Source: Streptomyces violaceusniger (GTDB taxonomy: Bacteria; Actinomycetota; Actinomycetes; Streptomycetales; Streptomycetaceae). From it: a DNA stretch of 64,000 nucleotides. Below the pieces are notes generated by a model that was given only the letters and a program-made list of their open reading frames with translations, was not told the DNA's origin and ran no database searches. This document shows, in pieces, positions 1 to 64,000 of the stretch (positions within the stretch are counted from its first letter, which is position 1; every line of letters starts with the position of its first letter). Made by a program: the position numbers and the translations under genes. The stretch is taken from the NCBI GenBank assembly GCA_005405945.1, contig BJHW01000001.1, positions 6,696,001 through 6,760,000 of the forward strand, written 5' to 3'.

Positions 1-28
1 CGCTTCCGTCAGCCCGCTTCCGTCAGAT
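1..28. repeat. 14-bp tandem duplication over the MOSC gene stop codon
   Basis: Two copies of CGCTTCCGTCAGNN lie head to tail (1-14 and 15-28). The stop codon of the minus-strand MOSC gene (23-25) lies in the second copy, so the duplication adds a second out-of-frame stop downstream. The same arrangement recurs at eight other gene ends in this window. Confidence 0.8.
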
Positions 29-733
29 CGCCTGCGCGGACCGGTACTTCAGGGCGGCCTTCCGCGCCTCCGGATGCAGCGCGTCACCGGCCGCGAGCAC
101 CCTCGGCAGCAGCGCCCGCTCCGTGGTCTCGGCGCGGAAGACGAAGGCGACCGTCACCTCGTGGTCGGGCCGGTGGACGATCTCGACGGGGTCGCCCGAG
201 CGGATCTCGCCGGGTTCGAGCACCCGCAGATACGCACCGGGGGCGGCGGCCTGGGTGAACCGCTTGACCCACCCCCGCTCACCCAGCCACCCGGCGAACG
301 TACGGCACGGGATCCGCGGCGAGGTCACCTCCAGCAGCAGCTCGCTCCCCACCCGCCAGCGCTCGCCGATGAGCGCGCCGCTGACGTCGATGCCGCTTGT
401 GGTGAGGTTCTCGCCGAAGACGCCGTTCGTCAGCTCGCGGCCCAGCTCGCGCTCCCAGACGTCGAGGTCCTCCCGGGCGTAGGCGTAGACGGCCTGGTCG
501 TCGCCGCCGTGGTGGCGGATGTCGCAGACGGCGTCACCGGCCAGACCACTGCCACCCTGGCCCTTCGGCCCGGGGGCCGCGACCCGCACCGGGCGGTCGA
601 CGGGCCGCTTGTCGATACCAGTGCCGGTGGGCCAGTCGGTGTGGATGCTCGGCGTGGGGCCCCCGATGTTCACGGTGAGGACGGTCGAGGGGCGTGTCGA
701 GGGGTGCGTCGAGGGGTGTGGAGTATGGAGCAT
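23..733 (-). CDS. MOSC domain-containing protein (YiiM-like)
   Basis: About 236 residues. It reads as a MOSC domain protein, the family that carries a molybdenum-cofactor sulfurase C-terminal fold; relatives include YiiM, which reduces N-hydroxylated compounds. Visible family features are the opening VNIGGP, the GDxVCDxRHHGG stretch that starts the MOSC core, GVFGENLTTSG, and an arginine/cysteine-containing PRIPCRTFAGW segment where the cofactor-binding Cys usually sits. The ATG at 733 is the best start; a GTG at 673 (VNIGGP) is possible, because the 5' part is a 12-bp triplication (684-719) encoding a PST repeat, which looks like an expansion and not a domain. It is divergent from the LysR gene. 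The physiological substrate is not inferable. Confidence 0.85.
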   Translation of the reverse strand: MLHTPHPSTHPSTRPSTVLTVNIGGPTPSIHTDWPTGTGIDKRPVDRPVRVAAPGPKGQGGSGLAGDAVCDIRHHGGDDQAVYAYAREDLDVWERELGRELTNGVFGENLTTSGIDVSGALIGERWRVGSELLLEVTSPRIPCRTFAGWLGERGWVKRFTQAAAPGAYLRVLEPGEIRSGDPVEIVHRPDHEVTVAFVFRAETTERALLPRVLAAGDALHPEARKAALKYRSAQAI

Positions 734-812
734 GACCGCACCGTAAGGCAGTGAGGTCAAAGCGTCGACGTAATATACCGGCCCGTACCCAAGGGTCCCT
801 TATGCTCAAGGC
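734..812. promoter_or_regulatory. Divergent promoter region, MOSC gene / LysR regulator
   Basis: A 79-bp divergent spacer. It contains an AT-rich TAATAT near 770 and the near-palindrome AAGGGTCCCTT (791-801), followed by ATGCTCAAGGCAT. A palindrome just upstream of a LysR gene facing a divergent target is the usual autoregulatory layout, so this is a candidate LysR box. No experimental support is visible. Confidence 0.4.
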
Positions 813-1733
813 ATGATCGAGGCCCGCCATCTCAGGGTGCTGCGCGCGGTGGCCGCCACCGGCTCCTTCTCCGCCGCCGCCCGCGAGCTCGGCTGCACCC
901 AGCCCGCCGTCAGCCAGCAGATGAAGGCCCTGGAGGGCGCCGCGGGCACCCCGCTGCTGATCCGCAGCGGCCGGGAGATGCGGCTGACCGAGGCGGGCCG
1001 GGCGCTGGTGCGGCACGCCGGCGGGATCCTGGCCGGGCTGACCGCCGCCGAGGAGGAGGTCGCGGCGATCGCCGGGCTGCGCTCGGGCCGGGTGCGGCTG
1101 GTGTCCTTCCCCAGCGGCAGCTCGACCCTGGTGCCCATGGCGCTCGCCGAGATGCGCGCGGCGCACCCCGGGACGCGGGTCTCGCTCGTGGAGGCCGAGC
1201 CGCCGGGCTCGGTGGAGATGCTGCGCTCGGGCGACTGCGAGATCGCGCTGGCCTTCCGGTATCCGCAGGTGAGCGCGGAGGCGGAGGCGGCTTCCGGAGG
1301 TGGCGGCGAGTGGGACGACCTGGTGCTGCGGCCGCTGCTGAGCGATCGGCTGGTGGGCGTGGTGCCGGAGGGGCACAAGCTGGCGGGCGCCGGGGCGGTG
1401 GGGATCGCCGAGCTGGCCGGGGAGCCGTGGATCGCGGGCTGCCCGCGCTGCCGGGGGCATCTGGTGGAGGTGTGCGAGTCCGCGGGCTTCACCCCGCGGA
1501 TCGACTTCGCGACGGACGACTATCCGACGGTCGTCGGCCTGGTCGGGGCCGGGCTGGGGGTCGCGGTGCTGCCGGAGCTGGCGCTGGAGTCGGTGCGGAC
1601 CAAGGGCGCCACGACGCTGGAGGTGGAACCGGCGGTGCGCCGGGAAGTGGTCGCGCTGACCCTGCCCGATCTCGCCCGCGTCCCGGTGGTGGCGGCGACG
1701 CTGGACCGGCTGGAGCGGGCCGCCCGCAGATGA
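813..1733 (+). CDS. LysR family transcriptional regulator
   Basis: 306 residues, the normal LysR length. The N-terminal winged HTH (about 1-60) reads MIEARHLRVLRAVAATGSFS, then AARELGCTQPAVSQQMKALE, the typical recognition helix. It is followed by a periplasmic-binding-like co-inducer domain (about 90-300), with a loop PRCRGH that has two Cys residues. The divergent MOSC gene is the likely target together with its own promoter. The inducer is unknown. Start: ATG at 813, with a weak AAGG 5 bp upstream. Confidence 0.92.
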   Translation: MIEARHLRVLRAVAATGSFSAAARELGCTQPAVSQQMKALEGAAGTPLLIRSGREMRLTEAGRALVRHAGGILAGLTAAEEEVAAIAGLRSGRVRLVSFPSGSSTLVPMALAEMRAAHPGTRVSLVEAEPPGSVEMLRSGDCEIALAFRYPQVSAEAEAASGGGGEWDDLVLRPLLSDRLVGVVPEGHKLAGAGAVGIAELAGEPWIAGCPRCRGHLVEVCESAGFTPRIDFATDDYPTVVGLVGAGLGVAVLPELALESVRTKGATTLEVEPAVRREVVALTLPDLARVPVVAATLDRLERAARR

Positions 1734-1834
1734 GCGGCGCGCGCACCACCCCGCGGGGCCGTCCGGCCGTTCGCGCGGGCGGCGGGTGGTGAGGGGAGGA
1801 ACGTTTCTTCAGTTGGCCGGTACGCCGGCCCTGA

Positions 1835-2149
1835 TCAGGATCCCGGGGCGCCCGTACTGGCGACCGCGCGGTGCCGCGCCCGCCCCATGAGCTCCTCGCG
1901 CTCGTCCTCGGTCAGCCCGCCCCACACTCCGTAGGGCTCGCGTACGGCAAGGGCGTGGGCCGCGCACTGCGCCCGTACCGGGCAGCGCATGCACACCTCT
2001 TTCGCGGACATCTCGCGTGCGCTGCGGGCAGCGCCGCGCTCCCCCTCCGGGTGGAAGAAGAGCGAGCTGTCGACCCCGCGACACGCGGCCAGGAGCTGCC
2101 AGTCCCACAGGTCGGCATTCGGGCCGGGAAGACGGGAGAAATCTGCCAT
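1835..2149 (-). CDS. whiD: WhiB-like [4Fe-4S] sporulation regulator WhiD
   Basis: 104 residues. Four cysteines at 23, 53, 56 and 62 (C-X29-C-X2-C-X5-C) ligate the iron-sulfur cluster, and the GVWGG turn near residue 73 leads into the basic C-terminal tail. Sequence and position next to bldM identify it as WhiD, which is needed for late spore maturation and, in characterised Streptomyces, binds region 4 of the principal sigma factor. The start is the ATG at 2149, preceded by a strong GAGGAG (2158-2163); an upstream in-frame start exists but would put extra residues before the conserved MADFSRLPGP. It shares the 407-bp spacer 2150-2556 with bldM. That spacer has AT-rich stretches and no other gene that I can see. 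Confidence 0.96.
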   Translation of the reverse strand: MADFSRLPGPNADLWDWQLLAACRGVDSSLFFHPEGERGAARSAREMSAKEVCMRCPVRAQCAAHALAVREPYGVWGGLTEDEREELMGRARHRAVASTGAPGS

Positions 2150-2405
2150 TGCCTTATCTCCTCGAAGTGATCGGCTGCGGACGCTGTGTCCTGGGTCGTG
2201 CACCTACGGCGTAAGTAGATGTAAATATGACTCATTGCGAATCTAGCCACACAGACCGGCAAATTGGAAGCAAGGTCGCCAAATGCCACCGAAGGGACTG
2301 CCTCGGGGCTGCCCTATGGGGGAGGCGCGAAGGACGCGACCGGCGGGACGAAGCTGCTCCGTGTCCGCACCCTCACGTAGAGTGTCGAAGGTGGCCGCTG
2401 AACCC

Positions 2406-2433
2406 CGTAACTCTTTCGGGTGACCGTCGTTGA
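2406..2433 (+). promoter_or_regulatory. Putative sigma-BldN promoter of bldM
   Basis: CGTAAC (2406-2411) and CGTTGA (2428-2433) are separated by 16 bp, which agrees with the -35/-10 pattern described for the ECF sigma factor BldN at bldMp1 (recalled from memory). It lies 123 bp upstream of the bldM start. Confidence 0.75.
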
Positions 2434-2556
2434 GAGTGCGGAGGCGGTTGATGGGTAAAGCTCTCGGACAGACATCCGGGGCTGTCAATCGCTCAGGTGA
2501 CGATATGTACCAGCCTGGAGGCTCAAGGTGACGCGCATCAGCTGCGGAGGGCGGCC

Positions 2557-3168
2557 ATGACATCCGTCCTCGTCTGCGACGACTCCCCGCTTGCCCGAGA
2601 GGCGCTGCGCCGCGCGGTGGCGACCGTGCCCGGCGTCGAGCGTGTGACGACGGCGGCCAACGGCGAGGAAGTCCTCCGCCGCTGGGGTGCCGACCGCTCG
2701 GATCTGATTCTGATGGACGTACGGATGCCCGGTCTCGGCGGGGTCGAGACCGTGCGGCGGCTGCTCTCCGCCGACCCCGGCGCCCGGATCATCATGCTCA
2801 CGGTCGCCGAGGACCTGGACGGAGTGGCGCTGGCCGTGGCCGCCGGCGCCCGTGGCTATCTGCACAAGGACGCCTCGCGCGCCGAGCTGCGGGCCACCGT
2901 GACCCAGGCGCTCGCCGACCCCACCTGGCGGCTGGCCCCGCGCCGGCTGCGCTCGGCCGAGATGGGCGCCGCGCCCACGCTCACCGCGCGGGAGATCCAG
3001 GTGCTCGAGGGCATGAGCCACGGCAGGTCCAACGCGGAGATCGGCCGCGAGCTGTTCCTCTCCGAGGACACGGTCAAGACGCACGCACGCCGGTTGTTCA
3101 AGAAGCTCGGCGCGTCCGACCGGGCGCATGCGGTGGCCCTCGGGTTCCGCTGGGGTCTGGTCCGCTGA
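2557..3168 (+). CDS. bldM: Orphan response regulator BldM
   Basis: 203 residues. It has an N-terminal receiver domain (about 1-120) with DD near residue 9, LMDVRMPG at the usual phospho-acceptor site and a KDAS lysine, then a LuxR/FixJ-type HTH (about 138-200, LTAREIQVLEGMSHGRSNAEI). BldM controls aerial hyphae and sporulation genes as a homodimer or as a heterodimer with WhiI; it has no partner kinase here, as expected for this atypical regulator. The ATG at 2557 follows GGAGG (2546-2550). Control is probably from the sigma-BldN promoter at 2406-2433; the BldD regulon is also known to include bldM, but I did not locate its site. Confidence 0.97.
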   Translation: MTSVLVCDDSPLAREALRRAVATVPGVERVTTAANGEEVLRRWGADRSDLILMDVRMPGLGGVETVRRLLSADPGARIIMLTVAEDLDGVALAVAAGARGYLHKDASRAELRATVTQALADPTWRLAPRRLRSAEMGAAPTLTAREIQVLEGMSHGRSNAEIGRELFLSEDTVKTHARRLFKKLGASDRAHAVALGFRWGLVR

Positions 3169-3458
3169 TCCGGCCACGACCGTTCTGACGTGCTGCGCAG
3201 CGGGGGCGCTACGGTCCCCGCCCGTCGGATGGCGGGCGGGGCGAGAGCGTGCGCGGCGAGCGCTGTGGTGGTGGCCTGTATCCGTTCCCCGCGCTATGCC
3301 GCATCCTTGAAGGTGTGGAGTTCCTCGGGGACGAGTCGGTCGGGCGTGAGGGGAGAGCGCAGGACGTGACGACAGCCGGCGCACCTGCTCATAACGCTTC
3401 AGCGCACAACTATGGACGCGGTGCCACGGAGCCGCCGGGCCCGAGGCACCATGGATGG

Positions 3459-4070
3459 ATGCCGCGCGACGACGAGAGCCCAGGAGCACCCAAGGGAGCT
3501 CCCGGGGGTACGGGGACGATCGGCGCCCTCGTCGGGCGGGCAGCCGAGGGGGACGAGCAGGCCACCCACGATCTGCTGGCCCTGGTCCACCCGCTGGCCC
3601 TGCGCTACTGCCGTACGAGACTGTCCCGACTTCCGGGTGATGCCCGCCACTTCGTGGACGACCTGGCGCAGGAGGTCTGTCTCGCGGTGCTGTGCGCGCT
3701 GCCGCGCTACCGCGACACCGGAAAGCCCTTCGAGGCGTTCGTCGTGGCCATCGCCTCCCACAAGGTCGCCGATCTGCAGCGGGCCGCCATGCGGCACCCG
3801 GGCTCCACGGCCGTCCCCTCGGACGAGATGCCGGAGCAGCCGGACGATTCGCTGGGGCCCGAGGAGCGGGCGCTGCTCAGCAGCGACGCGGAGTGGGCCA
3901 AGAAGCTCCTGGCCAACCTTCCGGAGAACCAGCGCGAGCTGGTGCTGCTGAGGGTCGCGGTCGGGCTGACGGCGGAGGAGACCGGGCAGATGCTCGGGAT
4001 GTCCCCCGGGGCGGTGCGGGTCGCCCAGCACCGGGCGCTGAGCAGGCTGCGGGCGCTCGCCGAGCAGTGA
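3459..4070 (+). CDS. shbA: ECF sigma factor ShbA/SigD type
   Basis: About 203 residues. Sigma region 2 spans about 20-95 ([20 protein letters not shown], then [12 protein letters not shown]), and region 4 about 140-200 ([20 protein letters not shown], ending [17 protein letters not shown]). The gene lies just upstream of guaB, the same order as mycobacterial sigD-guaB2, and matches Streptomyces ShbA, which drives transcription of the principal sigma gene hrdB. No anti-sigma gene is adjacent. The start is uncertain: ATG 3459 has only a weak GAGG upstream, and in-frame upstream starts such as GTG 3366 would add an unconserved N-terminus. The 290 bp before 3459 show no other gene. Confidence 0.88.
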
Positions 4071-4095
4071 GCCCGAGGGCCCACCGGAGTTCTGA

Positions 4096-5787
<1,692 letters not shown>

Positions 5788-5870
5788 GGGCGCCGTTCAC
5801 CCGGGCGACCTCGCGACGGCGCGGGCAGGGATACTGGGACGGCTGTTCGTGAACAGGGAAAGGCACCCAC

Positions 5871-6998
5871 GTGACTGAGATCGAGATCGGGCGCGGAAAG
5901 CGCGGCCGCAGGGCGTACGCGTTCGACGACATCGCCGTTGTGCCGAGTCGTCGCACCCGGGACCCGAAGGAGGTCTCGATCGCCTGGCAGATCGACGCCT
6001 ACCGCTTCGAGCTGCCGTTCCTGGCCGCGCCGATGGACTCGGTGGTCTCGCCCCGCACCGCGATCCGCATCGGTGAGCTCGGCGGCCTCGGGGTGCTCAA
6101 CCTCGAGGGGCTCTGGACCCGTTACGAGGACCCGGAGCCGCTGCTGGCGGAGATCGCCGAGTTGGACGAGCACACCGCGACCACGCGGATGCAGGAGATC
6201 TACGCCGAGCCGATCAAGGAGGAGCTGATCGGCCAGCGGCTGAAGGAGGTGCGGGACGCGGGCGTGGTGACCGCCGCCGCACTGTCCCCGCAGCGCACGG
6301 CGCAGTTCTCCAAGGCCGTGGTGGACGCGGGGGTCGACATCTTCGTGATCCGCGGGACCACGGTCTCCGCCGAGCACGTCTCCGGCGCCGCCGAGCCGCT
6401 CAACCTCAAGCAGTTCATCTATGAGCTGGACGTTCCGGTGATCGTGGGCGGCTGCGCCACCTACACGGCCGCGCTGCACCTGATGCGCACCGGCGCGGCC
6501 GGTGTGCTGGTGGGCTTCGGCGGCGGCGCCGCGCACACCACCCGCAATGTGCTGGGCATCCAGGTGCCGATGGCCACGGCGGTCGCCGATGTCGCCGCCG
6601 CCCGCCGGGACTACATGGACGAGTCCGGCGGCCGCTATGTGCATGTGATCGCCGATGGCGGCGTCGGCTGGAGCGGCGATCTGCCGAAGGCCGTCGCCTG
6701 CGGCGCGGACGCGGTGATGATGGGCTCCCCGCTGGCCCGGGCCACGGACGCACCGGGCCGCGGTCACCACTGGGGCATGGAGGCCGTGCACGACGAGGTG
6801 CCGCGCGGCAAGCGGATGAACCTGGGCACGGTGGGCTCCACCGAGGAGATCCTCCTCGGCCCCTCGCACACCCCCGACGGCTCGATGAACTTCTTCGGCG
6901 CGCTGCGCCGCGCGATGGCCACGACCGGCTACTCGGAGCTGAAGGAGTTCCAGCGGGTCGAGGTCACGGTCGCCCCGTCGGCCCGCGACAAGCGCTGA
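5871..6998 (+). CDS. guaB3: GuaB3 family IMP dehydrogenase-related protein
   Basis: 375 residues, GTG start. It has the IMPDH/GMP reductase barrel but no CBS domains, which is the GuaB3 subfamily. It retains the opening barrel strand (FLAAPMDSVVSP) and the phosphate-binding segment IADGGVGWSGDLPKA. The loop that carries the catalytic Cys in GuaB (GSICTTR) reads GGGAAHTTRN here, so the Cys is replaced by His. Recent work on cyanobacterial GuaB3 assigns GMP reductase activity to the family; whether that applies to an enzyme with this loop is open. It lies 140 bp after guaB, and a strong hairpin follows it. Confidence 0.93.
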   Translation: MTEIEIGRGKRGRRAYAFDDIAVVPSRRTRDPKEVSIAWQIDAYRFELPFLAAPMDSVVSPRTAIRIGELGGLGVLNLEGLWTRYEDPEPLLAEIAELDEHTATTRMQEIYAEPIKEELIGQRLKEVRDAGVVTAAALSPQRTAQFSKAVVDAGVDIFVIRGTTVSAEHVSGAAEPLNLKQFIYELDVPVIVGGCATYTAALHLMRTGAAGVLVGFGGGAAHTTRNVLGIQVPMATAVADVAAARRDYMDESGGRYVHVIADGGVGWSGDLPKAVACGADAVMMGSPLARATDAPGRGHHWGMEAVHDEVPRGKRMNLGTVGSTEEILLGPSHTPDGSMNFFGALRRAMATTGYSELKEFQRVEVTVAPSARDKR

Positions 6999-7036
6999 GC
7001 GTTCTTCACGAGCCGGTCCGGCAACCGGTTCGGAAA

Positions 7037-7075
7037 GGGGAAGGCCCCGGCCGCCTCGCGGTCGGGGCCTTCCCC
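7037..7075. terminator. Bidirectional terminator between guaB3 and the 7.1-kb membrane protein gene
   Basis: An 18-bp stem (7037-7054 with 7058-7075, one G-U pair) with a 3-nt loop CTC, located between two convergent genes. No U tract follows, as is common for Streptomyces terminators. Confidence 0.88.
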
Positions 7076-7095
7076 TCGCCGTGTGTCGTTCAGGC

Positions 7096-7776
7096 TCAGC
7101 GGTTGCTGATCCGGTAGGCGGTGCTGACCGCGGCGACCGGCGCGAGCGCCATGAAGATGTAGGTGAGCGCGTCGGAGTCTTCCTTCCACGACTTCCACAG
7201 GTCGCTGAAGTGGTCGAAGAAGATCTCGTTCGAGGAGAGCACCTGGCTGCTGGCGCCGCCGCCGATCTTGTCGGCGTAGTTGCTCATCACATCGTGCAGG
7301 ATCATGGCGTAGCCGTAGAGCTCGCCGAGGAACACCGCGGCCAGGGCCAGCACCGCGCCGACCACCCACAGCCCCGTGTTGCGGCCGCCCAGCTTGGCGA
7401 CCGCCAGACCGATGAGCGCGCCGACGACCACACCGGCGTACGCGAACTGCGTGACCTCCGGCGGGGTCTTGTCCGTGTCCGCCATCGCGCTCAGCAGGAA
7501 CGCGTAGAGGAACGCGCCGACGATGGTGGCCACGAGAGCGGCGCCCACCGCCAGCAGAGGGTTGCCCGGGCGGCCGGCCGGCGGCGCGGGCGGCGGGAAG
7601 CCGCCGCCGTACTGCGGCTGGGGCTGCTGCGGCTGCCCCTGCGGGTAGCCGTAGCCGGGCTGCTGTGCGGAGCCGTACCCACCGGCCTGCTGGGGCGGGG
7701 CGGGCTGCTGCGGATAGCCGCCCGGCTGCTGCGGGTACCCGCCTGGCTGCTGTGGCTGCTGCCAGTTCTGGCTCAT
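7096..7776 (-). CDS. Pro/Gln/Gly-rich four-helix membrane protein
   Basis: 226 residues, function unknown. The N-terminal 65 residues are built from PQQPGGYPQQ-type repeats (cytoplasmic, low complexity). They are followed by four predicted transmembrane helices (about 72-95, 112-130, 136-160 and 205-220) with a conserved-looking AKLGGRNTGL loop. The region before the last helix, rich in F, D and W (EIFFDHFSDLWKSWKEDS), resembles the equivalent part of the next gene, so the two are likely paralogues. The gene ends against the guaB3 terminator. The start ATG 7776 has no strong ribosome site. Confidence 0.75.
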   Translation of the reverse strand: MSQNWQQPQQPGGYPQQPGGYPQQPAPPQQAGGYGSAQQPGYGYPQGQPQQPQPQYGGGFPPPAPPAGRPGNPLLAVGAALVATIVGAFLYAFLLSAMADTDKTPPEVTQFAYAGVVVGALIGLAVAKLGGRNTGLWVVGAVLALAAVFLGELYGYAMILHDVMSNYADKIGGGASSQVLSSNEIFFDHFSDLWKSWKEDSDALTYIFMALAPVAAVSTAYRISNR

Positions 7777-7901
7777 GGAATTCCCCCGGGGATGAAGGTG
7801 TTGAGACCGCGTTCCGGGGACAGCTCGGCTGATGAGCGGCTGCGGGCTGGGAACGCGGAAGGAAACTTTCGAGCCATAAAACTAACAGGCATGCATGACA
7901 A

Positions 7902-7920
7902 TCAGACAAGTTGTGTCTGA
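7902..7920. promoter_or_regulatory. Inverted repeat TCAGACA-N5-TGTCTGA
   Basis: A perfect 7-bp inverted repeat with a 5-bp spacer in the AT-rich 208-bp gap between the two membrane protein genes, 126 bp upstream of the 7776 start. It is a possible operator for that gene. No regulator can be assigned. Confidence 0.4.
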
Positions 7921-7984
7921 CGTCCGTGACATGGCTGGGACCGGACGGAGACACGTTGGCCCGGCATATGCGGATTCGTCGCCG

Positions 7985-8428
7985 CTATTCGGTGACACGC
8001 TTCGCGACGAGGTAACTTTCCGCTCCCGCCACGGCGTAGAAGGTGATGTCGTTGCGCCCCAGGATGTGATCGCGCCAGTACTCCACCACCAGGCCGAAGT
8101 GCTCGATCAGGGTGTCCGCGGTGGGCCAGGAGCTCTCGTCCCCCATCAGGACCGCGACGCCGATCAGTTGCGCCAGCGAGACGCTGACCACGGCCAGCGG
8201 TATGGCGACGAGCGCCAGCAGCGGCGCCCGGCCGCCCAGCTTGCCCAGCGCGGCGCCGGTCAGCAGCCCGATGCACAGCGCCCAGTAGCCGACCTCCTGG
8301 CCGCGGTGGCCGATTTTGCCCTGGATGAAGCCGAAGACCAGGGCTCCGAGCAGGGCCGCCGCGATGCCCGCCGCGAGGCCACGGGCCGGTCGCGGGGCCT
8401 GAGCTGCGGAGGAAGCGGACGCGATCAT
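7985..8428 (-). CDS. Small four-helix membrane protein, paralogue of the preceding gene
   Basis: 147 residues, unknown function. Four hydrophobic helices. GAALGKLGGRAPLLALV matches the corresponding loop of the 7096-7776 protein (GLAVAKLGGRNTGLWVV), and both have an FxxH/EHF segment with aromatic residues before the last helix (LIEHFGLVVEYWRDHI here). It lacks the Pro/Gln-rich N-terminus. The start MIASASSAAQ (8428) is preferred over the in-frame codon at 8458. It is divergent from the MreB-like gene, with only 89 bp between starts. Confidence 0.7.
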   Translation of the reverse strand: MIASASSAAQAPRPARGLAAGIAAALLGALVFGFIQGKIGHRGQEVGYWALCIGLLTGAALGKLGGRAPLLALVAIPLAVVSVSLAQLIGVAVLMGDESSWPTADTLIEHFGLVVEYWRDHILGRNDITFYAVAGAESYLVAKRVTE

Positions 8429-8517
8429 GTCCGCAAGGTAGCAGTGGCATGGCCGCACGGTGGTGCGAATGACATCAGTGCCGGGACAGAATCCGGCATA
8501 AGCAATAATGTCAACTT

Positions 8518-9675
8518 ATGGCGCAGAACAAGTCGTTCAATGGGCGTGACATGGGTATCGACCTCGGCACCGCCAACACACTGGTGTACGTACGAGGCAG
8601 GGGCATCGTGCTCAACGAGCCGTCGGTTGTGGCGGTGAACACAGTCGACGGCAGTGTGCTGTCGGTGGGTTCGGCGGCCAAGGAGACCATGGGGCGGACG
8701 CCGACGAACATCGTCGCCGTGCGACCGCTGCGCGATGGCGTGATCGCCGATTTCGAGATCGCCGAGCGCATGCTCCGGTACTTCATCAAGAAGGTCATGG
8801 GCAGCCGCCGGCTCGCCCGCCCCCGGGTGGTGGTCTGTGTGCCCTCCGGGATCACCGGCGTCGAGCGGCGCGCGGTGATGGAGGCCGCCACCCAGGCCGG
8901 GGCGCGGCAGGTGCATCTGGTCGAGGAGCCCATCGCGGCGGCGATCGGCGCGGGGCTGCCGGTGAGCGAGCCGACCGGCTGCATGGTCGTCGACATCGGC
9001 GGCGGTACGACGGAGGTCGCCGTGGTCTCGCTGGGCGGCATCGTCACCGCGCGGTCGGTGCGCACCGCGGGCGACGCGATGGACGTCGCGATCAGCTCGT
9101 ATGTGAAGAAGCAGTACGCGCTGGCGATCGGCGAGCGGACCGCCGAGGAGATCAAGGTCTCCATCGGATCCGCCTCGCCCACCGGGCCGCTGTCCGTACC
9201 GCGGGTCTCGGAGTCCGTCCGGCGGCCCGAGCGGAACGTCGAGGTGTTCATCCCGAGCCAGAGCGAGGACAACGAGGACACCCAGGCGCTGCTGCCGCCG
9301 GACCGCTGCACCATCCGCGGCCGGGACCAGGCGACCGGGCTGCCCAGAGTGCTCGAACTGACCTCGGACGAGGTGCGGCACGCCCTCGCAGAGCCGGTGG
9401 ACAGCATCGTCGCGGCGGTACGGGCCACGCTCGACGAGACCCCGCCGGAGCTGGCGGGCGACATCATGGACCGCGGCATCGTGCTGACCGGCGGCGGGGC
9501 CCTGCTGCGCGGCCTGGACGTACGGCTGGGGCGCGAGCTGAACATCCCGGTGCTGGTGGCCGACGACCCGCTGGACTGCGTGGCCATCGGCACCGGCCGC
9601 TGCGTGGAGGACTTCGCCTCGCTGCGCACCGCGATGGACGCACGGCCGCGCAGGCCGGACGCCGTGCGGGTCTGA
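8518..9675 (+). CDS. MreB/Mbl-like actin homologue with a central insertion
   Basis: 385 residues, longer than the usual 340-345. It has the actin-like ATPase fold: phosphate 1 motif [15 protein letters not shown] (about 11-25), phosphate 2 [16 protein letters not shown] (159-174), and the adenosine motif [15 protein letters not shown] (320-334). MreB polymerises under the membrane and, in Streptomyces, supports spore-wall synthesis. It carries about 45 extra residues at 220-263 (rich in S, P, E and D), where MreB has a short loop after the IGSA motif. There is no mreC, mreD or pbp gene next to it, so this is a paralogue outside the mre operon. Its place upstream of membrane Ser/Thr kinases may matter, since such kinases are reported to interact with the Streptomyces Mre complex. 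Confidence 0.88.
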
Positions 9676-9833
9676 CGCCTGAGCGCTGAGGACGCCTCGG
9701 GGCGGCCCGGCGGGGCTCCCCGGGGCGGCGGCCTTGGGCGTGCGGCATCGTCCCCGGCGTGGTGGGCTGGTGACACCGCGTCGGTCCCGTGCGTCGCGGG
9801 CGGACGGCAGGCGCGGGCGTCGAGGTGGTGGTC

Positions 9834-12256
9834 GTGGGGCGCGGCAGGACGTACCGGCGGGCGGTCGTCGCGACCGTCACCACGATCCTGGTCGCGATCA
9901 CTTCCGCGCTGTCGACGCCCGCCGGGGCGGCGGCGATGGTCCTGGCGGACGGCCAGGGGGTTCATGGCGCGGCCATGGCGGCGGCGCAGGGCCGTGGGCC
10001 TGATGTCGCCACGACGGCGCACGGCGGGGCTCACGGGGCCGTCACGCCGCACGGCCGTGGGCCTGACGGCGGCTTCCCGGCGCCGGGTCGCGGGGCTCAC
10101 CGCGCCGCCTCGGCGGACGGCCGGGGGGCTCGTGGCGCGGCCATGCCGCGCGCCCGTGGGGCTTACGGCGCCGTTCCGGCGGACGGCCGGGGGCTCGCGG
10201 GGCGCCGCGCGCCCCTTCGCGCCGGTACCCCGTATCCGTCGAGCTGGCCTCCCTCGCCCCGGCCGTGATCCGTCAGGGCGGTGAGCTGCGGATCAGTGGG
10301 CGGGTCACCAATACCTCGGGGCGGCGGGTCGGGGCCGCGCGGATCGGGGTGCGGATCGGGGCCGCCGGGGCGATCGACACCCGGGGCGAGCTCGCCACCG
10401 TGGCCCGGCGCATGCCCCTGACCCGGGCCGACGGCCCCGAGGTGGCCGACCGCACGGCCCGACTCGCCCCGCTGCCGACCGGCGCCGAGCGCGGCTTCCG
10501 GCTCACCGTGCCCGTCCCCGACCTGGAGCTGGACGGCGCCGGGGCGTACGCGCTCACCGTGCACGTCGTCCGCGCGGACGGCGCGGCCGCCGGGACCGTG
10601 CTCGGGCTGACCCGCACCCATCTGTCCGCGTATCCCGACGCCACCCGGCTGGAGCCGCTGCGCACCACCGTGCTGTGGCCGGTCCTGGACACCCCGCGGA
10701 TGGAGGCGCTGACCCTGCGCACCCAGGACAGCGTGCTGCCGGTCTTCCGCGACGACCAGCTGACCGCCGCCTTCGGGCCGGGCGGGCGGCTGCGGCGGCT
10801 GGTGGAGATGGGCAAGGGGCAGCCGGTCACCTGGGTGCTCGACCCGGATCTGATCGTCCAGGCGCGGGCCATGGCCGCCGGCTACCGGGTGGCCCGTACG
10901 CCGGGCGACACCGATCCGCGGCACGCCACCGAGGGGCAGGGGGGCGAGGCGGCGGCGGGCTGGCTGGCCGCGCTCCGCGCGGCGGTCCGGGGCCGCGAGG
11001 TGATCGCGCTGCCGTACGCGGACCCGGACCTGACCTCGCTCGCGCGCGGCGGCGGCGCCCCGCTCGCCGGGCTGCTGCGCCGGGCCTCGCGCACCGGCCG
11101 GAGCGTGGTGGACCGGGCGCTGGGCGTCCACGCGCGCGGCGGTGTGGGCTGGCCCGCGGGCGGCGAGCTGGACGACGGGATCGCCCGGTACGCCAAGGGG
11201 CTCGGCCTGGACACGGTGCTCGCCTCAGGCGCCGGGGTGGCCTCCGCCGGTGAGCTGGTCTCCGAAGGGGCCACCGACGACGGCGCCGTCTCGCTCGAGG
11301 GCGGCACGACCGCGCTGCGCTACGACGCGGCGATCGCGTCCCAGCTCTTCGCGAGCCACCCGGCCGCGGGCGCCTCCGGCGCGCCCGCCCGGCTGCGCTT
11401 GCGCCAGCGGCTGCTCGCCGAGACCCTTACGGCCGCGCGGGAGCTGCCGTACGCCCGCCGCGACCTGGTCATGGTGCCGCCGCGCCGGATGCCGCTCGCG
11501 GTCGGCCGGGTGCTGCTCACGGTGGTGGCCGAGGGCCGTAAGGCGGGCTGGCTGGAGCCGGCCGGGTTCGCGGCCGCGCTGCGCAGGCCCACGGCGGGGC
11601 GGCTGCGGGGCTTCGACGGCTATCCGCTCGCGCGCCACGCCCCCGAGCTGCCGCCCTCCCGGCTCGCCGCGGTGGTCCGGGACCGGCTGCGGATGCGGGC
11701 CCTGGCCAAGGTGCTGTCGGACGCGCGGGCCACCGCCGCGTCCGTACGGGCCGCGCTGGCCCGCTCCGTGGCGACCGCCTGGCGTGCCGACCCGGCGGGC
11801 GCGGCCTCGTACCAGCGGGGGGTGTCCCGCTATCTGACCGCCTCGATCGCGTCGGTGCGGCTGGTGCCGAAGTCCACGGTGGTGGTGACCGGAGGGTCGG
11901 CGACCATCCCGGTCACCGTCGACAACGGCCTCCAGCAGGACCTCACCGGGGTGGAGCTCCGGGTCCTCTCCAGCCGTCCCGAGCGGCTGACCGCCCGGGA
12001 CCGCGCGATGCCGGTCCGGGCGGCGCGGGCGGTGAGCCGTACGGTGCGGATCCGGGTGAAGGCGTACGCGAACGGGCCGGTGCGGCTGACCGCCCAGCTC
12101 TACACCACGGCCGACGGCAGGCCCTGGGGCGCGCCGATGACGTTCACGGCGGATGTGCGGTCGGTGCCGTCGGGGGCGGTGATCTTCGTGCTGGGCGGCA
12201 CGGCGCTGATCGTGCTGGCGGTCGCGTTCCGGCTGCGGCGTACGCGGACCCGGTGA
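9834..12256 (+). CDS. DUF6049 family secreted membrane-anchored protein (one frameshift in this sequence)
   Basis: The ORF is split. The signal peptide (RTYRRAVVATVTTILVAITS, then a PAGA-like cleavage region) is in the frame starting at GTG 9834; the body from YPVSVELASLAPAV to the end is one frame away. Adding one G to the run at 10189-10193 joins them into 807 residues, the usual DUF6049 size. The body has the N-terminal Ig-like strand region with the polysaccharide-deacetylase-like middle expected of the family, and ends with one C-terminal transmembrane helix (VIFVLGGTALIVLAVAF) and a basic tail. Between signal peptide and body lies a 33-bp minisatellite coding an Ala/Gly/Arg linker. A family member is often found near murJ; here it stands alone after the MreB-like gene. 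Function unknown, probably cell envelope. Confidence 0.78.
9945..10195. repeat. 33-bp in-frame minisatellite in the DUF6049 gene
   Basis: About six diverged units, each encoding 11 residues of the pattern A-x-G-A-x-x-A-D-G-R-G. Period is best seen at 10051, 10085, 10119, 10153 and 10186, where GGCCGNGG recurs. The frame break of the gene falls in the last unit. Confidence 0.7.
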
Positions 12257-12400
12257 CGGCGGGGCGCGGACCTGATGACGGCGGGGCGCTCAGCGATGAC
12301 GGCGGGGCGCGGACCTGATGACGGCGGGGCGCTCAGCGATGACAGCGGGGCGCGGACCCGGTGACGGCGGGGCGCGAAAGCGATGAGGCGGGGCACGGAG
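12254..12400. repeat. 21/22-bp tandem repeats starting at the DUF6049 stop codon
   Basis: At least six units starting TGACGGCGGGGCGC, alternately 22 and 21 bp (12254, 12276, 12297, 12319, 12340, 12362), then a decayed seventh. The gene's TGA is the first three bases of the first unit. The repeats fill the 181-bp gap up to the convergent dehydrogenase gene. Confidence 0.9.
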
Positions 12401-12437
12401 CGTTGACGAGACGGCCTGAGGCGGCCCCCCGCGGGCC

Positions 12438-13708
12438 TCACAGCCGGTGCGCCGTCCCCGCCGGTCCCGCCCCCGGGTGTCCAGCAGCAGCTGGGCCTTC
12501 ACCGCGAGCCCCTGGAGGTCGTAGGTGCGGTGCGGCTGGAGCAGGACGGTCAGGTCGGCGTCGGCCACCGCCTCGTACACCGAGTCGGCGCGCTCCACCT
12601 CGCGCCCCAGCACCCGCCAGCGCGTGACGTACGGATCGTGGTAGCTGAGCCGGGCGCCCAGCTCGATCAGCCGGGAGGCGATCTCCCGCGCGGGCGAGCC
12701 CTCCGCGTCGGCGACGTCGGCCTTGTAGCCGACGCCCAGCAGCAGGACGTGCGCGCCGCGCGCCGACTTCCCGTACTCGTTGAGCAGGGCCGTGCAGCGG
12801 CGGGTGACATAGCCCGGCATCCGCCCGTTGACCTGCTGCGCGAGCTCCACCATGCGCAGCGGGATGCCGAGGCCGCGCTGTGGGTCGGCCATGTGGCCGT
12901 GGTCGACCGGCACGCCGTGGCCGCCGACGCCGGGGCCGGGACGGAAGGACTGGAAGCCGAACGGCTTGGTCTCGGCGCAGCGGACCACGTCCCACACATC
13001 GACGCCGAGGTCATGGCAGTACACCGCCATCTCGTTGACCAGGGCGATGTTGACGTGCCGGTAATTGGTCTCCAGGACCTTGACGGTCTCGGCCTCGCGG
13101 GTGCCGCGGGCCCGGACGACCTTCTCGGTGAAGCGCCCGTAGAAGGCGGCGGCCGCCTCGGTGCAGGCGGGGGTGAGGCCGCCGATGACCTTGGGGGTGT
13201 TGGCGGGGCCGTGGGCGCGGTTGCCCGGGTCGTGGCGGCAGGGGGAGTAGGCGAGGTGGAAGTCGCGCCCGGCCCGCAGCCCGGATCCCTCCTCGAGAAG
13301 CGGACGGAGGAATTCCTCGGTGGTGCCGGGGTACACGGTCGATTCCAGCAGAACGGTGGTGTGCGGGCGCAGCCGCGCAGCGAGCGTACGGGCCGCCTCG
13401 CCGACCGCCGACAGATCCAGTCTGCGGTCGTCCCCGCGCGGGGTCGGGGCGCAGATCACAGCGGTGCGGACGCGGCCGAGCTCGGCGGGGTCGGCGGTGA
13501 TCCGGAAGCCCTGGGAGGCCATCCGGCGCAGCTCGGCGGCGGAGAGCAGGCCCTCGCCCGAGCCGGCGGGCAGCCGTCCGGCCCGGAGGTCGTGGGCCGC
13601 GCGCGGATCGGGGTCGTAGCCGACGGTGCGGACGCCGGCGGCGGTGGCCGCCCGGGCGAGAGGAATACCGAGATGACCGAGTCCGATGACGGCGAGATCT
13701 GCGGGCAT
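12438..13708 (-). CDS. UDP-glucose/UDP-ManNAc dehydrogenase homologue lacking the catalytic Cys (one frameshift)
   Basis: Nucleotide-sugar dehydrogenase fold. It has an N-terminal NAD domain (MPADLAVIGLGHLGIPLARA), the central helix with NYRHVNIALVNEMAV, and a C-terminal UDP-binding domain. The active-site motif, normally GVGGHCIPVD, reads GVGGHGVPVD: the codon at 12914-12916 is GGC, so the thiol nucleophile (residue about 265) is Gly. The usual SPER is SPCR. It therefore probably cannot complete the two-step oxidation, unless it has another role. The C-terminus runs out of frame unless one base is added to the C run at 12470-12474; this restores LLDTRGAGPAGTAHRL and a stop at 12438, 423 residues. 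The start MPADLAV at 13708 is preferred over the in-frame codon at 13759. It has no sugar-biosynthesis neighbours. Confidence 0.82.
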
Positions 13709-13914
13709 GACGTCGTGTCGTCCTTCCCGGGACGATGTCGGATGGCGCAAACCCCCCAAAGACAGACTAAGCGGAAATATGACTCGTATTCAGTATTGGT
13801 GAGGGGTGTTGACACGGTGTCGCGGCGACAGCCGGAGCAGTGGCATGGCACGGAGGGGAGAAAGCCAGGAAAATCGGCAGGGCGGCGTGGCGTCGATCAC
13901 AGCGGGAGGCAGCG

Positions 13915-15620
13915 GTGAAAACACCGGCACTGGGACCGGCCGAGCGCGGCGAGGCGCTGGCCCGGATGGCGGACCGTGAGCTCGATGTGCTGGTCGTGGG
14001 CGGCGGGGTGGTCGGCGCGGGCACCGCGCTGGACGCCGCGACGCGGGGCCTGGAGACCGGTCTGGTCGAGTCGCGGGACTGGGCCTCCGGGACCTCCAGC
14101 CGGTCCAGCAAGCTGATCCACGGCGGACTGCGCTATCTGGAGATGCTGGACTTCGCACTGGTGCGCGAGGCGCTGAAGGAGCGCGGGCTGCTGCTGGAGC
14201 GGATCGCACCGCACCTGGTCAAGCCCGTGCCGTTCCTGTACCCGCTGCAACACCGGGTCTGGGAGCGGTTCTACGCGGGCTCGGGCGTCGCGCTCTACGA
14301 CACCATGTCGATCTCCTCCGGGCACGGCCGCGGACTGCCCGCCCACCGCCATCTGAGCCGCGGGCGTGCGCTGCGCGTGGCCCCCTGCCTCAAGAAGGAC
14401 GCGCTGGTCGGGGCGTTGCAGTACTACGACGCCCAGATGGACGACGCCCGCTACGTCACCACGCTCGTGCGCACGGCGGCGGAGTACGGCGCCCACGTGG
14501 CCAACCGCGCGCGGGTGGTCGGCTTCCTGCGGGAGGGCGAGCGCGTGGTCGGCGCCCGGGTGCACGACCTGGAGCAGGGCGGCGAGTTCGAGGTCCGCGC
14601 CCGGCAGGTGGTCAACGCCACCGGGGTGTGGACCGACGAGACCCAGGCGCTGATCGGCGAGCGCGGCCAGTTCCACGTCCGGGCCTCCAAGGGCATCCAC
14701 CTGGTGGTCCCCAAGGACCGCATCCACTCCACGACCGGGCTGATCCTGCGCACCGAGAAGAGCGTGCTGTTCGTGATCCCCTGGGGCAGGCACTGGATCA
14801 TCGGCACCACGGACACCGACTGGGACCTGGACAAGGCCCACCCGGCCGCCTCCAGCGCCGATATCGACTATCTGCTGGAGCACGTCAACGAGGTCCTCGC
14901 GGTGCCGCTGACCCGCGACGACGTGGAGGGCGTCTACGCCGGGCTGCGCCCGCTGCTGGCCGGGGAGTCGGACGCCACCAGCAAGCTCTCCCGCGAGCAC
15001 ACGGTCGCCCATCCGGTGCCGGGCCTGGTGGTGGTCGCGGGCGGCAAGTACACCACGTACCGGGTGATGGCCAAGGACGCCGTGGACGAGGCGGTGCACG
15101 GCCTCGACCGCCGGGTCGGGCCCTGCGTCACCGAGGAGATCCCGCTGGTCGGCGCCGTCGGCTACAAGGCGCTGTGGAACGCCCGGGAGCGGATCGGCCG
15201 ACAGCACGGGCTGCACGCGGCGCGGATCGAGCATCTGCTCAACCGCTACGGCTCGGCGGCGCAGGAGGTGCTGGACCTGATCGCGGGCGACGCGTCCCTG
15301 GGGAAGCCGCTCGCCGGGGCGGAGGACTATCTGCGCGCCGAGGTCGCTTACGCCGCCTCGCACGAGGGGCCCGCCACCTGGACGACGTCCTCACCCGCCG
15401 CACCCGCATCTCGATCGAGACCTTCGACCGCGGCACGCGCTGCGCCCGCGAGGTGGCCGAGCTGATGGGGCCCGTGCTGGGCTGGACCGGGGACCAGCTC
15501 GACCGGGAGGTCCAGCACTACGAGAAGCGGGTGGAGGCGGAGCGCGAGTCCCAGCGTCAGCCGGACGACCTGACGGCGGACGCGGCCCGGCTGGGCGCGC
15601 CGGACATCATCCCGCTGTAG
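13915..15620 (+). CDS. glpD: Aerobic glycerol-3-phosphate dehydrogenase (one frameshift)
   Basis: An FAD-dependent, membrane-associated enzyme that oxidises glycerol 3-phosphate to dihydroxyacetone phosphate and feeds the quinone pool. The N-terminal FAD motif VVGGGVVGAGTALDAATRGL (about 26-45) is followed by SSRSSKLIHGGLRYLE. GKYTTYRVMAKDAVD is the C-terminal FAD contact, and the DAO C-terminal domain follows. After SHEG (about 485) the frame breaks; one extra G in the run at 15366-15369 restores ARHLDDVLTRRTRISIE and a 568-residue protein ending at 15620. GTG 13915 has GGGAGG 6 bp upstream. The upstream gap holds TTGACA (13809-13814) overlapping an 11-bp palindrome GACACGGTGTC (13811-13821), a plausible promoter/operator. 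It is convergent with the serine hydrolase. Confidence 0.92.
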
Positions 15621-15641
15621 CCGGACCTCATCCCGCTGTAG
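15600..15641. repeat. 21-bp tandem duplication over the convergent stops of glpD and the serine hydrolase
   Basis: CCGGACMTCATCCCGCTGTAG occurs twice (15600-15620 and 15621-15641, one mismatch). The glpD TAG ends the first copy, and the stop of the opposite gene (15628-15630) lies in the second. Confidence 0.88.
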
Positions 15642-16891
15642 GAGGAGGTCGCGTGTCTTGCCGACGAGGACAGAACTCGGCCTCGAGCAGGGACGTTTCG
15701 GCGGTCAGACCGGAGGCGGCGGTGCTGTTGAGCCGGTAGGCGAGGCTGTGGCGGCCGTCGGGTGTGGTCACGGCCAGCGCGTACGAGCCGTTGATCTCGC
15801 CGTTGTGGCCCCACAGCGTCACCCCGCACGCCAGCGGCACCGGGAAGAGCCCCATGCCGTACCGGCCGTCGGAGGCGGAGGTGTTCCGCATCTGCCGCAG
15901 CTCGGCCCGGGGCACGACCTTGCCGCGCAGCAGCCCGGGGAGGAGGAGGGTCAGATCGCCGAGCGTGGAGATCAGCTCCCCCGCGGCCCCGCCGAGGAGG
16001 GGTTGAGGTCGGTGACATCGCGCCGGGCGCCGCCGTCCCCGGCCCCGCCGTCCCGCGTGTACGCGCGGCCGTGCGGGTCCGGGAGGGTGGTGCGGGTGCC
16101 GGGGAAGGAGGTGCCGTGCAGACGCAGGGGGCGAGCACGTCGCGCCGGGCCTCGGTCGCGTAGGAGCGGCCGGTGACCCGCTGGACGACCATGCCCAGCA
16201 GCACGTAGTTGGTGTTGGAGTAGCGCCAGGTGGCCCCGGGTGCGGAGTACGGGCGGTGCGCGACGGCGGTCCGCACCAGGGAGGCGGGGGTGCGGGTGCG
16301 GTCGGCCGCCGCGGACAGCTGACGGGCCAGCGCCGGGTCGGCGGTGTAGTCGAACAGCCCGCTGGTCTGGTTCAGCAGCTGACGGATCGTGATGGCCCGG
16401 CCGTCGTTGCCGTGGCCGCGCACCAGCCCCGGGAGGTGTTCCTCCACCGTGTCGCCGAGGCCGAGCCGCCCCTGGGCGGCAAGACGCAGCGTCACCGCCG
16501 CGATGACGGTCTTGGTGAGGCTGCCCGCCCGGAAGCGGTCGTTCCGGTGGATCCGGCGTCCGGTGCTGACGTTCGCGACCCCCGAGGCGAGGTACCGCGT
16601 GCCGCCGCCCTCCCGGCGGATGAGCACCGCGGCCCCCGGCGCGTCGCCCTGGGCCGCCAACCGCCGTACGGCGGCGCGCAGGACACCGTCACGGCCGCCC
16701 TCGGCGCCCGGGCTCGCGCTCGCGCTCGCCCGCGGGTCCGCGTCCCGGCCCGGTTCCGTGGCCGCCGCGTCCCGGCCCGGTTGCGTGGCCGCCGCGCCGC
16801 AGCCGGACAGGACGAGCGCGAGGGCGGTGGTGAGCGCCACGGCGGTCGGCATACGGCTCCGCCTGTGCCATCGTATGGCGGAGATGGGCAT
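15628..16891 (-). CDS. Serine hydrolase lipoprotein, beta-lactamase/DD-peptidase fold (two frameshifts)
   Basis: The lipoprotein signal ends in LSGCG (about 28-32). The class C beta-lactamase/DD-carboxypeptidase domain has catalytic SLTK (FRAGSLTKTVIAAV) and the YSNTNYVLLG box with the Tyr-X-Asn motif, plus the third box GHNGEINGS near the C-terminus. The reading frame needs one base added to the run at 16127-16131 and one at 15987-15990; this gives a continuous 421-residue protein that includes DVTDLNPSSAGAAGELISTL. Likely roles are D-Ala-D-Ala carboxypeptidase or esterase outside the membrane. The start is ATG 16891 (the next Met is at 14). The two breaks make loss of function possible if they are real. 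Confidence 0.82.
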
Positions 16892-17052
16892 GACACGGAC
16901 CTCCGTTTCCTGCGTACTCCCAGATGGTCGCAGGTACCGCGGTGGCCGCCACGCCGCGCCCCGGACCCGAGGCGGTTCCGGGTCCGCGGATGAGAGACAA
17001 TGGACGCTCTCCCAGGGTGGGTTCAGGGTGGGTAGATTTACAGAGGGGTCGC

Positions 17053-19038
17053 ATGTCGGAGGCTGAGAAGACGCAGGGTTCGACTGGGCGCCTCCTCGCC
17101 GGGCGGTACCGGCTCGGGGAGATCCTCGGTCAGGGCGGCATGGGCACGGTCTGGCGTGCGAGTGACCAGACCCTCGGCCGTACGGTCGCGGTCAAGGAGC
17201 TGCGCTTCCCGTCCAGCGTGGAGGAGGACGAGAAGAGACGGCTCATCACCCGTACGCTGCGCGAGGCGAAGGCGATCGCCCGGATCCGCAGCAACGGCGC
17301 CGTCACCGTCTACGACGTGGTCGACGAGGACGACCGCCCGTGGATCGTCATGGAGCTCATCGAGGGCCGCTCCCTCGCCGACGTCGTCCGCGACGACGGC
17401 CCGCTGACCCCCAAGCGCGCCGCCGAGGTCGGGCTCGCCGTCCTCGATGTGCTGCGCGCCGCCCACCAGGCGGGCATCCTGCACCGCGATGTGAAGCCCT
17501 CCAACGTGCTGATCTCGGACGACGGCCGGGTCGTCCTCACCGACTTCGGCATCGCCCAGGTCGAGGGCGACCCGTCGGTGACCTCGACCGGCATGCTCGT
17601 CGGCGCGCCCTCCTACATCTCCCCGGAGCGGGCCCGCGGCCACAAGCCCGGCCCGCCGGCCGACCTGTGGTCGCTGGGCGGGCTGCTGTACGCGGCGGTG
17701 GAGGGCGTGCCGCCGTACGACAAGAGCACGGCCATAGCGACCCTGACGGCCGTGATGACCGAGCCGGTGGAGCCGCCGAAGAACGCGGGCCCGCTGGAGG
17801 AGGTCATCTACGGCCTGCTCACCAAGGACCCGGACCGGCGGCTCGACGACGCCGGGGCGCGGGCGCTGCTGGAGCATGTGGTGAACGGGCCCGAGGCGGC
17901 CAAGGCCCCCGCCGACGCGACCCGCACGATGAGCCTGCCGCCCGCCCCGTCGAAGGAGGACGAGGCAGACGCCGAGGCCAAGGAGACGGCCGTCGCGGAG
18001 CGCAGGCGCGGCGCGCTGAAGTCGGTGCGCAACGCGGCCGCCGCCGCGGCCGCGAAGAAGGCGGGGGACGAGAGCGGGGCGGCGTCGGGGGCGGCATCGG
18101 CGTCGGGCGCGAAGTCCGGTGCGGCGGGCTCCGGGGCCGCGGGCTCCGTGTCGGACGCCGCGACGCCCGAGGCCGCGCCCGCCCCGCGGCCCACCCTGCC
18201 GCCGCGCGCCTCGATCACCGACGTGGTCCCCAAGCGCACGCTGATCATCATCGCGGCGGTCGTGGTGCTCGCCATCGTGGCCACCGTGCTCGCCGTCGTC
18301 CTGAACGACGGCGGGGACGGCGGCGACAACACCAAGGGCTCCTCCGGCGGCGACAAGTCCGCCTCCGCCGGGGCCTCGGGCGGCTCCAAGGAGGACCAGG
18401 GCAAGGGCACCGACAAGACCGGCCAGTCGGCGGGCGAGTCGCCGAAGACGGAGACGTCCGGCGGCAAGCAGAGCGGTCAGCCGGAGTCCTCCAAGGAGTC
18501 GGACGACAACTCGGGCAAGGGCGGCGGCGGAAGCGACGACAACGGCGGTAAGGGCAAGGGCGGCGGCGGTAAGGGCGGCCTGCCCGACGGCTACAAGACC
18601 GTCAAGAGCTCCGACTTCCCGTTCAGCATGGCCATGCCGGAGGGCTGGTCGGTCCACCCCGGGAGCTATTCCGGAAGCCGTAAGTACTACGGCGGCTCCA
18701 GCATTCCGCGTATTCAGATCGACTTCACCAACGCGCCGAAGTCCGACGCGGAGGCGGACTGGCGCAAGAGCGAGGAGAACGCCCGGCGCACCATGTCCGG
18801 CTACAAGGGCCTCGGCATCAAGTCGGTCGACTGGCGCGGCTACCCGACCGTCGCGGACTGGGAGTTCGAGCGACTCGATCGGGACGGCAAGCGGGTCCAC
18901 GTCATCAACCGCGGCTTCAAGGCGGACGGCAGCCATGGCTTCGCCATACTGATCACCTGCGAGGCGAGCAAGTGGGACGACAAGGAGTGCACCACCCTCC
19001 GCCAGACCGCCTTCGACACCTTCAAGATTACGGACTGA
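17053..19038 (+). CDS. Membrane Ser/Thr protein kinase with extracellular sensor domain
   Basis: 661 residues. The cytoplasmic kinase domain (about 17-275) is complete: glycine loop GQGGMGTVW, VAVK lysine, HRDVKPSNVL catalytic loop, DFGIAQ and the APSYISPE activation segment. A long Ala/Ser/Glu-rich linker follows, then one transmembrane helix (TLIIIAAVVVLAIVATVLAV, about 397-416). An extracellular Gly/Ser/Lys linker leads to a roughly 150-residue C-terminal domain opening FPFSMAMPEGWSVHPG. The same domain type ends the next protein, which suggests a common ligand or partner. From memory, S. coelicolor has a kinase cluster in this syntenic region implicated in spore-wall formation. Start ATG 17053, after GAGGGGT; the upstream frame to 16924 is not conserved. 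Confidence 0.93.
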   Translation: MSEAEKTQGSTGRLLAGRYRLGEILGQGGMGTVWRASDQTLGRTVAVKELRFPSSVEEDEKRRLITRTLREAKAIARIRSNGAVTVYDVVDEDDRPWIVMELIEGRSLADVVRDDGPLTPKRAAEVGLAVLDVLRAAHQAGILHRDVKPSNVLISDDGRVVLTDFGIAQVEGDPSVTSTGMLVGAPSYISPERARGHKPGPPADLWSLGGLLYAAVEGVPPYDKSTAIATLTAVMTEPVEPPKNAGPLEEVIYGLLTKDPDRRLDDAGARALLEHVVNGPEAAKAPADATRTMSLPPAPSKEDEADAEAKETAVAERRRGALKSVRNAAAAAAAKKAGDESGAASGAASASGAKSGAAGSGAAGSVSDAATPEAAPAPRPTLPPRASITDVVPKRTLIIIAAVVVLAIVATVLAVVLNDGGDGGDNTKGSSGGDKSASAGASGGSKEDQGKGTDKTGQSAGESPKTETSGGKQSGQPESSKESDDNSGKGGGGSDDNGGKGKGGGGKGGLPDGYKTVKSSDFPFSMAMPEGWSVHPGSYSGSRKYYGGSSIPRIQIDFTNAPKSDAEADWRKSEENARRTMSGYKGLGIKSVDWRGYPTVADWEFERLDRDGKRVHVINRGFKADGSHGFAILITCEASKWDDKECTTLRQTAFDTFKITD

Positions 19039-19195
19039 ACACTCCTGTCGGCGAAGCGTCGTTCGGGCACGTATCGTGAGAGGCCCTAGACTGTGCGCAG
19101 CCGCAGGAACCCGCCAAAACGACCATATTTGAAGGGTTTTGCGCTGCGCTGATCGCTGATGAGGGCGGCGTTGGTCGCGCGCTTGGGGAGGCGTC

Positions 19196-22100
19196 GTGGA
19201 GGAGTACGCGGGCCGGGTGCTGGCCGACCGCTATCGCCTGCCCCTGCCCCCGCCGACGAGTACGAACTGATCGAGACCCGCGCCTTCGACACCTACAGCG
19301 GGCAGGAAGTCCATCTGCGGCAGATACCGCTGCCGGAGGTCGTCGACGCGGAAGTCGTGGGCGACGACGCGCGGTGGGGCGGCGGTGGGCCGTCCGGGCG
19401 GAACGGCACGTTCGCCGGTGCCGGGCGTACGGCACGGGGCGGCGGTGACCCGGCCGTACGGCGCGCCATCGCGGCGGCGACATCCGCCGCGCAGATCCCC
19501 GACCATCCCCGGCTCGGCCAGGTCTTCCATGTCTTCGCGGAGGCCGGAAGCCTGTGGATCGTCAGCGAACTGGTCTCCGGCCGCCCGCTGGCCGCGCTGC
19601 TCGCCGAGGGCACGCTCTCCCCGCACCGCGCCGCCGAGGTCGCCAACGACATCCTTACGGCGCTGCGCGCCCTGCACGCCCACGGCTGGGTGCACCGCAA
19701 CATCACCGCCCGTACGGTGCTGTTGTGCGACGACGGGCGCGCGATGCTCACGGGGCTGGCGGCGGGCGCGGCGGAGGAGGCGCTGTGCGGCTACGACCCC
19801 GTTCCGGCGCCCACCTCCTCGCCGTCGCCGAACGCCGTGTCCGCTGCTGAGGAAGGACCGTCGGCTGACGCCCCGGCCTCCCTGCCGCCGGGCCCGGCGG
19901 GTTCCGGCGACCACCCGGACCGGTCCGCCGGGGACCGGGCCGCCGGGGACCTGGGCGAGCGAGGGGACGCGGGGCGTGCCGCCATCCCCGGAGCCCGTAT
20001 GGCCGAGGGCGGCGAGGCACGGCCGCACGGCGGCCCGCGCTATCACGACCAGGGCGCCGCGGGCGGCTTCCCGCCGCCGGGCCGCCCTTACGGTGGCCAT
20101 GAACCGGCGGGCGCGGCACGACCCGACGAATCCGCGGGCGCGGCCTGGCCCGACGAACGGGCGGGCGCGGTCTGGCCCGAGGCCGACGGCCGGGAACACG
20201 GCGGCCAGGGCACATCGCCGAGTCTCCCCGAGCCACGGTCGCCTTACGGTGGCCACGGGGCGCTGGAGGCGAGTTCGGGGCCGGGCGCGGGTGGCTCTGC
20301 GGGGTCCGGTGCAGGCGGTTCGGCGAGGCCCGGCGCAGGTGGCCCGGCGGGCCCGGGCGGTTCGGCGGGCGCGGGTCCGGGCCCGGGCGCCGGTGGTCCG
20401 GCGGGTGCGGGCGCCGGTGGTCCGGCGAGGCCCCGGCCCGGCGGCCCGGTGTATCGGGATCAGGTGACGTTCGGCCCGGGGGCCGGTGGGCCCATGGCGC
20501 CATACCGGGACCAGGCGGCCGCCGGTGGACTGCCCGGGCCGCGGCGGGTGGGCCGGCCGGGACAGCCGGAACAGCCGGGGGACCGGGAGGGCGAACGGGG
20601 CGGCGTCGGCGCCGATGCGCCGAACGCGGCCGCGCGGGCGGCGCGGGCCAGCGCCATCGCCGCCTACGCGGCGGGCGCGCGGGCCGCCGCACGGGCCAAC
20701 GTCGACGCGGCCCCCGCTCCCCGCACGCCCCCGAGCCCGCACCCACGCCCGAGCCCGCCCCGGAGCCGGTGACCGGCGGCGCTCGCTGGCCCGGCCAGCC
20801 GGAGGGGGCGGAGAACGCCCAGCCGACCGCCTCGGAAGCCCCGTCCGCCTCCGAAGGCCCGTCCGTCCCCCAAGGCCTGACCGCCCCCGAGGGCGGCTCC
20901 TGGGACTCCGGCGGAGCCACCGGCGGCGGCCCCGCCACCGCGCTCGCAGCCGAACGCGCCCGCCAGGCCCGTATCGTCGTGGTCGGTGCCGTCACCGAGC
21001 GATGGGCGCCCGAGCAGGCGGGCCCGGTCCATGAGAACTGGCGGCTGGCGCCCCCGGTCGGCCCCGCCGCCGATCTGTGGGCGCTCGGCGTGCTGCTGTT
21101 CCGCGCGGTGCAGGGCCATGCCCCGTACCCGGAGGAGAGCGCCGCCGAGCTGGTGCAGATGGTCTGCGCGGAGGCGCCCGCGTACGCGGAGGAGTGCGGT
21201 CCGCTGCGCCCCGTCGTCGAGTCGCTGATGCGCCAGGACCCCACCGAGCGCCCGGACTTCGAGGAGCTGCGCGGCTGGCTGCGGTCCCTGATCCGGTCGG
21301 CGCCCGAGCCGGACGTCGGCATCAGCACGGTCACGGTGCCCTCGCTCGGCTCGGGCGGCGCCTCCGACCCCCGGCGGCTGCCGATCGTCCGCAGGCGAGG
21401 CTGGCTGGTGCGCAGGGGCCGGGGTCGCCGCCCCGCCGCGGCGGCCGACGCGCCGGTGGGCCACGCGCGGCACCGGCGGGACAAGCGCGAGAAGCGGGAG
21501 CGGAGAGAGCCCCGGGAGACCCGGCAGGCTCCCCCGGCACCCACCCAGCGCAAGCCGCGCAGACTGGGGCGGATGCTGCTGCTCCTGATCCTCCTGGGGC
21601 TGGCGGCCGCGGTGCTCTACGCGATGATGTTCATGCCGCGCTCCAAGGACGACGGCGGCCAGGGGCGTACGGGCTCGGCCGGTGTGCCGAGCGCGGCACC
21701 GAGCGCCCCCGCGGGCGGCGACGGCGTCAAGGGTGACGGCGACGAGGGGGAGGCCGGGAAGCCCGCCGACCCCGGCGACCAGGAGCCGCAGTCCACCGAC
21801 CCGGCCGGGCTGGCGAAGGGCTTCGCGGTCCGTAAGGACCCCAAGGGCTTCAAGGTCGCCGTCCACGAGGGCTGGACCCGCCGGGGCGAGAACGGCCGCG
21901 GCCAGATCCGCTACCTCGGCGGCGACTTCGAGCTGGTGGTCGTGGCCGGGCGGGACAAGATGTCCGAGTTCGGCGGCGACCCGATGGCGTACCAGCAGGA
22001 CCGCGAGGCCGAACTGTCCGCCTTCCGCGGCTCCTCCTGGGCCTCGTCCTCCGGGCTGCGGCGGATCGACGTCGGCCGTACGGCGATGGCGGAGGGCGCG

Positions 22101-22268
22101 TTCACCTGGCGCGACAGCAGCGGGCGCAATGTGTACGCGCGCAACCTCGCGATGCTGATCGACGGCCGATACCACGTGGTCCTGGTCATCGGCCCGTCCG
22201 ATGAGCGCCGGGCGGTCAACCAGTACTTCGAGCAGGCCACGGCCACGTACAGCACCACCACCGGCTAG
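19196..22268 (+). CDS. Membrane Ser/Thr pseudokinase (two frameshifts)
   Basis: A kinase-like protein of about 1024 residues. GTG 19196 follows TTGGGGAGG. One base added to the C run at 19247-19251 joins ADRYRLPLPP to ADEYELIETRAFD; another at 20728-20732 joins APRTPP to EPAPTPEPAPEPVTG. The kinase fold is recognisable (RPLAALLAEGTLSPHRAAEV, then AADLWALGVLLFRAVQGHAP), but all catalytic motifs are lost: VAVK is VHLR, HRD is HRN (WVHRNITARTVLL), and DFG is replaced by LTGLAAG. The activation-loop region holds a Gly/Ala/Pro-rich insertion of about 400 residues. A basic segment, one transmembrane helix (MLLLLILLGLAAAVLYAMMF) and an extracellular domain (KGFKVAVHEGWTRRG) follow. It is probably a regulatory partner of the kinase just upstream. 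It ends overlapping the stop of the next gene. Confidence 0.85.
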
Positions 22269-23866
22269 GGCCCAGGCGGCTCCCTCCGCTGGGGCTCCCT
22301 CCGCCAGGGGCCCCTCCGCTCAGCGGTTCCCTCCGCGAACCGCTCCCGCAGCCGGTACTTCAGCACCTTCCGCAGCGTCTCATTGCGGGGCAGGGCGTCC
22401 ACCACCTCGAGCCGCTCCGGCAGCTTGTGCACTGACAGCCCGGCCTCCCGCAGATACGACACGACCTGGCCGAGCGTCAGCGCCGCCGCCCCGGGCGGCT
22501 GCTCCACGACGGCGCAGACCAGCTCGCCCCGGTCCGGGTCGGGCAGGCCGATCACCGCCACATCGCCCACGTCCGGGTGCTGGTACAGCAATTGCTCGAT
22601 CTCCTTGGCCGAGATGTTCTCGCCCTTACGGATGATGATGTCCTTGACGCGGCCGGTCAGCACCAGATGGCCGCTCTCCGTAAGGTGGCCGAGATCGCCG
22701 GTGAGGAAGAAGCCGTCCGCGTCGAACGCCTTACGGGTCTCGGCCTCGTCCAGATATCCGGCGCAGACCGCCTCGCCGCGCAGCCGCACCTGACCGTCCA
22801 CCACCCGGACCTCCATCTCCCGGGGCGGCCGGCCCTCGGTGGTGGCCAGGTTCTCGTCCGTGTCGTCCGGCGATCCCATGGTGATCATGGGGACTTCTGT
22901 CATCCCGTAGCCGTGGGTGAGGGTGCAGCCCAGCTCCCGTACGACCTCGTAGTAGAGCTCGGGCGGTTTGGGCGCGCCGCCGCCCGCGAGCAGCCGCAGG
23001 GTGGGGATGAGCCGGCGCGAGGGATTCTTGCGCTGCTCGGCCAGGAACATCGAGTAGAAGGCCGTGCTGCCGCCCGCGACCGTCACTCCGTGCCGCCGGT
23101 AGGCGGGCAGCGACTCCGGCAGCGAGAAGTGCTCGAGCAGCACGGCCGGGAAGCCGTAGAGCAGCAGCATCACGGTGTAGTCGGGCCCCGCGACATGGGC
23201 GTACGGGAAGGCCATGGACCCGACGTCGTCCGGGCCGAGCCGCAGCGCGTGGGCGAGGCAGGCACCGGCGGCGATGAGGCTGCGGTCGGTGTGCAGCACG
23301 CCCTTGGGGTCGGAGGTGGTGCCCGAGGTCCAGTAGATCCAGCGGACGGCCCGCCCGTCGGTGGGCGGTGGCGGCAGCCGCACCGCCTTGGGGTCGGCCA
23401 CCGGCAGCGTGTCGTACGCCTCGAAGACCATCGGCGGCTCCGGCAGTTCGGCGGCCAGGCGGCGCGCCATCGCCGTGTGGTCGAAGCCGCGCCACCGGCC
23501 GGGCACGGCGAAGAACCGCGCCCCGGTCTCGCGGAGCGCGAACCGCACCTCGCGGTCGCGGTAGTACGGGATGAGCGGGGTCTGCACGGCGCCCAGGCGG
23601 GCGAGCGCCATGGTCAGCACGACCGTCTCGATCCGGGTGGGCAGCTGCCAGGCGACCCGGCTGCCCGGGCGTATCCCCAGCTGGTACAGCCCGGCGGCGG
23701 TCCGCTCCGCGCGGGTGCGCAGGGCGCCGAAGGTCAGCCGCCGGTCGTGGCGGGCGGAGGCGGTGGCCTGGAGCAGGGCGGGGGCGTCGGGGGTGAGCGC
23801 GGCGCGCCGCTCGAGCAGTTCCCACAGCGTCGCCGATGTGCCGAGCTCATGCGCGATGTCGGTCAT
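22265..23866 (-). CDS. AMP-forming acyl-CoA ligase, cyclohexanecarboxylate-CoA ligase-like
   Basis: 533 residues of the ANL adenylate-forming family: it activates a carboxylic acid with ATP and CoA. Core motifs are WTSGTTSDPKGV (A3), GYGMTEVP (A5), TGDLG (A7), and GRVKDIIIRKGENISAKEIE with the catalytic Lys near the end (LRKVLKYRL). The start is ATG 23866 after GGGAGG (23872-23877). The last 15 residues are a 15-bp tandem repeat (RRGPW, RREPQ, RREPP), apparently a recent extension. The stop codon overlaps that of the convergent pseudokinase gene (22265-22268). It is divergent from an acyl-CoA dehydrogenase, with TetR-type operators in between. Substrate unknown; the subfamily suggests cyclic or long-chain acids. 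Confidence 0.9.
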   Translation of the reverse strand: MTDIAHELGTSATLWELLERRAALTPDAPALLQATASARHDRRLTFGALRTRAERTAAGLYQLGIRPGSRVAWQLPTRIETVVLTMALARLGAVQTPLIPYYRDREVRFALRETGARFFAVPGRWRGFDHTAMARRLAAELPEPPMVFEAYDTLPVADPKAVRLPPPPTDGRAVRWIYWTSGTTSDPKGVLHTDRSLIAAGACLAHALRLGPDDVGSMAFPYAHVAGPDYTVMLLLYGFPAVLLEHFSLPESLPAYRRHGVTVAGGSTAFYSMFLAEQRKNPSRRLIPTLRLLAGGGAPKPPELYYEVVRELGCTLTHGYGMTEVPMITMGSPDDTDENLATTEGRPPREMEVRVVDGQVRLRGEAVCAGYLDEAETRKAFDADGFFLTGDLGHLTESGHLVLTGRVKDIIIRKGENISAKEIEQLLYQHPDVGDVAVIGLPDPDRGELVCAVVEQPPGAAALTLGQVVSYLREAGLSVHKLPERLEVVDALPRNETLRKVLKYRLRERFAEGTAERRGPWRREPQRREPPGP

Positions 23867-23889
23867 CCCGGCCTCCCGTGGGACGGTAG

Positions 23890-23904
23890 CTGACGACCCA
23901 TCAG
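23890..23904. promoter_or_regulatory. TetR-type operator, site 1 (CTGACGACCCATCAG)
   Basis: Matches the consensus CTGACGNNNCGTCAG with one change. It lies 24 bp upstream of the CoA ligase start and is one of two sites in this 147-bp divergent promoter. Confidence 0.75.
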
Positions 23905-23979
23905 ATAGTGCTGGAAGCGTAAGGGCGCGCGCCTTGTCGGTCCAGGGGGTGCGGGCTAGCCTGCGGAAGCCCACCTTGT

Positions 23980-23994
23980 CTGACGGCCCATCAG
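23980..23994. promoter_or_regulatory. TetR-type operator, site 2 (CTGACGGCCCATCAG)
   Basis: One change from the consensus and extended by flanking T and A to TCTGACGGCCCATCAGA. It is 20 bp before the acyl-CoA dehydrogenase ATG at 24014. Confidence 0.78.
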
Positions 23995-24013
23995 AAAGGG
24001 AGGTCGGCCGCTG

Positions 24014-25177
24014 ATGGATCTCACCTACACGGAGGACGAGGAGGACTTCCGGCACCGGCTGCGCGCCTGGCTCGCCGACGTCCTGCCCAAGCTGCCGGAC
24101 CGCCCGCACCCGGCCGACTGGCCCGGCCGCCGCGCCTACGACTGCGGCTGGCAGCGCATGCTCCACGACGCGGGCTACGCCGGGCTGCACTGGCCGACGG
24201 ACGCGGGCGGCCGGGGCGCGACGCCCACCCAGCATCTGATCTTCCTGGAGGAGACCGAGCGGGCCGGTGCGCCCTATGTGGGCGCGGGGTTCGTCGGACT
24301 GCTGCACGCGGGCCCCACCATCGCCGCCGAGGGCACCTTCGAGCAGCGGGCGCGCTGGCTGCCGCCGATCCTGCGCGGGGACGAGGTCTGGTGCCAGGGG
24401 TTCTCCGAACCGGACGCCGGCTCCGACCTGGCGTCGCTGCGCACCCGGGCGGTACGGGACGGCGATGCGTACGTCATCAGCGGCAGCAAGATCTGGACCT
24501 CGCACGCCGAGATCGCCGACTGGTGCGAACTATTGGTGCGCACCGCGCCGGTAAACGCCGACACGCCGAAGCACCGGGGCATCACCTGGCTCGCGATGCC
24601 GATGGACGCGCCGGGGGTGACGGTGCGGCCGCTGCGAACCCTGGCCGGGACGGCGGAGTTCGCCGAGGTGTTCCTGGACGAGGTGCGGGTGCCGGTCAGC
24701 CACCGGGTCGGGGAGGAGAACGATGGCTGGCGGGTGACCATGGTGACCCTCTCCTTCGAGCGCGGTACGGCCTTCGTGGGCGAGGTGGTCGCCTGTAGGC
24801 GGGTACTGGAGGCGCTGGCCCGGACGGCGCGGGCCAACGGGCGCTGGGACGACGCGGTGCTGCGGCGCCGGTTGGGGCGGCTCGCGGCGGAGTGCGCGGC
24901 GCTGTGGCGGCTCACCCAGTGGAACGTGAGCGAGGCGCAGCGCACCGGCGGGGTGCCGGGCGTCGGCGGCTCGGTCTTCAAACTGCGCTTCTCGCAGGTG
25001 CGGCAGGAGCTGTACGACGCGGCCGCCGAGGTGCTGGGGCCGGACGCGCTGGACGCCGGTCAGGAGTGGGTCGCCGACCGGCTCTCCTCGCTCTCGTACA
25101 CCATCGCGGCGGGGACCTCGCAGATCCAGCGGAACATCGTGGCCGAGCGGATCCTCGGTCTGCCGAAGGGACGGTGA
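24014..25177 (+). CDS. Acyl-CoA dehydrogenase, FadE-type
   Basis: 387 residues. It is an FAD-dependent enzyme that introduces an alpha-beta double bond in acyl-CoA and passes electrons to ETF. The N-terminal helical domain, the middle beta domain (WCQGFSEPDAGSDLASL; the FAD contact GSKIWTSHA), and the C-terminal domain ending SYTIAAGTSQIQRNIVAERI are all present, with RNIVAERILGLP the family-typical end. The closest types are the heteromeric FadE pairs of steroid and side-chain degradation, where one subunit is long and the other degenerate. The next gene, 7 bp downstream, would be the partner. Start ATG 24014. Confidence 0.92.
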   Translation: MDLTYTEDEEDFRHRLRAWLADVLPKLPDRPHPADWPGRRAYDCGWQRMLHDAGYAGLHWPTDAGGRGATPTQHLIFLEETERAGAPYVGAGFVGLLHAGPTIAAEGTFEQRARWLPPILRGDEVWCQGFSEPDAGSDLASLRTRAVRDGDAYVISGSKIWTSHAEIADWCELLVRTAPVNADTPKHRGITWLAMPMDAPGVTVRPLRTLAGTAEFAEVFLDEVRVPVSHRVGEENDGWRVTMVTLSFERGTAFVGEVVACRRVLEALARTARANGRWDDAVLRRRLGRLAAECAALWRLTQWNVSEAQRTGGVPGVGGSVFKLRFSQVRQELYDAAAEVLGPDALDAGQEWVADRLSSLSYTIAAGTSQIQRNIVAERILGLPKGR

Positions 25178-25184
25178 GCGGGGC

Positions 25185-26339
25185 GTGGACTTCCAGCTCA
25201 CGGACGACCAGCGGGCGCTGCGGACGGGCATGCGCGAACTCCTGGAACGGCGCTTTCCGCGAGCCCGGCTGCGGGCGGTGGTGGACGGGGACGCGGCGCG
25301 GGGCGACGGGATGGCGGCGCGGGGCGACGGGGCGGCGGAGGGGAGCGACGGGGCGGCGGCGCGGGGCGGGGAGCTGGACCGGGCGCTGTGGCGGGAGCTG
25401 GGCGCGGCTGGCCTCTTCGCCCTGCGGGTGCCGGAGTCGGCGGGCGGGGTGGGGCTGGGGCTGCCGGAGGCGGTGCTGGCCTTCGAGGAGTCGGGCCGGG
25501 CGCTGTTGCCGGGACCGCTGGTCGCGACGGAGCTGACGGCGGGGCTGTGGGCGGCGGGGGCGTTCGGGGCGGGGCCTGCGGGGTCTTTGGCGGCGGGTGC
25601 GGCCCAAGGCGAGACGGTGGTGACGGCGCTGGAGGACAGTGGCGCGCCGGTCGAGCATCTGGCGTCCGCCGAGGCGGTGCTGGTGCTGGGGCCGACGGCG
25701 GTCGCGGTGATTCCGGCGGAGGAGGCGGCGCGTTCGGCGGAGCCGATGCGCTCCGTCGACCCGGCCACCCCACTGCACCGGCCAACCCCGAGCCGAACCC
25801 GGCTTGACCAGGCGGAACAGGCAGGCCAGGCGGGCCAGCCCGACCGGACGGACCAGGTCGACCGGACGGACCAGGCGGGGCCGGGGCGTTCGGGGCTCGC
25901 CGCCCGGCTGCGCCGCGAGGCGGCGCTGCTGACCGCGGCCCAACAGCTGGGCAGCGCCTCCCGTACGGTCGAGCTCGCGGTGGACCATGCCAAGCACCGC
26001 ACCCAGTTCGGCCGACCGATCGGCGCCTTCCAGGCCGTACAGCATCTGTGCGCCCAGATGCTGGTTCGTGCCGAATCAGCCAGAAGTGTGGTGTATGCCG
26101 CGGCGGTCACAGAAGACCCGGGTGACATCGCGGCCGCCAAACTGCTCGCCGATGAGGCCGCTGTCCACAATGCCCGTGATTGTCTGCAAGTCCACGGCGG
26201 GATGGGCTTCACCTGGGAGGCGGATGTCCATCTCCATCTCAAGCGGGCCTGGGTGCGGGCAGGTCAGTGGCAGTCCGTGGCGGCGGCGGAGGAGGAACTG
26301 GCGGCCGGGCTCGTGTCGACCGTTGAAACATGTTTGTAG
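25185..26339 (+). CDS. Acyl-CoA dehydrogenase, second subunit type
   Basis: 384 residues, GTG start 7 bp after the preceding dehydrogenase, so the two are surely co-transcribed and may form a heteromer. The N-terminal DFQLTDDQRALRTGMRELLE and the C-terminal AVDHAKHRTQFGRPIGAFQA (FAD/CoA contact), then QVHGGMGFTWEADVHLHLKR, are clear. The N-terminal domain holds a 21-bp repeat block (25291-25371, ARGDG units), and an expanded Gln/Asp/Arg stretch (TDQVDRTDQ, about 25808-25880) replaces part of the middle domain. These expansions do not break the frame. Its middle domain is short, as in the partner subunits of heteromeric enzymes. Confidence 0.9.
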   Translation: MDFQLTDDQRALRTGMRELLERRFPRARLRAVVDGDAARGDGMAARGDGAAEGSDGAAARGGELDRALWRELGAAGLFALRVPESAGGVGLGLPEAVLAFEESGRALLPGPLVATELTAGLWAAGAFGAGPAGSLAAGAAQGETVVTALEDSGAPVEHLASAEAVLVLGPTAVAVIPAEEAARSAEPMRSVDPATPLHRPTPSRTRLDQAEQAGQAGQPDRTDQVDRTDQAGPGRSGLAARLRREAALLTAAQQLGSASRTVELAVDHAKHRTQFGRPIGAFQAVQHLCAQMLVRAESARSVVYAAAVTEDPGDIAAAKLLADEAAVHNARDCLQVHGGMGFTWEADVHLHLKRAWVRAGQWQSVAAAEEELAAGLVSTVETCL

Positions 26340-26810
26340 CCGGGCTCGATGGATACGCCTGAATTGTTGGGATGTCGCATTCTCTGGGAAGATCCCCAGG
26401 GCTTCCGAGGTGACCGAGCGTTGATACCAGGTTGTTTCCTAGGCGTGACTCGTCACAGGGTGGAGTCGGGCCCGGGCTCGGGTACTCTCCGTGGGGTGCG
26501 AGCGCTTATGGGGTGCGAGAGGCCCGGCGTTGCCCATGGGGCGATTCCGGGCATGACGACGTGCCCCGCTCGCCCGGGGTGTGCGACGCCCCAACCTCGA
26601 TGTTCGAGTCCTCAGGACGCGTGTCGCACAGTATGCCCCACGCATACTCCTTGGCGCTGGAATATGACCGAAGCGCTTGTTGGGGTGACTGTACGTCAAC
26701 CATGCTGTCGCGCACGGGGTTACCTCCCAGCTGGAGCTGGGGGAGTGTCACGGTCCGTGACCTCTTGGAGGTACAAGGCGATGTGTCTGCCGGTTCGGAT
26801 GGTGTGAGCG
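26340..26810. other. 471-bp gap without a convincing gene
   Basis: Open frames exist on both strands, but their codon use and composition do not look coding and none resembles a family. The last 90 bp hold a nested inverted-repeat structure, listed separately. The stretch probably contains the promoter and leader of the ATP-binding protein gene. Confidence 0.6.
26721..26773 (+). ncRNA. Candidate structured leader (three-way junction)
   Basis: Outer arms TACCT (26721-26725) and AGGTA (26769-26773) enclose two hairpins: CCCAGC-TGGA-GCTGGG (26726-26741) and GTCAC-GGTCC-GTGAC (26747-26761). The second is also a 15-bp DNA palindrome, GTCACGGTCCGTGAC. It ends 37 bp before the GTG of the ATP-binding protein gene. 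It could be an RNA regulatory element or, for the palindrome alone, an operator. Confidence 0.45.
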
Positions 26811-27374
26811 GTGCAGGTGCTTCAGGCACAGATGGAGGTCAGGCCCGACCCGGCGGAGGTGAGTCGTGCCCGTCGGTGGGCGCGTTCGCGGCTTGTCGGG
26901 TCCGGTATCGGAGCCGATGAGCCAGTCGCTGAGACGTTGATTCTGCTCATTTCCGAACTCGTCACCAACGCCGTGGTGCACACCGGCTGTCCGGCCGTGC
27001 TGCGGATGCTCTTCCCCGCCCAGGGGATGGGCGGCGGGAGCGGTGGCGGTGGCGGTGCCGGGGGTGGGGTGCCGGGGCCGTTCACGAGCCGGGGGGCCGG
27101 TGCGGGCACGGTCCGGGTCGAGGTCGCCGACGCCAGTGACCGTGCTCCGCGCCAGCGCTGCGCCGATGAGGAGGACACTCATGGGCGCGGTCTGGAGCTG
27201 GTCGACGGTCTCGCCGACCGCTGGGGCTGGCAGCCGGAGGGCTCCGGGAAGCGGATCTGGTGTGAAATCGACCGCGCGAAGAGCGAGGAGCAGCTCTCCA
27301 AGAAGCGAGCGGCCTCTCATGCGCCGTCACACATAGGGCGAATCAGACAAAGTCCAGACCAGGTGTTGACGTGA
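26811..27374 (+). CDS. ATP-binding protein, RsbW-like anti-sigma kinase fold
   Basis: 187 residues. It has the GHKL/HATPase_c fold of single-domain anti-sigma kinases: N box ELVTNAVVHTG (Asn for Mg-ATP), then VADAS (G1 region), and a GRGLELVDGLADRWGW G2 box. Streptomyces encode dozens of these stand-alone proteins; they bind a sigma factor or an anti-sigma antagonist. There is no partner gene beside it. A Gly-rich insertion (GGGSGGGGGAGGG) sits in the loop between N box and G1. The GTG at 26811 is the longest start; the ATG at 26832 is an alternative. The preceding leader may be structured. Confidence 0.85.
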   Translation: MQVLQAQMEVRPDPAEVSRARRWARSRLVGSGIGADEPVAETLILLISELVTNAVVHTGCPAVLRMLFPAQGMGGGSGGGGGAGGGVPGPFTSRGAGAGTVRVEVADASDRAPRQRCADEEDTHGRGLELVDGLADRWGWQPEGSGKRIWCEIDRAKSEEQLSKKRAASHAPSHIGRIRQSPDQVLT

Positions 27375-27646
27375 CGTGTTCGGTTGATCACTCTAGGATC
27401 AGCGATTCGTCGCGAGGGGACGCCGAGGGCTGTGGTGTCTTTGTGGACCGTGTGTTCACGGGGACGTTCCTTGGCGAGTGCGGGTCGCGCCCCCGCTGCT
27501 GAAACAGGGCTCAGCGTCGGGAGCCGGGTGGCGGTGCGCGGTGCCGTGCTCGGGGCGCGCATGAGCGCGCCGCCACCCGAAAGAGAGCGGCCCGCCGTCC
27601 CCTCCATGGGCATCGGGGAGACCAAGGCCTCGGCGGCGTCAAGCCG
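27375..27646. other. 272-bp gap, no gene recognised
   Basis: The plus-strand open frame from 27384 has no family match and overlaps the 3' end of the cyclase gene in antisense. An AT-rich start (TTGATCACTCTAGGATCAG, 27383-27401) contains a partly symmetric TGATC/GATCA pair that could be a binding site. Confidence 0.4.
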
Positions 27647-28573
27647 TCAGAGGATCGCGACGGGTGCCACGGGCGCGCCCGTGCCGCCGACGAACGGCTC
27701 CGGCGGGGCCGACAGCAGAAAGGCGTAGCGCCCCTCCTCGGCGCAGGCCTCGGAGAGATCCTCCAGATTCCAGTTCTGGCCCTGGAGCATGCCCATCTCG
27801 ACCAGGTCGAGGGCGTGGACCGGCATCCAGAGGTCCTCGATCTCGGGTGGGAAGGCCTCGAAGGTCAGCGTGTCATTGGCGACCGCCGCCACATCCCGGG
27901 CGTGGAACCACTCGGGCGTGCGCAGGGACAGCCCCGGTGAGGGGAAGGCGTACGCCCGCTTCTCGCCCGCCAGATAGCGCTGGATCTGCCCGGTGCGGAC
28001 GAGCGCGATATCGCCGGAGCGCACCCTCGTCCCGGCCAGTTCCTCGGCGGCGTCGAGGTCTTCGGGGGTGACCACATGCCCCTCGGGCAGCCGCTCGGCG
28101 CCCCGGGCCCGGGCCACATCGAGGAGCACCCCGCGCGAGACGAGGGGCCCCGCCTTGTCGATACCGCTGAAGGCGGCGCGGTCATGAGTGGTGATGGAGT
28201 CGGCGGGGCGGCCGTTGTAGATCCTGCCGGAGTGCGAGACATGGGTCAGCCCGTCCCAGTGGGTACCGGCCTGGAGCCCCATCGTCACGGCGTCGTCGCT
28301 GGTCGCCACCGTGCCCGGGCCGAACATCTCGAAGTTGACCGCGATCATCGTATGCAGCGGGTTGACCCGCCCGGGGATCATTCCGGTCTGGATGCCGTCC
28401 TGCCGCAGTGGCACCGCGAGCGGTATGCGACGGCCGGTCCGTATCGTCGCGGCGGCGTGCCGGACCACGGCATCGGTGATCAGGTTGAGCGTGCCGATCT
28501 CGTCCGCCGTCCCCCAGCGACCCCAGTTGTTGACCCGCTTGGCGATCTCGTGGAACTCGGCTGGCAGCGACAT
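27647..28573 (-). CDS. Cyclase family protein (kynurenine formamidase-like metal hydrolase)
   Basis: 308 residues. The metal-binding motif of the cyclase/arylformamidase family is GTHWDGLTHVSHSG (H-x-D-x-x-x-H with the further His), and a downstream DIALVRTGQ strand fits the fold. Members hydrolyse amides, lactones or cyclic compounds with Mn or Zn. It faces the SDR gene across a promoter with one operator of the catabolic regulon, so a role in ring or lactone opening is a reasonable inference and not proof. ATG 28573 is preceded by GGAGACGCC. Confidence 0.85.
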   Translation of the reverse strand: MSLPAEFHEIAKRVNNWGRWGTADEIGTLNLITDAVVRHAAATIRTGRRIPLAVPLRQDGIQTGMIPGRVNPLHTMIAVNFEMFGPGTVATSDDAVTMGLQAGTHWDGLTHVSHSGRIYNGRPADSITTHDRAAFSGIDKAGPLVSRGVLLDVARARGAERLPEGHVVTPEDLDAAEELAGTRVRSGDIALVRTGQIQRYLAGEKRAYAFPSPGLSLRTPEWFHARDVAAVANDTLTFEAFPPEIEDLWMPVHALDLVEMGMLQGQNWNLEDLSEACAEEGRYAFLLSAPPEPFVGGTGAPVAPVAIL

Positions 28574-28646
28574 GGCGTCTCCTTCGGCGTTCCCGGTCGA
28601 CGTTTGTGCGCGGGGGCTTGTACTCGGGCCGCGTCTGCTTAAAAAT

Positions 28647-28661
28647 CTAACGGACCGTCAG
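28647..28661. promoter_or_regulatory. TetR-type operator, site 3 (CTAACGGACCGTCAG)
   Basis: One mismatch to CTGACGNNNCGTCAG; with flanks TCTAACGGACCGTCAGA. It lies between the divergent cyclase (start 28573) and SDR (start 28684) genes, 22 bp before the latter. Confidence 0.75.
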
Positions 28662-28683
28662 AAACTCCGGGAGGGGATGCGAC

Positions 28684-29595
28684 GTGGGCAACTTCTTGGA
28701 CGGCAAGGTGGTCGCCGTCACCGGGGCCGGACGCGGTATCGGACGAGCGGTGGCCCTCGCCTGCGCGGCCGAGGGGGCACAGGTCGTCGTCAACGACTAC
28801 GGAGTCTCGATCGAGGGCGGCGAACCGAGCAGCGAGGTCGCCGAGGCCGTGGTCAAGGAGATCGCGGCGGCGGGCGGCGAGGCGGTCGCGGTCGCCGACG
28901 ACGTCTCGACCATGGCCGGTGGCCAGCGGATCGTGGACACCGCGCTGGAGCGGTACGGACGGCTGGACGGGGTCGTCTGCGTCGCCGGGATCCTGCGCGA
29001 GCGGATGCTCTTCAACATGTCCGAGGAAGAGTGGGACCCGGTCGTCGCCACCCATCTCAAGGGCACCTTCACGGTCTTCCGGGCGGCGTCGGCGGTGATG
29101 CGCCGCCAGCGCTCCGGCACCCTGATCGGCTTCACCAGCGGCAACCACCAGGGCAGCGTCGCCCAGGCCAACTACGCCTCGGCCAAGGGCGGGATCATCT
29201 CCCTGGTGCGCAGCGCCGCGCTGGGGCTGCACAAGTACGGCGTCACGGCGAACTGTGTCGCCCCGGTCGCCCGCACCCGGATGTCCGCCAACGTACCGAT
29301 GGAGCTCAAGGAGATCGGCGAGCCGGGGGACGTGGCGGCGCTGGTCGTCTATCTGCTGAGCGAACGCGCCCGCGCGGAGCGGATCACCGGGCAGGTCTAT
29401 ACGATCGCGGGCCCCAAGATCGCGGTCTGGGCCCAGCCCCGCGAACTGCGCGCGGGATACGCCGAGGGCGCCTGGACCCCGGAGAAGATCGCCGACTTCC
29501 TCCCGGGCACGGTCGGCACCGACCCCATGCCGATGCTGGCCCAGCTGGAGGCCATGGCCCAGGCCGCCGCCGACGGCCGGCGCCCCAACGCCTGA
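28684..29595 (+). CDS. Short-chain dehydrogenase/reductase, MaoC-less hydroxyacyl dehydrogenase type
   Basis: 303 residues, GTG start after GGGAGGGG. It is an NAD(P)-dependent SDR with TGAGRGIGRAVAL (cofactor loop), CVAGI after the fourth strand, catalytic Ser in FTSGNHQG and the YASAKGG motif (Tyr-x-x-x-Lys), then NCVAPVARTRM. This is the long SDR type in which the N-terminal unit resembles 17-beta-HSD4/multifunctional enzymes. It probably oxidises a 3-hydroxyacyl-CoA or a ring hydroxyl in the pathway. It is followed 58 bp later by an acyl-CoA dehydrogenase and heads the run of genes up to 33580. Confidence 0.9.
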   Translation: MGNFLDGKVVAVTGAGRGIGRAVALACAAEGAQVVVNDYGVSIEGGEPSSEVAEAVVKEIAAAGGEAVAVADDVSTMAGGQRIVDTALERYGRLDGVVCVAGILRERMLFNMSEEEWDPVVATHLKGTFTVFRAASAVMRRQRSGTLIGFTSGNHQGSVAQANYASAKGGIISLVRSAALGLHKYGVTANCVAPVARTRMSANVPMELKEIGEPGDVAALVVYLLSERARAERITGQVYTIAGPKIAVWAQPRELRAGYAEGAWTPEKIADFLPGTVGTDPMPMLAQLEAMAQAAADGRRPNA

Positions 29596-29653
29596 CCCCG
29601 GCAAGGGCGGGGCGTGCCGGGAACACCCACCAGGGCCGACGAGGGGAGAGGCT

Positions 29654-31047
29654 GTGGACTTCGCTTTCGGGCCGGAGGACGAGCGGTTCCGCGCCGAGGC
29701 GCGCGACTGGCTGGCCGAGCACTTCACCGGCCCGTTCGCCGCCCTCAAGCAGCAGACCGGCGGCCACCCCGGTGAGGGGCACGGCGACATGGCCGTCCGC
29801 CGCGCCTGGGAGCGCGAACTCGGCACGGGCGGCTGGATCGGCCTGGGCTGGGACCGTACGGACGGGGCGTACGGCAACCGCGCCGCGACGCTGACCCAAC
29901 AGGTCGTCTGGGCCGAGGAGTACGCCCGCGCCGGGGCGCCCGGCCGGCTGGGCCACATCGGCGAGAACCTCCTCGGGCCCACCCTGCTCGCCCATGGCGA
30001 CTCCGCCCAGCGCACCCGCTTCCTGCCGCCCATCGCCCGAGGCGAGGAGGTGTGGTGCCAGGGCTACAGCGAACCCGACGCCGGTTCGGACCTCGCCGGG
30101 CTGCGGACCCGCGCCGTCCGCGACCCGGGCGAGGGCACCTATCGCATCACCGGGCAGAAGATCTGGACCTCCCTCGCCCATGAGGCCGACTGGTGCTTTG
30201 TGCTGGCGCGCACCGAGGAGGGCTCACAGCGCCATCATGGACTCTCCTTTCTGCTGGTGCCCATGGACCAGCCGGGACGGATCGAGGTGCGGCCGATCCG
30301 GCAGCTGACCGGGACCGCTGAGTTCAACGAGGTGTTCTTCGACGGGGCCGTGGCCCGCGCCGAACACCTCGTCGGCGGCGCGGGCCACGGCTGGCGCGTG
30401 GCCATGAGCCTGCTGGCGGTGGAGCGCGGGGTCTCCACCCTGGTCCAGCAGATCGGCTTCGCCCAGGAACTGAGCCGGGTGGTGCGGCTGGCGCTGGAGA
30501 CCGGCGCCGCGGAGGAGCCCGTCCTGCGCGACCGGCTGATACGGCAGTGGGCCGAGCTCAAGGCCATGCGCTGGAACGCCCTGCGCACCCTGGGCAGCGC
30601 ACAGAGCCCCGCCCCGAACTCCGCCCGGCCGGCCCGGGACCCCGCCCCGCGGAAGGCCGCCCCCCATGACCTCCCCCCGAGGAACGCGGACCCCCGGGCC
30701 ACCGGCTCACCCGACCCGGGCTCACCCGCCCCCGGCCCTCAGTACTCCGGCCCGCAGCACTCCGGCCCCAGTACTCCGGCCCGCAGGACCCCGGCGCGCC
30801 CAGCGTCGCCAAGCTGCTGTGGGGCGGCTGGCATCAGCGGCTCGGCGAGCTGGCCGTGCAGGTGAGAGGCGCCGCGGCCGCACTCGGCCCGGCGCGCTGG
30901 ACCGCCGGCCGGCCGTACGAACTCGACGCCTTCCAGCGTCTCTTCCTCTTCTCCCGCGCCGACACCATCTACGGCGGCTCGGACGAGATCCAGCGCACCA
31001 TCATCGCCGAGCGCGTACTTCACCTCCCCAAGGAATCACGCCGATGA
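29654..31047 (+). CDS. Acyl-CoA dehydrogenase (one frameshift)
   Basis: It starts at GTG 29654 (DFAFGPEDERFRAEARDW). The middle domain WCQGYSEPDAGSDLAGL and GQKIWTSLAHEADW are intact. The C-terminal domain is interrupted by a Pro/Gly/Ser/Gln-rich insertion (SGPQYSGPQHSGP repeats), then the frame breaks. One base added to the C run at 30766-30769 restores SVAKLLWGGWHQRLGEL, then YGGSDEIQRTIIAERVLHLP, the family-typical end, giving 464 residues versus about 390 usual. The extra length is the low-complexity insertion in the helical domain. Its stop overlaps the ATG of the aldehyde dehydrogenase (ATGA). Confidence 0.87.
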
Positions 31048-32509
31048 CGAAGACCTACGCGCACTGGATCGGCGGCTCGTGGCGGGCTCCCGGGAACGGG
31101 CACTACCCCGTCATCAACCCCGCCACCGAGGAAACCGTCGGCCATGCCCCCGAGGCCGACCCGGCCGATGTGGACGCCGCGGTCCGGGCCGCCCGGGGCG
31201 CGTACGACGGCTGGTCGCGCACCGCCCCGAAGGAGCGCGCCGCCGTACTCGACCGGGCCGCCGATCTGCTCGCCGAGCACGCCCCGGACCTGGTGCCCCT
31301 CGTCCAGGCGGAGACCGGGGCGACGCTGCGCGTCACCTCGTCCCTCCAGGTGCCCCCGGCGATCGACCGCTTCCGCCGCTATGCGCGCGGTGCCCTCGAA
31401 CCGGACACCGTGCCGCTGGCCCCGCTGCCCGTGGCCGCCACCCCGCTGGCGCCCGGCGGGCTGATCGGGGCGGCAGCGGTCCGCCGTCCCCTGGGTGTCG
31501 TCTGCTGCATCACCTCCTACAACTTCCCTCTCACGAATCTCGCGGGCAAGGTGGCCCCGGCCCTGGCCATGGGCAATACGGTCGTGGCCAAACCCGCGCC
31601 GCAAGATCCGCTGTGCTGTCTCGAACTCGGCCCCCTGCTGAAGGAGGCCGGGCTCCCGGACGGTGCCTTCAATGTCGTCACCGGCTCGCGCGCGGCCGCC
31701 GGCGAGGCGCTGGTCGCGCACCCCGGTGTCGACATGGTCAGCTTCACCGGATCCACCGCCGTGGGGAAGAAGATCGCCGAATCCGCGGGGCGGTCGATGA
31801 AACGCACCCTGATGGAACTCGGGGCAAGGGCGCGGCCATCGTCCTGGGGGACGCCGACGAGCGAGTGATCGCGTCGGCGGTCGGGGCGGTCGGTTCGACC
31901 TTCTCCTTTCACAGCGGGCAGATCTGCACGGCGCCGACCCGTGTGCTCGTCCATCGATCGCTGTACGAGAAGGTCATCGCCGCACTCACACACTACGCAG
32001 AGTCACTGAAGATCGGGGACCCTGTGGATAACTCCACGGTCGTCGGTCCGTTGATCTCCGCCGCGCAGCGCGATCGCGTCGAGGCGTATGTCTCCGGCGC
32101 CCGTGAGCAGGGCGCCCGGATCGTCGTGGGCGGCGAACGCCCCGCGCTCAAGCCCGGCTTCTACGTGGCCCCCACCCTCATCGCCGACGCCGACCCCGCG
32201 ATGACCGTCGCGCGCGAGGAGCTGTTCGGCCCGGTCGTCGTGGCCCTGCCCTTCGACGACGAAGAGGAGGCCGTGCGGATCGCCGACGCCACCCCCTACG
32301 GCCTCTACGACTACGTCTTCAGCGCCGACGCGGGCCGCGCCTGGGCCCTGGCCGCCCGTCTGCGCAGCGGAAACGTCGGCATCAACACCGCCCAGCGCCA
32401 CCCCGAGACACCGTTCGGCGGCTTCAAGGAAAGCGGAGTCGGCCGCGACGGCGGCTCGTTCGGCCTGCACGCGTACAGCGAACTCCAGTCGCTGGTCTGG
32501 GTCGCCTGA
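31044..32509 (+). CDS. Aldehyde dehydrogenase family protein (one frameshift)
   Basis: An NAD(P)-dependent aldehyde oxidase. The N-terminal IGGSWRAPGNGHYPVINPAT is typical; NFPLTNLAGKVAPALAMGNT leads to the cofactor Lys segment, FTGSTAVGKKI is the NAD loop, MELGGKGAAIV holds the general-base Glu, and the nucleophile is Cys in SGQICTAPTRV. The frame breaks within the Glu motif; one G added to the run at 31821-31824 restores it and a 488-residue protein. It starts at ATG 31044, overlapping the dehydrogenase stop. It probably oxidises an aldehyde produced by the alcohol dehydrogenase just downstream. Confidence 0.9.
32023..32031 (-). other. TTATCCACA 9-mer inside the aldehyde dehydrogenase gene
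   Basis: An exact DnaA-box-like 9-mer on the minus strand (TGTGGATAA on plus) within coding sequence. Listed because exact copies are rare here and the other two lie in intergenic DNA. Confidence 0.3.
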
Positions 32510-32530
32510 GGCATCGGAAGGGTGATGAGG

Positions 32531-33580
32531 ATGAGAGGCGTCATCTTCGACGGCACCGCGCCGCGCGTGGTCGAGGACTTGGCGGTGCGCGACCCCGGCC
32601 CCGGCGAGGTGCTGGTGCGCATCGCCGCCGCCGGGCTGTGCCACAGCGATCTGTCGGTCGTCGACGGCACCATCCCCTTCCCCCTCCCCGTGGTCCTCGG
32701 CCACGAGGGCGCGGGCGTGGTCGAGCAGGTCGGGCCGGGCGTCACCCATGTCGCGCCCGGTGATCACGTGGCGCTCTCCACCCTCGCCAACTGCGGGACC
32801 TGCGCCGACTGCGCCCGGGGCCGCCCCACCATGTGCCGCGCGGCGATCGGCCGGCCGACCCGGCCGTTCCGCCGCGGTGACGAGCGGCTGTACAACTTCG
32901 CCTCGAACTCCGCCTTCGCCGAGCGCACCCTCGTCACCGCCGTCCAGGTGGTGCCGATCCCCGAGGACATTCCGCTCGTCCCCGCCGCCCTCATCGGCTG
33001 TGCCGTCCTCACCGGCGTCGGCGCCGTGCTCAACCGCGCCAAGGTGGACCGCGGTGAGTCGGTCGTCGTCATCGGCAGCGGGGGCATCGGCCTCAATGTG
33101 CTGCAGGGGGCCCGGATCGCCGGGGCGTCGCCCGTCGTCGCCGTGGACTCCAACCCCGCCAAGGAGCCGATGGCCCGGCGGTTCGGCGCGACCCACTTCG
33201 TCCCCTCCGCCGACGCCGTACGGGAGATCCTGCCGACCGGCGCGGACCACGCCTTCGAATGCGTCGGCTCCACCCGGCTCATCCGCCAGGCCGTCGATCT
33301 GCTCGACCGGCACGGCCAGGCGGTGCTGCTCGGGGTGCCGCCCGCCGACGCCGAGGCGGCCTTCCGCGTCTCCTCCATGTATCTGGACAAGTCCATCCTG
33401 GGCTGCCGCTACGGCTCCTCACGGCCACAGGCCGACATCGCGCTGTACGCCGACCTCTACCGGCAGGGGCGGCTGCTGCTGGACGAACTCGTGAGCAGGA
33501 CCTACCCGTTGGAGGACTTCGCCAAGGCCGCCGACGACGCCCACCATGGCCGGGTGGCGCGCGCCGTGCTCACCTTCTGA
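32531..33580 (+). CDS. Zinc-dependent alcohol dehydrogenase
   Basis: 349 residues, medium-chain dehydrogenase fold. Catalytic zinc ligands are Cys in GLCHSDLS and His/Glu in GHEGAGVVEQVG. The structural zinc loop is CGTCADCARGRPTMC, and the Rossmann motif is IGSGGIGLNVLQGA. It belongs to the class III/NDMA-dependent-like branch, oxidising a primary alcohol with NAD. It is the last gene of the run that starts at 28684. The ATG at 32531 has GGAAGGG at 8 bp; the ATG at 32525 and a GTG at 32522 are less well placed. Confidence 0.9.
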   Translation: MRGVIFDGTAPRVVEDLAVRDPGPGEVLVRIAAAGLCHSDLSVVDGTIPFPLPVVLGHEGAGVVEQVGPGVTHVAPGDHVALSTLANCGTCADCARGRPTMCRAAIGRPTRPFRRGDERLYNFASNSAFAERTLVTAVQVVPIPEDIPLVPAALIGCAVLTGVGAVLNRAKVDRGESVVVIGSGGIGLNVLQGARIAGASPVVAVDSNPAKEPMARRFGATHFVPSADAVREILPTGADHAFECVGSTRLIRQAVDLLDRHGQAVLLGVPPADAEAAFRVSSMYLDKSILGCRYGSSRPQADIALYADLYRQGRLLLDELVSRTYPLEDFAKAADDAHHGRVARAVLTF

Positions 33581-33672
33581 ACGGGCGTCCGGTTCGTCTG
33601 GCGACGAGGGCTGTTCACCCTGCCTTCCCGTCGCCGTTGCCCCGCTCGTGGGCCTCGCCGGTTACGTTGCCC

Positions 33673-33689
33673 TGGTGGAACGTTCCCGC
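33673..33689. promoter_or_regulatory. LacI-type operator 1 (TGGTGGAACGTTCCCGC)
   Basis: Centred on the palindrome GGAACGTTCC (33677-33686), with the central CG typical of LacI-family operators. The exact reverse complement of all 17 bp recurs at 36360-36376. It lies 103 bp before the proposed HAD gene start and overlaps a possible upstream GTG start. Confidence 0.75.
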
Positions 33690-33694
33690 CTGGA

Positions 33695-33790
33695 TGGCGC
33701 AGCCGAGACGGCAGCCGATGCGACAGCCGAGACAGCAGCCGAGACAGCAGCCGATGCGACAGCCGTTATGGCAGTCGGTACGGCAGCCGA
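33695..33790. repeat. 15-bp-unit repeats before the HAD gene
   Basis: Repeated GCAGCCGANRCRRCA units of 15 bp that would encode AAETA/AADATA if translated. They lie between the LacI-type operator and the conserved start MDTPPTVVFD, so I take them as leader, not protein. Confidence 0.5.
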
Positions 33791-33791
33791 T

Positions 33792-34454
33792 ATGGACACC
33801 CCTCCCACCGTGGTCTTCGACCTCGGCGAGGTGCTGACGCGGCCGCGCGGTCTGTCCGGTCTGGAGGAGCGGCTGGCCGCGCTGCTCGGCGTCGAGGAAG
33901 CGGCGTTCGCCCAGGCGTACTGGGCGCATCGCGACGCCTACGACCTCGGCAGCTCCGACACCGCCTACTGGTCGGCCGTGGCCGGCGCGCTCGGCGCCCC
34001 GCTGCGCCCCGGCACGGTCGACGCGCTCGTGAGCGCCGAAGTCGAGATCTGGACACGGCTCGACGAGCCCTCCCGCGCCCTGGTGGAGGACCTGAAGCGG
34101 CAGGGCACCCGTCTCGCGCTGCTGTCGAACGCCCCCCATGCGCTGGCCCGGACCGCTGAGCGCAGCGACTGGTCCGCGCACTTCGACCGGCTGATGCTCT
34201 CGGCGGACCACGGCCTCGCCAAGCCCGACCCCGCCGTCTACCAGCGGATGAGCGAGCTTCTCGGCACACCGCCGGAGCGTGTCCTCTTCTTCGATGACCG
34301 CCGTAAGAACGTCGACGCGGCCAGCGAGCACGGCTGGGACGCCCATCTGTGGACCGGGGCCACGGCCGCCCGCGCCGTCCTCGCCGACCGCGGCCTGCTG
34401 CCCCACGGGCCGACCCCGGACGGCTCCATGAGCTGTGGTACTGGTAGCCGGTGA
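33792..34454 (+). CDS. HAD superfamily hydrolase, haloacid dehalogenase/phosphatase type
   Basis: 220 residues from ATG 33792. Motif I VFDLGEVLTRP carries the nucleophile Asp; motif II is LLSNAP, and the motif III Lys lies in GLAKPDPAVYQRM with motif IV FFDDRRKNVDAA. The second Asp of the DxD motif is replaced (DLG), as in HAD-IA members of the FMN phosphatase and dehalogenase branch. It probably removes phosphate from a small phospho-compound. GTG 33675 is an alternative start but lies within the operator. It overlaps the LacI gene by 4 bp (GTGA), so they form one operon. Confidence 0.87.
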   Translation: MDTPPTVVFDLGEVLTRPRGLSGLEERLAALLGVEEAAFAQAYWAHRDAYDLGSSDTAYWSAVAGALGAPLRPGTVDALVSAEVEIWTRLDEPSRALVEDLKRQGTRLALLSNAPHALARTAERSDWSAHFDRLMLSADHGLAKPDPAVYQRMSELLGTPPERVLFFDDRRKNVDAASEHGWDAHLWTGATAARAVLADRGLLPHGPTPDGSMSCGTGSR

Positions 34455-35488
34455 CGGAGGAAAAGGCCAATAGGGCGCCCACGATCATCGACATAGCGCG
34501 GGAAGCGGGGGTGTCGAAGTCCGCGGTCTCCCGGGCCCTGCTGGGACAGGGACGCATCAGCGAGGAGGCCCGCTCGCGCATCCTCGACGCCGCCCAGCGG
34601 CTCGGCTACGTCAAGAACGCCATGGCGCAGGGGCTGGTCGCGCAGCGAACGCACACCCTGGGGGTGCTCGTCCGCGACGCCGTCCGCCCCTTCTACGGGC
34701 AACTCCACGCGGCGCTCCAGGGACGCGCCATCGAAGGCGGCTATAGGGTCGTCACCGCCACCGGCGTACGGGACTTCGCCCTCGCCGAGGAGCGCCGCGC
34801 CCTGCAGACGCTCCTCTCCCTGAGGGTCGAGGGTCTGGTGGTGTGCAGCGGTCTGCTTCCCGCCCGGGACATCACCCCCTTCGTCGAACGGGTGCCGACG
34901 GTCGTCGCCGGGCGGCCGGAGCCGCATCCGGCGATCAACAGCGTCTACTGCGACGAGGAGGACGGCGCGGAGCAGCTCGTGGACCACCTGGTGTCCCTCG
35001 GGCACCGCCGGGTGGCCGTGCTGCTGGTGCCGGAGGCGCTGTCCTTCACGCAGTACGCCCGTACCGCCGCGATGGTGAACGGCCTGCGGGAACGCGGTGT
35101 CGACACGGTCGTCACCGAACTGGCCGACGGCCGGGAAGCCCCCGCCGACGCGGTGCCCGCACTGCTCGCGGACCGTGAGATCACAGCGATCATGTGCCCC
35201 CAGGACGACGCCATGGTCAGTGTCCTGGAACGGCTCCGTCGAGCCGGAGTGCGGGTGCCCGACGACATGTCGGTCACCGGCTTCGACGGCATCGGGCCGC
35301 TCACCACCCCGCTCCTCGGACTGACCACGCTGCGCCAGCCGTTGGACGAGGTCGGCCGACGCGCCATCGACCTGCTGCTGGAGCTGCGCGAGGACCGCTC
35401 CATGCCCACCCGCCACATCCCCCTGCGCGGGGCGCTGGTGGCCGGAACCACCACCGCCCCACCGCCACCCCATCCCGCGCGGCGCTGA
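34451..35488 (+). CDS. LacI family transcriptional regulator
   Basis: 345 residues, GTG start overlapping the HAD stop. The HTH reads IIDIAREAGVSKSAVSRALL, with the hinge RRLGYVKNAMAQGL-like segment, followed by a periplasmic-binding-type effector domain. Its likely operators are the two identical 17-bp sites at 33673 and 36360, which flank its own operon and the ABC operon. It would repress both until the imported compound or a derivative binds. The effector is unknown. Confidence 0.93.
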   Translation: MTEEKANRAPTIIDIAREAGVSKSAVSRALLGQGRISEEARSRILDAAQRLGYVKNAMAQGLVAQRTHTLGVLVRDAVRPFYGQLHAALQGRAIEGGYRVVTATGVRDFALAEERRALQTLLSLRVEGLVVCSGLLPARDITPFVERVPTVVAGRPEPHPAINSVYCDEEDGAEQLVDHLVSLGHRRVAVLLVPEALSFTQYARTAAMVNGLRERGVDTVVTELADGREAPADAVPALLADREITAIMCPQDDAMVSVLERLRRAGVRVPDDMSVTGFDGIGPLTTPLLGLTTLRQPLDEVGRRAIDLLLELREDRSMPTRHIPLRGALVAGTTTAPPPPHPARR

Positions 35489-35537
35489 ATCCGGGGCCCG
35501 CCCGCCGGAACCGCGCCGCTGACGTACCGGAGAAACC

Positions 35538-36197
35538 ATGTCCGCGCCCTCGGCCGCCTCGTCCTTCCGCTACGGCGTCTTCCTCCGCCCCGACCCCGGT
35601 ACCTGCGCCCTGCTGACCGATCTCCATCTGCTGCTCAGGCAGCAGTACGGGCTGGTCTCCTGCGCGGCCTACCCGCCCCACGCCACCCTGGTGGGCAATA
35701 TGCCCACCGACGCGCCGGAGGACGAGCTGGCCGATCGGATCGGTACGGCGCTGGCGGGCACCGTCTCCTTCACCGCGTACAACGTGGGCATCGAGAAGGG
35801 CGGAGGAGGCATCGGGTTCAATCTGCACGACCTGCCCGATGGCTCCCCGAACCCCGGGATCACCGCCCTGCTCGACACGGTGCGCCGGGCGGTGGCGCCC
35901 GTGGCCAAGCCGATGGACCACTACCGCGCCAACCCGCTGGACCCCGGCCGCTTCCGCGCGCATCTGTCCATCGCCTCCCATGAGCTGCTGCTGCGGCCCG
36001 AACTCCGGCCGGAAATCCTCGATTTCGTCGAGGGCCTGGGATGGGAGCCGCCGCGGAGCTTCACGGCCGACACGGTCTCGCTGTTCCGCTTCCGGAGCCC
36101 GGACTGGCATGCGCGGTGGTGGCTCCATATGACCTGGGACCACGTCCGCAGCTGGCGCCTGGAGCCGGGCGCGGCGGTGACCCTCGATGCCGCGTGA
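35538..36197 (+). CDS. 2H phosphoesterase superfamily protein, copy 1
   Basis: 219 residues. Two His-x-Thr/Ser motifs define the 2H superfamily: H48-A-T50 in YPPHATLVG and H142-L-S144 in FRAHLSIASHE. These enzymes hydrolyse cyclic phosphodiesters (2',3'-cyclic nucleotides, ADP-ribose 1'',2''-cyclic phosphate, U6 RNA ends) or ligate RNA. It has the YGVFLRPDP start and the C-terminal SLFRFxSxDW followed by HVRSWRL, both shared with a second copy at 39595-40230. It follows the LacI gene by 49 bp (ATG 35538 after CCGGAGAAACC) and probably belongs to its operon. The substrate is unknown. Confidence 0.82.
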   Translation: MSAPSAASSFRYGVFLRPDPGTCALLTDLHLLLRQQYGLVSCAAYPPHATLVGNMPTDAPEDELADRIGTALAGTVSFTAYNVGIEKGGGGIGFNLHDLPDGSPNPGITALLDTVRRAVAPVAKPMDHYRANPLDPGRFRAHLSIASHELLLRPELRPEILDFVEGLGWEPPRSFTADTVSLFRFRSPDWHARWWLHMTWDHVRSWRLEPGAAVTLDAA

Positions 36198-36229
36198 CGC
36201 CCCGGCGGCCTCCGCGCGCCGGGGGCGTC
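36196..36229 (+). terminator. Hairpin terminator after the first 2H gene
   Basis: GACGCCCCGGCG (36196-36207) pairs with CGCCGGGGGCGTC (36217-36229) with one bulged G and a 9-nt loop. It overlaps the last bases of the stop codon and separates the HAD-lacI-2H operon from the ABC operon. Confidence 0.65.
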
Positions 36230-36355
36230 GCGTCCCCGAGGCGTCGCTCCGGCGGCAGGGCCGCGCCCGGGGCCGCGTGTCGTCACTGAGGACGTTCGTC
36301 GGGCCGTAACCTTTCGGCCGCTCCCAGGACGTCGGTGCCGCATAGCTTTTCAGCC

Positions 36356-37264
36356 ATGTGCGGGAACGTTCCACCACTGAAGCGCGCGGGCCCTCGTCGC
36401 CCCCGGCTCGGCCCCTGGCTGACCGTGCCGACCCTGCTGTTGATCGCTGTCTTCCTCTACTGGCCCCTGGGGCGCGGGATTTGGCTGAGCACCCGGGGGA
36501 CCGACCTGCTCGGCAATCCGACCCGCTCGGTCGGGTTCGCCAACTACACCCAGCTGTTGACCGACCCGGCGAGCCGCCGCGTGCTGCTCACCACGCTCAC
36601 CCTCACGGTCGCCAGCGTGGCCATGGCCACGGCGGGAGCGCTGGCGGCCGTGCTGCCGCTGCGCCGCCGCATCGCCGGACGCCGCCTCTTCCAGCTCGTC
36701 TTCTCCCTTCCCTTCGCCTACTCCGCCGCCTCGGCCTCGGCCTGTTTCGCCGGGCTGTTCGCCCCGTCGGTCGGCACGCTCAACCACGTCCTGGCGAAGC
36801 TGGGGTACGAGGGTCCGCCGTGGCTGCAGTCCCCGGGGTGGGCGATGCTGTGCGTGGCCCTGGCGACCGCCTGGTACGAGTTCGGATTCGCCGTCCTCGT
36901 GCTGACGGCCGCTGTCCGGAATCTGCCCTCGGAGGTCCTGGAGGCCGCGGAGCTGGACGGGGCGAGCGGTCCGCGGCTGGTGCGCAGCGTGATCCTGCCG
37001 TTGATCTCGCCCAGCCTGTTCTTCCTCGCCGTCACCCAGACGATCAGCGGACTGCAGATCTTCACGCAGGTCCAGGTGCTCACCCGGGGCGGCCCCTCCG
37101 ACGCGACGACCACCCTGGTCGTGGAGTTGTATCGGCGGGCCTTCGGCGGCGGGGTGCCCGACTACGGCCGGGCCTCGGCCATCGCGGTCGTACTGCTGGC
37201 GCTCGTCCTGCTCGTCACCGCCGTGCAGTTCCTCGTCCTCAACCGCCGGGTGACCACCTCATGA
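36356..37264 (+). CDS. ABC transporter permease, UgpA/MalF type
   Basis: 302 residues with six transmembrane helices and the permease EAA loop EAAELDGASGPRLVRSVILP (about 196-215), which contacts the ATPase. Family neighbours import sugars or glycerol phosphate. ATG 36356 overlaps the second LacI operator and has no ribosome site, so the mRNA may be leaderless or the start may lie at GTG 36335. Its stop overlaps the ATG of the second permease (ATGA). There is no ATPase gene in the operon; in Streptomyces the shared ATPase MsiK often serves such importers. Confidence 0.9.
   Translation: MCGNVPPLKRAGPRRPRLGPWLTVPTLLLIAVFLYWPLGRGIWLSTRGTDLLGNPTRSVGFANYTQLLTDPASRRVLLTTLTLTVASVAMATAGALAAVLPLRRRIAGRRLFQLVFSLPFAYSAASASACFAGLFAPSVGTLNHVLAKLGYEGPPWLQSPGWAMLCVALATAWYEFGFAVLVLTAAVRNLPSEVLEAAELDGASGPRLVRSVILPLISPSLFFLAVTQTISGLQIFTQVQVLTRGGPSDATTTLVVELYRRAFGGGVPDYGRASAIAVVLLALVLLVTAVQFLVLNRRVTTS
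36360..36376. promoter_or_regulatory. LacI-type operator 2 (GCGGGAACGTTCCACCA)
   Basis: The exact reverse complement of operator 1 at 33673-33689; palindromic core GGAACGTTCC (36363-36372). It overlaps codons 2-7 of the permease gene, a position that could block transcription directly. Confidence 0.75.
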
Positions 37265-38151
37265 CCGTCACCACGACACCCACGCGCCCCACGGTCACCG
37301 AGGCCACCGCGGCGGCCCGAAGGCCGCGGAGGTCGCGACCCCCGCTGCGCGCACGCGACATGGTGCGCTGGTTCTGGCTCGTCGCCCTTACGGTCGTCAT
37401 CGGCTTCCCGGTCTACGTCACGCTGCTGACCGGGTTGCTGCCGCCGCAGGACGTGGCGCACGGAACCCTGCTGCCCACCCGGCTGACCCTGGACAACTTC
37501 CGTGAGGCCCTGCGCAATGTGCCCTTCGGGCAGCAGTACGTCGTCAGCGTGCTCGTCACCGCCCTGCAGACGGGCGGCCAGCTGCTGACGTCCTCACTGG
37601 CCGCGTACGCCCTGGTGTTCCCGCGCTGGAGGGGGCGCGCGGTGGCGTTCGCCGTGATCGTCGCCACCCTGGCGATCCCCGGTGAAAGCCTGGTCATCCC
37701 GAACTACGAGCTCGTCACCGGCCTCGGGCTGCGCGACTCCCTCCTCGGGATCACCTTGCCGTTCCTGGCCGCCGGGTACCCGGTCTTCCTGCTGCGGCAG
37801 GCGTTCCTCACCCTTCCCCGGGAGGTGTGGGAGGCGGCGCGGCTGGACGGCTGCGGCGATCTGCGCTGCCTCTTCCTCGTCGTCCTCCCGATGGCCAGGC
37901 CGCAGGTGACCGCGGCCACCCTGTGGAGCGCGCTGGCCGCCTGGAACGGCTACTTCTGGCCCCTGCTCATCACCGACTCCCCGGACCGGCGCACCGTCCA
38001 GGTGGGGATCTCCCAGCTGGTCAACGCCGAGTCGACCAGCCCCGGCGTGATCTACGCCGGTACCACCCTCGTCCTCCTTCCCACCCTCCTGCTCGTCATC
38101 GTGGGCCAGCGCTTCCTGCTCCGCGGCCTCGCCCGCACCTCCCCGCGCTGA
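37261..38151 (+). CDS. ABC transporter permease, UgpE/MalG type
   Basis: 296 residues. It has a long basic N-terminal tail, then six transmembrane helices and the EAA loop EAARLDGCGDLRCLFLVVLP. It pairs with the preceding permease, which it overlaps by 4 bp. The WNGYFWPLLITDSPDRRTVQ segment before the last helix is characteristic of the UgpE/MalG branch. Confidence 0.92.
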   Translation: MTVTTTPTRPTVTEATAAARRPRRSRPPLRARDMVRWFWLVALTVVIGFPVYVTLLTGLLPPQDVAHGTLLPTRLTLDNFREALRNVPFGQQYVVSVLVTALQTGGQLLTSSLAAYALVFPRWRGRAVAFAVIVATLAIPGESLVIPNYELVTGLGLRDSLLGITLPFLAAGYPVFLLRQAFLTLPREVWEAARLDGCGDLRCLFLVVLPMARPQVTAATLWSALAAWNGYFWPLLITDSPDRRTVQVGISQLVNAESTSPGVIYAGTTLVLLPTLLLVIVGQRFLLRGLARTSPR

Positions 38152-38212
38152 CACCGCTCTCCCCACCTTCCCGCGCCCCTTTCCCAGACTCCCTTCCCGG
38201 AGGAACACCACC

Positions 38213-39595
38213 ATGCGCAGAAGCGCGTCCGTCCTCGCCGCCCTCGTGGCGCTGACCGCCCTCAGCGGCTGCGGCGGCAACGGTAAGAACGACACCGGCG
38301 ATTCCGGCCAGGCCCCCGGCCCCGCGGCCCTCAAGGCCGCCAAGGGGCCCGTCACCGTCACCCTGTGGCACGGCCTCGGTGACACCAACGCCGTGGCGCT
38401 CCAGAAGCTCGTCGACCGGTTCAACGCCCAGCACCGCGGCAAGATCGAGATCAAGGCCGTCTACCAGGGCCAGTACCCCGACGTGCTCGCCAAGTACACC
38501 GCCGCCATCCGCGACAAGAGCACCCCGAGCCTGCTGCTCTCCTACGACATCAGCACCGGCTTCCTGCACGACGCGGGCCAGACCGTGCCTGCCCAGGACC
38601 TGGCCGAGGCCAACCCCGGCACGCTGTCCCTGGACGACATCCGGCCCGCCGCGCGCAACTACTACAGCGCCCAGGGCAAGCTGATGGCCGTCCCCTTCAA
38701 CACGTCGATGCCGATGCTCTACGTCAACGACGACCTGCTGAAGAAGGCGGGACTGCCCGCGACCACGCCCCTGAACACCCTGGACCAGGTGGTCGCCGCC
38801 GCGAAGACCGTCCACCGTAAGGTGCCGAAGGCCGGGGGTCTGGTCCAGCCCTTCGACACCTGGTGGATCGAGCAGCTGACCGCCGCCGCCGGAGTGCCCT
38901 ACTGCGGGCCCGACAACGGCCGTAAGGGCAGCACCGCGTCCAGTGTGAAGCTCACCAGCCCGCAGCAGCGCAAGGCCATCGGCGCCGTGAGCGATCTCTA
39001 CACCAGTGGCGCCGGACTGGACACCGGTGAGGACGGCTCCAACGCCGTGACCGCCTTCCAGCAGGGCAAGGTCGCGATGATGTTCAACAGCAGCGGAGCC
39101 GCCGGGAAGGTCAAGGAGGGCGCCGACTTCCCCTACCGGGCCCTGCCCTATCCGCTGTCCGGTCCGGCCGCGACCTCCGGGCCCGTCGTCGGCGGCGCCG
39201 CCCTGTGGGTCAACGGCCCCGGCCACAGCGCCGCCGAGCAGGCCGCCTCCTGGCAGGTGGCCGCCTTCCTGGCCTCGCCCGCGTCCCAGGAGGAGTTCAG
39301 CCGCGCGACCGGCTACGCGCCCATCAACAAGAAGGTGGACGCCCTGCCCGGCCAGCGGAAGACCCTCGCCGCCCGGCCCGATCTCAAGGCCGTCATCGAC
39401 CAGTTCAACAAGACGCCCGCCACTACGGCCACGGCGGGATGCCTGACCGGCGCGATGCCCACCGTGCGCACCGATGTGCTCGGCCCGATCCAGTCCGCCT
39501 TCGCCGGGAAGACGCCGCTGGACACCGCGCTGAAGAACGCCGAATCCGCCGCCAACCGCGACATCGATCGCTACCGGGAACAGGCAGGTCAGTGA
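38213..39595 (+). CDS. Extracellular solute-binding lipoprotein, UgpB-like
   Basis: 460 residues, with a lipoprotein signal ending LSGCGG. The family 1 binding-protein start VTLWHGLGDTNAVALQKLVD and the segment PFNTSMPMLYVNDDLLKKAG are those of UgpB-type proteins, which bind glycerol 3-phosphate and glycerophosphodiesters. The C-terminus has GYAPINKKVDALPGQ, also UgpB-like. It delivers the ligand to the two permeases. The ligand may be a phosphodiester because of the flanking 2H and HAD genes, but that is inference. Its stop overlaps the start of the second 2H gene (TGATG). Confidence 0.9.
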   Translation: MRRSASVLAALVALTALSGCGGNGKNDTGDSGQAPGPAALKAAKGPVTVTLWHGLGDTNAVALQKLVDRFNAQHRGKIEIKAVYQGQYPDVLAKYTAAIRDKSTPSLLLSYDISTGFLHDAGQTVPAQDLAEANPGTLSLDDIRPAARNYYSAQGKLMAVPFNTSMPMLYVNDDLLKKAGLPATTPLNTLDQVVAAAKTVHRKVPKAGGLVQPFDTWWIEQLTAAAGVPYCGPDNGRKGSTASSVKLTSPQQRKAIGAVSDLYTSGAGLDTGEDGSNAVTAFQQGKVAMMFNSSGAAGKVKEGADFPYRALPYPLSGPAATSGPVVGGAALWVNGPGHSAAEQAASWQVAAFLASPASQEEFSRATGYAPINKKVDALPGQRKTLAARPDLKAVIDQFNKTPATTATAGCLTGAMPTVRTDVLGPIQSAFAGKTPLDTALKNAESAANRDIDRYREQAGQ

Positions 39596-40230
39596 TGCGA
39601 GACAACCCCCATCGCTACGGAGTCTTCCTCCGCCCCGATCCGCAGACCTGCGCGGTGCTCGCGCGGCTGCACCTGCTCATGAAGCAGCAGTACGGCCTCG
39701 TCTCGTGCGCGGCGTTCCCGCCCCACGCGACCCTGGCGGGCAATGTGCACGCCACGGTCGCCGAGGAGGAGCTGATCGCGGTGCTGGACCCGCTGCTGTC
39801 CGAGGCCACGTCGTTCACCACGTACAACTCCGGTATCGACCGGCACGGCAAGGGGTTCGCGTACAACGTGCACCATCTGCCGGACGGGACGCCCAACCCC
39901 GAGATGGTCGACCTGGCGGTTTCGGTGAACGCCGCGCTGGCGCCGGTGTCGTCCGTTCAGCCGGACTTTCTCTTCAAACCCTTCGACCCGGCGGAATTCC
40001 GGGCGCATCTGTCCGTGGCCTCCCATGAGCTGACCCTGCGGCCCGACCTCTACGAGGAGATCGGGGAGTTCCTGGACACTCTGGTCGCGGACCCGCCCAA
40101 GCGGTTCACCGCCGAGACCATCTCGCTGTTCCGCTTCCACAGCGGCGACTGGAACGCGCAGTGGTGGCGGGACATGACCTGGGTGCACGTCCGCAGCTGG
40201 CGGCTCCAGGGCGCCGAGGCGGCTGTGTGA
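39595..40230 (+). CDS. 2H phosphoesterase superfamily protein, copy 2
   Basis: 211 residues, paralogue of the gene at 35538. It has the two motifs H44-A-T46 and H138-L-S140 and the same YGVFLRPDP, QQYGLVSCAA and HVRSWRL blocks. The ATG shares one base with the binding-protein stop, so it is translationally coupled to the importer. Two diverged copies in one regulon suggest two successive or stereochemically different phosphodiester substrates. A 22-bp tandem duplication covers its stop codon. Confidence 0.85.
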   Translation: MRDNPHRYGVFLRPDPQTCAVLARLHLLMKQQYGLVSCAAFPPHATLAGNVHATVAEEELIAVLDPLLSEATSFTTYNSGIDRHGKGFAYNVHHLPDGTPNPEMVDLAVSVNAALAPVSSVQPDFLFKPFDPAEFRAHLSVASHELTLRPDLYEEIGEFLDTLVADPPKRFTAETISLFRFHSGDWNAQWWRDMTWVHVRSWRLQGAEAAV

Positions 40231-40271
40231 GGGCGCGGGAGTGGCCCTGTGACGGCGCGGGAGTGGTCCTG
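40228..40271. repeat. 22-bp tandem duplication over the stop of the second 2H gene
   Basis: Two 22-bp units beginning TGAGGGCGCGGGAGTGG and TGACGGCGCGGGAGTGG (40228-40249, 40250-40271; two mismatches). The first three bases are the stop codon. A small hairpin CACGG-GAGC-CCGTG follows at 40275-40288 and may act as the terminator. Confidence 0.85.
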
Positions 40272-40323
40272 GCACACGGGAGCCCGTGACGGCGAGAGAG
40301 CGGTCATGACGGGCTGAGCGGCC

Positions 40324-41378
40324 TTACGCGCGGGCGTCGGCGCCGGAAGCGGTACCGGCCTCGGCGCCCGCGCGGAAGGTGCGGCGGTAGGCGGTGGGAG
40401 AGACCCCCACGGCTGCCTGGAAGTGCTGGCGCAGGGACGCGGGGGAGCCGAAACCGGCCTCGCGCGTCACCTGGTCCACCGACAGATCGGTGCCCTCCAG
40501 GAGATGACGGGCCCGCTCGACCCGCTGCTGGGTCAGCCACTGGCCCGGGCTGACGCCGACCTCCTCGCGGAAGCGACGGGTGAACGTCCGTACGCTCATC
40601 GACTCCTGGGCGGCCAGTTCCCGCAGCGAGATGGGCCGGTCCAGTCGGCCGAGCGCCCAGGCGCGGGCCGTCGTCGTGGTGGCCTGCTGGGGTTCGGGCA
40701 GCGGGCGCGGGATGTACTGGGCCTGGCCGCCATCGCGGTGGGGCGGTACCAGGCTGTGCCGGGCGACGTCGTTGGCGACGGCCGTGCCGTGGTCGCGCCG
40801 CACCAGATGCAGACACAGGTCGATCCCCGAGGCGACACCGGCCGAGGTGAGCACATCGCCGTCGTCCACGAACAGCACGTTCGGATCGACATCGACGGTC
40901 GGGAAGAGGCGCTGGAGGCGGTCGACGCTGGACCAATGGGTGGTGGCCGGGCGGCCGTCGAGAAGCCCCGCGGCGGCCAGCACGAACGAACCGGTGCAGA
41001 TGGACACCCAGCGCACGCCCGGCCGGGCACGGGCCAGCGCGCCGCCGAGCGGCTCGGTCATCACGCCCTCCTCGTAGACCGGGCCGAGTTCGTACGAGGC
41101 GGGCACCACGATGGTGTCGGCCTCGGCGAGGGCCTCCGGGCCGAGCTCCACGGCGATCGGGAAGTCGGCGTCCGTGGGCACCAGACCGGGCTCGGGGTGC
41201 AGGTGACCACCTCGTACAGCCGCCGGCGGTCGGCGGAGCGGGCCTTGCCGAAGATCCGGTACGGAATGCCCAGCTCGAAGGGGATCACGCCGGGGAGGGC
41301 GAGAACGACGACGCGATGGCGCTCGTCGGCGGTCCCGGGCGGGGAGTGGGGCGCGGATCGGGGCTGGGGTGGGGACAC
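40324..41378 (-). CDS. GlxA family AraC-type transcriptional regulator (one frameshift)
   Basis: It has an N-terminal DJ-1/PfpI-like domain (VVVLALPGVIPFELGIPYRI, then SICTGSFVLAAAGLLDGR with the family Cys) and a C-terminal pair of AraC HTHs (LRELAAQESMSVRTFTRRFR, then DQVTREAGFGSPASLRQHFQ). One base added to the run at 41194-41197 joins the two frames (CTP to EPGLVPTDADFPIAVE) and gives 351 residues. The start GTG 41378 follows GGGAGG. It is divergent from an MFS transporter, its likely target. Effectors for this family are often amines or betaine-like compounds, but none can be assigned. Confidence 0.88.
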
Positions 41379-41489
41379 TTCCGGCCTCCCGTCGTTCGGA
41401 CACGGCCCGAAAGGGGCATGGCCCGATCCTAGCGAATGCTGTCCCTTGGGCCACTCGTCCGTGCCGACCAGCTGCTCGATGCTGGTCCG

Positions 41490-42832
41490 GTGACGCAGAC
41501 GACCGAGCTCTCCGATCCCCACGAACAGGACGAACAGCCGGAACGGCCCGCCCGGCCCACACGGCGGGCCCTCCTACGCCTACCGCACCGCGCCTGGTCG
41601 GTCGCCGCCATCGCCTTTGTGACGATCATCGGCGCGGCCGGATTCGCCTCCCTGCCCGGTCTGCTCATCGATCCGCTCCACGAGGAATTCGGCTGGTCGC
41701 GCGGCACGATCGGGTTCGCGGTCTCCGTCAACCTCGCCCTCTATGGGCTCACCGCTCCCTTCGCCGCCGCCCTGATGGATCGCTTCGGCATCCGTAAGGT
41801 CGTCGCGGCCGCGCTCGTCGTCATCGCGGCCGGTGGCGGCCTTACGGTCTTCATGAGCGAGCCCTGGCAGCTCATGCTGTGCTGGGGTGTGCTGGTCGGC
41901 CTCGGCAGTGGCTCCATGGCGCTCGCCTTCGCCGCGACCGTGACCAACCGGTGGTTCGTGGCCCGGCGCGGGCTGGTCACCGGCATCCTCACGGCGGGCG
42001 GGGCCTCCGGGCAGCTGATCTTCCTCCCGCTGCTCTCCTGGATCGTCGAAGGGCACGAATGGCGGCCCGCCGCGATCACCGTCTCGGTCGCCGCGCTGGC
42101 GATCGTGCCCCTCGTCTGGCTGCTGCTGCGCGACTACCCCTCGGACGTGGGCCTCGCCGCTTACGGCGCCGACGGGCCGCCCGTCCAGCGGCCGGCGCCC
42201 CGGCGCGGTGCGGCCCGGCGGGCCGTCAAGGCCCTCACCTCGGCCTCGCGCACCGGCTCCTTCTGGCTGCTCGCGGGCACCTTCGCCATCTGCGGCGCGT
42301 CCACGAACGGCCTCGTCAAGACCCACTTCGTGCCCGCCGCGCATGACCACGGCATGCCGGTGACGGCCGCCGCGAGCCTGCTCGCCGTCATCGGCGTCTT
42401 CGACATCGTGGGGACGGTGGCCTCCGGCTGGTTCACCGACCGCTTCGACGCGCGACGGCTGCTGGCCGTGTACTACGCACTGCGCGGGCTCTCGCTGATG
42501 TTCCTGCCGATCCTGCTGGACGACGTGGTCCATCCGCCGATGCTCTTCTTCATCGTCTTCTACGGCCTCGACTGGGTCGCCACCGTGCCGCCGACGATGG
42601 CGCTGTGCCGGGAGCAGTACGGGGAGGACAGTGCGATCGTCTTCGGCTGGGTGCTCGCCTCCCACCAGGTGGGGGCCGGGGTCGTGGCCTTCGTGGGCGG
42701 CGCGGCGCGGGACACCTTCGGCTCGTACGACCTGGTCTGGTACGGCTCGGGGGCGCTGTGCGCGATCGCCGCGCTGATGTCGCTGGTCATCCGGCGCGGC
42801 CCGGGGCGAAGACCGCGTCGGCATCGGTCTAG
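41490..42832 (+). CDS. MFS transporter (one frameshift)
   Basis: Twelve predicted transmembrane helices; the MFS loop between helices 2 and 3 is AALMDRFGIRKVVAA. The first helix FVTIIGAAGFASLPGLLIDP and the domain start EFGWSRGTIGFAVSVN resemble oxalate/formate-type antiporters and monocarboxylate carriers. Without correction the frame runs on into the antisense of the next gene; one G added to the run at 42803-42806 gives GAKTASASV and a stop at 42832, 447 residues. GTG 41490 is the likely start (no clear ribosome site). It is divergent from the GlxA-type regulator. Confidence 0.87.
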
Positions 42833-42961
42833 GGGCCGACGGATCTTGGCGCCTGCGGCGGGCCACGCGGCGGAGCCGCATATCGATGCTGAGGGAAGGG
42901 CGGGGAGGGGAACCGACCGGACACCCCGCAAGGCCGCCTGGGCCTACGCGAACGGGTGGCC

Positions 42962-43579
42962 TCAGGGAAGCGCCGTGAACTCCCCGAAGGAGCCGCGGTG
43001 GAAGAGCAGCGGCCCCGATCGCGCCGCGGGCTCGTCCGTGCCCAGGGCCCGGACGCGGCCCACCACGACCAGATGGTCGCCGCCCGTGTGCACGGTGTGG
43101 ATCGCGCAGTCGATCCACGCCGGGACGTCCGCGAGCCGCGGTGAGCCGGTGACCGGGGACGGCTCGTAGCGGACGCCCGCGAACTTGTCGGGGCGCCGCG
43201 AGCCGCTGACCGCGAAGGATCGGCACAGCTCGCCCTGGTGTGCGCCCAGGACATTGACGCAGAAGACGCCCGCGCGAGCGATGCGCGGCCAGGTCGTGGA
43301 GGTGCGGGCCACCATGAAGGCGACCAGCGGCGGGTCCAGCGACAGCGAGGCGAAGGACTGGCAGGCGAAACCGGCCGGTCCGTTCTCGTCGACGGTGGCG
43401 ATCACGGTGACCCCGCTGGCGAAGTGGCCCAGAACACGGCGGAATTCGGCCGGGTCGACCGGGGGCCGCTCATCGTCGCGCACACAGCGCAGCTCCGGCG
43501 GGGGCAGCGGGTCGACCGGTGGTACGGAGGCGGTCGGCGAGCCGACCGCCCGGAGGTAGCGGACGGCGGTGGCGGCCAT
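42962..43579 (-). CDS. Flavin reductase family protein
   Basis: 205 residues from ATG 43579. The FMN-binding split-barrel domain is clear: FRRVLGHFASGVTVIATVDE, then GFACQSFASLSLDPPLVAFM, and HTGGDHLVVVGRV. It uses NAD(P)H to supply reduced flavin to a monooxygenase partner (HsaB-type). No two-component oxygenase subunit is adjacent; the flavin monooxygenase at 47031 is the self-contained type. An upstream in-frame codon at 43597 exists. Confidence 0.87.
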   Translation of the reverse strand: MAATAVRYLRAVGSPTASVPPVDPLPPPELRCVRDDERPPVDPAEFRRVLGHFASGVTVIATVDENGPAGFACQSFASLSLDPPLVAFMVARTSTTWPRIARAGVFCVNVLGAHQGELCRSFAVSGSRRPDKFAGVRYEPSPVTGSPRLADVPAWIDCAIHTVHTGGDHLVVVGRVRALGTDEPAARSGPLLFHRGSFGEFTALP

Positions 43580-43680
43580 ACCGGCGTGTCCCATCATGGC
43601 CCCGTCCCCCTTTCTCGCTTGCTCGGATGTCTCGCTTGCTCGGGTTCTGCCCCGCTGTCCCGGGTTCCCTGACGGCGGTT

Positions 43681-43752
43681 CCTCAGCGGCCTCAGCGGCC
43701 TCAGCGGCCTCAGCGGCCTCAGCGGCCTCAGCGGCCTCAGCGGTCTCACCGG
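43681..43752. repeat. Eight 9-bp tandem repeats at the enoyl-CoA hydratase stop
   Basis: Seven identical CCTCAGCGG units (43681-43743) and a variant TCTCACCGG (43744-43752). The gene's stop (TCA at 43746-43748, minus strand) is the CTCA of the variant. Every unit repeats a TGA in the same frame. Confidence 0.92.
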
Positions 43753-44573
43753 CCTCGGTACACGGGCGGCCGGCGCTCGATGAACGCGCGGACGCCCTCC
43801 TGAGCGTCGGCCGTGGTCATGTTGATCTCCTGCGCCGCCGCCTCGGCGGCGAACGCGGCCGGACGGCCGGACTCCAGCGAGGAGTTCACCAGCGCCTTGG
43901 TGAGGGCCAGGGCACGGGTGGGCCCCGCGGCGAGGCGCTCGGCCCAGGCGCGGGCGGTCTTGGCCAGGTCGTCGTCCGGGACGACCCGGTTGACCAGGCC
44001 CAGCCGCTCGGCCTCGGCGGCGGGCAGCGCGTCGCCGAAGAACATCAGCTCCTTCGCGCGCTGCGGGCCGATCAGCCGGGGGAGGAGATACGCACCGCCC
44101 CCGTCGGGGACCAGGCCGCGGCGGACGAACGCCTCGATGAAGACGGCCGATTCGGCGGCCAGCACCAGATCGCAGGCGAGGGCGAGATGGGCGCCGAGCC
44201 CGGCCGCGGTGCCGTTGACGGCGGCGATCATCGGCTTCTCGCAGTCGAGGACGGCGGCGATGAGCCGCTGCGCTCCGCCGCGGATCAGCCGGGCGACATC
44301 GCCCGCGACCCGTTCGGCCCCGTCCGTCGCACCGCGCAGATCCGCTCCCGCGCAGAACCCCTTGCCGGTGGCGGTCAGCACGACGGCCCGGACGGCCGGG
44401 TCCGCGGAGGCGTGGTCCAGCAGCGAAATCAGGTGTTCTCGCTGGTCGGGGGTGATGGCGTTCATCGCCGAGGGGCGGTTGAGGGTGATCCACGAGACGC
44501 CGTTGTCAGTGGTGTGCCGTAGAACGGAGTCACGTGAGTCTTCAAGGGGGAAGAGGTCATGGCAACGCTCCAT
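43746..44573 (-). CDS. Enoyl-CoA hydratase/isomerase family protein
   Basis: 275 residues, crotonase fold. The CoA/oxyanion segments are KGFCAGADLRG and AAVNGTAAGLGAHLALACDL. The second catalytic region AFVRRGLVPDGGGAYLLPRL has Asp at the position where hydratases carry Glu, so it may be an isomerase, hydrolase or non-classical hydratase. It starts 3 bp after the stop of the ADP-forming CoA ligase and is surely in the same operon. Acts on an enoyl-CoA of the pathway. Confidence 0.9.
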   Translation of the reverse strand: MERCHDLFPLEDSRDSVLRHTTDNGVSWITLNRPSAMNAITPDQREHLISLLDHASADPAVRAVVLTATGKGFCAGADLRGATDGAERVAGDVARLIRGGAQRLIAAVLDCEKPMIAAVNGTAAGLGAHLALACDLVLAAESAVFIEAFVRRGLVPDGGGAYLLPRLIGPQRAKELMFFGDALPAAEAERLGLVNRVVPDDDLAKTARAWAERLAAGPTRALALTKALVNSSLESGRPAAFAAEAAAQEINMTTADAQEGVRAFIERRPPVYRGR

Positions 44574-44576
44574 GCG

Positions 44577-46824
44577 TCAGCGGCAGATCGCCAGGGCGTC
44601 CAGTGCCACGGCACCTTGGCCGCGTTCGAGCACCATCAGCGGATTGACGTCCAGTTCGGCGAGGTGGTCCCCGAGCTCAAGGGCCATGCGCTGGACCCGC
44701 AGCACGACCTCGACGAGCGCGTCCACATCGGCGGGGGGAGCGCCGCGCACACCGTCGAGGAGGGCGCGGCCGCGCAGTTCGGCGAGCATCGCGCGCGCCT
44801 GGTCCTCGCCGAACGGGGGACGCGTACGGCGGCGTCACGGAGGACTTCGACGAGCACGCCCCCTATACCGACGGTCACGGTCGGTCCGAAGAGGGGTCCT
44901 GGCTCATGCCGACCACCATCTCCACCCCGCGCTCGACCATCTGGCAGACCAGCACCCCGTCCAGCTCGACGCCTTCGTAGCGGGCGATGTCGGTGAGCTC
45001 CCGATAGGTGTCGCGGACCTGGCTGGCCGAGGTCAGCCCCAGCCGGACCAGGCCCAGCTCGGTCTTGTGGGCGAGCTGCGGCGCGGACGCCTTCATGACC
45101 ACGGGGTAGCCCACCAGACCCGCGGCGCGGACGGCCGCGGCCGCGCTGGTCACCAGCTGTTCGCGCGGCACCCGGATGCCGTACGCCCGCAGCAGCTGTT
45201 TCGCCGCGTGCTCGCTCAGGCGGTCTCCTGGGCGCAGCAGATCGCGCACCTTGCGAAGGGAGGGGGACGGCGTGCGCGGGGCGTCTTCGAAGGGGGAGCG
45301 GTAGGAGGCGGTGAAGCGGTGGTGTCCCAGATAGGCGCGCACGGCGGTGATGCAGTTGGCGAACGTCCGGAAGGTGGCCACGCGGGAGGAGCCCAGCAGG
45401 GTGGTGCGGTAGGCGTCCTCGGTGCCGACCGGCGAGCCCCACACCACGCACACCAGCTTGTCCGTCTGCTCGGCCGCGTCCACCAGGTCCTGCGCCAGCT
45501 TGTCGCTCATGGGCGGGAAGGGACCGGTGATCGGGCAGATCAGCACGCCCACGGCCGGATCGGCGAGGATCGCGTCGATGATCTTGCGGCCGCGCCAGTC
45601 GCCGACCGGGTGGCCGCCGTTGTCCACCGGGTTGGCCACGCTGAGATCGCTGGGTATCCACTGGTGGAGCTCGGTCTGCTTCTCGGGGGAGAGGGTGGGC
45701 AGGGTGAGGCCCGCCGCGGTGGCGAGGTCCGAGAAGTGGGCCCCGGTGCCCCCGGAGATCGAATACACCACGACGCCCTCGGCGAGCGGCGGGCGGGCGC
45801 GGGCGAGCAGCGCCGCCGTGTCCTGCAGCTCGTCCAGGCCGTCCACGCGGATCACGCCGAACTGCCGCATGGCCGCGTCCACCACCGCGTCCGAGCCGGT
45901 CAGCTTGCCGGTGTGGGAGGCGGCCGTGCGGGCGCCGGTCTCGGTGCGGCCGACCTTCACGGCGACGACGGGCACCTTGGCGCGGGCGGCCCGGTCGGCG
46001 GCGAGGAGGAAGCCGCGGCCGTCCTTCAGTCCCTCCGCGTACAGGGCGATGGCGCCGACCTCGGGCCGGGTGGCGAAGTAGGAGATGAAGTCGGAGGTCT
46101 CCAGATCGGCCTCGTTGCCGGTCGGGGCCCAGTGGCTGAGCCGGATGCCGAGCTCCTGGAGGGTGAAGACCGGGCGGCCCTGGTGGCCTGACTGGGTGAT
46201 GAGGGCGATGGCGGGCCCGTCGAGGTCGTCGCGGAACTTCTCGAAGGCGTTGAGGTTGGTGTTGGGGCCGAGCAGCCGCAGCCCGGCGCCGCGGGCCGCG
46301 GCGGCCAGCCGGGCCTGCGCGGCGGCGCCCTCGGGGCCGGTCTCGGCGAAGCCGGAGGCGAAGACGACGGCGAACCTCACCTTGCTCCCGTCGAGTTCCT
46401 CGATCACCGGGAGCGGGTCGCGGACGAGGAGGACGGCGAGGTCCACGGGTTCGGGCAGCGCGGCCACGGACGGTACGCACGGAATGCCGAAGACGGCGGG
46501 ACGGGAGGGATGCACGGGGTGCAGCCGGGCGCCGACGCGTTCGGCCCAGGCCAGGAGCTGGCGGGTGATACCGGTGTTGGGGCGGCCGTCCGCGTCGGAG
46601 GCGCCGATGAGCGCCACCGACTCGGGATGGAAGAAGCGGTCCAGATCGGGGACGGTGGAGTGCAGCGGGCGCCCGCTGACGTCCACGTCGTCCACGCCTT
46701 CGGCGGTCCCGCCCGCCGCGGGCCTGCTGTGGACATGCACGGCGGGGCCGGGGACCTGACCGCAGGCGACGGCGCGGGCATGACGGGAGTTGGTGGTCAG
46801 GGTGCCGTAGGTCGATCCAAGCAT
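44577..46824 (-). CDS. ADP-forming acyl-CoA synthetase/acetate-CoA ligase family protein (two frameshifts)
   Basis: It fuses the alpha (CoA-binding, HPESVALIGASDADGRPNTG; succinyl-CoA-like flavodoxin domain) and beta (ATP-grasp) parts of NDP-forming acyl-CoA synthetases, with GGTGAHFSDLATAAGL around the phosphohistidine region. The 3' end is out of frame twice: one base each at the runs 44893-44896 and 44815-44819 restores FGPTVTVGIGGVLVEVL and an ATP-grasp end LDALAICR, 749 residues. It interconverts acyl-CoA and ADP with acid and ATP. ATG 46824 follows CAGGAG. An operator lies about 120 bp upstream, so the ligase and hydratase likely form a regulated operon. Confidence 0.87.
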
Positions 46825-46942
46825 CGGTATCCGCCACTCCTGCTCGTTGGCCAATAACCGGGTAGGTGACCAGGGGATTCGACGTCGGCCGCCGCAGCAA
46901 ACCTGACGCCAAGTCACATTACCCAGTAGTCAGGTTACTGAA

Positions 46943-46957
46943 CTGACGGCCTGTCAG
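46943..46957. promoter_or_regulatory. TetR-type operator, site 4 (CTGACGGCCTGTCAG)
   Basis: One mismatch to the consensus. It sits upstream of the minus-strand CoA ligase-hydratase operon, in a 206-bp gap. A second inverted repeat CAGTA-N7-TACTG lies just beside it (46924-46940). Confidence 0.78.
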
Positions 46958-47030
46958 GAATGCTCGCGGCGCGGGGAACACGCAGGGTGACGGCGGGGTC
47001 GGCGAAATCGCGGCCCGCCCCGCCCCGCCG

Positions 47031-48224
47031 TCATGCCGTCGTGCGGGCGACCGTCTTGGCGATCTTCCGGGCGTCGATGGCCAGCTCGCGCAGCATCCCG
47101 CTGATCGGATTGGTGTAGCCCGTGAAGTGCAGTCCCGGTGCGGACTTCAGGGTCCGTCGGCCGTGGGGGAGGGGGCGGCCGCGGTCGTCGAGCACGCCCA
47201 GGTGGCCGACCAGCTCCTCCAGGCCGCGCCGGTAGCCGGTCGCGGCGATCACCACCTCGGGGCTGATCCGCGAGCCGTCGGCCAGGACCACCTTGTCCAG
47301 GTCGAAGGAGTCCACCGCCGAGACCACCTCCACCCGTCCCGTCCGCACCGCGTCGACCAGCCCCACGTCCTGGACCGGGATCGCGCCCTCCCGTACACGG
47401 GTGTAGAGCCCGGTGTCGGGCCAGGGCAGGCCGTGCTCGGTCAGGTCCGGCATGCTCACCCGGCACATCACCCGCGCCGCCCGGTCCACCGCGCGCCGCG
47501 GCAGCCTGCGCACCAGGATGCCGGTGGCCTGCGCGGGCCAGCCGGCCGTCGAGCGGCGCAGGATGTGCGGCACGGTGCGGATCGCCAGCCGCACCCGGGC
47601 CGCGCCGCCCTCGACCAGGTCGACCGCGATCTCGGCGCCGGTGTTGCCCACGCCGACCACCAGGACGTCACGGCCCTCGAAGGGGCGGGCGTTGCGGTAG
47701 TGGGCGGCGTGCAGCAGCTCACCGGTGTAGCCGGCGCGGCCCGGCCAGTCCGGCAGCCGTGGGGTGTGGTTGAAGCCCGTCGCGACGACGACCACGGGCG
47801 AGGACGGCGTACGGCCGCCCGTGGCGCGCAGCACCCACTCCGTGTCGTCGGACGAGCGGTCGATGCGGGAGACCTCGACGCCCGTGACGATCTCCAGTCG
47901 GTGGTGCTCGACATAGCGCTCCAGGTAGCGCACCACGTCGTCGCGCCCGACCCACCGTCCGTAGGACCGGGGGATCGGCAGCCCGGGGAGCGCGGAGAGT
48001 CTGCGCGTGGTGTGCAGGTGCAGCCGGTCGTAGTGGTTCCGCCAGGACGTGGCGACCGCGTCGGACTTCTCCAGGACGACGGCGCGGATCCCGCGGTGGC
48101 TGAGCGCGGCAGCGGCGGCGAGTCCGCCCGGACCGCCGCCGATCACGTAGACGGGTGAGGACTTCTCGGGGAGCGGTCGGCCATGCGGGTGAGCGTAGTC
48201 GGGTATTTGACGGGTTTCGGTCAA
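47031..48224 (-). CDS. FAD-dependent NAD(P)-binding monooxygenase/oxidoreductase
   Basis: 397 residues. FAD motif VIGGGPGGLAAAAAL (about 27-41); NADP motif VVGVGNTGAEIAVDL; the ATGY motif in VIAATGYRRGLEELVG. It resembles single-component flavin monooxygenases (FMO/YUCCA/Trk type), which insert one oxygen into a nucleophilic or carbonyl substrate, and could be a Baeyer-Villiger-like enzyme. The start codon at 48224 is TTG and has no good ribosome site; no ATG is available near the FAD motif, so the true start is uncertain. It is divergent from DoxX, with an operator between. Confidence 0.87.
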   Translation of the reverse strand: MTETRQIPDYAHPHGRPLPEKSSPVYVIGGGPGGLAAAAALSHRGIRAVVLEKSDAVATSWRNHYDRLHLHTTRRLSALPGLPIPRSYGRWVGRDDVVRYLERYVEHHRLEIVTGVEVSRIDRSSDDTEWVLRATGGRTPSSPVVVVATGFNHTPRLPDWPGRAGYTGELLHAAHYRNARPFEGRDVLVVGVGNTGAEIAVDLVEGGAARVRLAIRTVPHILRRSTAGWPAQATGILVRRLPRRAVDRAARVMCRVSMPDLTEHGLPWPDTGLYTRVREGAIPVQDVGLVDAVRTGRVEVVSAVDSFDLDKVVLADGSRISPEVVIAATGYRRGLEELVGHLGVLDDRGRPLPHGRRTLKSAPGLHFTGYTNPISGMLRELAIDARKIAKTVARTTA

Positions 48225-48382
48225 ACGATCCGGTCAAAGTGATTCCGGATGGGTTGCGGAGAGGTCACGGTCGGTCGCCGCCGGATCGTCGCCGCGGTGT
48301 CCCGTCGGTCGCCATTCCGGGTTCCGGCGGTTTTCGTTCCCCTGGTGCGACCCCTTGCGCGGGCCGCGCCCGGCCCGTGAAA

Positions 48383-48397
48383 CTGACGTACCGTCAG
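48383..48397. promoter_or_regulatory. TetR-type operator, site 5 (CTGACGTACCGTCAG)
   Basis: A perfect CTGACG/CGTCAG palindrome and the best match in the window. It lies between the divergent monooxygenase and DoxX genes, 29 bp before the DoxX start. Confidence 0.82.
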
Positions 48398-48425
48398 ATT
48401 CGCCGGGGCGGGAGGGTGGAGGACG

Positions 48426-48878
48426 ATGCGGACGATCGGGCTCGACGGGGCCGAATGGCTCGCCGTACTGCGCATCGGACTCGGCCTGTGGTGGCTCGAG
48501 AGCTGGCGGCACAAGGACAAGAAGGACTGGTTCGAGCGCGGCACCGGCATCGGCTGGGCGGTGGGCGTGGCCGCCAAGCACCGCTGGGCGTTCGTCCGCG
48601 GCGGCTTCGACGCGGTGGTCACACCCCGCCCCAAGGCCATGGCGTATGTCGTCGTCTACGCGGAACTGGCTCTCGGGCTCGGGCTGACGCTCGGCTTTTT
48701 GACCCCCATCGCCCTGATCGGCGCGATCGTGCTCAATCTGCTCTATTTCCTGCTCATGATCCACGACTGGGCGGAGCAGGGGCAGAACTCGATGATGGTG
48801 CTGATCTCCGTGGTCGGGCTCTTCGGTATGAGCTGGCAGACCTGGTCGCTGGACGAGGCATGGGGGCTGTTCCTGTGA
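48426..48878 (+). CDS. DoxX family membrane protein
   Basis: 150 residues with four transmembrane helices and the DoxX start AVLRIGLGLWWLESW. DoxX proteins are quinone- or oxidoreductase-associated membrane proteins (thiosulfate:quinone oxidoreductase subunit, MnSOD-linked in mycobacteria). Here it sits in a catabolic operon, possibly to shuttle electrons or anchor a dehydrogenase. ATG 48426 has GGGAGGGTGGAGG upstream. The stop overlaps the GTG of the DUF35 gene (GTGA). Confidence 0.88.
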   Translation: MRTIGLDGAEWLAVLRIGLGLWWLESWRHKDKKDWFERGTGIGWAVGVAAKHRWAFVRGGFDAVVTPRPKAMAYVVVYAELALGLGLTLGFLTPIALIGAIVLNLLYFLLMIHDWAEQGQNSMMVLISVVGLFGMSWQTWSLDEAWGLFL

Positions 48879-49329
48879 GCCCGACGCCGCCGCCCGCGGA
48901 CGCTCCGCGCTTCGACCTGCCCGAGATCGACGCCTTCACCCGCCCCTACTGGGACGCCGCCGCCGAAGGCCGGCTGCTGATCCGGCGCTGCGGTGGGTGC
49001 GGCCGGGCCCATCACTACCCGCGCGAGTTCTGTCCGTACTGCTGGAGCGAGAACGTCGCCTGGGAGGCGGCGAGCGGCGCCGCGTCGCTCTACACGTGGT
49101 CCGTGGTGCACCGCAATGACCTGCCGCCGTTCGGCGCCCGCGTCCCGTACACCGCCGCCGTCGTCGACCTCGCCGAGGGGCCGCGGATGATGACCGAGCT
49201 CATCGAGGTCCCGGAGGGCGGGCCGAGGGTGGGGATGCGGCTCCGGGTGGCGTTCCGGGGGCTGGGGCCGCCGGGGCGGCCGAGGGGGACGCGCCGGTCG
49301 TTCCTGTCTTCCGGCCGGTGCCCGCGTAG
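48875..49329 (+). CDS. DUF35 OB-fold/rubredoxin-like zinc ribbon protein (one frameshift)
   Basis: The zinc ribbon CGGCGRAHHYPREFCPYC (about 39-56) is followed by an OB-fold (ASLYTWSVVHRNDLPPFG...). DUF35 proteins bind SCP2-type thiolase or aldolase partners and CoA substrates, as with Ltp2 and ChsH2 in steroid side-chain cleavage. The end is out of frame unless one base is added to the run at 49273-49276; this gives AAEGDAPVVPVFRPVPA and a stop at 49329, 151 residues. Its partner is probably the thiolase at 50185-51362. GTG start overlapping the DoxX stop. Confidence 0.88.
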
Positions 49330-49427
49330 CCTGTCGCTGCCCGCCTGCGCTTACGGCGTGGCCGCCTTACGGTCGCGTTGTTCAACGGTGCACGCCTTAC
49401 GGTCGTCGCCGTACGGCCGTGCCGCCC

Positions 49428-50114
49428 TTATGGCCACAGCAGCTCCCGCCGCCAGCCGCCGGGTTCCCCGGGGTCGCGGCGGTAGCGGACCCGTACGTGC
49501 CGCCGCCGCGCCTCCTCCTGGTAGAACTCGACCTCGTCCGCCTCCAGGACGTACAGGGTCCAGGTGGGGGCGGTCGCGTCCGGTTCGCGGTCGGCCCGTT
49601 CGTACGCCGCTTCGAAGGCCCGTAGCAGCTCCTCGTACGAGCCGAGCACCTCGCTCTGCCGTCCGCTCCCGGCCAGCGCCGCCGCGAGCGCCGCGGGGGA
49701 GCGGCCGCGCAGATCGGCGGCGCTCTCCTCCGGTCCGGCCTCGCCGACCCGCCCGCCGAGGCGCACCTGACGGCCCGACCGCATCCAGTGGAACGCGAGC
49801 GAGGCATACGGCCGCTCGGCCAGCTCCCGGCCCTTACGGCTGGTGCGATGGGTGCCGAAGTGCCAGCCGCGCTCATCGGCGTCGTGCAGCATCACCGTGC
49901 GCTGGGACGGGCGGCAGTCGGCGCCCGCGGTGGCCAGGGTCATGGTGTGCGGGCCGGGTTCCCCCGCCTCGGCGGCCTCCCGCAGCCACCGCCGGAAGAG
50001 CGGAAGCGGTGCGTCCGGGGCCGTGGCCGGGTCGAAGACGGGCAGTTCGCCCGCATGGGGTACGCGCAGGCCGCGCAGCAGTGCGCGGAATTCCTCGTCC
50101 TCGTGCTCGCTCAT
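49428..50114 (-). CDS. Pyridoxamine 5'-phosphate oxidase family protein (PdxH-like)
   Basis: 228 residues. The FMN-binding split barrel reads PSQRTVMLHDADERGWHFGT, with SRKGRELAERPYASLAFHW (FMN phosphate contacts), and ends with the RRELLWP dimerisation end. It is close to pyridoxal 5'-phosphate synthase, which makes PLP from PMP or PNP, but many actinobacterial relatives instead use F420. It has no PLP pathway neighbour. The 98 bp between it and the DUF35 stop hold several CTTACGG copies and nothing else. Confidence 0.8.
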   Translation of the reverse strand: MSEHEDEEFRALLRGLRVPHAGELPVFDPATAPDAPLPLFRRWLREAAEAGEPGPHTMTLATAGADCRPSQRTVMLHDADERGWHFGTHRTSRKGRELAERPYASLAFHWMRSGRQVRLGGRVGEAGPEESAADLRGRSPAALAAALAGSGRQSEVLGSYEELLRAFEAAYERADREPDATAPTWTLYVLEADEVEFYQEEARRRHVRVRYRRDPGEPGGWRRELLWP

Positions 50115-50184
50115 CGGCTCCCCATCCGATCACCCGTGAGGGGCCGGGGCAAGCGGGGGCGTACGTACGGCCGGGGCGGGCCCG

Positions 50185-51362
50185 TCAGCCGCGGCCCAGG
50201 ACCACCGTGCCCGCCGAGCAGAACCAGCCCCCCGTGCCCGAGGCCACGGCCAGCTCCGGCAGCCGTCCGCCCGCCTTGCGCACCTGCCGCTCCCCGGCCT
50301 CGCCGCGTAGCTGCCGTACCGCCTCGACCAGCAGGAACAGTCCGCGCATCCCGGGTGGCAGGCGGAGAGGCCGCCGCCGTCGGTGTTGGTCGGCAGTTCG
50401 CCGTCCCGTGTCAGCCGCCCCTTCGCCGCGAACGCCCCGCCCTCGCCCTTGGCGCAGAAGCCGAGGTCCTCCAGCGTCACCAGGGTCATATAGGTGAAGG
50501 CGTCATAGAGCTCGGCCACATCGATCTCCGACGGCCGGACGCCCGCGCGCGCGAAGGCGGCCCGCCCGGAGGCCGCGGCCGGGGAGACCGTGAAGTCCTC
50601 CCATTCGGACATGGTGGTGTGCGAGACCGCCGTGCCCGAACCCAGCACCCACACCGGGGGTTTCGCCGTGTCCGGTACGTACTCCTCGGCCACGAGCAGC
50701 ACCGCGCAGCCGCCGTCCGAGCGGATGCAGCAGTGCAGCTTGGTGAAGGGATCGGCGATCATCGGGCCGCTCAGGACGTCATCGACCGTGATCGGTTCGT
50801 GAAACATCGCGTCCGGATTGTGCCCGGCATTGGCGCGTGCCTGAACGGCGATGTCCGCCAGCTGTTCGAGTGTGGTGCCGTACTCATGCATATGGCGGCG
50901 CGCGGCCATCGCGTACTTGGCGACCAGCGTGTGCCCGTACGGGACCTCGAACTGAAGCGGTCCGCGCGCCCCGAAGGAGAGGTTCGCGGTGCGGCGGCCC
51001 GCGCGGATGTCCGCGCGGGCGGTGGAACCGTAGACGAGCAGAACGGCTCGGGCGTGCCCGGCGGCGATCGCGTCCGCCGCGTGCGCCGCCATGACCTCCC
51101 AGGTGGAGCCGCCGACGGCCGTCGAGTCGGTCCAGGTCGGCCGCAGCCCCAGATACTCGGCCACCTCGACCGGCGCGAGGGTGCCGAGCCCCGCCGAGGC
51201 GAAGCCGTCGACGACCGACCGGTCGAGACCGGAGTCGGCGAGGGCCCGGCGGGCGGCCTGGGCGTGGAGGGCGTAGGGAGTGGCCGTGTCGACGCGGCCA
51301 CAGTCGGAGAGGGCGACGCCGACGACGGCGACCTTACGGGTGCGCTGCGCTGCGGGCGGCAT
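50185..51362 (-). CDS. SCP2-type thiolase/lipid-transfer protein (one frameshift)
   Basis: Thiolase fold of the Ltp type. Recognisable pieces are VAVVGVALSDCG at the N-terminus, MAAHAADAIAAGHARAVLLV, RHMHEYGTTLEQLADIAVQA, the AELYDAFTYMTL helix and NTDGGGLSACHPG near the active site. The frame breaks after HPG; one base added to the run at 50350-50352 gives MRGLFLLVEAVRQLRGEAG, then a stop at 50185, 392 residues. It probably cleaves a beta-ketoacyl-CoA, or works as a retro-aldolase with the DUF35 protein. The start ATG 51362 directly abuts operator site 6 with no ribosome site, which suggests a leaderless mRNA. Confidence 0.87.
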
Positions 51363-51366
51363 GAAT

Positions 51367-51381
51367 CTGACGGTACATCAG
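51367..51381. promoter_or_regulatory. TetR-type operator, site 6 (CTGACGGTACATCAG)
   Basis: One mismatch to the consensus, with flanks TCTGACGGTACATCAGA. It begins 5 bp upstream of the thiolase start codon. Confidence 0.8.
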
Positions 51382-51518
51382 ATCCGGTGGAGCGGAAGGG
51401 GGCGCATGCGCGAGCACACCGAGACCCGGGAGGAAGGGGGTGGTCCGGACGATCTCCCGTATGGCTGTGCTCGCGCCTCGAACACAAGCCCCGTCCGGAC
51501 CACGCGTGAGGCGCCCGG

Positions 51519-51647
51519 CTACTGCAGGAACTGCCCCACACAAGCGGCGATCGCCACCAGAAGGCTCAGCGCTCCGATCACGACCTGCCACTTGTCCGGG
51601 CCGGTCCATCGGTCGTCGCTCGTCTCCCGCGTGCTCCGATCGTCCAT
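51519..51647 (-). CDS. Small single-helix membrane protein (42 residues)
   Basis: It opens MDDRSTRETSDD and has one hydrophobic helix (WQVVIGALSLLVAIAACVGQFL) ending two residues before the stop. A strong GAGGAGGGG lies 3 bp before the ATG (51647), the best coding signal for a short gene here. It lies between the thiolase and the divergent acyl-CoA dehydrogenase, on the thiolase strand. Function unknown; its orientation and the site pattern do not show whether it belongs to the regulon. Confidence 0.75.
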   Translation of the reverse strand: MDDRSTRETSDDRWTGPDKWQVVIGALSLLVAIAACVGQFLQ

Positions 51648-51804
51648 TACCCCTCCTCGCTCCTCCGACAGGCCCCGGAGGTCAGGGCCACCGCCGGTCC
51701 GGTCGCGCTCCGGCGGAGGATGCGGGGAGGAACGTGGTAGGGCGACAGCAGCTTAGCCGTGGATGGGGCGGGAGGGGTGGGAAAGTCCGGAGCTCGTCCC
51801 TAGT

Positions 51805-51819
51805 ATGACGACCCGTCAG
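51805..51819. promoter_or_regulatory. TetR-type operator, site 7 (ATGACGACCCGTCAG)
   Basis: One mismatch (first base A). It lies 20 bp before the acyl-CoA dehydrogenase ATG at 51839, with GGAGG between. Confidence 0.75.
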
Positions 51820-51838
51820 AAAACGGAGGTGCTCGCCG

Positions 51839-53221
51839 ATGGACGCCGCGTTCACCGAGGAACAGGACGAGATCCGCCGTACGCTGCGCACTCTGCTGCG
51901 GGAGCGGTGCGGGCCGGACGAGGTCAAGGCGGCGGTCCAGACCGCGCCCGGCTATGACGAGGCCCTGTGGCGGCGGCTCGCCCGGACGCTCGGGCTGCCG
52001 GGCCTCGCCCTTCCGGCGGCGTACGGGGGTGTCGGCTGCGGCGTCACCGAGCTGGCGCTGGTCTGTGAGGAGACCGGGCGGGTGCTGCTCCCCTCGCCGC
52101 TCCTGGCCACCGCCGTGTTCGCCGCGCCCCTGGTCGCCGCGCTCGGCACGGAGGCACAGCGCGCCGACCTGCTGCCGCGCATCGCGGACGGCGCCCTTGC
52201 GGCGGCACTCGCGGTGCCGGGGCGCGCGCTGCCCGAAGCGCTCGGGCTCGTAGAAGCGCGGGACGGCGCGTGGGCCGGTGGGGGGCGCGCGGGGGGCGTC
52301 CAGGCGCGCCCGGACCGGGACGGCGGCGCGGGGTGGCGGCTGTACGGGCAGGTGGACCAGGTGCCGGGCGGGCACAGCGTCGACCTGCTGCTGGTCGCCG
52401 CCCGCGCCGGGGGCTATACGCGCGGGCGGACGCTGCTGTTCCTCGTCCGGGCGGGGGCGGACGGGCTGGTCCGCACCCGGCTGACCGCGCTCGACGCGAC
52501 CCGGCCGCAGGCCCGGATCGAGCTGCGGAACGTCCCGGCCGAGCTGCTGGGGGTGGACGACGGCGGGAGCGGGGAGGCGGTGGCCGAGGCGCTGGCGACC
52601 GTGGGTACGGCGGCCGCGGCCGTGCTCGCCGCCGAGGCCGTGGGGGCTGCGGACGCGGCCCTCACCCGGACGGTCGAGTACGTGCGGGCGCGTGAGCAGT
52701 TCGGCCGTCCCATCGGCTCCTTCCAGGCGGTCAAGCACCGGCTGGCGGATGTCTACGTCGCGGTCCAGGCGGCCCGTTCGGCGGCGTACTACGCGGCCTG
52801 GGCCGCGGCCGAGGGCGGAGGGGGCGGTACGCACGGTGCGGGCGGTAGGGAAGCCGCGGTCGCGGGCGGGCTGGCGCTCGCGCAGGCGCTGGAGGCGCAG
52901 CGCACGGCGGCGGCCGAGGCGGTGCAGCTGCACGGCGGTATCGGCTTCACCTGGGAGCATGACGCGCATCTCTACTTCAAGCGGGCCGCCTCGGACGAGC
53001 TGCTCTTCGGCCCCGTCCACCGGCTGCGGGCGCGGGCCGCGGAACGGGAGGGACTCTTCGGCGCGGCCGATCGCGCTCCTTACGGTGGCCATGAAGGGCG
53101 TGGCGGGAGCGGCGGAAGCGGCGGCCACCACGGGGGCGGCAGGCCCGGCAGGCCCGGTGGGCCTGATGGGCGAGACGGGTCCGACGGGCGCGAGGGGCCG
53201 CGGAAGGCGGTGACGGTCTGA
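51839..53221 (+). CDS. Acyl-CoA dehydrogenase with Gly-rich collagen-like tail
   Basis: 460 residues. The N-terminal MDAAFTEEQDEIRRTLRTLL; the C-terminal TVEYVRAREQFGRPIGSFQA and QLHGGIGFTWEHDAHLYFKR are normal. The middle domain is short, as in partner subunits of heteromeric FadE enzymes. After the usual end (LFGAADRAPYG) it carries a further 45 residues of G-x-y triplets (GRPGRPGGPDGRDGSDGREG), a collagen-like extension probably of recent tandem origin. ATG 51839 after GGAGG. The last base of its stop is the first base of the next gene's ATG (TGATGG). Confidence 0.9.
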   Translation: MDAAFTEEQDEIRRTLRTLLRERCGPDEVKAAVQTAPGYDEALWRRLARTLGLPGLALPAAYGGVGCGVTELALVCEETGRVLLPSPLLATAVFAAPLVAALGTEAQRADLLPRIADGALAAALAVPGRALPEALGLVEARDGAWAGGGRAGGVQARPDRDGGAGWRLYGQVDQVPGGHSVDLLLVAARAGGYTRGRTLLFLVRAGADGLVRTRLTALDATRPQARIELRNVPAELLGVDDGGSGEAVAEALATVGTAAAAVLAAEAVGAADAALTRTVEYVRAREQFGRPIGSFQAVKHRLADVYVAVQAARSAAYYAAWAAAEGGGGGTHGAGGREAAVAGGLALAQALEAQRTAAAEAVQLHGGIGFTWEHDAHLYFKRAASDELLFGPVHRLRARAAEREGLFGAADRAPYGGHEGRGGSGGSGGHHGGGRPGRPGGPDGRDGSDGREGPRKAVTV

Positions 53222-53703
53222 TGGCCGGTTACGGCGTGAAGCTGGTCCGTAAGGTGTCCTCGACCCGCGCCTTCGCCAAGGTCGCGCCCCATGTCATCCC
53301 CGCGTTCGACCGCACCGTCCACCGGCTGACCCGCGGCAAGGTGCTGCCGAGCGCGCGGATGCTGCCGGGCGTGATCCTTACGGCGCGCGGGGCCAGGTCG
53401 GGGCTTCCCCGCCGTACGCCGCTGGCCTGCATGCCGGAGGACGACGGGACCTGGATCCTGATCGGCAGCAACTTCGGCCGTCCGGGCCATCCGGTCTGGA
53501 CCACGAACCTCCTGAAGCACCCGGAAGCGGAGATCAGCTGGCGGGGCCGGGACATCGCCGTCCGAGCACGCCTGCTGGAGGGCGCCGAGCGCGAGGCGGC
53601 CTGGGCCGCGGTCCTCGCCTTCTGGCCGCCGTACGCGACCTATCAGTCCCGGGTGGACCGCGAGATCCGCCTCTTCCGCCTCCACCGCGTCGAGGAGGGC
53701 TGA
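53221..53703 (+). CDS. Nitroreductase/quinone reductase family (Ddn-like, deazaflavin-dependent)
   Basis: 160 residues of the split-barrel Ddn family (F420-dependent quinone reductase/nitroreductase): LTARGARSGLPRRTPLACMP, then WILIGSNFGRPGHPVWTTNL and the C-terminal FWPPYATYQSRVDREIRLF. In mycobacteria such proteins reduce menaquinone with F420H2. It overlaps the dehydrogenase stop by one base, so the two are co-translated and it could accept or donate electrons in the pathway. Start ATG 53221. Confidence 0.88.
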   Translation: MAGYGVKLVRKVSSTRAFAKVAPHVIPAFDRTVHRLTRGKVLPSARMLPGVILTARGARSGLPRRTPLACMPEDDGTWILIGSNFGRPGHPVWTTNLLKHPEAEISWRGRDIAVRARLLEGAEREAAWAAVLAFWPPYATYQSRVDREIRLFRLHRVEEG

Positions 53704-53741
53704 GCCGGTCCGTGGGGCCGTGGGGAGGGCTGACCCGGTCC
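53694..53741. repeat. Direct repeat of 18 bp, 30-bp period, over the Ddn gene stop
   Basis: GGAGGGCTGANCCGGTCC occurs at 53694-53711 and 53724-53741. The stop codon TGA of the Ddn gene is within the first copy. Confidence 0.8.
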
Positions 53742-53880
53742 CCCTCCGTTTCGGGGGCGCCCGACGCCCCTCCCATCGGGGTGCCCGGCACCCCCGGTCG
53801 GGGGACCCGGCGCCCCGGCGGAGTTCCCGTTCCTCACCCATGGGCGAGCCCATGGCCCAACCAGCCAGTGACCGCAACGG

Positions 53881-53916
53881 GCCGCGGCGGATCACTGGGG
53901 AGTGATCCGCCGCGGC
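53881..53916. terminator. Strong hairpin terminator between the Ddn and TetR genes
   Basis: A perfect 16-bp stem (53881-53896 with 53901-53916) with loop GGGG, lying between convergent genes. Confidence 0.92.
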
Positions 53917-53996
53917 GTGACAGGACGTGCGGGCCCGGCCGGGCAGCCGGCCGGGAGGGGCCGGGGAGGGAACGCCGGGGAAGGGGCGCGGATTCG

Positions 53997-54644
53997 TTAC
54001 TTCGGCGGCTTGCGGCCGGTGATCCCGAGGTGGACGAGCCAGGTCAGGCTCGGCCTGAGGTCGGCCTGCTTGACGCCCCAGCTCTGGAAGCCCTTCTGGT
54101 GCGCCGCGACCGCCGCCAGCATGGCGACCAGCGAGCCCGCGATGGCCCCAGGGTTGAGGTCCTTGTCGATCCGGCCCTTGGCCTGCTGCTCCTTGACGGC
54201 GTCCGTCAGGGAGTTGGTGACGGAGTTGAGGATCTTCATGCGGATCTTGTAGAACCGCTTGTCGCCCTCGGCGGCGCCCAGGTCGACGACCCTCAGGATG
54301 GCGTCGTGTTTGCGCCAAAAGGAGAGGAACCCCTCGACCAGGTCCTCCGCCGCGGTCGCCCCCGACTTGCCGGCCCATGAGCGGTCGGCGACCAGATCGG
54401 TCAGGCTCGCGCCCTCCTTCGCCATCTCCTCGGCGAGCTCGAGGACCGCGCCCTCCACATCGGGGAAGTACTGGTAGAACGTCGCAGGCGAGGTCCCTGC
54501 CTTACGTGCGACATCGATGACCTTGACGTCTCGATACGGGGAGGTGCTGAGCATCTCGCCGAGGCAGTCGAGCAGCTTCTGCCGCGTCGCCTGCCCGCGA
54601 CGACCGGCCACCCGCCCGTCGACTGTGCGTACTTGTCCTGTCAT
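53997..54644 (-). CDS. TetR family transcriptional regulator
   Basis: 215 residues. The N-terminal HTH reads VKVIDVARKAGTSPATFYQY, preceded by TRQKLLDCLGEMLS; the ligand domain is all-helical. It is the only TetR gene in the window and lies inside the catabolic locus, so it is the obvious candidate for binding the eight CTGACGNNNCGTCAG sites. A ninth, degenerate copy overlaps its own start codon (54638-54652). The ligand is likely a CoA ester of the pathway, as for KstR-type regulators. It is convergent with the Ddn gene across the hairpin. Confidence 0.92.
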   Translation of the reverse strand: MTGQVRTVDGRVAGRRGQATRQKLLDCLGEMLSTSPYRDVKVIDVARKAGTSPATFYQYFPDVEGAVLELAEEMAKEGASLTDLVADRSWAGKSGATAAEDLVEGFLSFWRKHDAILRVVDLGAAEGDKRFYKIRMKILNSVTNSLTDAVKEQQAKGRIDKDLNPGAIAGSLVAMLAAVAAHQKGFQSWGVKQADLRPSLTWLVHLGITGRKPPK

Positions 54645-54652
54645 GCCGTCAG
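54638..54652. promoter_or_regulatory. Degenerate TetR-type operator at the tetR start (CTGTCATGCCGTCAG)
   Basis: The right half CCGTCAG is exact and the left half has two changes. It overlaps the ATG of the TetR gene (54642-54644), a position fitting weak autoregulation. Confidence 0.4.
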
Positions 54653-54815
54653 CTTACCGAGGGGTGATCGGAGCGCGATTCGGCTGCGTGCAAATGGGGT
54701 TAGGGCGGGATGGGGGGGTTTGCGAGCCTCGCCGAGCAGGCTGGAATGGCTGATTCCGACCCCTATCCGCAGTCGTCAAGCCCTCAATCACCGCTCACCC
54801 ACGCGGGTGAATCGT

Positions 54816-54838
54816 GTTATCAACAGCCTGTGGATAAC
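54816..54838. other. DnaA-box-like inverted pair (GTTATCAACAG-C-CTGTGGATAAC)
   Basis: TTATCAACA (54817-54825) and the reverse complement of TTATCCACA (54829-54837) form an 11-bp inverted repeat with one mismatch and a single central base. A small hairpin (CTCACC...GGGTGA) lies upstream, and an AT-rich patch (54878-54905) downstream. Confidence 0.5.
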
Positions 54839-54998
54839 AACGGTGGATGACGCCGTCGGATCTGCCTCCGAGGCAAAAGGATTGGCCAAATATTTCGAGT
54901 TCCGGGGCGAGCAGACCGGGCGATACCCCGTTAGCGTGGCAAGTGAGGTGAACGAACCAAGCGGCTCCAAACACGCGCCAAGCACCTCCAAACGGGCT

Positions 54999-55109
54999 GT
55001 GAGCAAGCTCCGAGGTGAGCGGGCTCCGAGGTGAGCGAGCTCCGGGGCGAGTCGGCTCCGAGCTGAGTCGGCTCCGGAACGAGCGGGCTCCGAGGCGAGC
55101 GAGTCCGAG
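54999..55109. repeat. Seven 16-bp direct iterations
   Basis: Units of the form GTGAGCGGGCTCCGAG start at 54999, 55015, 55031, 55047, 55063, 55079 and 55095 (the last 15 bp). They have no spacers, so this is not a CRISPR array. They end 29 bp before the VOC gene ATG. Confidence 0.85.
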
Positions 55110-55137
55110 GACCGAGGGACGCGGGAGGATCCGGGCC

Positions 55138-56001
55138 ATGGCGGCATTCGCGGAAGGCGTGCCCTGCTGGGCGGATGTGCTGCTGTCCGACCTCGCGGCG
55201 GGCCGGCGCTTCTACGGCGAGCTCTTCGGCTGGACCTTCCAGGAGATCGCCACCGACTACGGCACGTTCACCAGGGCTCTGCTCGGCGGTAAGGACGTCG
55301 CGGGGCTGGTGCCCAAGCCGGACGGCCGGATGCCCACCGTCTGGAACATCTACTTCGCCGCCCGGGACGCCGCCGCGACCGCCGTACGGATCCGCGAGGC
55401 CGGTGGCCGGGTGATCACCCCGCCGGTGTGGATCGACGAGTTCTGCGTCATGGCGACGGCCGCCGACCCGGGCGGCGCCGTCTTCGGGATCTGGCAGGCG
55501 GGCAGCCACACCGGCTTCGCGCGGCGCGGCACGCCCGGTTCGTACGGCTGGACCGAGGTCCACACGCGTCAGCCGCGCGCCGTGGACGCCTTCTACCGGG
55601 CGGTCTTCGGCTACGGGATGACACCCGCCGCGCCGACCTCCGCGGCGCCTCCTGAAAGGCCCCCCGCGCCGCCCCCAGGCGCACCGCCCCCCGCCGAGGG
55701 CTCACCGGCCGACGTGGTCCTGTGGACGCCGCGCGGAGAGCCCCCGGACCCCCGTCACGCGATCGGCGGACGCGTCGTGATGGGTGAGGAGTACCCGGCC
55801 GTTCTGCCCGCCCACTTCCTGACGTACTTTGTGGTGGCGGATTGCGATCAGACGTCGCGCACGGCCCACCGGCTGGGCGGGCAGGTTCTCAAGACCACCG
55901 AAGATACGCCGTACGGGCGTTTCGCGGTCCTTACGGACAATCAGGGCGCGGCCTTCGCCGTCGTCGACACCTCGACGGCGGGCTGGACCCGGGGCGGATA
56001 A
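55138..56001 (+). CDS. VOC family (glyoxalase/dioxygenase fold) protein, two-domain
   Basis: 287 residues. It has two VOC beta-alpha-beta-beta-beta modules: [20 protein letters not shown] (N-terminal), with the metal-site region [11 protein letters not shown], and a C-terminal copy starting [22 protein letters not shown] Pro/Ala-rich stretch of about 30 residues ([20 protein letters not shown]) interrupts the second module. Two-domain actinobacterial VOC proteins of this type are of unknown function; the fold serves glyoxalases, epimerases and ring-cleavage dioxygenases. ATG 55138 after GGAGG. Confidence 0.87.
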
Positions 56002-56216
56002 CTGGGCGATACGGGCCTGCGGGCACGTGGATGGTCCCCGGTCGAACCGGACGGACCCCGGCTCCGTATCGCCCGATGACACGACGATTCGCCCCCGGGT
56101 TCGCAACCGCCGCCTTCGCCAGAGAGAATGCAGGATGCGTGCCGCCGGTTGGTTTGTCGGTGAGACGCTGCACGGGGCTGTATTTTTTCAAGCCCCCACG
56201 GGGAGGTGGCAGGCAA

Positions 56217-58892
56217 GTGGTGGAGCAGCTGACGCAGCACGATCCGAGGCGGATCGGCCCTTTCGAGGTGCTCGGCCGTCTCGGCGCGGGCGGCATGGGG
56301 CTGGTCTATCTGGCCCGCTCGGCATCGGGCCGACGGGTCGCGATCAAGACGGTCCGGACCGAGCTCGCCGAGGACCAGCTGTTCCGTGTCCGATTCACCC
56401 GTGAGGTGGAGGCGGCTCGCGCGGTCAGCGGCTTCTACACGGCCGCGGTCGTGGACGCCGATCCGCGCGCCGCGGTGCCGTGGCTGGCCACGGCCTATGT
56501 GCCGGCGCCCTCCCTCGAGGAAATCGTCAACGAGTGCGGGCCGATGCCGGCCCAGGCGGTGCGCTGGCTGGCGGCCGGGGTCGCCGAGGCGCTGCAGTCC
56601 ATCCATGGCGCGGGCCTGGTCCACCGGGATCTGAAGCCGTCCAATGTGCTGGTCGTCGAGGACGGCCCGCGCGTGATCGACTTCGGTATCGCCTCCGGTG
56701 TCTCGAACACCCGGCTGACGATGACCAACGTCGCGGTCGGCACCCCCGCCTACATGTCCCCCGAGCAGGCGCGCGACTCGCGCAGTGTGACGGGCGCGAG
56801 CGACATCTTCTCGCTCGGCTCGACCCTGACCTTCGCGGCCACCGGGCACGCGCCCTTCCACGGCGCCAACCCGGTGGAGACCGTGTTCATGCTGCTGCGC
56901 GAGGGCCCCGATCTGGCCGGGCTGCCCGACGAGCTGCGGCCGCTGATCGAGTCGTGCATGCAGATGGAGCCCGAGCGGCGGCCGTCCCCGGCCGATCTGC
57001 AGTCCCAGCTGGCCCCGCATCTGTTCGCCTCCAACGCCGACGACAGCGGTACGGCCTCGGCCTGGCTGCCGCCCGGCGCTGTCGCGCTCATCGAGCGCAA
57101 GCGCAGCGGCCGCAACCAGGTGCGCGGCTCCTCCCGGCCCGCGGCCGGAGGCGGCCGTCCCTCCGGGGGCGCGGGGAACGCCGGAAGCGCCGCGAGCGCG
57201 GGCAGCCGCCCCTCCGCGCCGCTCCCGCCGGAGCGCCCGCCCACGTCACCGCCCTCGTACGCCCCGGCCGCGGGAGCCGCCGCGGACGGCCATGGCGGGC
57301 GGCACGGCGCCGCGGGCGGGCCCGCCGGTCCGAGCGGCTGGGAGCCCGTGGGCGTGGGCGATCCGCGCGGCGGCCTGCGCGCGCCGGAGGCCGCGAGCCC
57401 GCCCAGCGCGCTGGGCTCCATCGGGCCCGGGCGGCACGCCGCCCCGTCCGCCGCCGCCGCTCCGCCCGCCGCCCCCTCCGCCGCCGCTCCGCCCGCCCCG
57501 GCGCCCGCGGGGGCCGACGGATCGGTGCGGCTGCCCGGTTCGCAGGTGCCGATCGGCCCGGGGCTCCGGGCCGCAGACGCGCGGGACCCGCAGGCGCAGC
57601 ACGGCACCGGGCCCGCCACCGGCTGGGTGCGCCCACCGGCCGGGGTGACGAGCGGAGGGCTGAACGGGGGCGACGGCACGGCCGCCGTCCCGCCGCCGAC
57701 CCACTCCCCGTCGGCCGAGCCGCCCGAGCCGCCCGGCGGGGCCGGGCACGGCCGCTGGCGCCCGTGGCGGTTCCGCATGTCCAACGACGTATGGGGCACC
57801 CCGGCGGTCGCCGGCGATCTGCTGTACGTGACCTCGTTCGAGGTGCACGCGCTGGACGTGGGCACCGGCCGGCGCCAGTTCAAGACCCGCGACGTGGCGT
57901 GGGCGATGGCCGTGGCGAACGGCCGGATCCACGCCTCCGACGGTCCCACGCTGTACGCGCTGGACGCGGAGGACGGCGCCGAGCGCTGGCGGCTGTCGAC
58001 CGACGGCTGGGTCTACTCCCTCAAGGTCGACCGCGGCACGGTCGTCACCGGTACGCGCGGCGGTGGCGTCCAGGCGTGGGAGGCGGCCAACGGCGAGCTG
58101 CTGTGGGAGATGCAGGGCCTCCAGACCGACTTCGAGACGCCCGAGTCCGGCCCGGTCGTCCACGACGGCACGGTGTATGTGTGGGCGGACGCGCGGCTGC
58201 GCGCCCTGGAGGCGCGCACCGGCGCGGAGCGCTGGTCGTACCCGGTGGGCGACGCGGCGTCGTGCGGCGGGGTGCCGCTGCGCCTGCTGGCGGCGCCGGA
58301 CGGGGTGGTCTACGTCTCGGCGGGGACGCGGGTGCTCGCGCTCGACATCGCCCGCGGGGATGTGCGGTGGCGTTTCGAGGCGCCCGCCGTCTTCCTGTGC
58401 GCCCCCGCGTACGCGCCGGGGCCCGCGGTGACCGGTGGCGGTATCTACATCGCCGACTATCTGGGCACGGTGTACGCGCTGGACGCGGCGAACGGCCATG
58501 ACCGCTGGCGCATCGCCACCGAGGCCCGGCAGTCGATCGAGCCGGTGCTGGTGGCCGACGGCTCGGTCCATCTGGGCAGCGGCACCGCGCTCTACACGCT
58601 CGACGCGGTCACCGGCACGCCCAAGTGGCGGTTCGCGGCGGGCGGCGAGGTCATCGGCTCGCCGGTGGTCGCCGACGGCCGGGTCCACTTCGGCTCGGCC
58701 GACCACTGCCTCTATACGGTGGACGCGGCGGGTGGCCAGCTGCGCTGGAAGCTGGCGACGGGCGGCGAGATCACCGGGTCCCCGGTGGCCGTCGGGGGTG
58801 TGGTGTACGCGTGCAGCAAGGACCGCTGCGTCTACGCGCTGGACGCGGTCAAGGGCACGGGACAGTCCCGCCCGTCGGGCGGCCGCGCCTGA
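56217..58892 (+). CDS. AfsK-like Ser/Thr protein kinase with PQQ-type beta-propeller
   Basis: 891 residues, GTG start (56217; 56220 also possible) after GGGGAGG. The kinase domain (about 15-275) is complete: [38 protein letters not shown] long Ala/Pro/Gly-rich linker (about 290-520) follows. The C-terminal 370 residues are a seven-bladed PQQ/quinoprotein-like propeller with repeats such as [15 protein letters not shown] and [15 protein letters not shown]. This is the AfsK architecture, a kinase that controls tip growth and secondary metabolism; orthology is not claimed. I see no transmembrane helix. A GGGGCT/AGCCCC hairpin with a T-rich loop (56174-56196) precedes it. Confidence 0.92.
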
Positions 58893-59109
58893 CCGATCCC
58901 GGGGCGGCGCGGCGGTGCGGTGACGCGACGAGGCGAGGCGGCGGCGCGGCGAGGGTGGTGACGCGGCCGCGCGGCGACGTGCCGGGAGCGGCAGGCCACA
59001 GGCCGTGTCCCTGACAATTACTGCTACGGTTGCGGGCGTTCATCGACCTCCTGGGAGCCGGGAGGTCGATGGGTAACTCTGCGCGGCCTTCGGGGGAACG
59101 AGGTCTGTG
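58893..59109. other. 217-bp gap with one perfect hairpin
   Basis: No gene seen. It contains the inverted repeat at 59041-59071 and, upstream, CTGACAATTACTG (59011-59023), an AT-rich promoter-like stretch. Confidence 0.5.
59041..59071 (+). promoter_or_regulatory. Perfect 11-bp inverted repeat in the leader of the small secreted gene
   Basis: CATCGACCTCC (59041-59051) and GGAGGTCGATG (59061-59071) enclose a 9-nt loop, 39 bp before the ATG at 59110. It could be a terminator of the kinase gene or a regulatory leader; no U tract follows. Confidence 0.5.
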
Positions 59110-59354
59110 ATGCGGCGTGGTCTACGGCTGGCGGCCGTGCTCACCGTGGTACTGGTGGCGCTGACCGGGTTCAAGGGGCGTGGCCATGGCCACGGGGGGA
59201 CATGAACTTCCAGGACCGGGACGGTATGACCCTCACCTCCGGCCGCGCCGATGTGCGGGTCCCCGCGCGGAAGTCGAGGACCGTAAGGGTGCCGCTCGAC
59301 GATCCCTCGGTCGCGGGAACCGTGGTGCGGTGTGAGGTCGTCTCCGTCCTCTGA
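59110..59354 (+). CDS. Small secreted protein (one frameshift)
   Basis: MRRGLRLAAVLTVVLVALTG is a clear signal peptide. As given, the frame stops after 31 residues; adding one G to the run of six at 59194-59199 continues through MNFQDRDGMTLTSGRADVRV and ends ...VVRCEVVSVL at 59354, 81 residues. GTG 59107 is an alternative start. The mature part is short and beta-rich with one Cys. Unknown function; it lies between the AfsK-like kinase and a lipoprotein on the same strand. Confidence 0.65.
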
Positions 59355-59473
59355 GAGCCGGGACAGGCGCACCCGCAGGTGACTTTGGGGTAGCGAAACC
59401 CGTTGCTAGGGTGGCGTGCACTTGTCAATAGGCTGCATTTGGCTTGAATGAGCCTTTCAACGGGGGTAATACC

Positions 59474-60037
59474 ATGCAACGCCGCTCCATGCGCATATGC
59501 GCCGTCGCCCTGGTCGGACTCATCGCGCTGACCGGTTGCGGAAAGAAGAAGGGCGGAAGCCACGACGGCGGCCTCGGGGGGTTCGTCTCGGGCGGGAGCG
59601 GGGGCAACGACAACCCGGCGTCCGGCCCCACCGACCTCCCCAGCGGGCTGCCCACCGATCTGCCCAGCGGCGCGCCCTCCGACCTGCCGTCCTACGACGC
59701 CCCGACGCCCTCCTACACCTACTCCGCGCCGCCCACCTACAACTCGGACGGCACGAACGACATCACCGCCACCGGCTGCGACTACGACGAGTCGACCCGT
59801 TCATTCCAGTACACCCTCAACCTCAGGAACCCCGAGACGCAGTCCATGCACTACTCGATCACCATCGAGTGGGAGGACCAGAACGGCGGCAGCCTGCTGG
59901 GCTCCGACTACAAGTCCGTCACCGTGGCGTCCGGCGGCAGCCAGACCCTCAGCGCCACCTCCTACCGCACCCTCACCGAGCAGACGTCCTTCACCTGCAA
60001 GGTCACCTCGGCGCTCAAGTACCCGAGCTCCACCTGA
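59474..60037 (+). CDS. Lipoprotein of unknown function
   Basis: 187 residues from ATG 59474 (GGGGG 8 bp upstream). A type II signal peptide ends in LTGCGK. A low-complexity Pro/Ser/Asp linker (PTDLPSG repeats) precedes a C-terminal beta domain with two Cys, in TGCDYDESTRSFQYTLNLRN and SFTCKVTSALKYPSST, and NPETQSMHYSITIEWEDQNG; this resembles FxLYD/DUF4352-type domains that sit on the cell surface. The neighbouring kinase and secreted protein suggest an envelope link. The gene ends in a 16-bp triplication across the stop codon. Confidence 0.82.
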   Translation: MQRRSMRICAVALVGLIALTGCGKKKGGSHDGGLGGFVSGGSGGNDNPASGPTDLPSGLPTDLPSGAPSDLPSYDAPTPSYTYSAPPTYNSDGTNDITATGCDYDESTRSFQYTLNLRNPETQSMHYSITIEWEDQNGGSLLGSDYKSVTVASGGSQTLSATSYRTLTEQTSFTCKVTSALKYPSST

Positions 60038-60078
60038 GGCCCGAGCCACCTGAGGCCCGAGCCACCTGAGGCCCGGGC
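60031..60078. repeat. 16-bp triplication over the lipoprotein stop
   Basis: CACCTGAGGCCCGAGC three times (60031-60046, 60047-60062, 60063-60078 with one change). The gene's TGA is in the first copy. Confidence 0.9.
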
Positions 60079-60100
60079 CGGCCGGTCCGGGGCGGACGGC

Positions 60101-60130
60101 CTCACCGGGCCTCACCGGGCCTCACCGGGT
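60101..60130. repeat. 10-bp triplication over the stop of the second enoyl-CoA hydratase
   Basis: CTCACCGGGC x3 (the last ends in T). The minus-strand stop (60122-60124) is inside the last copy. Confidence 0.9.
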
Positions 60131-60889
60131 ACGGAAGCCGGGCGTACGGGCCGCGAAGAGCGCGGCCTGGCGCCCCGGCGGCAGATTGCCCAGCGCGATC
60201 AGCTGCGGGGCCCGCGCGAGCGCCTGGGCCAGCGCTGCCTCCTTCGCCGCCCATAGCGCCCTTACGGTCCCCTGCACCGCCTCCGTCGGGTACGACGCGA
60301 TGACCGACGCGGCGCGCATGGCCGCCGTAAGGGCCTCACCGGCCGGGGCCACCTCGCTGACCAGCCCCGTCTCATACGCCCTTCGGGCCGAGAGCCGTTC
60401 CGCCGTCCCCATCAGCGCCATCCGCGCGACCTCGCCCATGGGCATCCGCTGCGCCATATAGACGGCCTCATAGGCGCTGACCATCCCATAGCTGGTGTGC
60501 GGATCGAAGAAGGTCGCCGTCTCGTCGGCGACGATGAACTCGGCCTCGCCCAGCAGATAGAACGCCCCGCCACAGGCCATCCCGGCCACCGCCGCGACCA
60601 CCGGCTTCCACAGGTCGTTCGCCTTGGGCCCGACGGTGCGCAGCGGATCGTCCATGGCGTAGGGCGACGACGGCTGCGCGACCTCCACCGAGCGGTCGAT
60701 GCCGGTGCTGAAGGCCCGGCCGCCCGCGCCGGTGAGGACGGCGGCCCGGACCGCGTCGTCCCGGCGGAAGCGCCGCCACACGGCGGTGAGCTCCGAGGCC
60801 GTCTCCAGGTCGATGGCGTTGTGCCGCTCGGGCCGGTCGAGGGTGACGACCGCGACGCCGTCCTCCGCCACCCGTGTGCGTACCGTCAT
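60122..60889 (-). CDS. Enoyl-CoA hydratase/isomerase family protein
   Basis: 255 residues, crotonase fold. VAVVTLDRPERHNAIDLETA, GRAFSTGIDRSVE (oxyanion region) and AAVAGMACGGAFYLLGEAEF are present. The catalytic Glu regions of classical hydratases are not obvious, so isomerase or hydrolase activity is possible. It overlaps the DUF35 gene by 4 bp (ATGA), so it is the last gene of the thiolase-DUF35-hydratase operon driven from 62546. Confidence 0.88.
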   Translation of the reverse strand: MTVRTRVAEDGVAVVTLDRPERHNAIDLETASELTAVWRRFRRDDAVRAAVLTGAGGRAFSTGIDRSVEVAQPSSPYAMDDPLRTVGPKANDLWKPVVAAVAGMACGGAFYLLGEAEFIVADETATFFDPHTSYGMVSAYEAVYMAQRMPMGEVARMALMGTAERLSARRAYETGLVSEVAPAGEALTAAMRAASVIASYPTEAVQGTVRALWAAKEAALAQALARAPQLIALGNLPPGRQAALFAARTPGFRTR

Positions 60890-61371
60890 GGCCGCTCCAG
60901 CAGCCAGCGCACCACCGTGAGCCCGTCGTCCGTCCCGTGGAAGGCGGCCTTCACGGGCGCGCCGATGCGGATCCGCTCCGGCGGGACCGAGTTCAGCGCG
61001 GCGTCGGCGGAGGCGACCAGATTGCCCACCAGCCGGATGCGCGGGGCGTCCGCGAGCTCCACGAGGACGACGTTGTACGGCGCCTGTGCCGCGTAGGCGG
61101 GCAACAGCGGGGGATGGGGCAGCACATACGACCAGATCCGGCCACGGCCGCTCATCTTTTTCCACAGGCTCTCGAAGGACTGGCAGTGCGGGCAGCAGGG
61201 CCGGGGCGGAAAGCGCGGTTCGCCGCAGCCCGCGCAGCACTGGACGCGCAGTTCGCCGCGCGCCGCGTAGGCGAAGAAGGGCGCCCCGTCGTCGTCGGGC
61301 ACGGGCGCCAGCAGCCCGTCGGCCCGGTCGCCTTCGCCACTGGCGGCCGCAGTCGTCTCGGTTTGTGTCAT
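60886..61371 (-). CDS. DUF35 OB-fold zinc ribbon protein
   Basis: 161 residues from ATG 61371. The zinc ribbon is CCAGCGEPRFPPRPCCPHC; the OB-fold has RIWSYVLPHPPLLPAYAAQA and an LVELADAPRIRLVGN strand. It would pair with the thiolase directly upstream (stop 61380), the same partner arrangement as at 48875/50185. A TTG at 61383 is in frame but GAGGAG fits the ATG. Confidence 0.9.
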   Translation of the reverse strand: MTQTETTAAASGEGDRADGLLAPVPDDDGAPFFAYAARGELRVQCCAGCGEPRFPPRPCCPHCQSFESLWKKMSGRGRIWSYVLPHPPLLPAYAAQAPYNVVLVELADAPRIRLVGNLVASADAALNSVPPERIRIGAPVKAAFHGTDDGLTVVRWLLERP

Positions 61372-61379
61372 GCCGTCGG

Positions 61380-62546
61380 TCAACTCCTCAGCAGCAGGGC
61401 CGATGTGGGAACCCCCTCACCCGCTGTGACCAGGCAGGTCGTGGCGCCGGGTACCTGGGCGGTGCCGGTGCCGCGCAGCTGTCTGACCCCCTCGGTGATG
61501 AGGTTGAAGCCATGGACGTACGCCTCGCTGAGGCCGCCCCCGCCGGTGTTGAGCGGCAGCCGTCCGCCGATCTCCAGCGCGCCACCCTCGGTGAAGGCGG
61601 CGCCCTCGCCGCGGGCGCAGAAGCCGTAGCCCTCCAGGGAGAGCGGGATCAGCGGGGTGAAGGCGTCGTAGATCTGCGCGACATCCACGTCCTGCGGCCC
61701 GAAGTCGGCGGTTTTCCACAGTCGGCGGGCGGCGGTCCAGGAGGGGCCGGTGAGCGGGTCGTCGTTCCAGTAGTTGACCATCCCGTGGGCCTGCGCGGGC
61801 AGCCCCTGGGCGGCGGAGTGGACGTACACGGGCCGGTGCCGGCAGTCGCGCGCCCGCTCGGCCGACACCACTACACAGGCCAGTGCGCCATCGGTCTCCA
61901 GGCAGTTGTCGAAGAGGCAGAGCGGTTCGCTGATCCAGCGCGCGGTCATATACATCTCGCGGGTCAGTGGGCGGTCGTACATCATCGCGGCGGGGTTCTG
62001 ATTGGCCCGGTTGCGGCAGGCCAGCGCCACATGGAAGAAGTGATCGCGGGTCGCGCCGTACTCGTGCATATAGCGCCGGGCCAACAGCCCGATCTCATCG
62101 GCCGGGCGCAGGAGCCCGTACGGCCGGGTCCACTGGGCCGGGGTGGGCAGCTGCACCTGGGTGTTGGTCCACGGGCGCGGCCCGCTGCCGCGTTTGCGCG
62201 ACCGCCAGGCCACCCCGACGCTTGCCTGTCCGGTGGCGATCGCGGCGGCCAGATGCGCGACGGTCGCACACGAACCGCCGCCCCCGTAGCCGACCTTGCC
62301 GAAGAAGGTCACGTCCCCGGCGCCGATGGCCTTGGCGACCTCGACCTCGTCGGTCTCCTCCATGGTGTACGAGGCGAAGGCGTCCACCTCGGACGGGGCG
62401 ATGCCCGCGTCGTCGAGCGCGGCCAGGATCGCCCGGCAGGCCAGGGTCTTCTCGGACTCGGGGAGGCGTTTGGCGAAGGAAGTCTGCCCGATACCGGCTA
62501 TCGCCGTCGCGTCCTTCAAGGTCGCCGTCGCCCTTGCCGCCCCCAT
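61380..62546 (-). CDS. SCP2-type thiolase/lipid-transfer protein
   Basis: 388 residues, complete frame. DATAIAGIGQTSFAKRLPES, GYGGGGSCATVAHLAAAIAT, RRYMHEYGATRDHFFHVALA, QIYDAFTPLIPLSLEGYGFC and LNTGGGGLSEAYVHGFN are the Ltp-thiolase signatures. With its DUF35 neighbour it could form the retro-aldolase complex (Ltp2-like) that removes a side-chain C2 or C3 unit, or a thiolase of ring degradation. ATG 62546 after AAGGAGG. It is divergent from the CoA ligase across operator site 8. Confidence 0.9.
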   Translation of the reverse strand: MGAARATATLKDATAIAGIGQTSFAKRLPESEKTLACRAILAALDDAGIAPSEVDAFASYTMEETDEVEVAKAIGAGDVTFFGKVGYGGGGSCATVAHLAAAIATGQASVGVAWRSRKRGSGPRPWTNTQVQLPTPAQWTRPYGLLRPADEIGLLARRYMHEYGATRDHFFHVALACRNRANQNPAAMMYDRPLTREMYMTARWISEPLCLFDNCLETDGALACVVVSAERARDCRHRPVYVHSAAQGLPAQAHGMVNYWNDDPLTGPSWTAARRLWKTADFGPQDVDVAQIYDAFTPLIPLSLEGYGFCARGEGAAFTEGGALEIGGRLPLNTGGGGLSEAYVHGFNLITEGVRQLRGTGTAQVPGATTCLVTAGEGVPTSALLLRS

Positions 62547-62603
62547 GGCCGCCTCCTTGGGTCGCGTTCACCGGTGCTGACAGCGGGGAAGGCTACCGCT
62601 AAT

Positions 62604-62618
62604 CTGACGGGTAGTCAG
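62604..62618. promoter_or_regulatory. TetR-type operator, site 8 (CTGACGGGTAGTCAG)
   Basis: One mismatch to the consensus. It is 45 bp before the CoA ligase ATG and 57 bp from the thiolase start on the other strand. Confidence 0.78.
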
Positions 62619-62663
62619 CTACTGGGGTCGTCCGTCCCGGGTTCCGGGGAGGGGAGCGGTCCG

Positions 62664-64000
62664 ATGGAACAGATGGAGCAGCGGCACACCATCCCGGCCC
62701 TGATCCGGGCGGCGGTCGCGCGGTACGGCCCGGACGAGGCCGTCGTCGAGGGCCGCGCCCGGATCTCGTACGCGGAGCTCGGCGCCCGGATCGAGCGCGC
62801 GGCGGCCGCGTGCGTCGCCTCGGGCCTCGAACCGGGTGATCGCGCCGCGATCTGGGCGCCCAACACCACCGACTGGATCGTGGCGGCGCTCGGCGCGGTC
62901 ACCGCGGGCGGGGTGCTGGTCCCGGTCAACACCCGCTTCAAGGGCGGCGAGGCGGCGTATGTGCTGCGCCGCACCCGGGCCACGCATCTGTTCATCACCG
63001 GCACCTTCCTGGGCACCTCGTATGTGGCGTCGCTGCGCCGGGCGGCGGGGGAGGGGCCGGGCCACGGCCCCCTGCCGGGCCTGCCCTATCTGCGGGAGGT
63101 GGTCGTCCTCGCCGACAACGGCCCGGAGGACTTCCGCACCTGGAAGGAGTTCCTGGCGCTGGGCGACGCCGTGCCGCCGCAGGAGGTCCGGTCACGGGCG
63201 GAGGGGGTGCGCCCCGCGGACCCCTCCGACATCACCTTCACCTCCGGCACCACCGGCCACCCCAAGGGCGTGGTGACCACGCACTCCCAGACCGTGCGGG
63301 TCTTCGACACCTGGAGCGAGATCACGGGGCTGACGGCGGGCGACCGCTATCTCATCGTGAACCCGTTCTTCCACACCTTCGGCTACAAGGCGGGCATCAT
63401 CGCCTGTCTGAGCCGCGGCGCGACGATGGTGCCGCAGCCGGTCTTCAGCGTGGAGACCGCCCTGGCCAACATCGCCGCCGAGCGCATCACCGTCCTCCCC
63501 GGCCCGCCCACCCTCCACCAGTCCCTGCTCGACCACCCCGCCCGCGCCGCCCACGAGCTGTCCACCCTGCGCCTGGTCGTCACCGGCGCCGCCGTGGTCC
63601 CGCTGGAGCTCGTGGAGCGCCTGCGCTCGGAGCTCGGGGTCGCCACCGTGCTGACGGCATACGGGCTGACGGAGGCGTCCGGCACCGTCACGATGTGCCG
63701 CCGCGGCGACCCGCCCGAGGTCATCGCGGGCACGGCGGGCCGCGCGATCCCGGACACCGAAGTCAAGATCGCCATGGCCACCGGTCGCGAACTCCCCCCG
63801 GGCCGGCCGGGCGAGGTCTGGGTCCGCGGCTACCACGTCACGCCCGGCTACTTCGAGGATCCGATCGCCACGTCCCGCACCATCACCCCCGACGGCTGGC
63901 TGCGGACGGGCGATGTCGGGGTGATGGACGAGCGGGGCAATCTGCGCATCACCGACCGCATCAAGGACATGTTCATCGTCGGCGGCTTCAACGCCTACCC
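62664..64000 (+). CDS. AMP-forming acyl-CoA ligase, FadD3-like (3' end beyond the window)
   Basis: At least 445 residues, continuing past the window. It opens MEQMEQRHTIPALIRAAVAR; the A3 motif FTSGTTGHPKGVVTTHSQ, AYGLTEASG (A5), TGDVG (A7) and DRIKDMFIVGGFNAYP (A8) are present. The last motif, with GFNAYP, is the form seen in FadD3, the ligase that starts degradation of steroid C/D ring propanoates, though related ligases share it. ATG 62664 after GGGGAGGGG. It is divergent from the thiolase operon with one shared operator. Confidence 0.9.
   Translation, partial: MEQMEQRHTIPALIRAAVARYGPDEAVVEGRARISYAELGARIERAAAACVASGLEPGDRAAIWAPNTTDWIVAALGAVTAGGVLVPVNTRFKGGEAAYVLRRTRATHLFITGTFLGTSYVASLRRAAGEGPGHGPLPGLPYLREVVVLADNGPEDFRTWKEFLALGDAVPPQEVRSRAEGVRPADPSDITFTSGTTGHPKGVVTTHSQTVRVFDTWSEITGLTAGDRYLIVNPFFHTFGYKAGIIACLSRGATMVPQPVFSVETALANIAAERITVLPGPPTLHQSLLDHPARAAHELSTLRLVVTGAAVVPLELVERLRSELGVATVLTAYGLTEASGTVTMCRRGDPPEVIAGTAGRAIPDTEVKIAMATGRELPPGRPGEVWVRGYHVTPGYFEDPIATSRTITPDGWLRTGDVGVMDERGNLRITDRIKDMFIVGGFNAY

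Follow-up and report, generated by a model that had tools for sequence, protein, structure and literature searches.

The window (the whole 64,000-nucleotide stretch analyzed here, part of the 11.7 Mb genome of Streptomyces violaceusniger) bears two adjacent genes whose products are matched by the Pfam Pkinase profile (Table 1). The first, which we term K1, codes for an active Ser/Thr kinase with VAVK (17185-17196), HRD (17482-17496) and DFG (17542-17550) motifs, a transmembrane (TM) helix (18238-18303) and an extracellular domain (18589-19035), just as the initial annotation had placed an active kinase next to the gene under study. The K1 ORF as listed may begin upstream of the true start. The second gene codes for a membrane pseudokinase with a kinase domain interrupted by a long activation-loop insert, followed by a TM helix and an extracellular domain.

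Table 1. Coordinates of K1, the pseudokinase gene and its component features in the window
Feature	Position	Strand	Evidence
K1, active Ser/Thr kinase (PkaH-type by gene order)	16924..19038	+	Pfam Pkinase, E 3.6e-45
Pseudokinase gene (ActPs2 type), two frame changes in the assembly	19196..22268	+	Sequence; comparison with relatives
Frame change 2 to 1, inside a C run	19249..19252	+	Frame intact in relatives
N-lobe and former catalytic segment: no glycine loop, beta-3 Lys to Arg, HRD to HRN, DFG to TGL	19255..19785	+	Pfam Pkinase, E 2.1e-8
Activation-loop insert, ~400 residues, low complexity, containing the second frame change	19786..20993	+	Sequence
Conserved Ala-rich helix motif (ARASAIAAYAAGARAAAR) within the insert	20629..20700	+	AIAAY core; orthologue models
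Frame change 1 to 3	20713..20735	+	Frame intact in relatives
C-lobe (APE, DxW, alpha-F to alpha-I) and following RSAPEP motif	20952..21311	+	Identity 94.5%, pN/pS 0.09
Transmembrane helix	21564..21635	+	Sequence; helix 586-607 in L076 orthologue model
Extracellular domain, PsbP/Mog1/LpqN-like fold	21819..22265	+	Orthologue model, Foldseek, structure alignment

The initial annotation identified the encoded protein correctly but took the gene for a single open frame, missing two frame changes: the reading frame passes from 2 at the start to 1 near 19249 and to 3 near 20713. Among the best-scoring named relatives at this locus (S. rugosispiralis, S. endocoffeicus, S. sabulosicollis, S. antioxidans and S. 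iranensis) protein identity is 90-93%, and in four close relatives (L008, L009, L011 and L048) the gene is one intact ORF of 995-1014 aa, with DNA identities to the window of 92-94% over long aligned stretches and of 78% over a 0.5 kb stretch of L011. Over the ~14 kb compared, five sites in the window are one base short relative to all four relatives (gap placements within 5 nt counted as a single site), each of them in a G/C run, with one falling in glpD, two in the neighboring PF00144 gene and two in the pseudokinase gene; no site with an extra base in the window relative to all four was found over the same ~14 kb. Given the intact frames of the relatives and the same G/C-run losses in neighboring genes, the two frame breaks are most likely assembly errors. 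On the same observations we reject a programmed frameshift, as the losses of this type extend to unrelated genes. That the gene has become a genuine pseudogene in this strain, through the two frameshifts that the assembly does show, is very improbable on account of the single-base G/C-run losses shared with glpD and the PF00144 gene, and because the window matches its relatives at the tabulated motif columns.

Catalytic losses and membership of the ActPs2 family

The sequence strongly supports the earlier designation of the protein as a pseudokinase. It lacks the glycine loop, the beta-3 Lys, the HRD Asp, the Lys and Asn that follow HRD, and the DFG Asp; the first of these sites where a replacement was annotated reads VHLR (within EVHLRQI, 19306-19326), HRN stands in place of HRD (19693-19707) and LTGLAAG in place of the DFG segment (within 19744-19785), exactly as had been read from the DNA. 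The APE and DxW motifs of the C-lobe are retained (20994-21089). The Pfam Pkinase match of the second piece of the protein is below the curated cut-off (E 3.7e-4), and in an NCBIfam search all matches were under the cut-offs.

A clear C-lobe orthologue of the gene (E below 1e-40) was detected in 57 of 61 Streptomyces genomes, that of the window included, with C-lobe identities of 81-98% in the other genomes of the sample that carry it, and the N part was found in two more (G001 and G010). Beyond Streptomyces, it is present in 15 genomes of other genera of the Streptomycetaceae (C-lobe identity 62-82%; henceforth mid-distance) and in 13 further genomes (N-part identity 45-57%; henceforth distant). 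We collected 80 relative loci, of which 61, all from Streptomyces, were accepted as full length by pattern; those excluded comprise 13 at or near a contig end, one split into two ORFs (L015), one whose N part is in a different frame from its C part (L084) and four that varied in the pattern. The motif counts exclude L124, a Streptomyces copy with a run of N.

The initial annotation had suggested looking for orthologues that share the losses, with intact catalytic residues counting against a pseudokinase; the losses are present in every sequence examined. Considering the window together with those 67 of the 80 loci that hold the N part, HRN is seen in 68/68, T/S-G-L at the DFG position in 68/68 and Arg for the beta-3 Lys in 67/68, and in the C part APE plus the D and W of DxW are kept in 81/81. 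All 67 of these loci, like the window, have Asn at the position of the catalytic Asp, which indicates that the losses are not chance decay. With the mid-distance and distant copies added, the catalytic Asp is missing in 96/96 sequences; its column holds Asn in 61/61 full-length Streptomyces, 15/15 mid-distance and 12/13 distant copies, and Ala in the remaining distant one. The column of the DFG Asp is G in 89/89, which can be aligned either as a substitution or as a deletion, and eight of the 15 mid-distance copies show LDG at this site. The beta-3 Arg is more restricted (60/61 Streptomyces, 13/15 mid-distance and 0/13 distant copies). We built a tree from 88 kinase domains, 36 of them pseudokinases (11 of the distant ones, with L116 and L121 left out), in which a branch with support of 100/100 has all the pseudokinases on one side; the L008 and L023 rows labelled "other" in this tree are K1 kinases. 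Thus, the absence of the Asp throughout and this branch imply that the dead state is old and, as far as sampled, of single origin.

The fold of a kinase is nevertheless kept, along with the TM helix and the extracellular domain, as had been claimed. When the structure model was built solely from orthologues its kinase domain was poor (mean pLDDT 56), and adding active kinases to the input yielded a good one. In the L076 orthologue model the kinase fold aligns with PknB (2fum) with Z 25.6, rmsd 2.9 and 25% identity over 246 aligned residues, and the best structural matches are effectively tied (MEK1 3wig, Z 25.8; PknB 2fum, 25.6; PknA 4ow8, 25.5). WNK provides an example of an active kinase without a canonical residue (PMC12599244), by analogy with which the protein might keep weak kinase activity despite its losses; here, however, the catalytic base, the lysine, the glycine loop and the metal ligand are all gone, making such activity exceedingly improbable.

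The above features are those of ActPs2, an actinobacterial pseudokinase family for which no function is given in its published description (O'Boyle et al. 2025, PMC12599244). In the section of that review devoted to it, the family is described as having a beta-3 Lys to Arg change in almost all members, HRN, a deletion of DFG in most, a TM helix, an insertion of about 32 residues that separates beta-3 from alpha-C, and an activation-loop extension of ~250 residues in about 90% of members. The window protein displays the beta-3 Arg, HRN, the extended loop, the beta-3/alpha-C insertion and the TM helix and, judged on these sequence traits, is a member of this known family; the initial annotation had presented the architecture without a family name, and its description was already in print. 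From beta-3 to the PDHP landmark the Streptomyces pseudokinases have 47-83 residues (median 57, n=61), and the active kinases scored have 21-30 to the matching HP (median 29, n=115).

The same section of the review proposes, from an AlphaFold3 prediction with an iPTM of 0.87, that ActPs2 holds ATP through R42 and R177 (PMC12599244). Accordingly worded for the present protein, this would make it a nucleotide-sensing switch that binds ATP via the beta-3 Arg and the Arg four residues after HRN and changes shape for its partners. Arg is indeed found at the two sites in 60/61 and 61/61 Streptomyces copies, with that of beta-3 at position 42 itself in 60/61 and that after HRN exactly at 177 in 6/61. 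However, there is no glycine loop and no DFG Asp, no more than 5/15 mid-distance copies have Arg at the second site, and in the 13 distant orthologues the beta-3 residue is E in five, D in four, H in two and T and F in one each, and the second D in six, E in four and W, A and R in one each. As the two sites are mostly acidic in the distant relatives, ATP holding by two arginines would be at most a lineage trait rather than a function shared by all, and we regard the switch as unlikely. The loss of these arginines argues against nucleotide binding as the common role of the family.

Other membrane pseudokinases offer partial parallels. MviN (ActPs3) is likewise an actinobacterial membrane pseudokinase with all motifs lost, and its pseudokinase domain is part of a multi-TM protein. 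Unlike the extended loop of the window family, its activation loop is deleted, and its pattern of catalytic motifs also differs (PMC12599244); the extended loop rules out membership of ActPs3/MviN. EssB/YukC are similar in being membrane pseudokinases with degraded motifs and a non-catalytic action, but differ in their short activation loop, their role in Type VII secretion and their occurrence in Firmicutes (same source). Membership among the PknB/StkP PASTA kinases is ruled out by the loss of the catalytic residues, the PsbP/Mog1-like fold of the extracellular domain and the lack of PASTA, which is not among the 10 Pfam families matched by 42 orthologues.

A constant kinase neighbor and a constrained C-lobe

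A kinase with HRD lies directly upstream of the pseudokinase in 59 of the 61 full-length Streptomyces loci, a count that is itself not independent in that the upstream kinase was chosen by its HRD motif; DFG is present in 59/59 of these kinases and VAVK in 58/59, the pattern returning VAVR for one. The two loci in which no such kinase was found start 1.2-1.5 kb from the start of their contig. K1 and the pseudokinase lie within about 3 kb of each other in 14/15 mid-distance genomes, being on separate contigs in the other, and K1 adjoins the pseudokinase in 13/13 distant genomes. In sum, an active kinase stands beside the pseudokinase in 86/86 testable loci, of 89. The two genes also co-occur: the pseudokinase is present in 31/33 genomes with K1 and in 0/8 without it, in a sample of 41 genomes (the family sample minus four Streptomyces, plus the four Streptomyces without a clear C-lobe match) and with a K1 presence line of at least 68% identity that was set after viewing the rows. 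Of the two genomes with K1 and no pseudokinase, G058 has K1 at a contig end, and G089 is a true counter-example, with other genes following K1 and no pseudokinase beside it. As the genomes are related, none of these pairing counts are independent. Adjacency of this kind could also be inherited from a tandem duplication.

In nine of the 61 Streptomyces loci, including the closest relatives of the window, no further kinase ORF was seen in the ~6 kb read downstream, and the pair is present; hence, it need not be accompanied by the other genes of the cluster described below. That the pseudokinase is almost always encoded beside the same active kinase suggests a role in holding or tuning that kinase, and adjacency and co-occurrence together lend indirect support to its being an allosteric partner of K1, as the initial annotation had conjectured.

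The distribution of constraint points the same way. We compared median pairwise identity and pN/pS across the 49 of 61 species in which the pseudokinase, K1 and K3 (the live kinase following the pseudokinase) were all scored. The C-lobe of the pseudokinase shows the highest conservation of all regions measured in the three genes (94.5%, pN/pS 0.09), as against 84.3% and 0.28 for the C-lobe of K1 and 78.2% and 0.35 for that of K3. Being more constrained than the C-lobes of its live neighbors, it may constitute a binding surface. The N part of K3 stands at 83.2% (0.27), and the extracellular domains at 71.9% (0.43) in the pseudokinase and 68.0% (0.47) in K1. Pointing the other way, the N part of the pseudokinase is below that of K1 in conservation (85.0%, pN/pS 0.23, vs 92.9%, 0.13).

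The activation-loop insert and the extracellular domain

The activation loop of the window protein runs between EEAL (ending at 19785) and TERWAPE (from 20994), and measures ~400 residues, in keeping with the insertion length given by the initial annotation. Loop length ranges over 155-545 residues in the Streptomyces pseudokinases (median 312, n=61), is 41-70 in 14/15 mid-distance copies and 150 in the other, and is 21 in all 215 active-kinase ORFs scored by pattern. The ~250-residue extension of the ActPs2 type is thus absent from the 15 mid-distance copies (41-150 residues), and the long loop appears to have been added in Streptomyces.

Overall the loop drifts (median pairwise identity 45.6%, pN/pS 0.74 in the 49 species). 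Amid this drift one helix motif is constant, which refutes the notion that the loop is wholly random filler: its AIAAY core is found in 61/61 full-length Streptomyces copies, with the longer AxAIAAYxAGA matched by 57/61 and AIAAY retained by the remaining four. The motif was found in 0/15 mid-distance copies from other genera, the scan covering these and the Streptomyces copies. Both orthologue models place a helix at this motif, with a low to moderate pLDDT of about 43-51 in one and 62-75 in the other. The review calls the ActPs2 inserts disordered in its section on the family (PMC12599244), and a helix within such a loop furnishes a point to mutate.

In mycobacteria the MviN pseudokinase is phosphorylated and then recruits an FHA-type protein, and by analogy the present protein could be a phosphorylated scaffold, with kinases modifying its loop or its juxtamembrane segment to recruit a protein of the same type. 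Its membrane anchor beside an active kinase and its long, accessible loop would suit such a role; nevertheless, strict conservation is lacking at the Thr/Ser positions tabulated C-terminal to the kinase domain (EPDVGISTVTVPS), the invariant element of the loop is an Ala-rich helix, and the mid-distance loops are short (lengths as above), so that we deem this scaffold distinctly unlikely.

The extracellular domain is modelled well, with pLDDT block means of 90-98 from residue 661 onward, the last two residues excepted. In the orthologue model it retrieves PsbP with Foldseek (E 1.8e-8) and aligns with PsbP 2xb3 (Z 14.6, rmsd 3.0, 144 aligned), Mog1p 1eq6 (Z 13.7, rmsd 3.0, 144 aligned) and LpqN 6e5d (Z 12.5, rmsd 2.9, 133 aligned). 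We predict from this model, with high confidence, that it has the PsbP/Mog1/LpqN/DcrB fold; the likeness to these proteins is one of fold, with sequence identity of about 8-17% in the best rows.

The initial annotation had noted that this domain resembles that of the upstream kinase and had proposed a receptor pair with one sensor domain. The resemblance is real but weak by sequence: a profile-profile comparison of the pseudokinase and K1 extracellular domains gave a probability of 78% and E 1.9e-5, with 20% identity over 137 columns. The receptor pair is weakened: the two domains are distantly related, but no ORF matching the pseudokinase extracellular domain was found in the 13 distant loci, in 12 of which the pseudokinase stops just past the TM helix, with a short tail in the other (L112). 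The extracellular domain of K1 is recognizable by eye in most of these loci, the exceptions being L112, L121 and the printed frame of L115. Since the 13 distant pseudokinases without an extracellular match still sit beside K1, the conserved core of the pair does not lie in a common sensor, and shared extracellular sensing can be dismissed as its conserved function.

The S. coelicolor counterpart and the proposed role

In S. coelicolor a cluster of five genes is ordered SCO4775 (pkaH), SCO4776, SCO4777 (pkaD), SCO4778 (pkaI) and SCO4779 (pkaJ), according to PMC4416010. The order K1, pseudokinase, K3 and a PkaI-pattern gene recurs in loci L050, L073, L077 and L079, and L071 has a cut pseudokinase followed by K3 and a PkaI-like gene; these five are the loci, of 76, that match strict PkaI peptide patterns with a PkaI-like gene two places downstream of the pseudokinase. 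By gene order the pseudokinase would be SCO4776, both holding position 2, and K1 would be PkaH. The window differs from the S. coelicolor cluster of five in having positions 1 and 2 only.

SCO4776 was published as an eSTPK, and the word pseudokinase occurs 0 times in PMC4416010. That paper reports that spores are disturbed when SCO4776 is present in a second copy, an effect shared with the kinases. Speaking against a partnership with PkaH, it also reports that the five genes are transcribed separately and that SCO4776 transcription is constitutive and pkaH undetected by RT-PCR in S. coelicolor, and the two-hybrid partners of PkaI named in the relevant passage include PkaA and PkaD and not SCO4776. 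In our literature search, which left most subscription papers outside its reach, we met no paper in which SCO4776 is called a pseudokinase or ActPs2 is paired with a neighboring kinase. On sequence grounds the published genetics may be re-read, in that a gene counted among those for spore-wall kinases should code for a protein devoid of such activity. Should the assignment hold, a kinase-like defect from an extra copy of a non-enzyme fits the titration of a complex.

We therefore propose, as roughly an even call, that the protein is a non-catalytic membrane partner, of the ActPs2 type, of the adjacent PkaH-type kinase in the Streptomyces sporulation kinase cluster. At the sequence level this builds on the residue losses in all orthologues examined, their single origin in the tree, the constant kinase neighbor, the conservation of the C-lobe and the C-terminal anchor. 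In such a partnership the C-lobe and the conserved loop helix would bind to PkaH, either alone or together with its substrate, and this contact would determine how active PkaH is, or where it acts, during the synthesis of the spore wall. The PsbP/Mog1-like domain outside the cell might tune the unit in Streptomyces without being essential to it.

Going further, and with somewhat less than even confidence, we envisage that most Streptomycetaceae keep a PkaH-type kinase and a dead kinase together as a unit of two genes, in which the C-lobe of the dead kinase is the main functional surface of a dedicated allosteric partner. The giant loop would be a later addition in Streptomyces, its one conserved helix docking on PkaH, on the spore-wall machinery or on the pseudokinase itself. 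On this view, the sporulation phenotype published for SCO4776 as "kinase overbalance" would be one of titration by a non-enzyme. The ActPs2 section of PMC12599244 includes neither gene neighborhood nor extracellular fold, both of which are given here for the window family; to it are further added the conserved helix motif in the loop, the lineage restriction of the arginines and the tie to a PkaH-type kinase. What is new is thus the constant kinase neighbor, the S. coelicolor counterpart with its phenotypes, the extracellular fold, the loop helix and the history of the family. Linking ActPs2 to SCO4776 and to a constant kinase neighbor in a genetically tractable and harmless model gives the family a testable role.

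Reading-frame integrity of the pseudokinase gene and its neighbors

In Streptomyces himastatinicus the pseudokinase is split into two separate ORFs (relative locus L015, 4661-7332), and in another relative (locus L084, 3551-7503) its N-terminal and C-terminal parts lie in two frames; gene models predicted automatically for this GC-rich gene thus often cannot be relied on. In the window, glpD and the adjoining PF00144 gene (13840-16891) likewise have their frames broken by single-base losses in G/C runs. These losses are absent from the four close relatives; the window's assembly probably contains further single-base errors of the same kind.

A short motif following the kinase domain

Immediately C-terminal to the pseudokinase domain is a short RAPEP-like motif (window 21294-21311), noted in many pseudokinase relatives, including distant ones (L111-L123).

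Variants of the PkaH-type kinase

In two distant genera this kinase seems to lack the PsbP-like extracellular domain.

PkaH-type kinases apparently without the PsbP-like domain
Locus	Coordinates	Basis
L112	230-1681	by eye
L121	118-1713	by eye

One 5.4 Mb genome (G089; locus L125, 899-4239) retains the kinase, with another gene occupying the pseudokinase's usual place.
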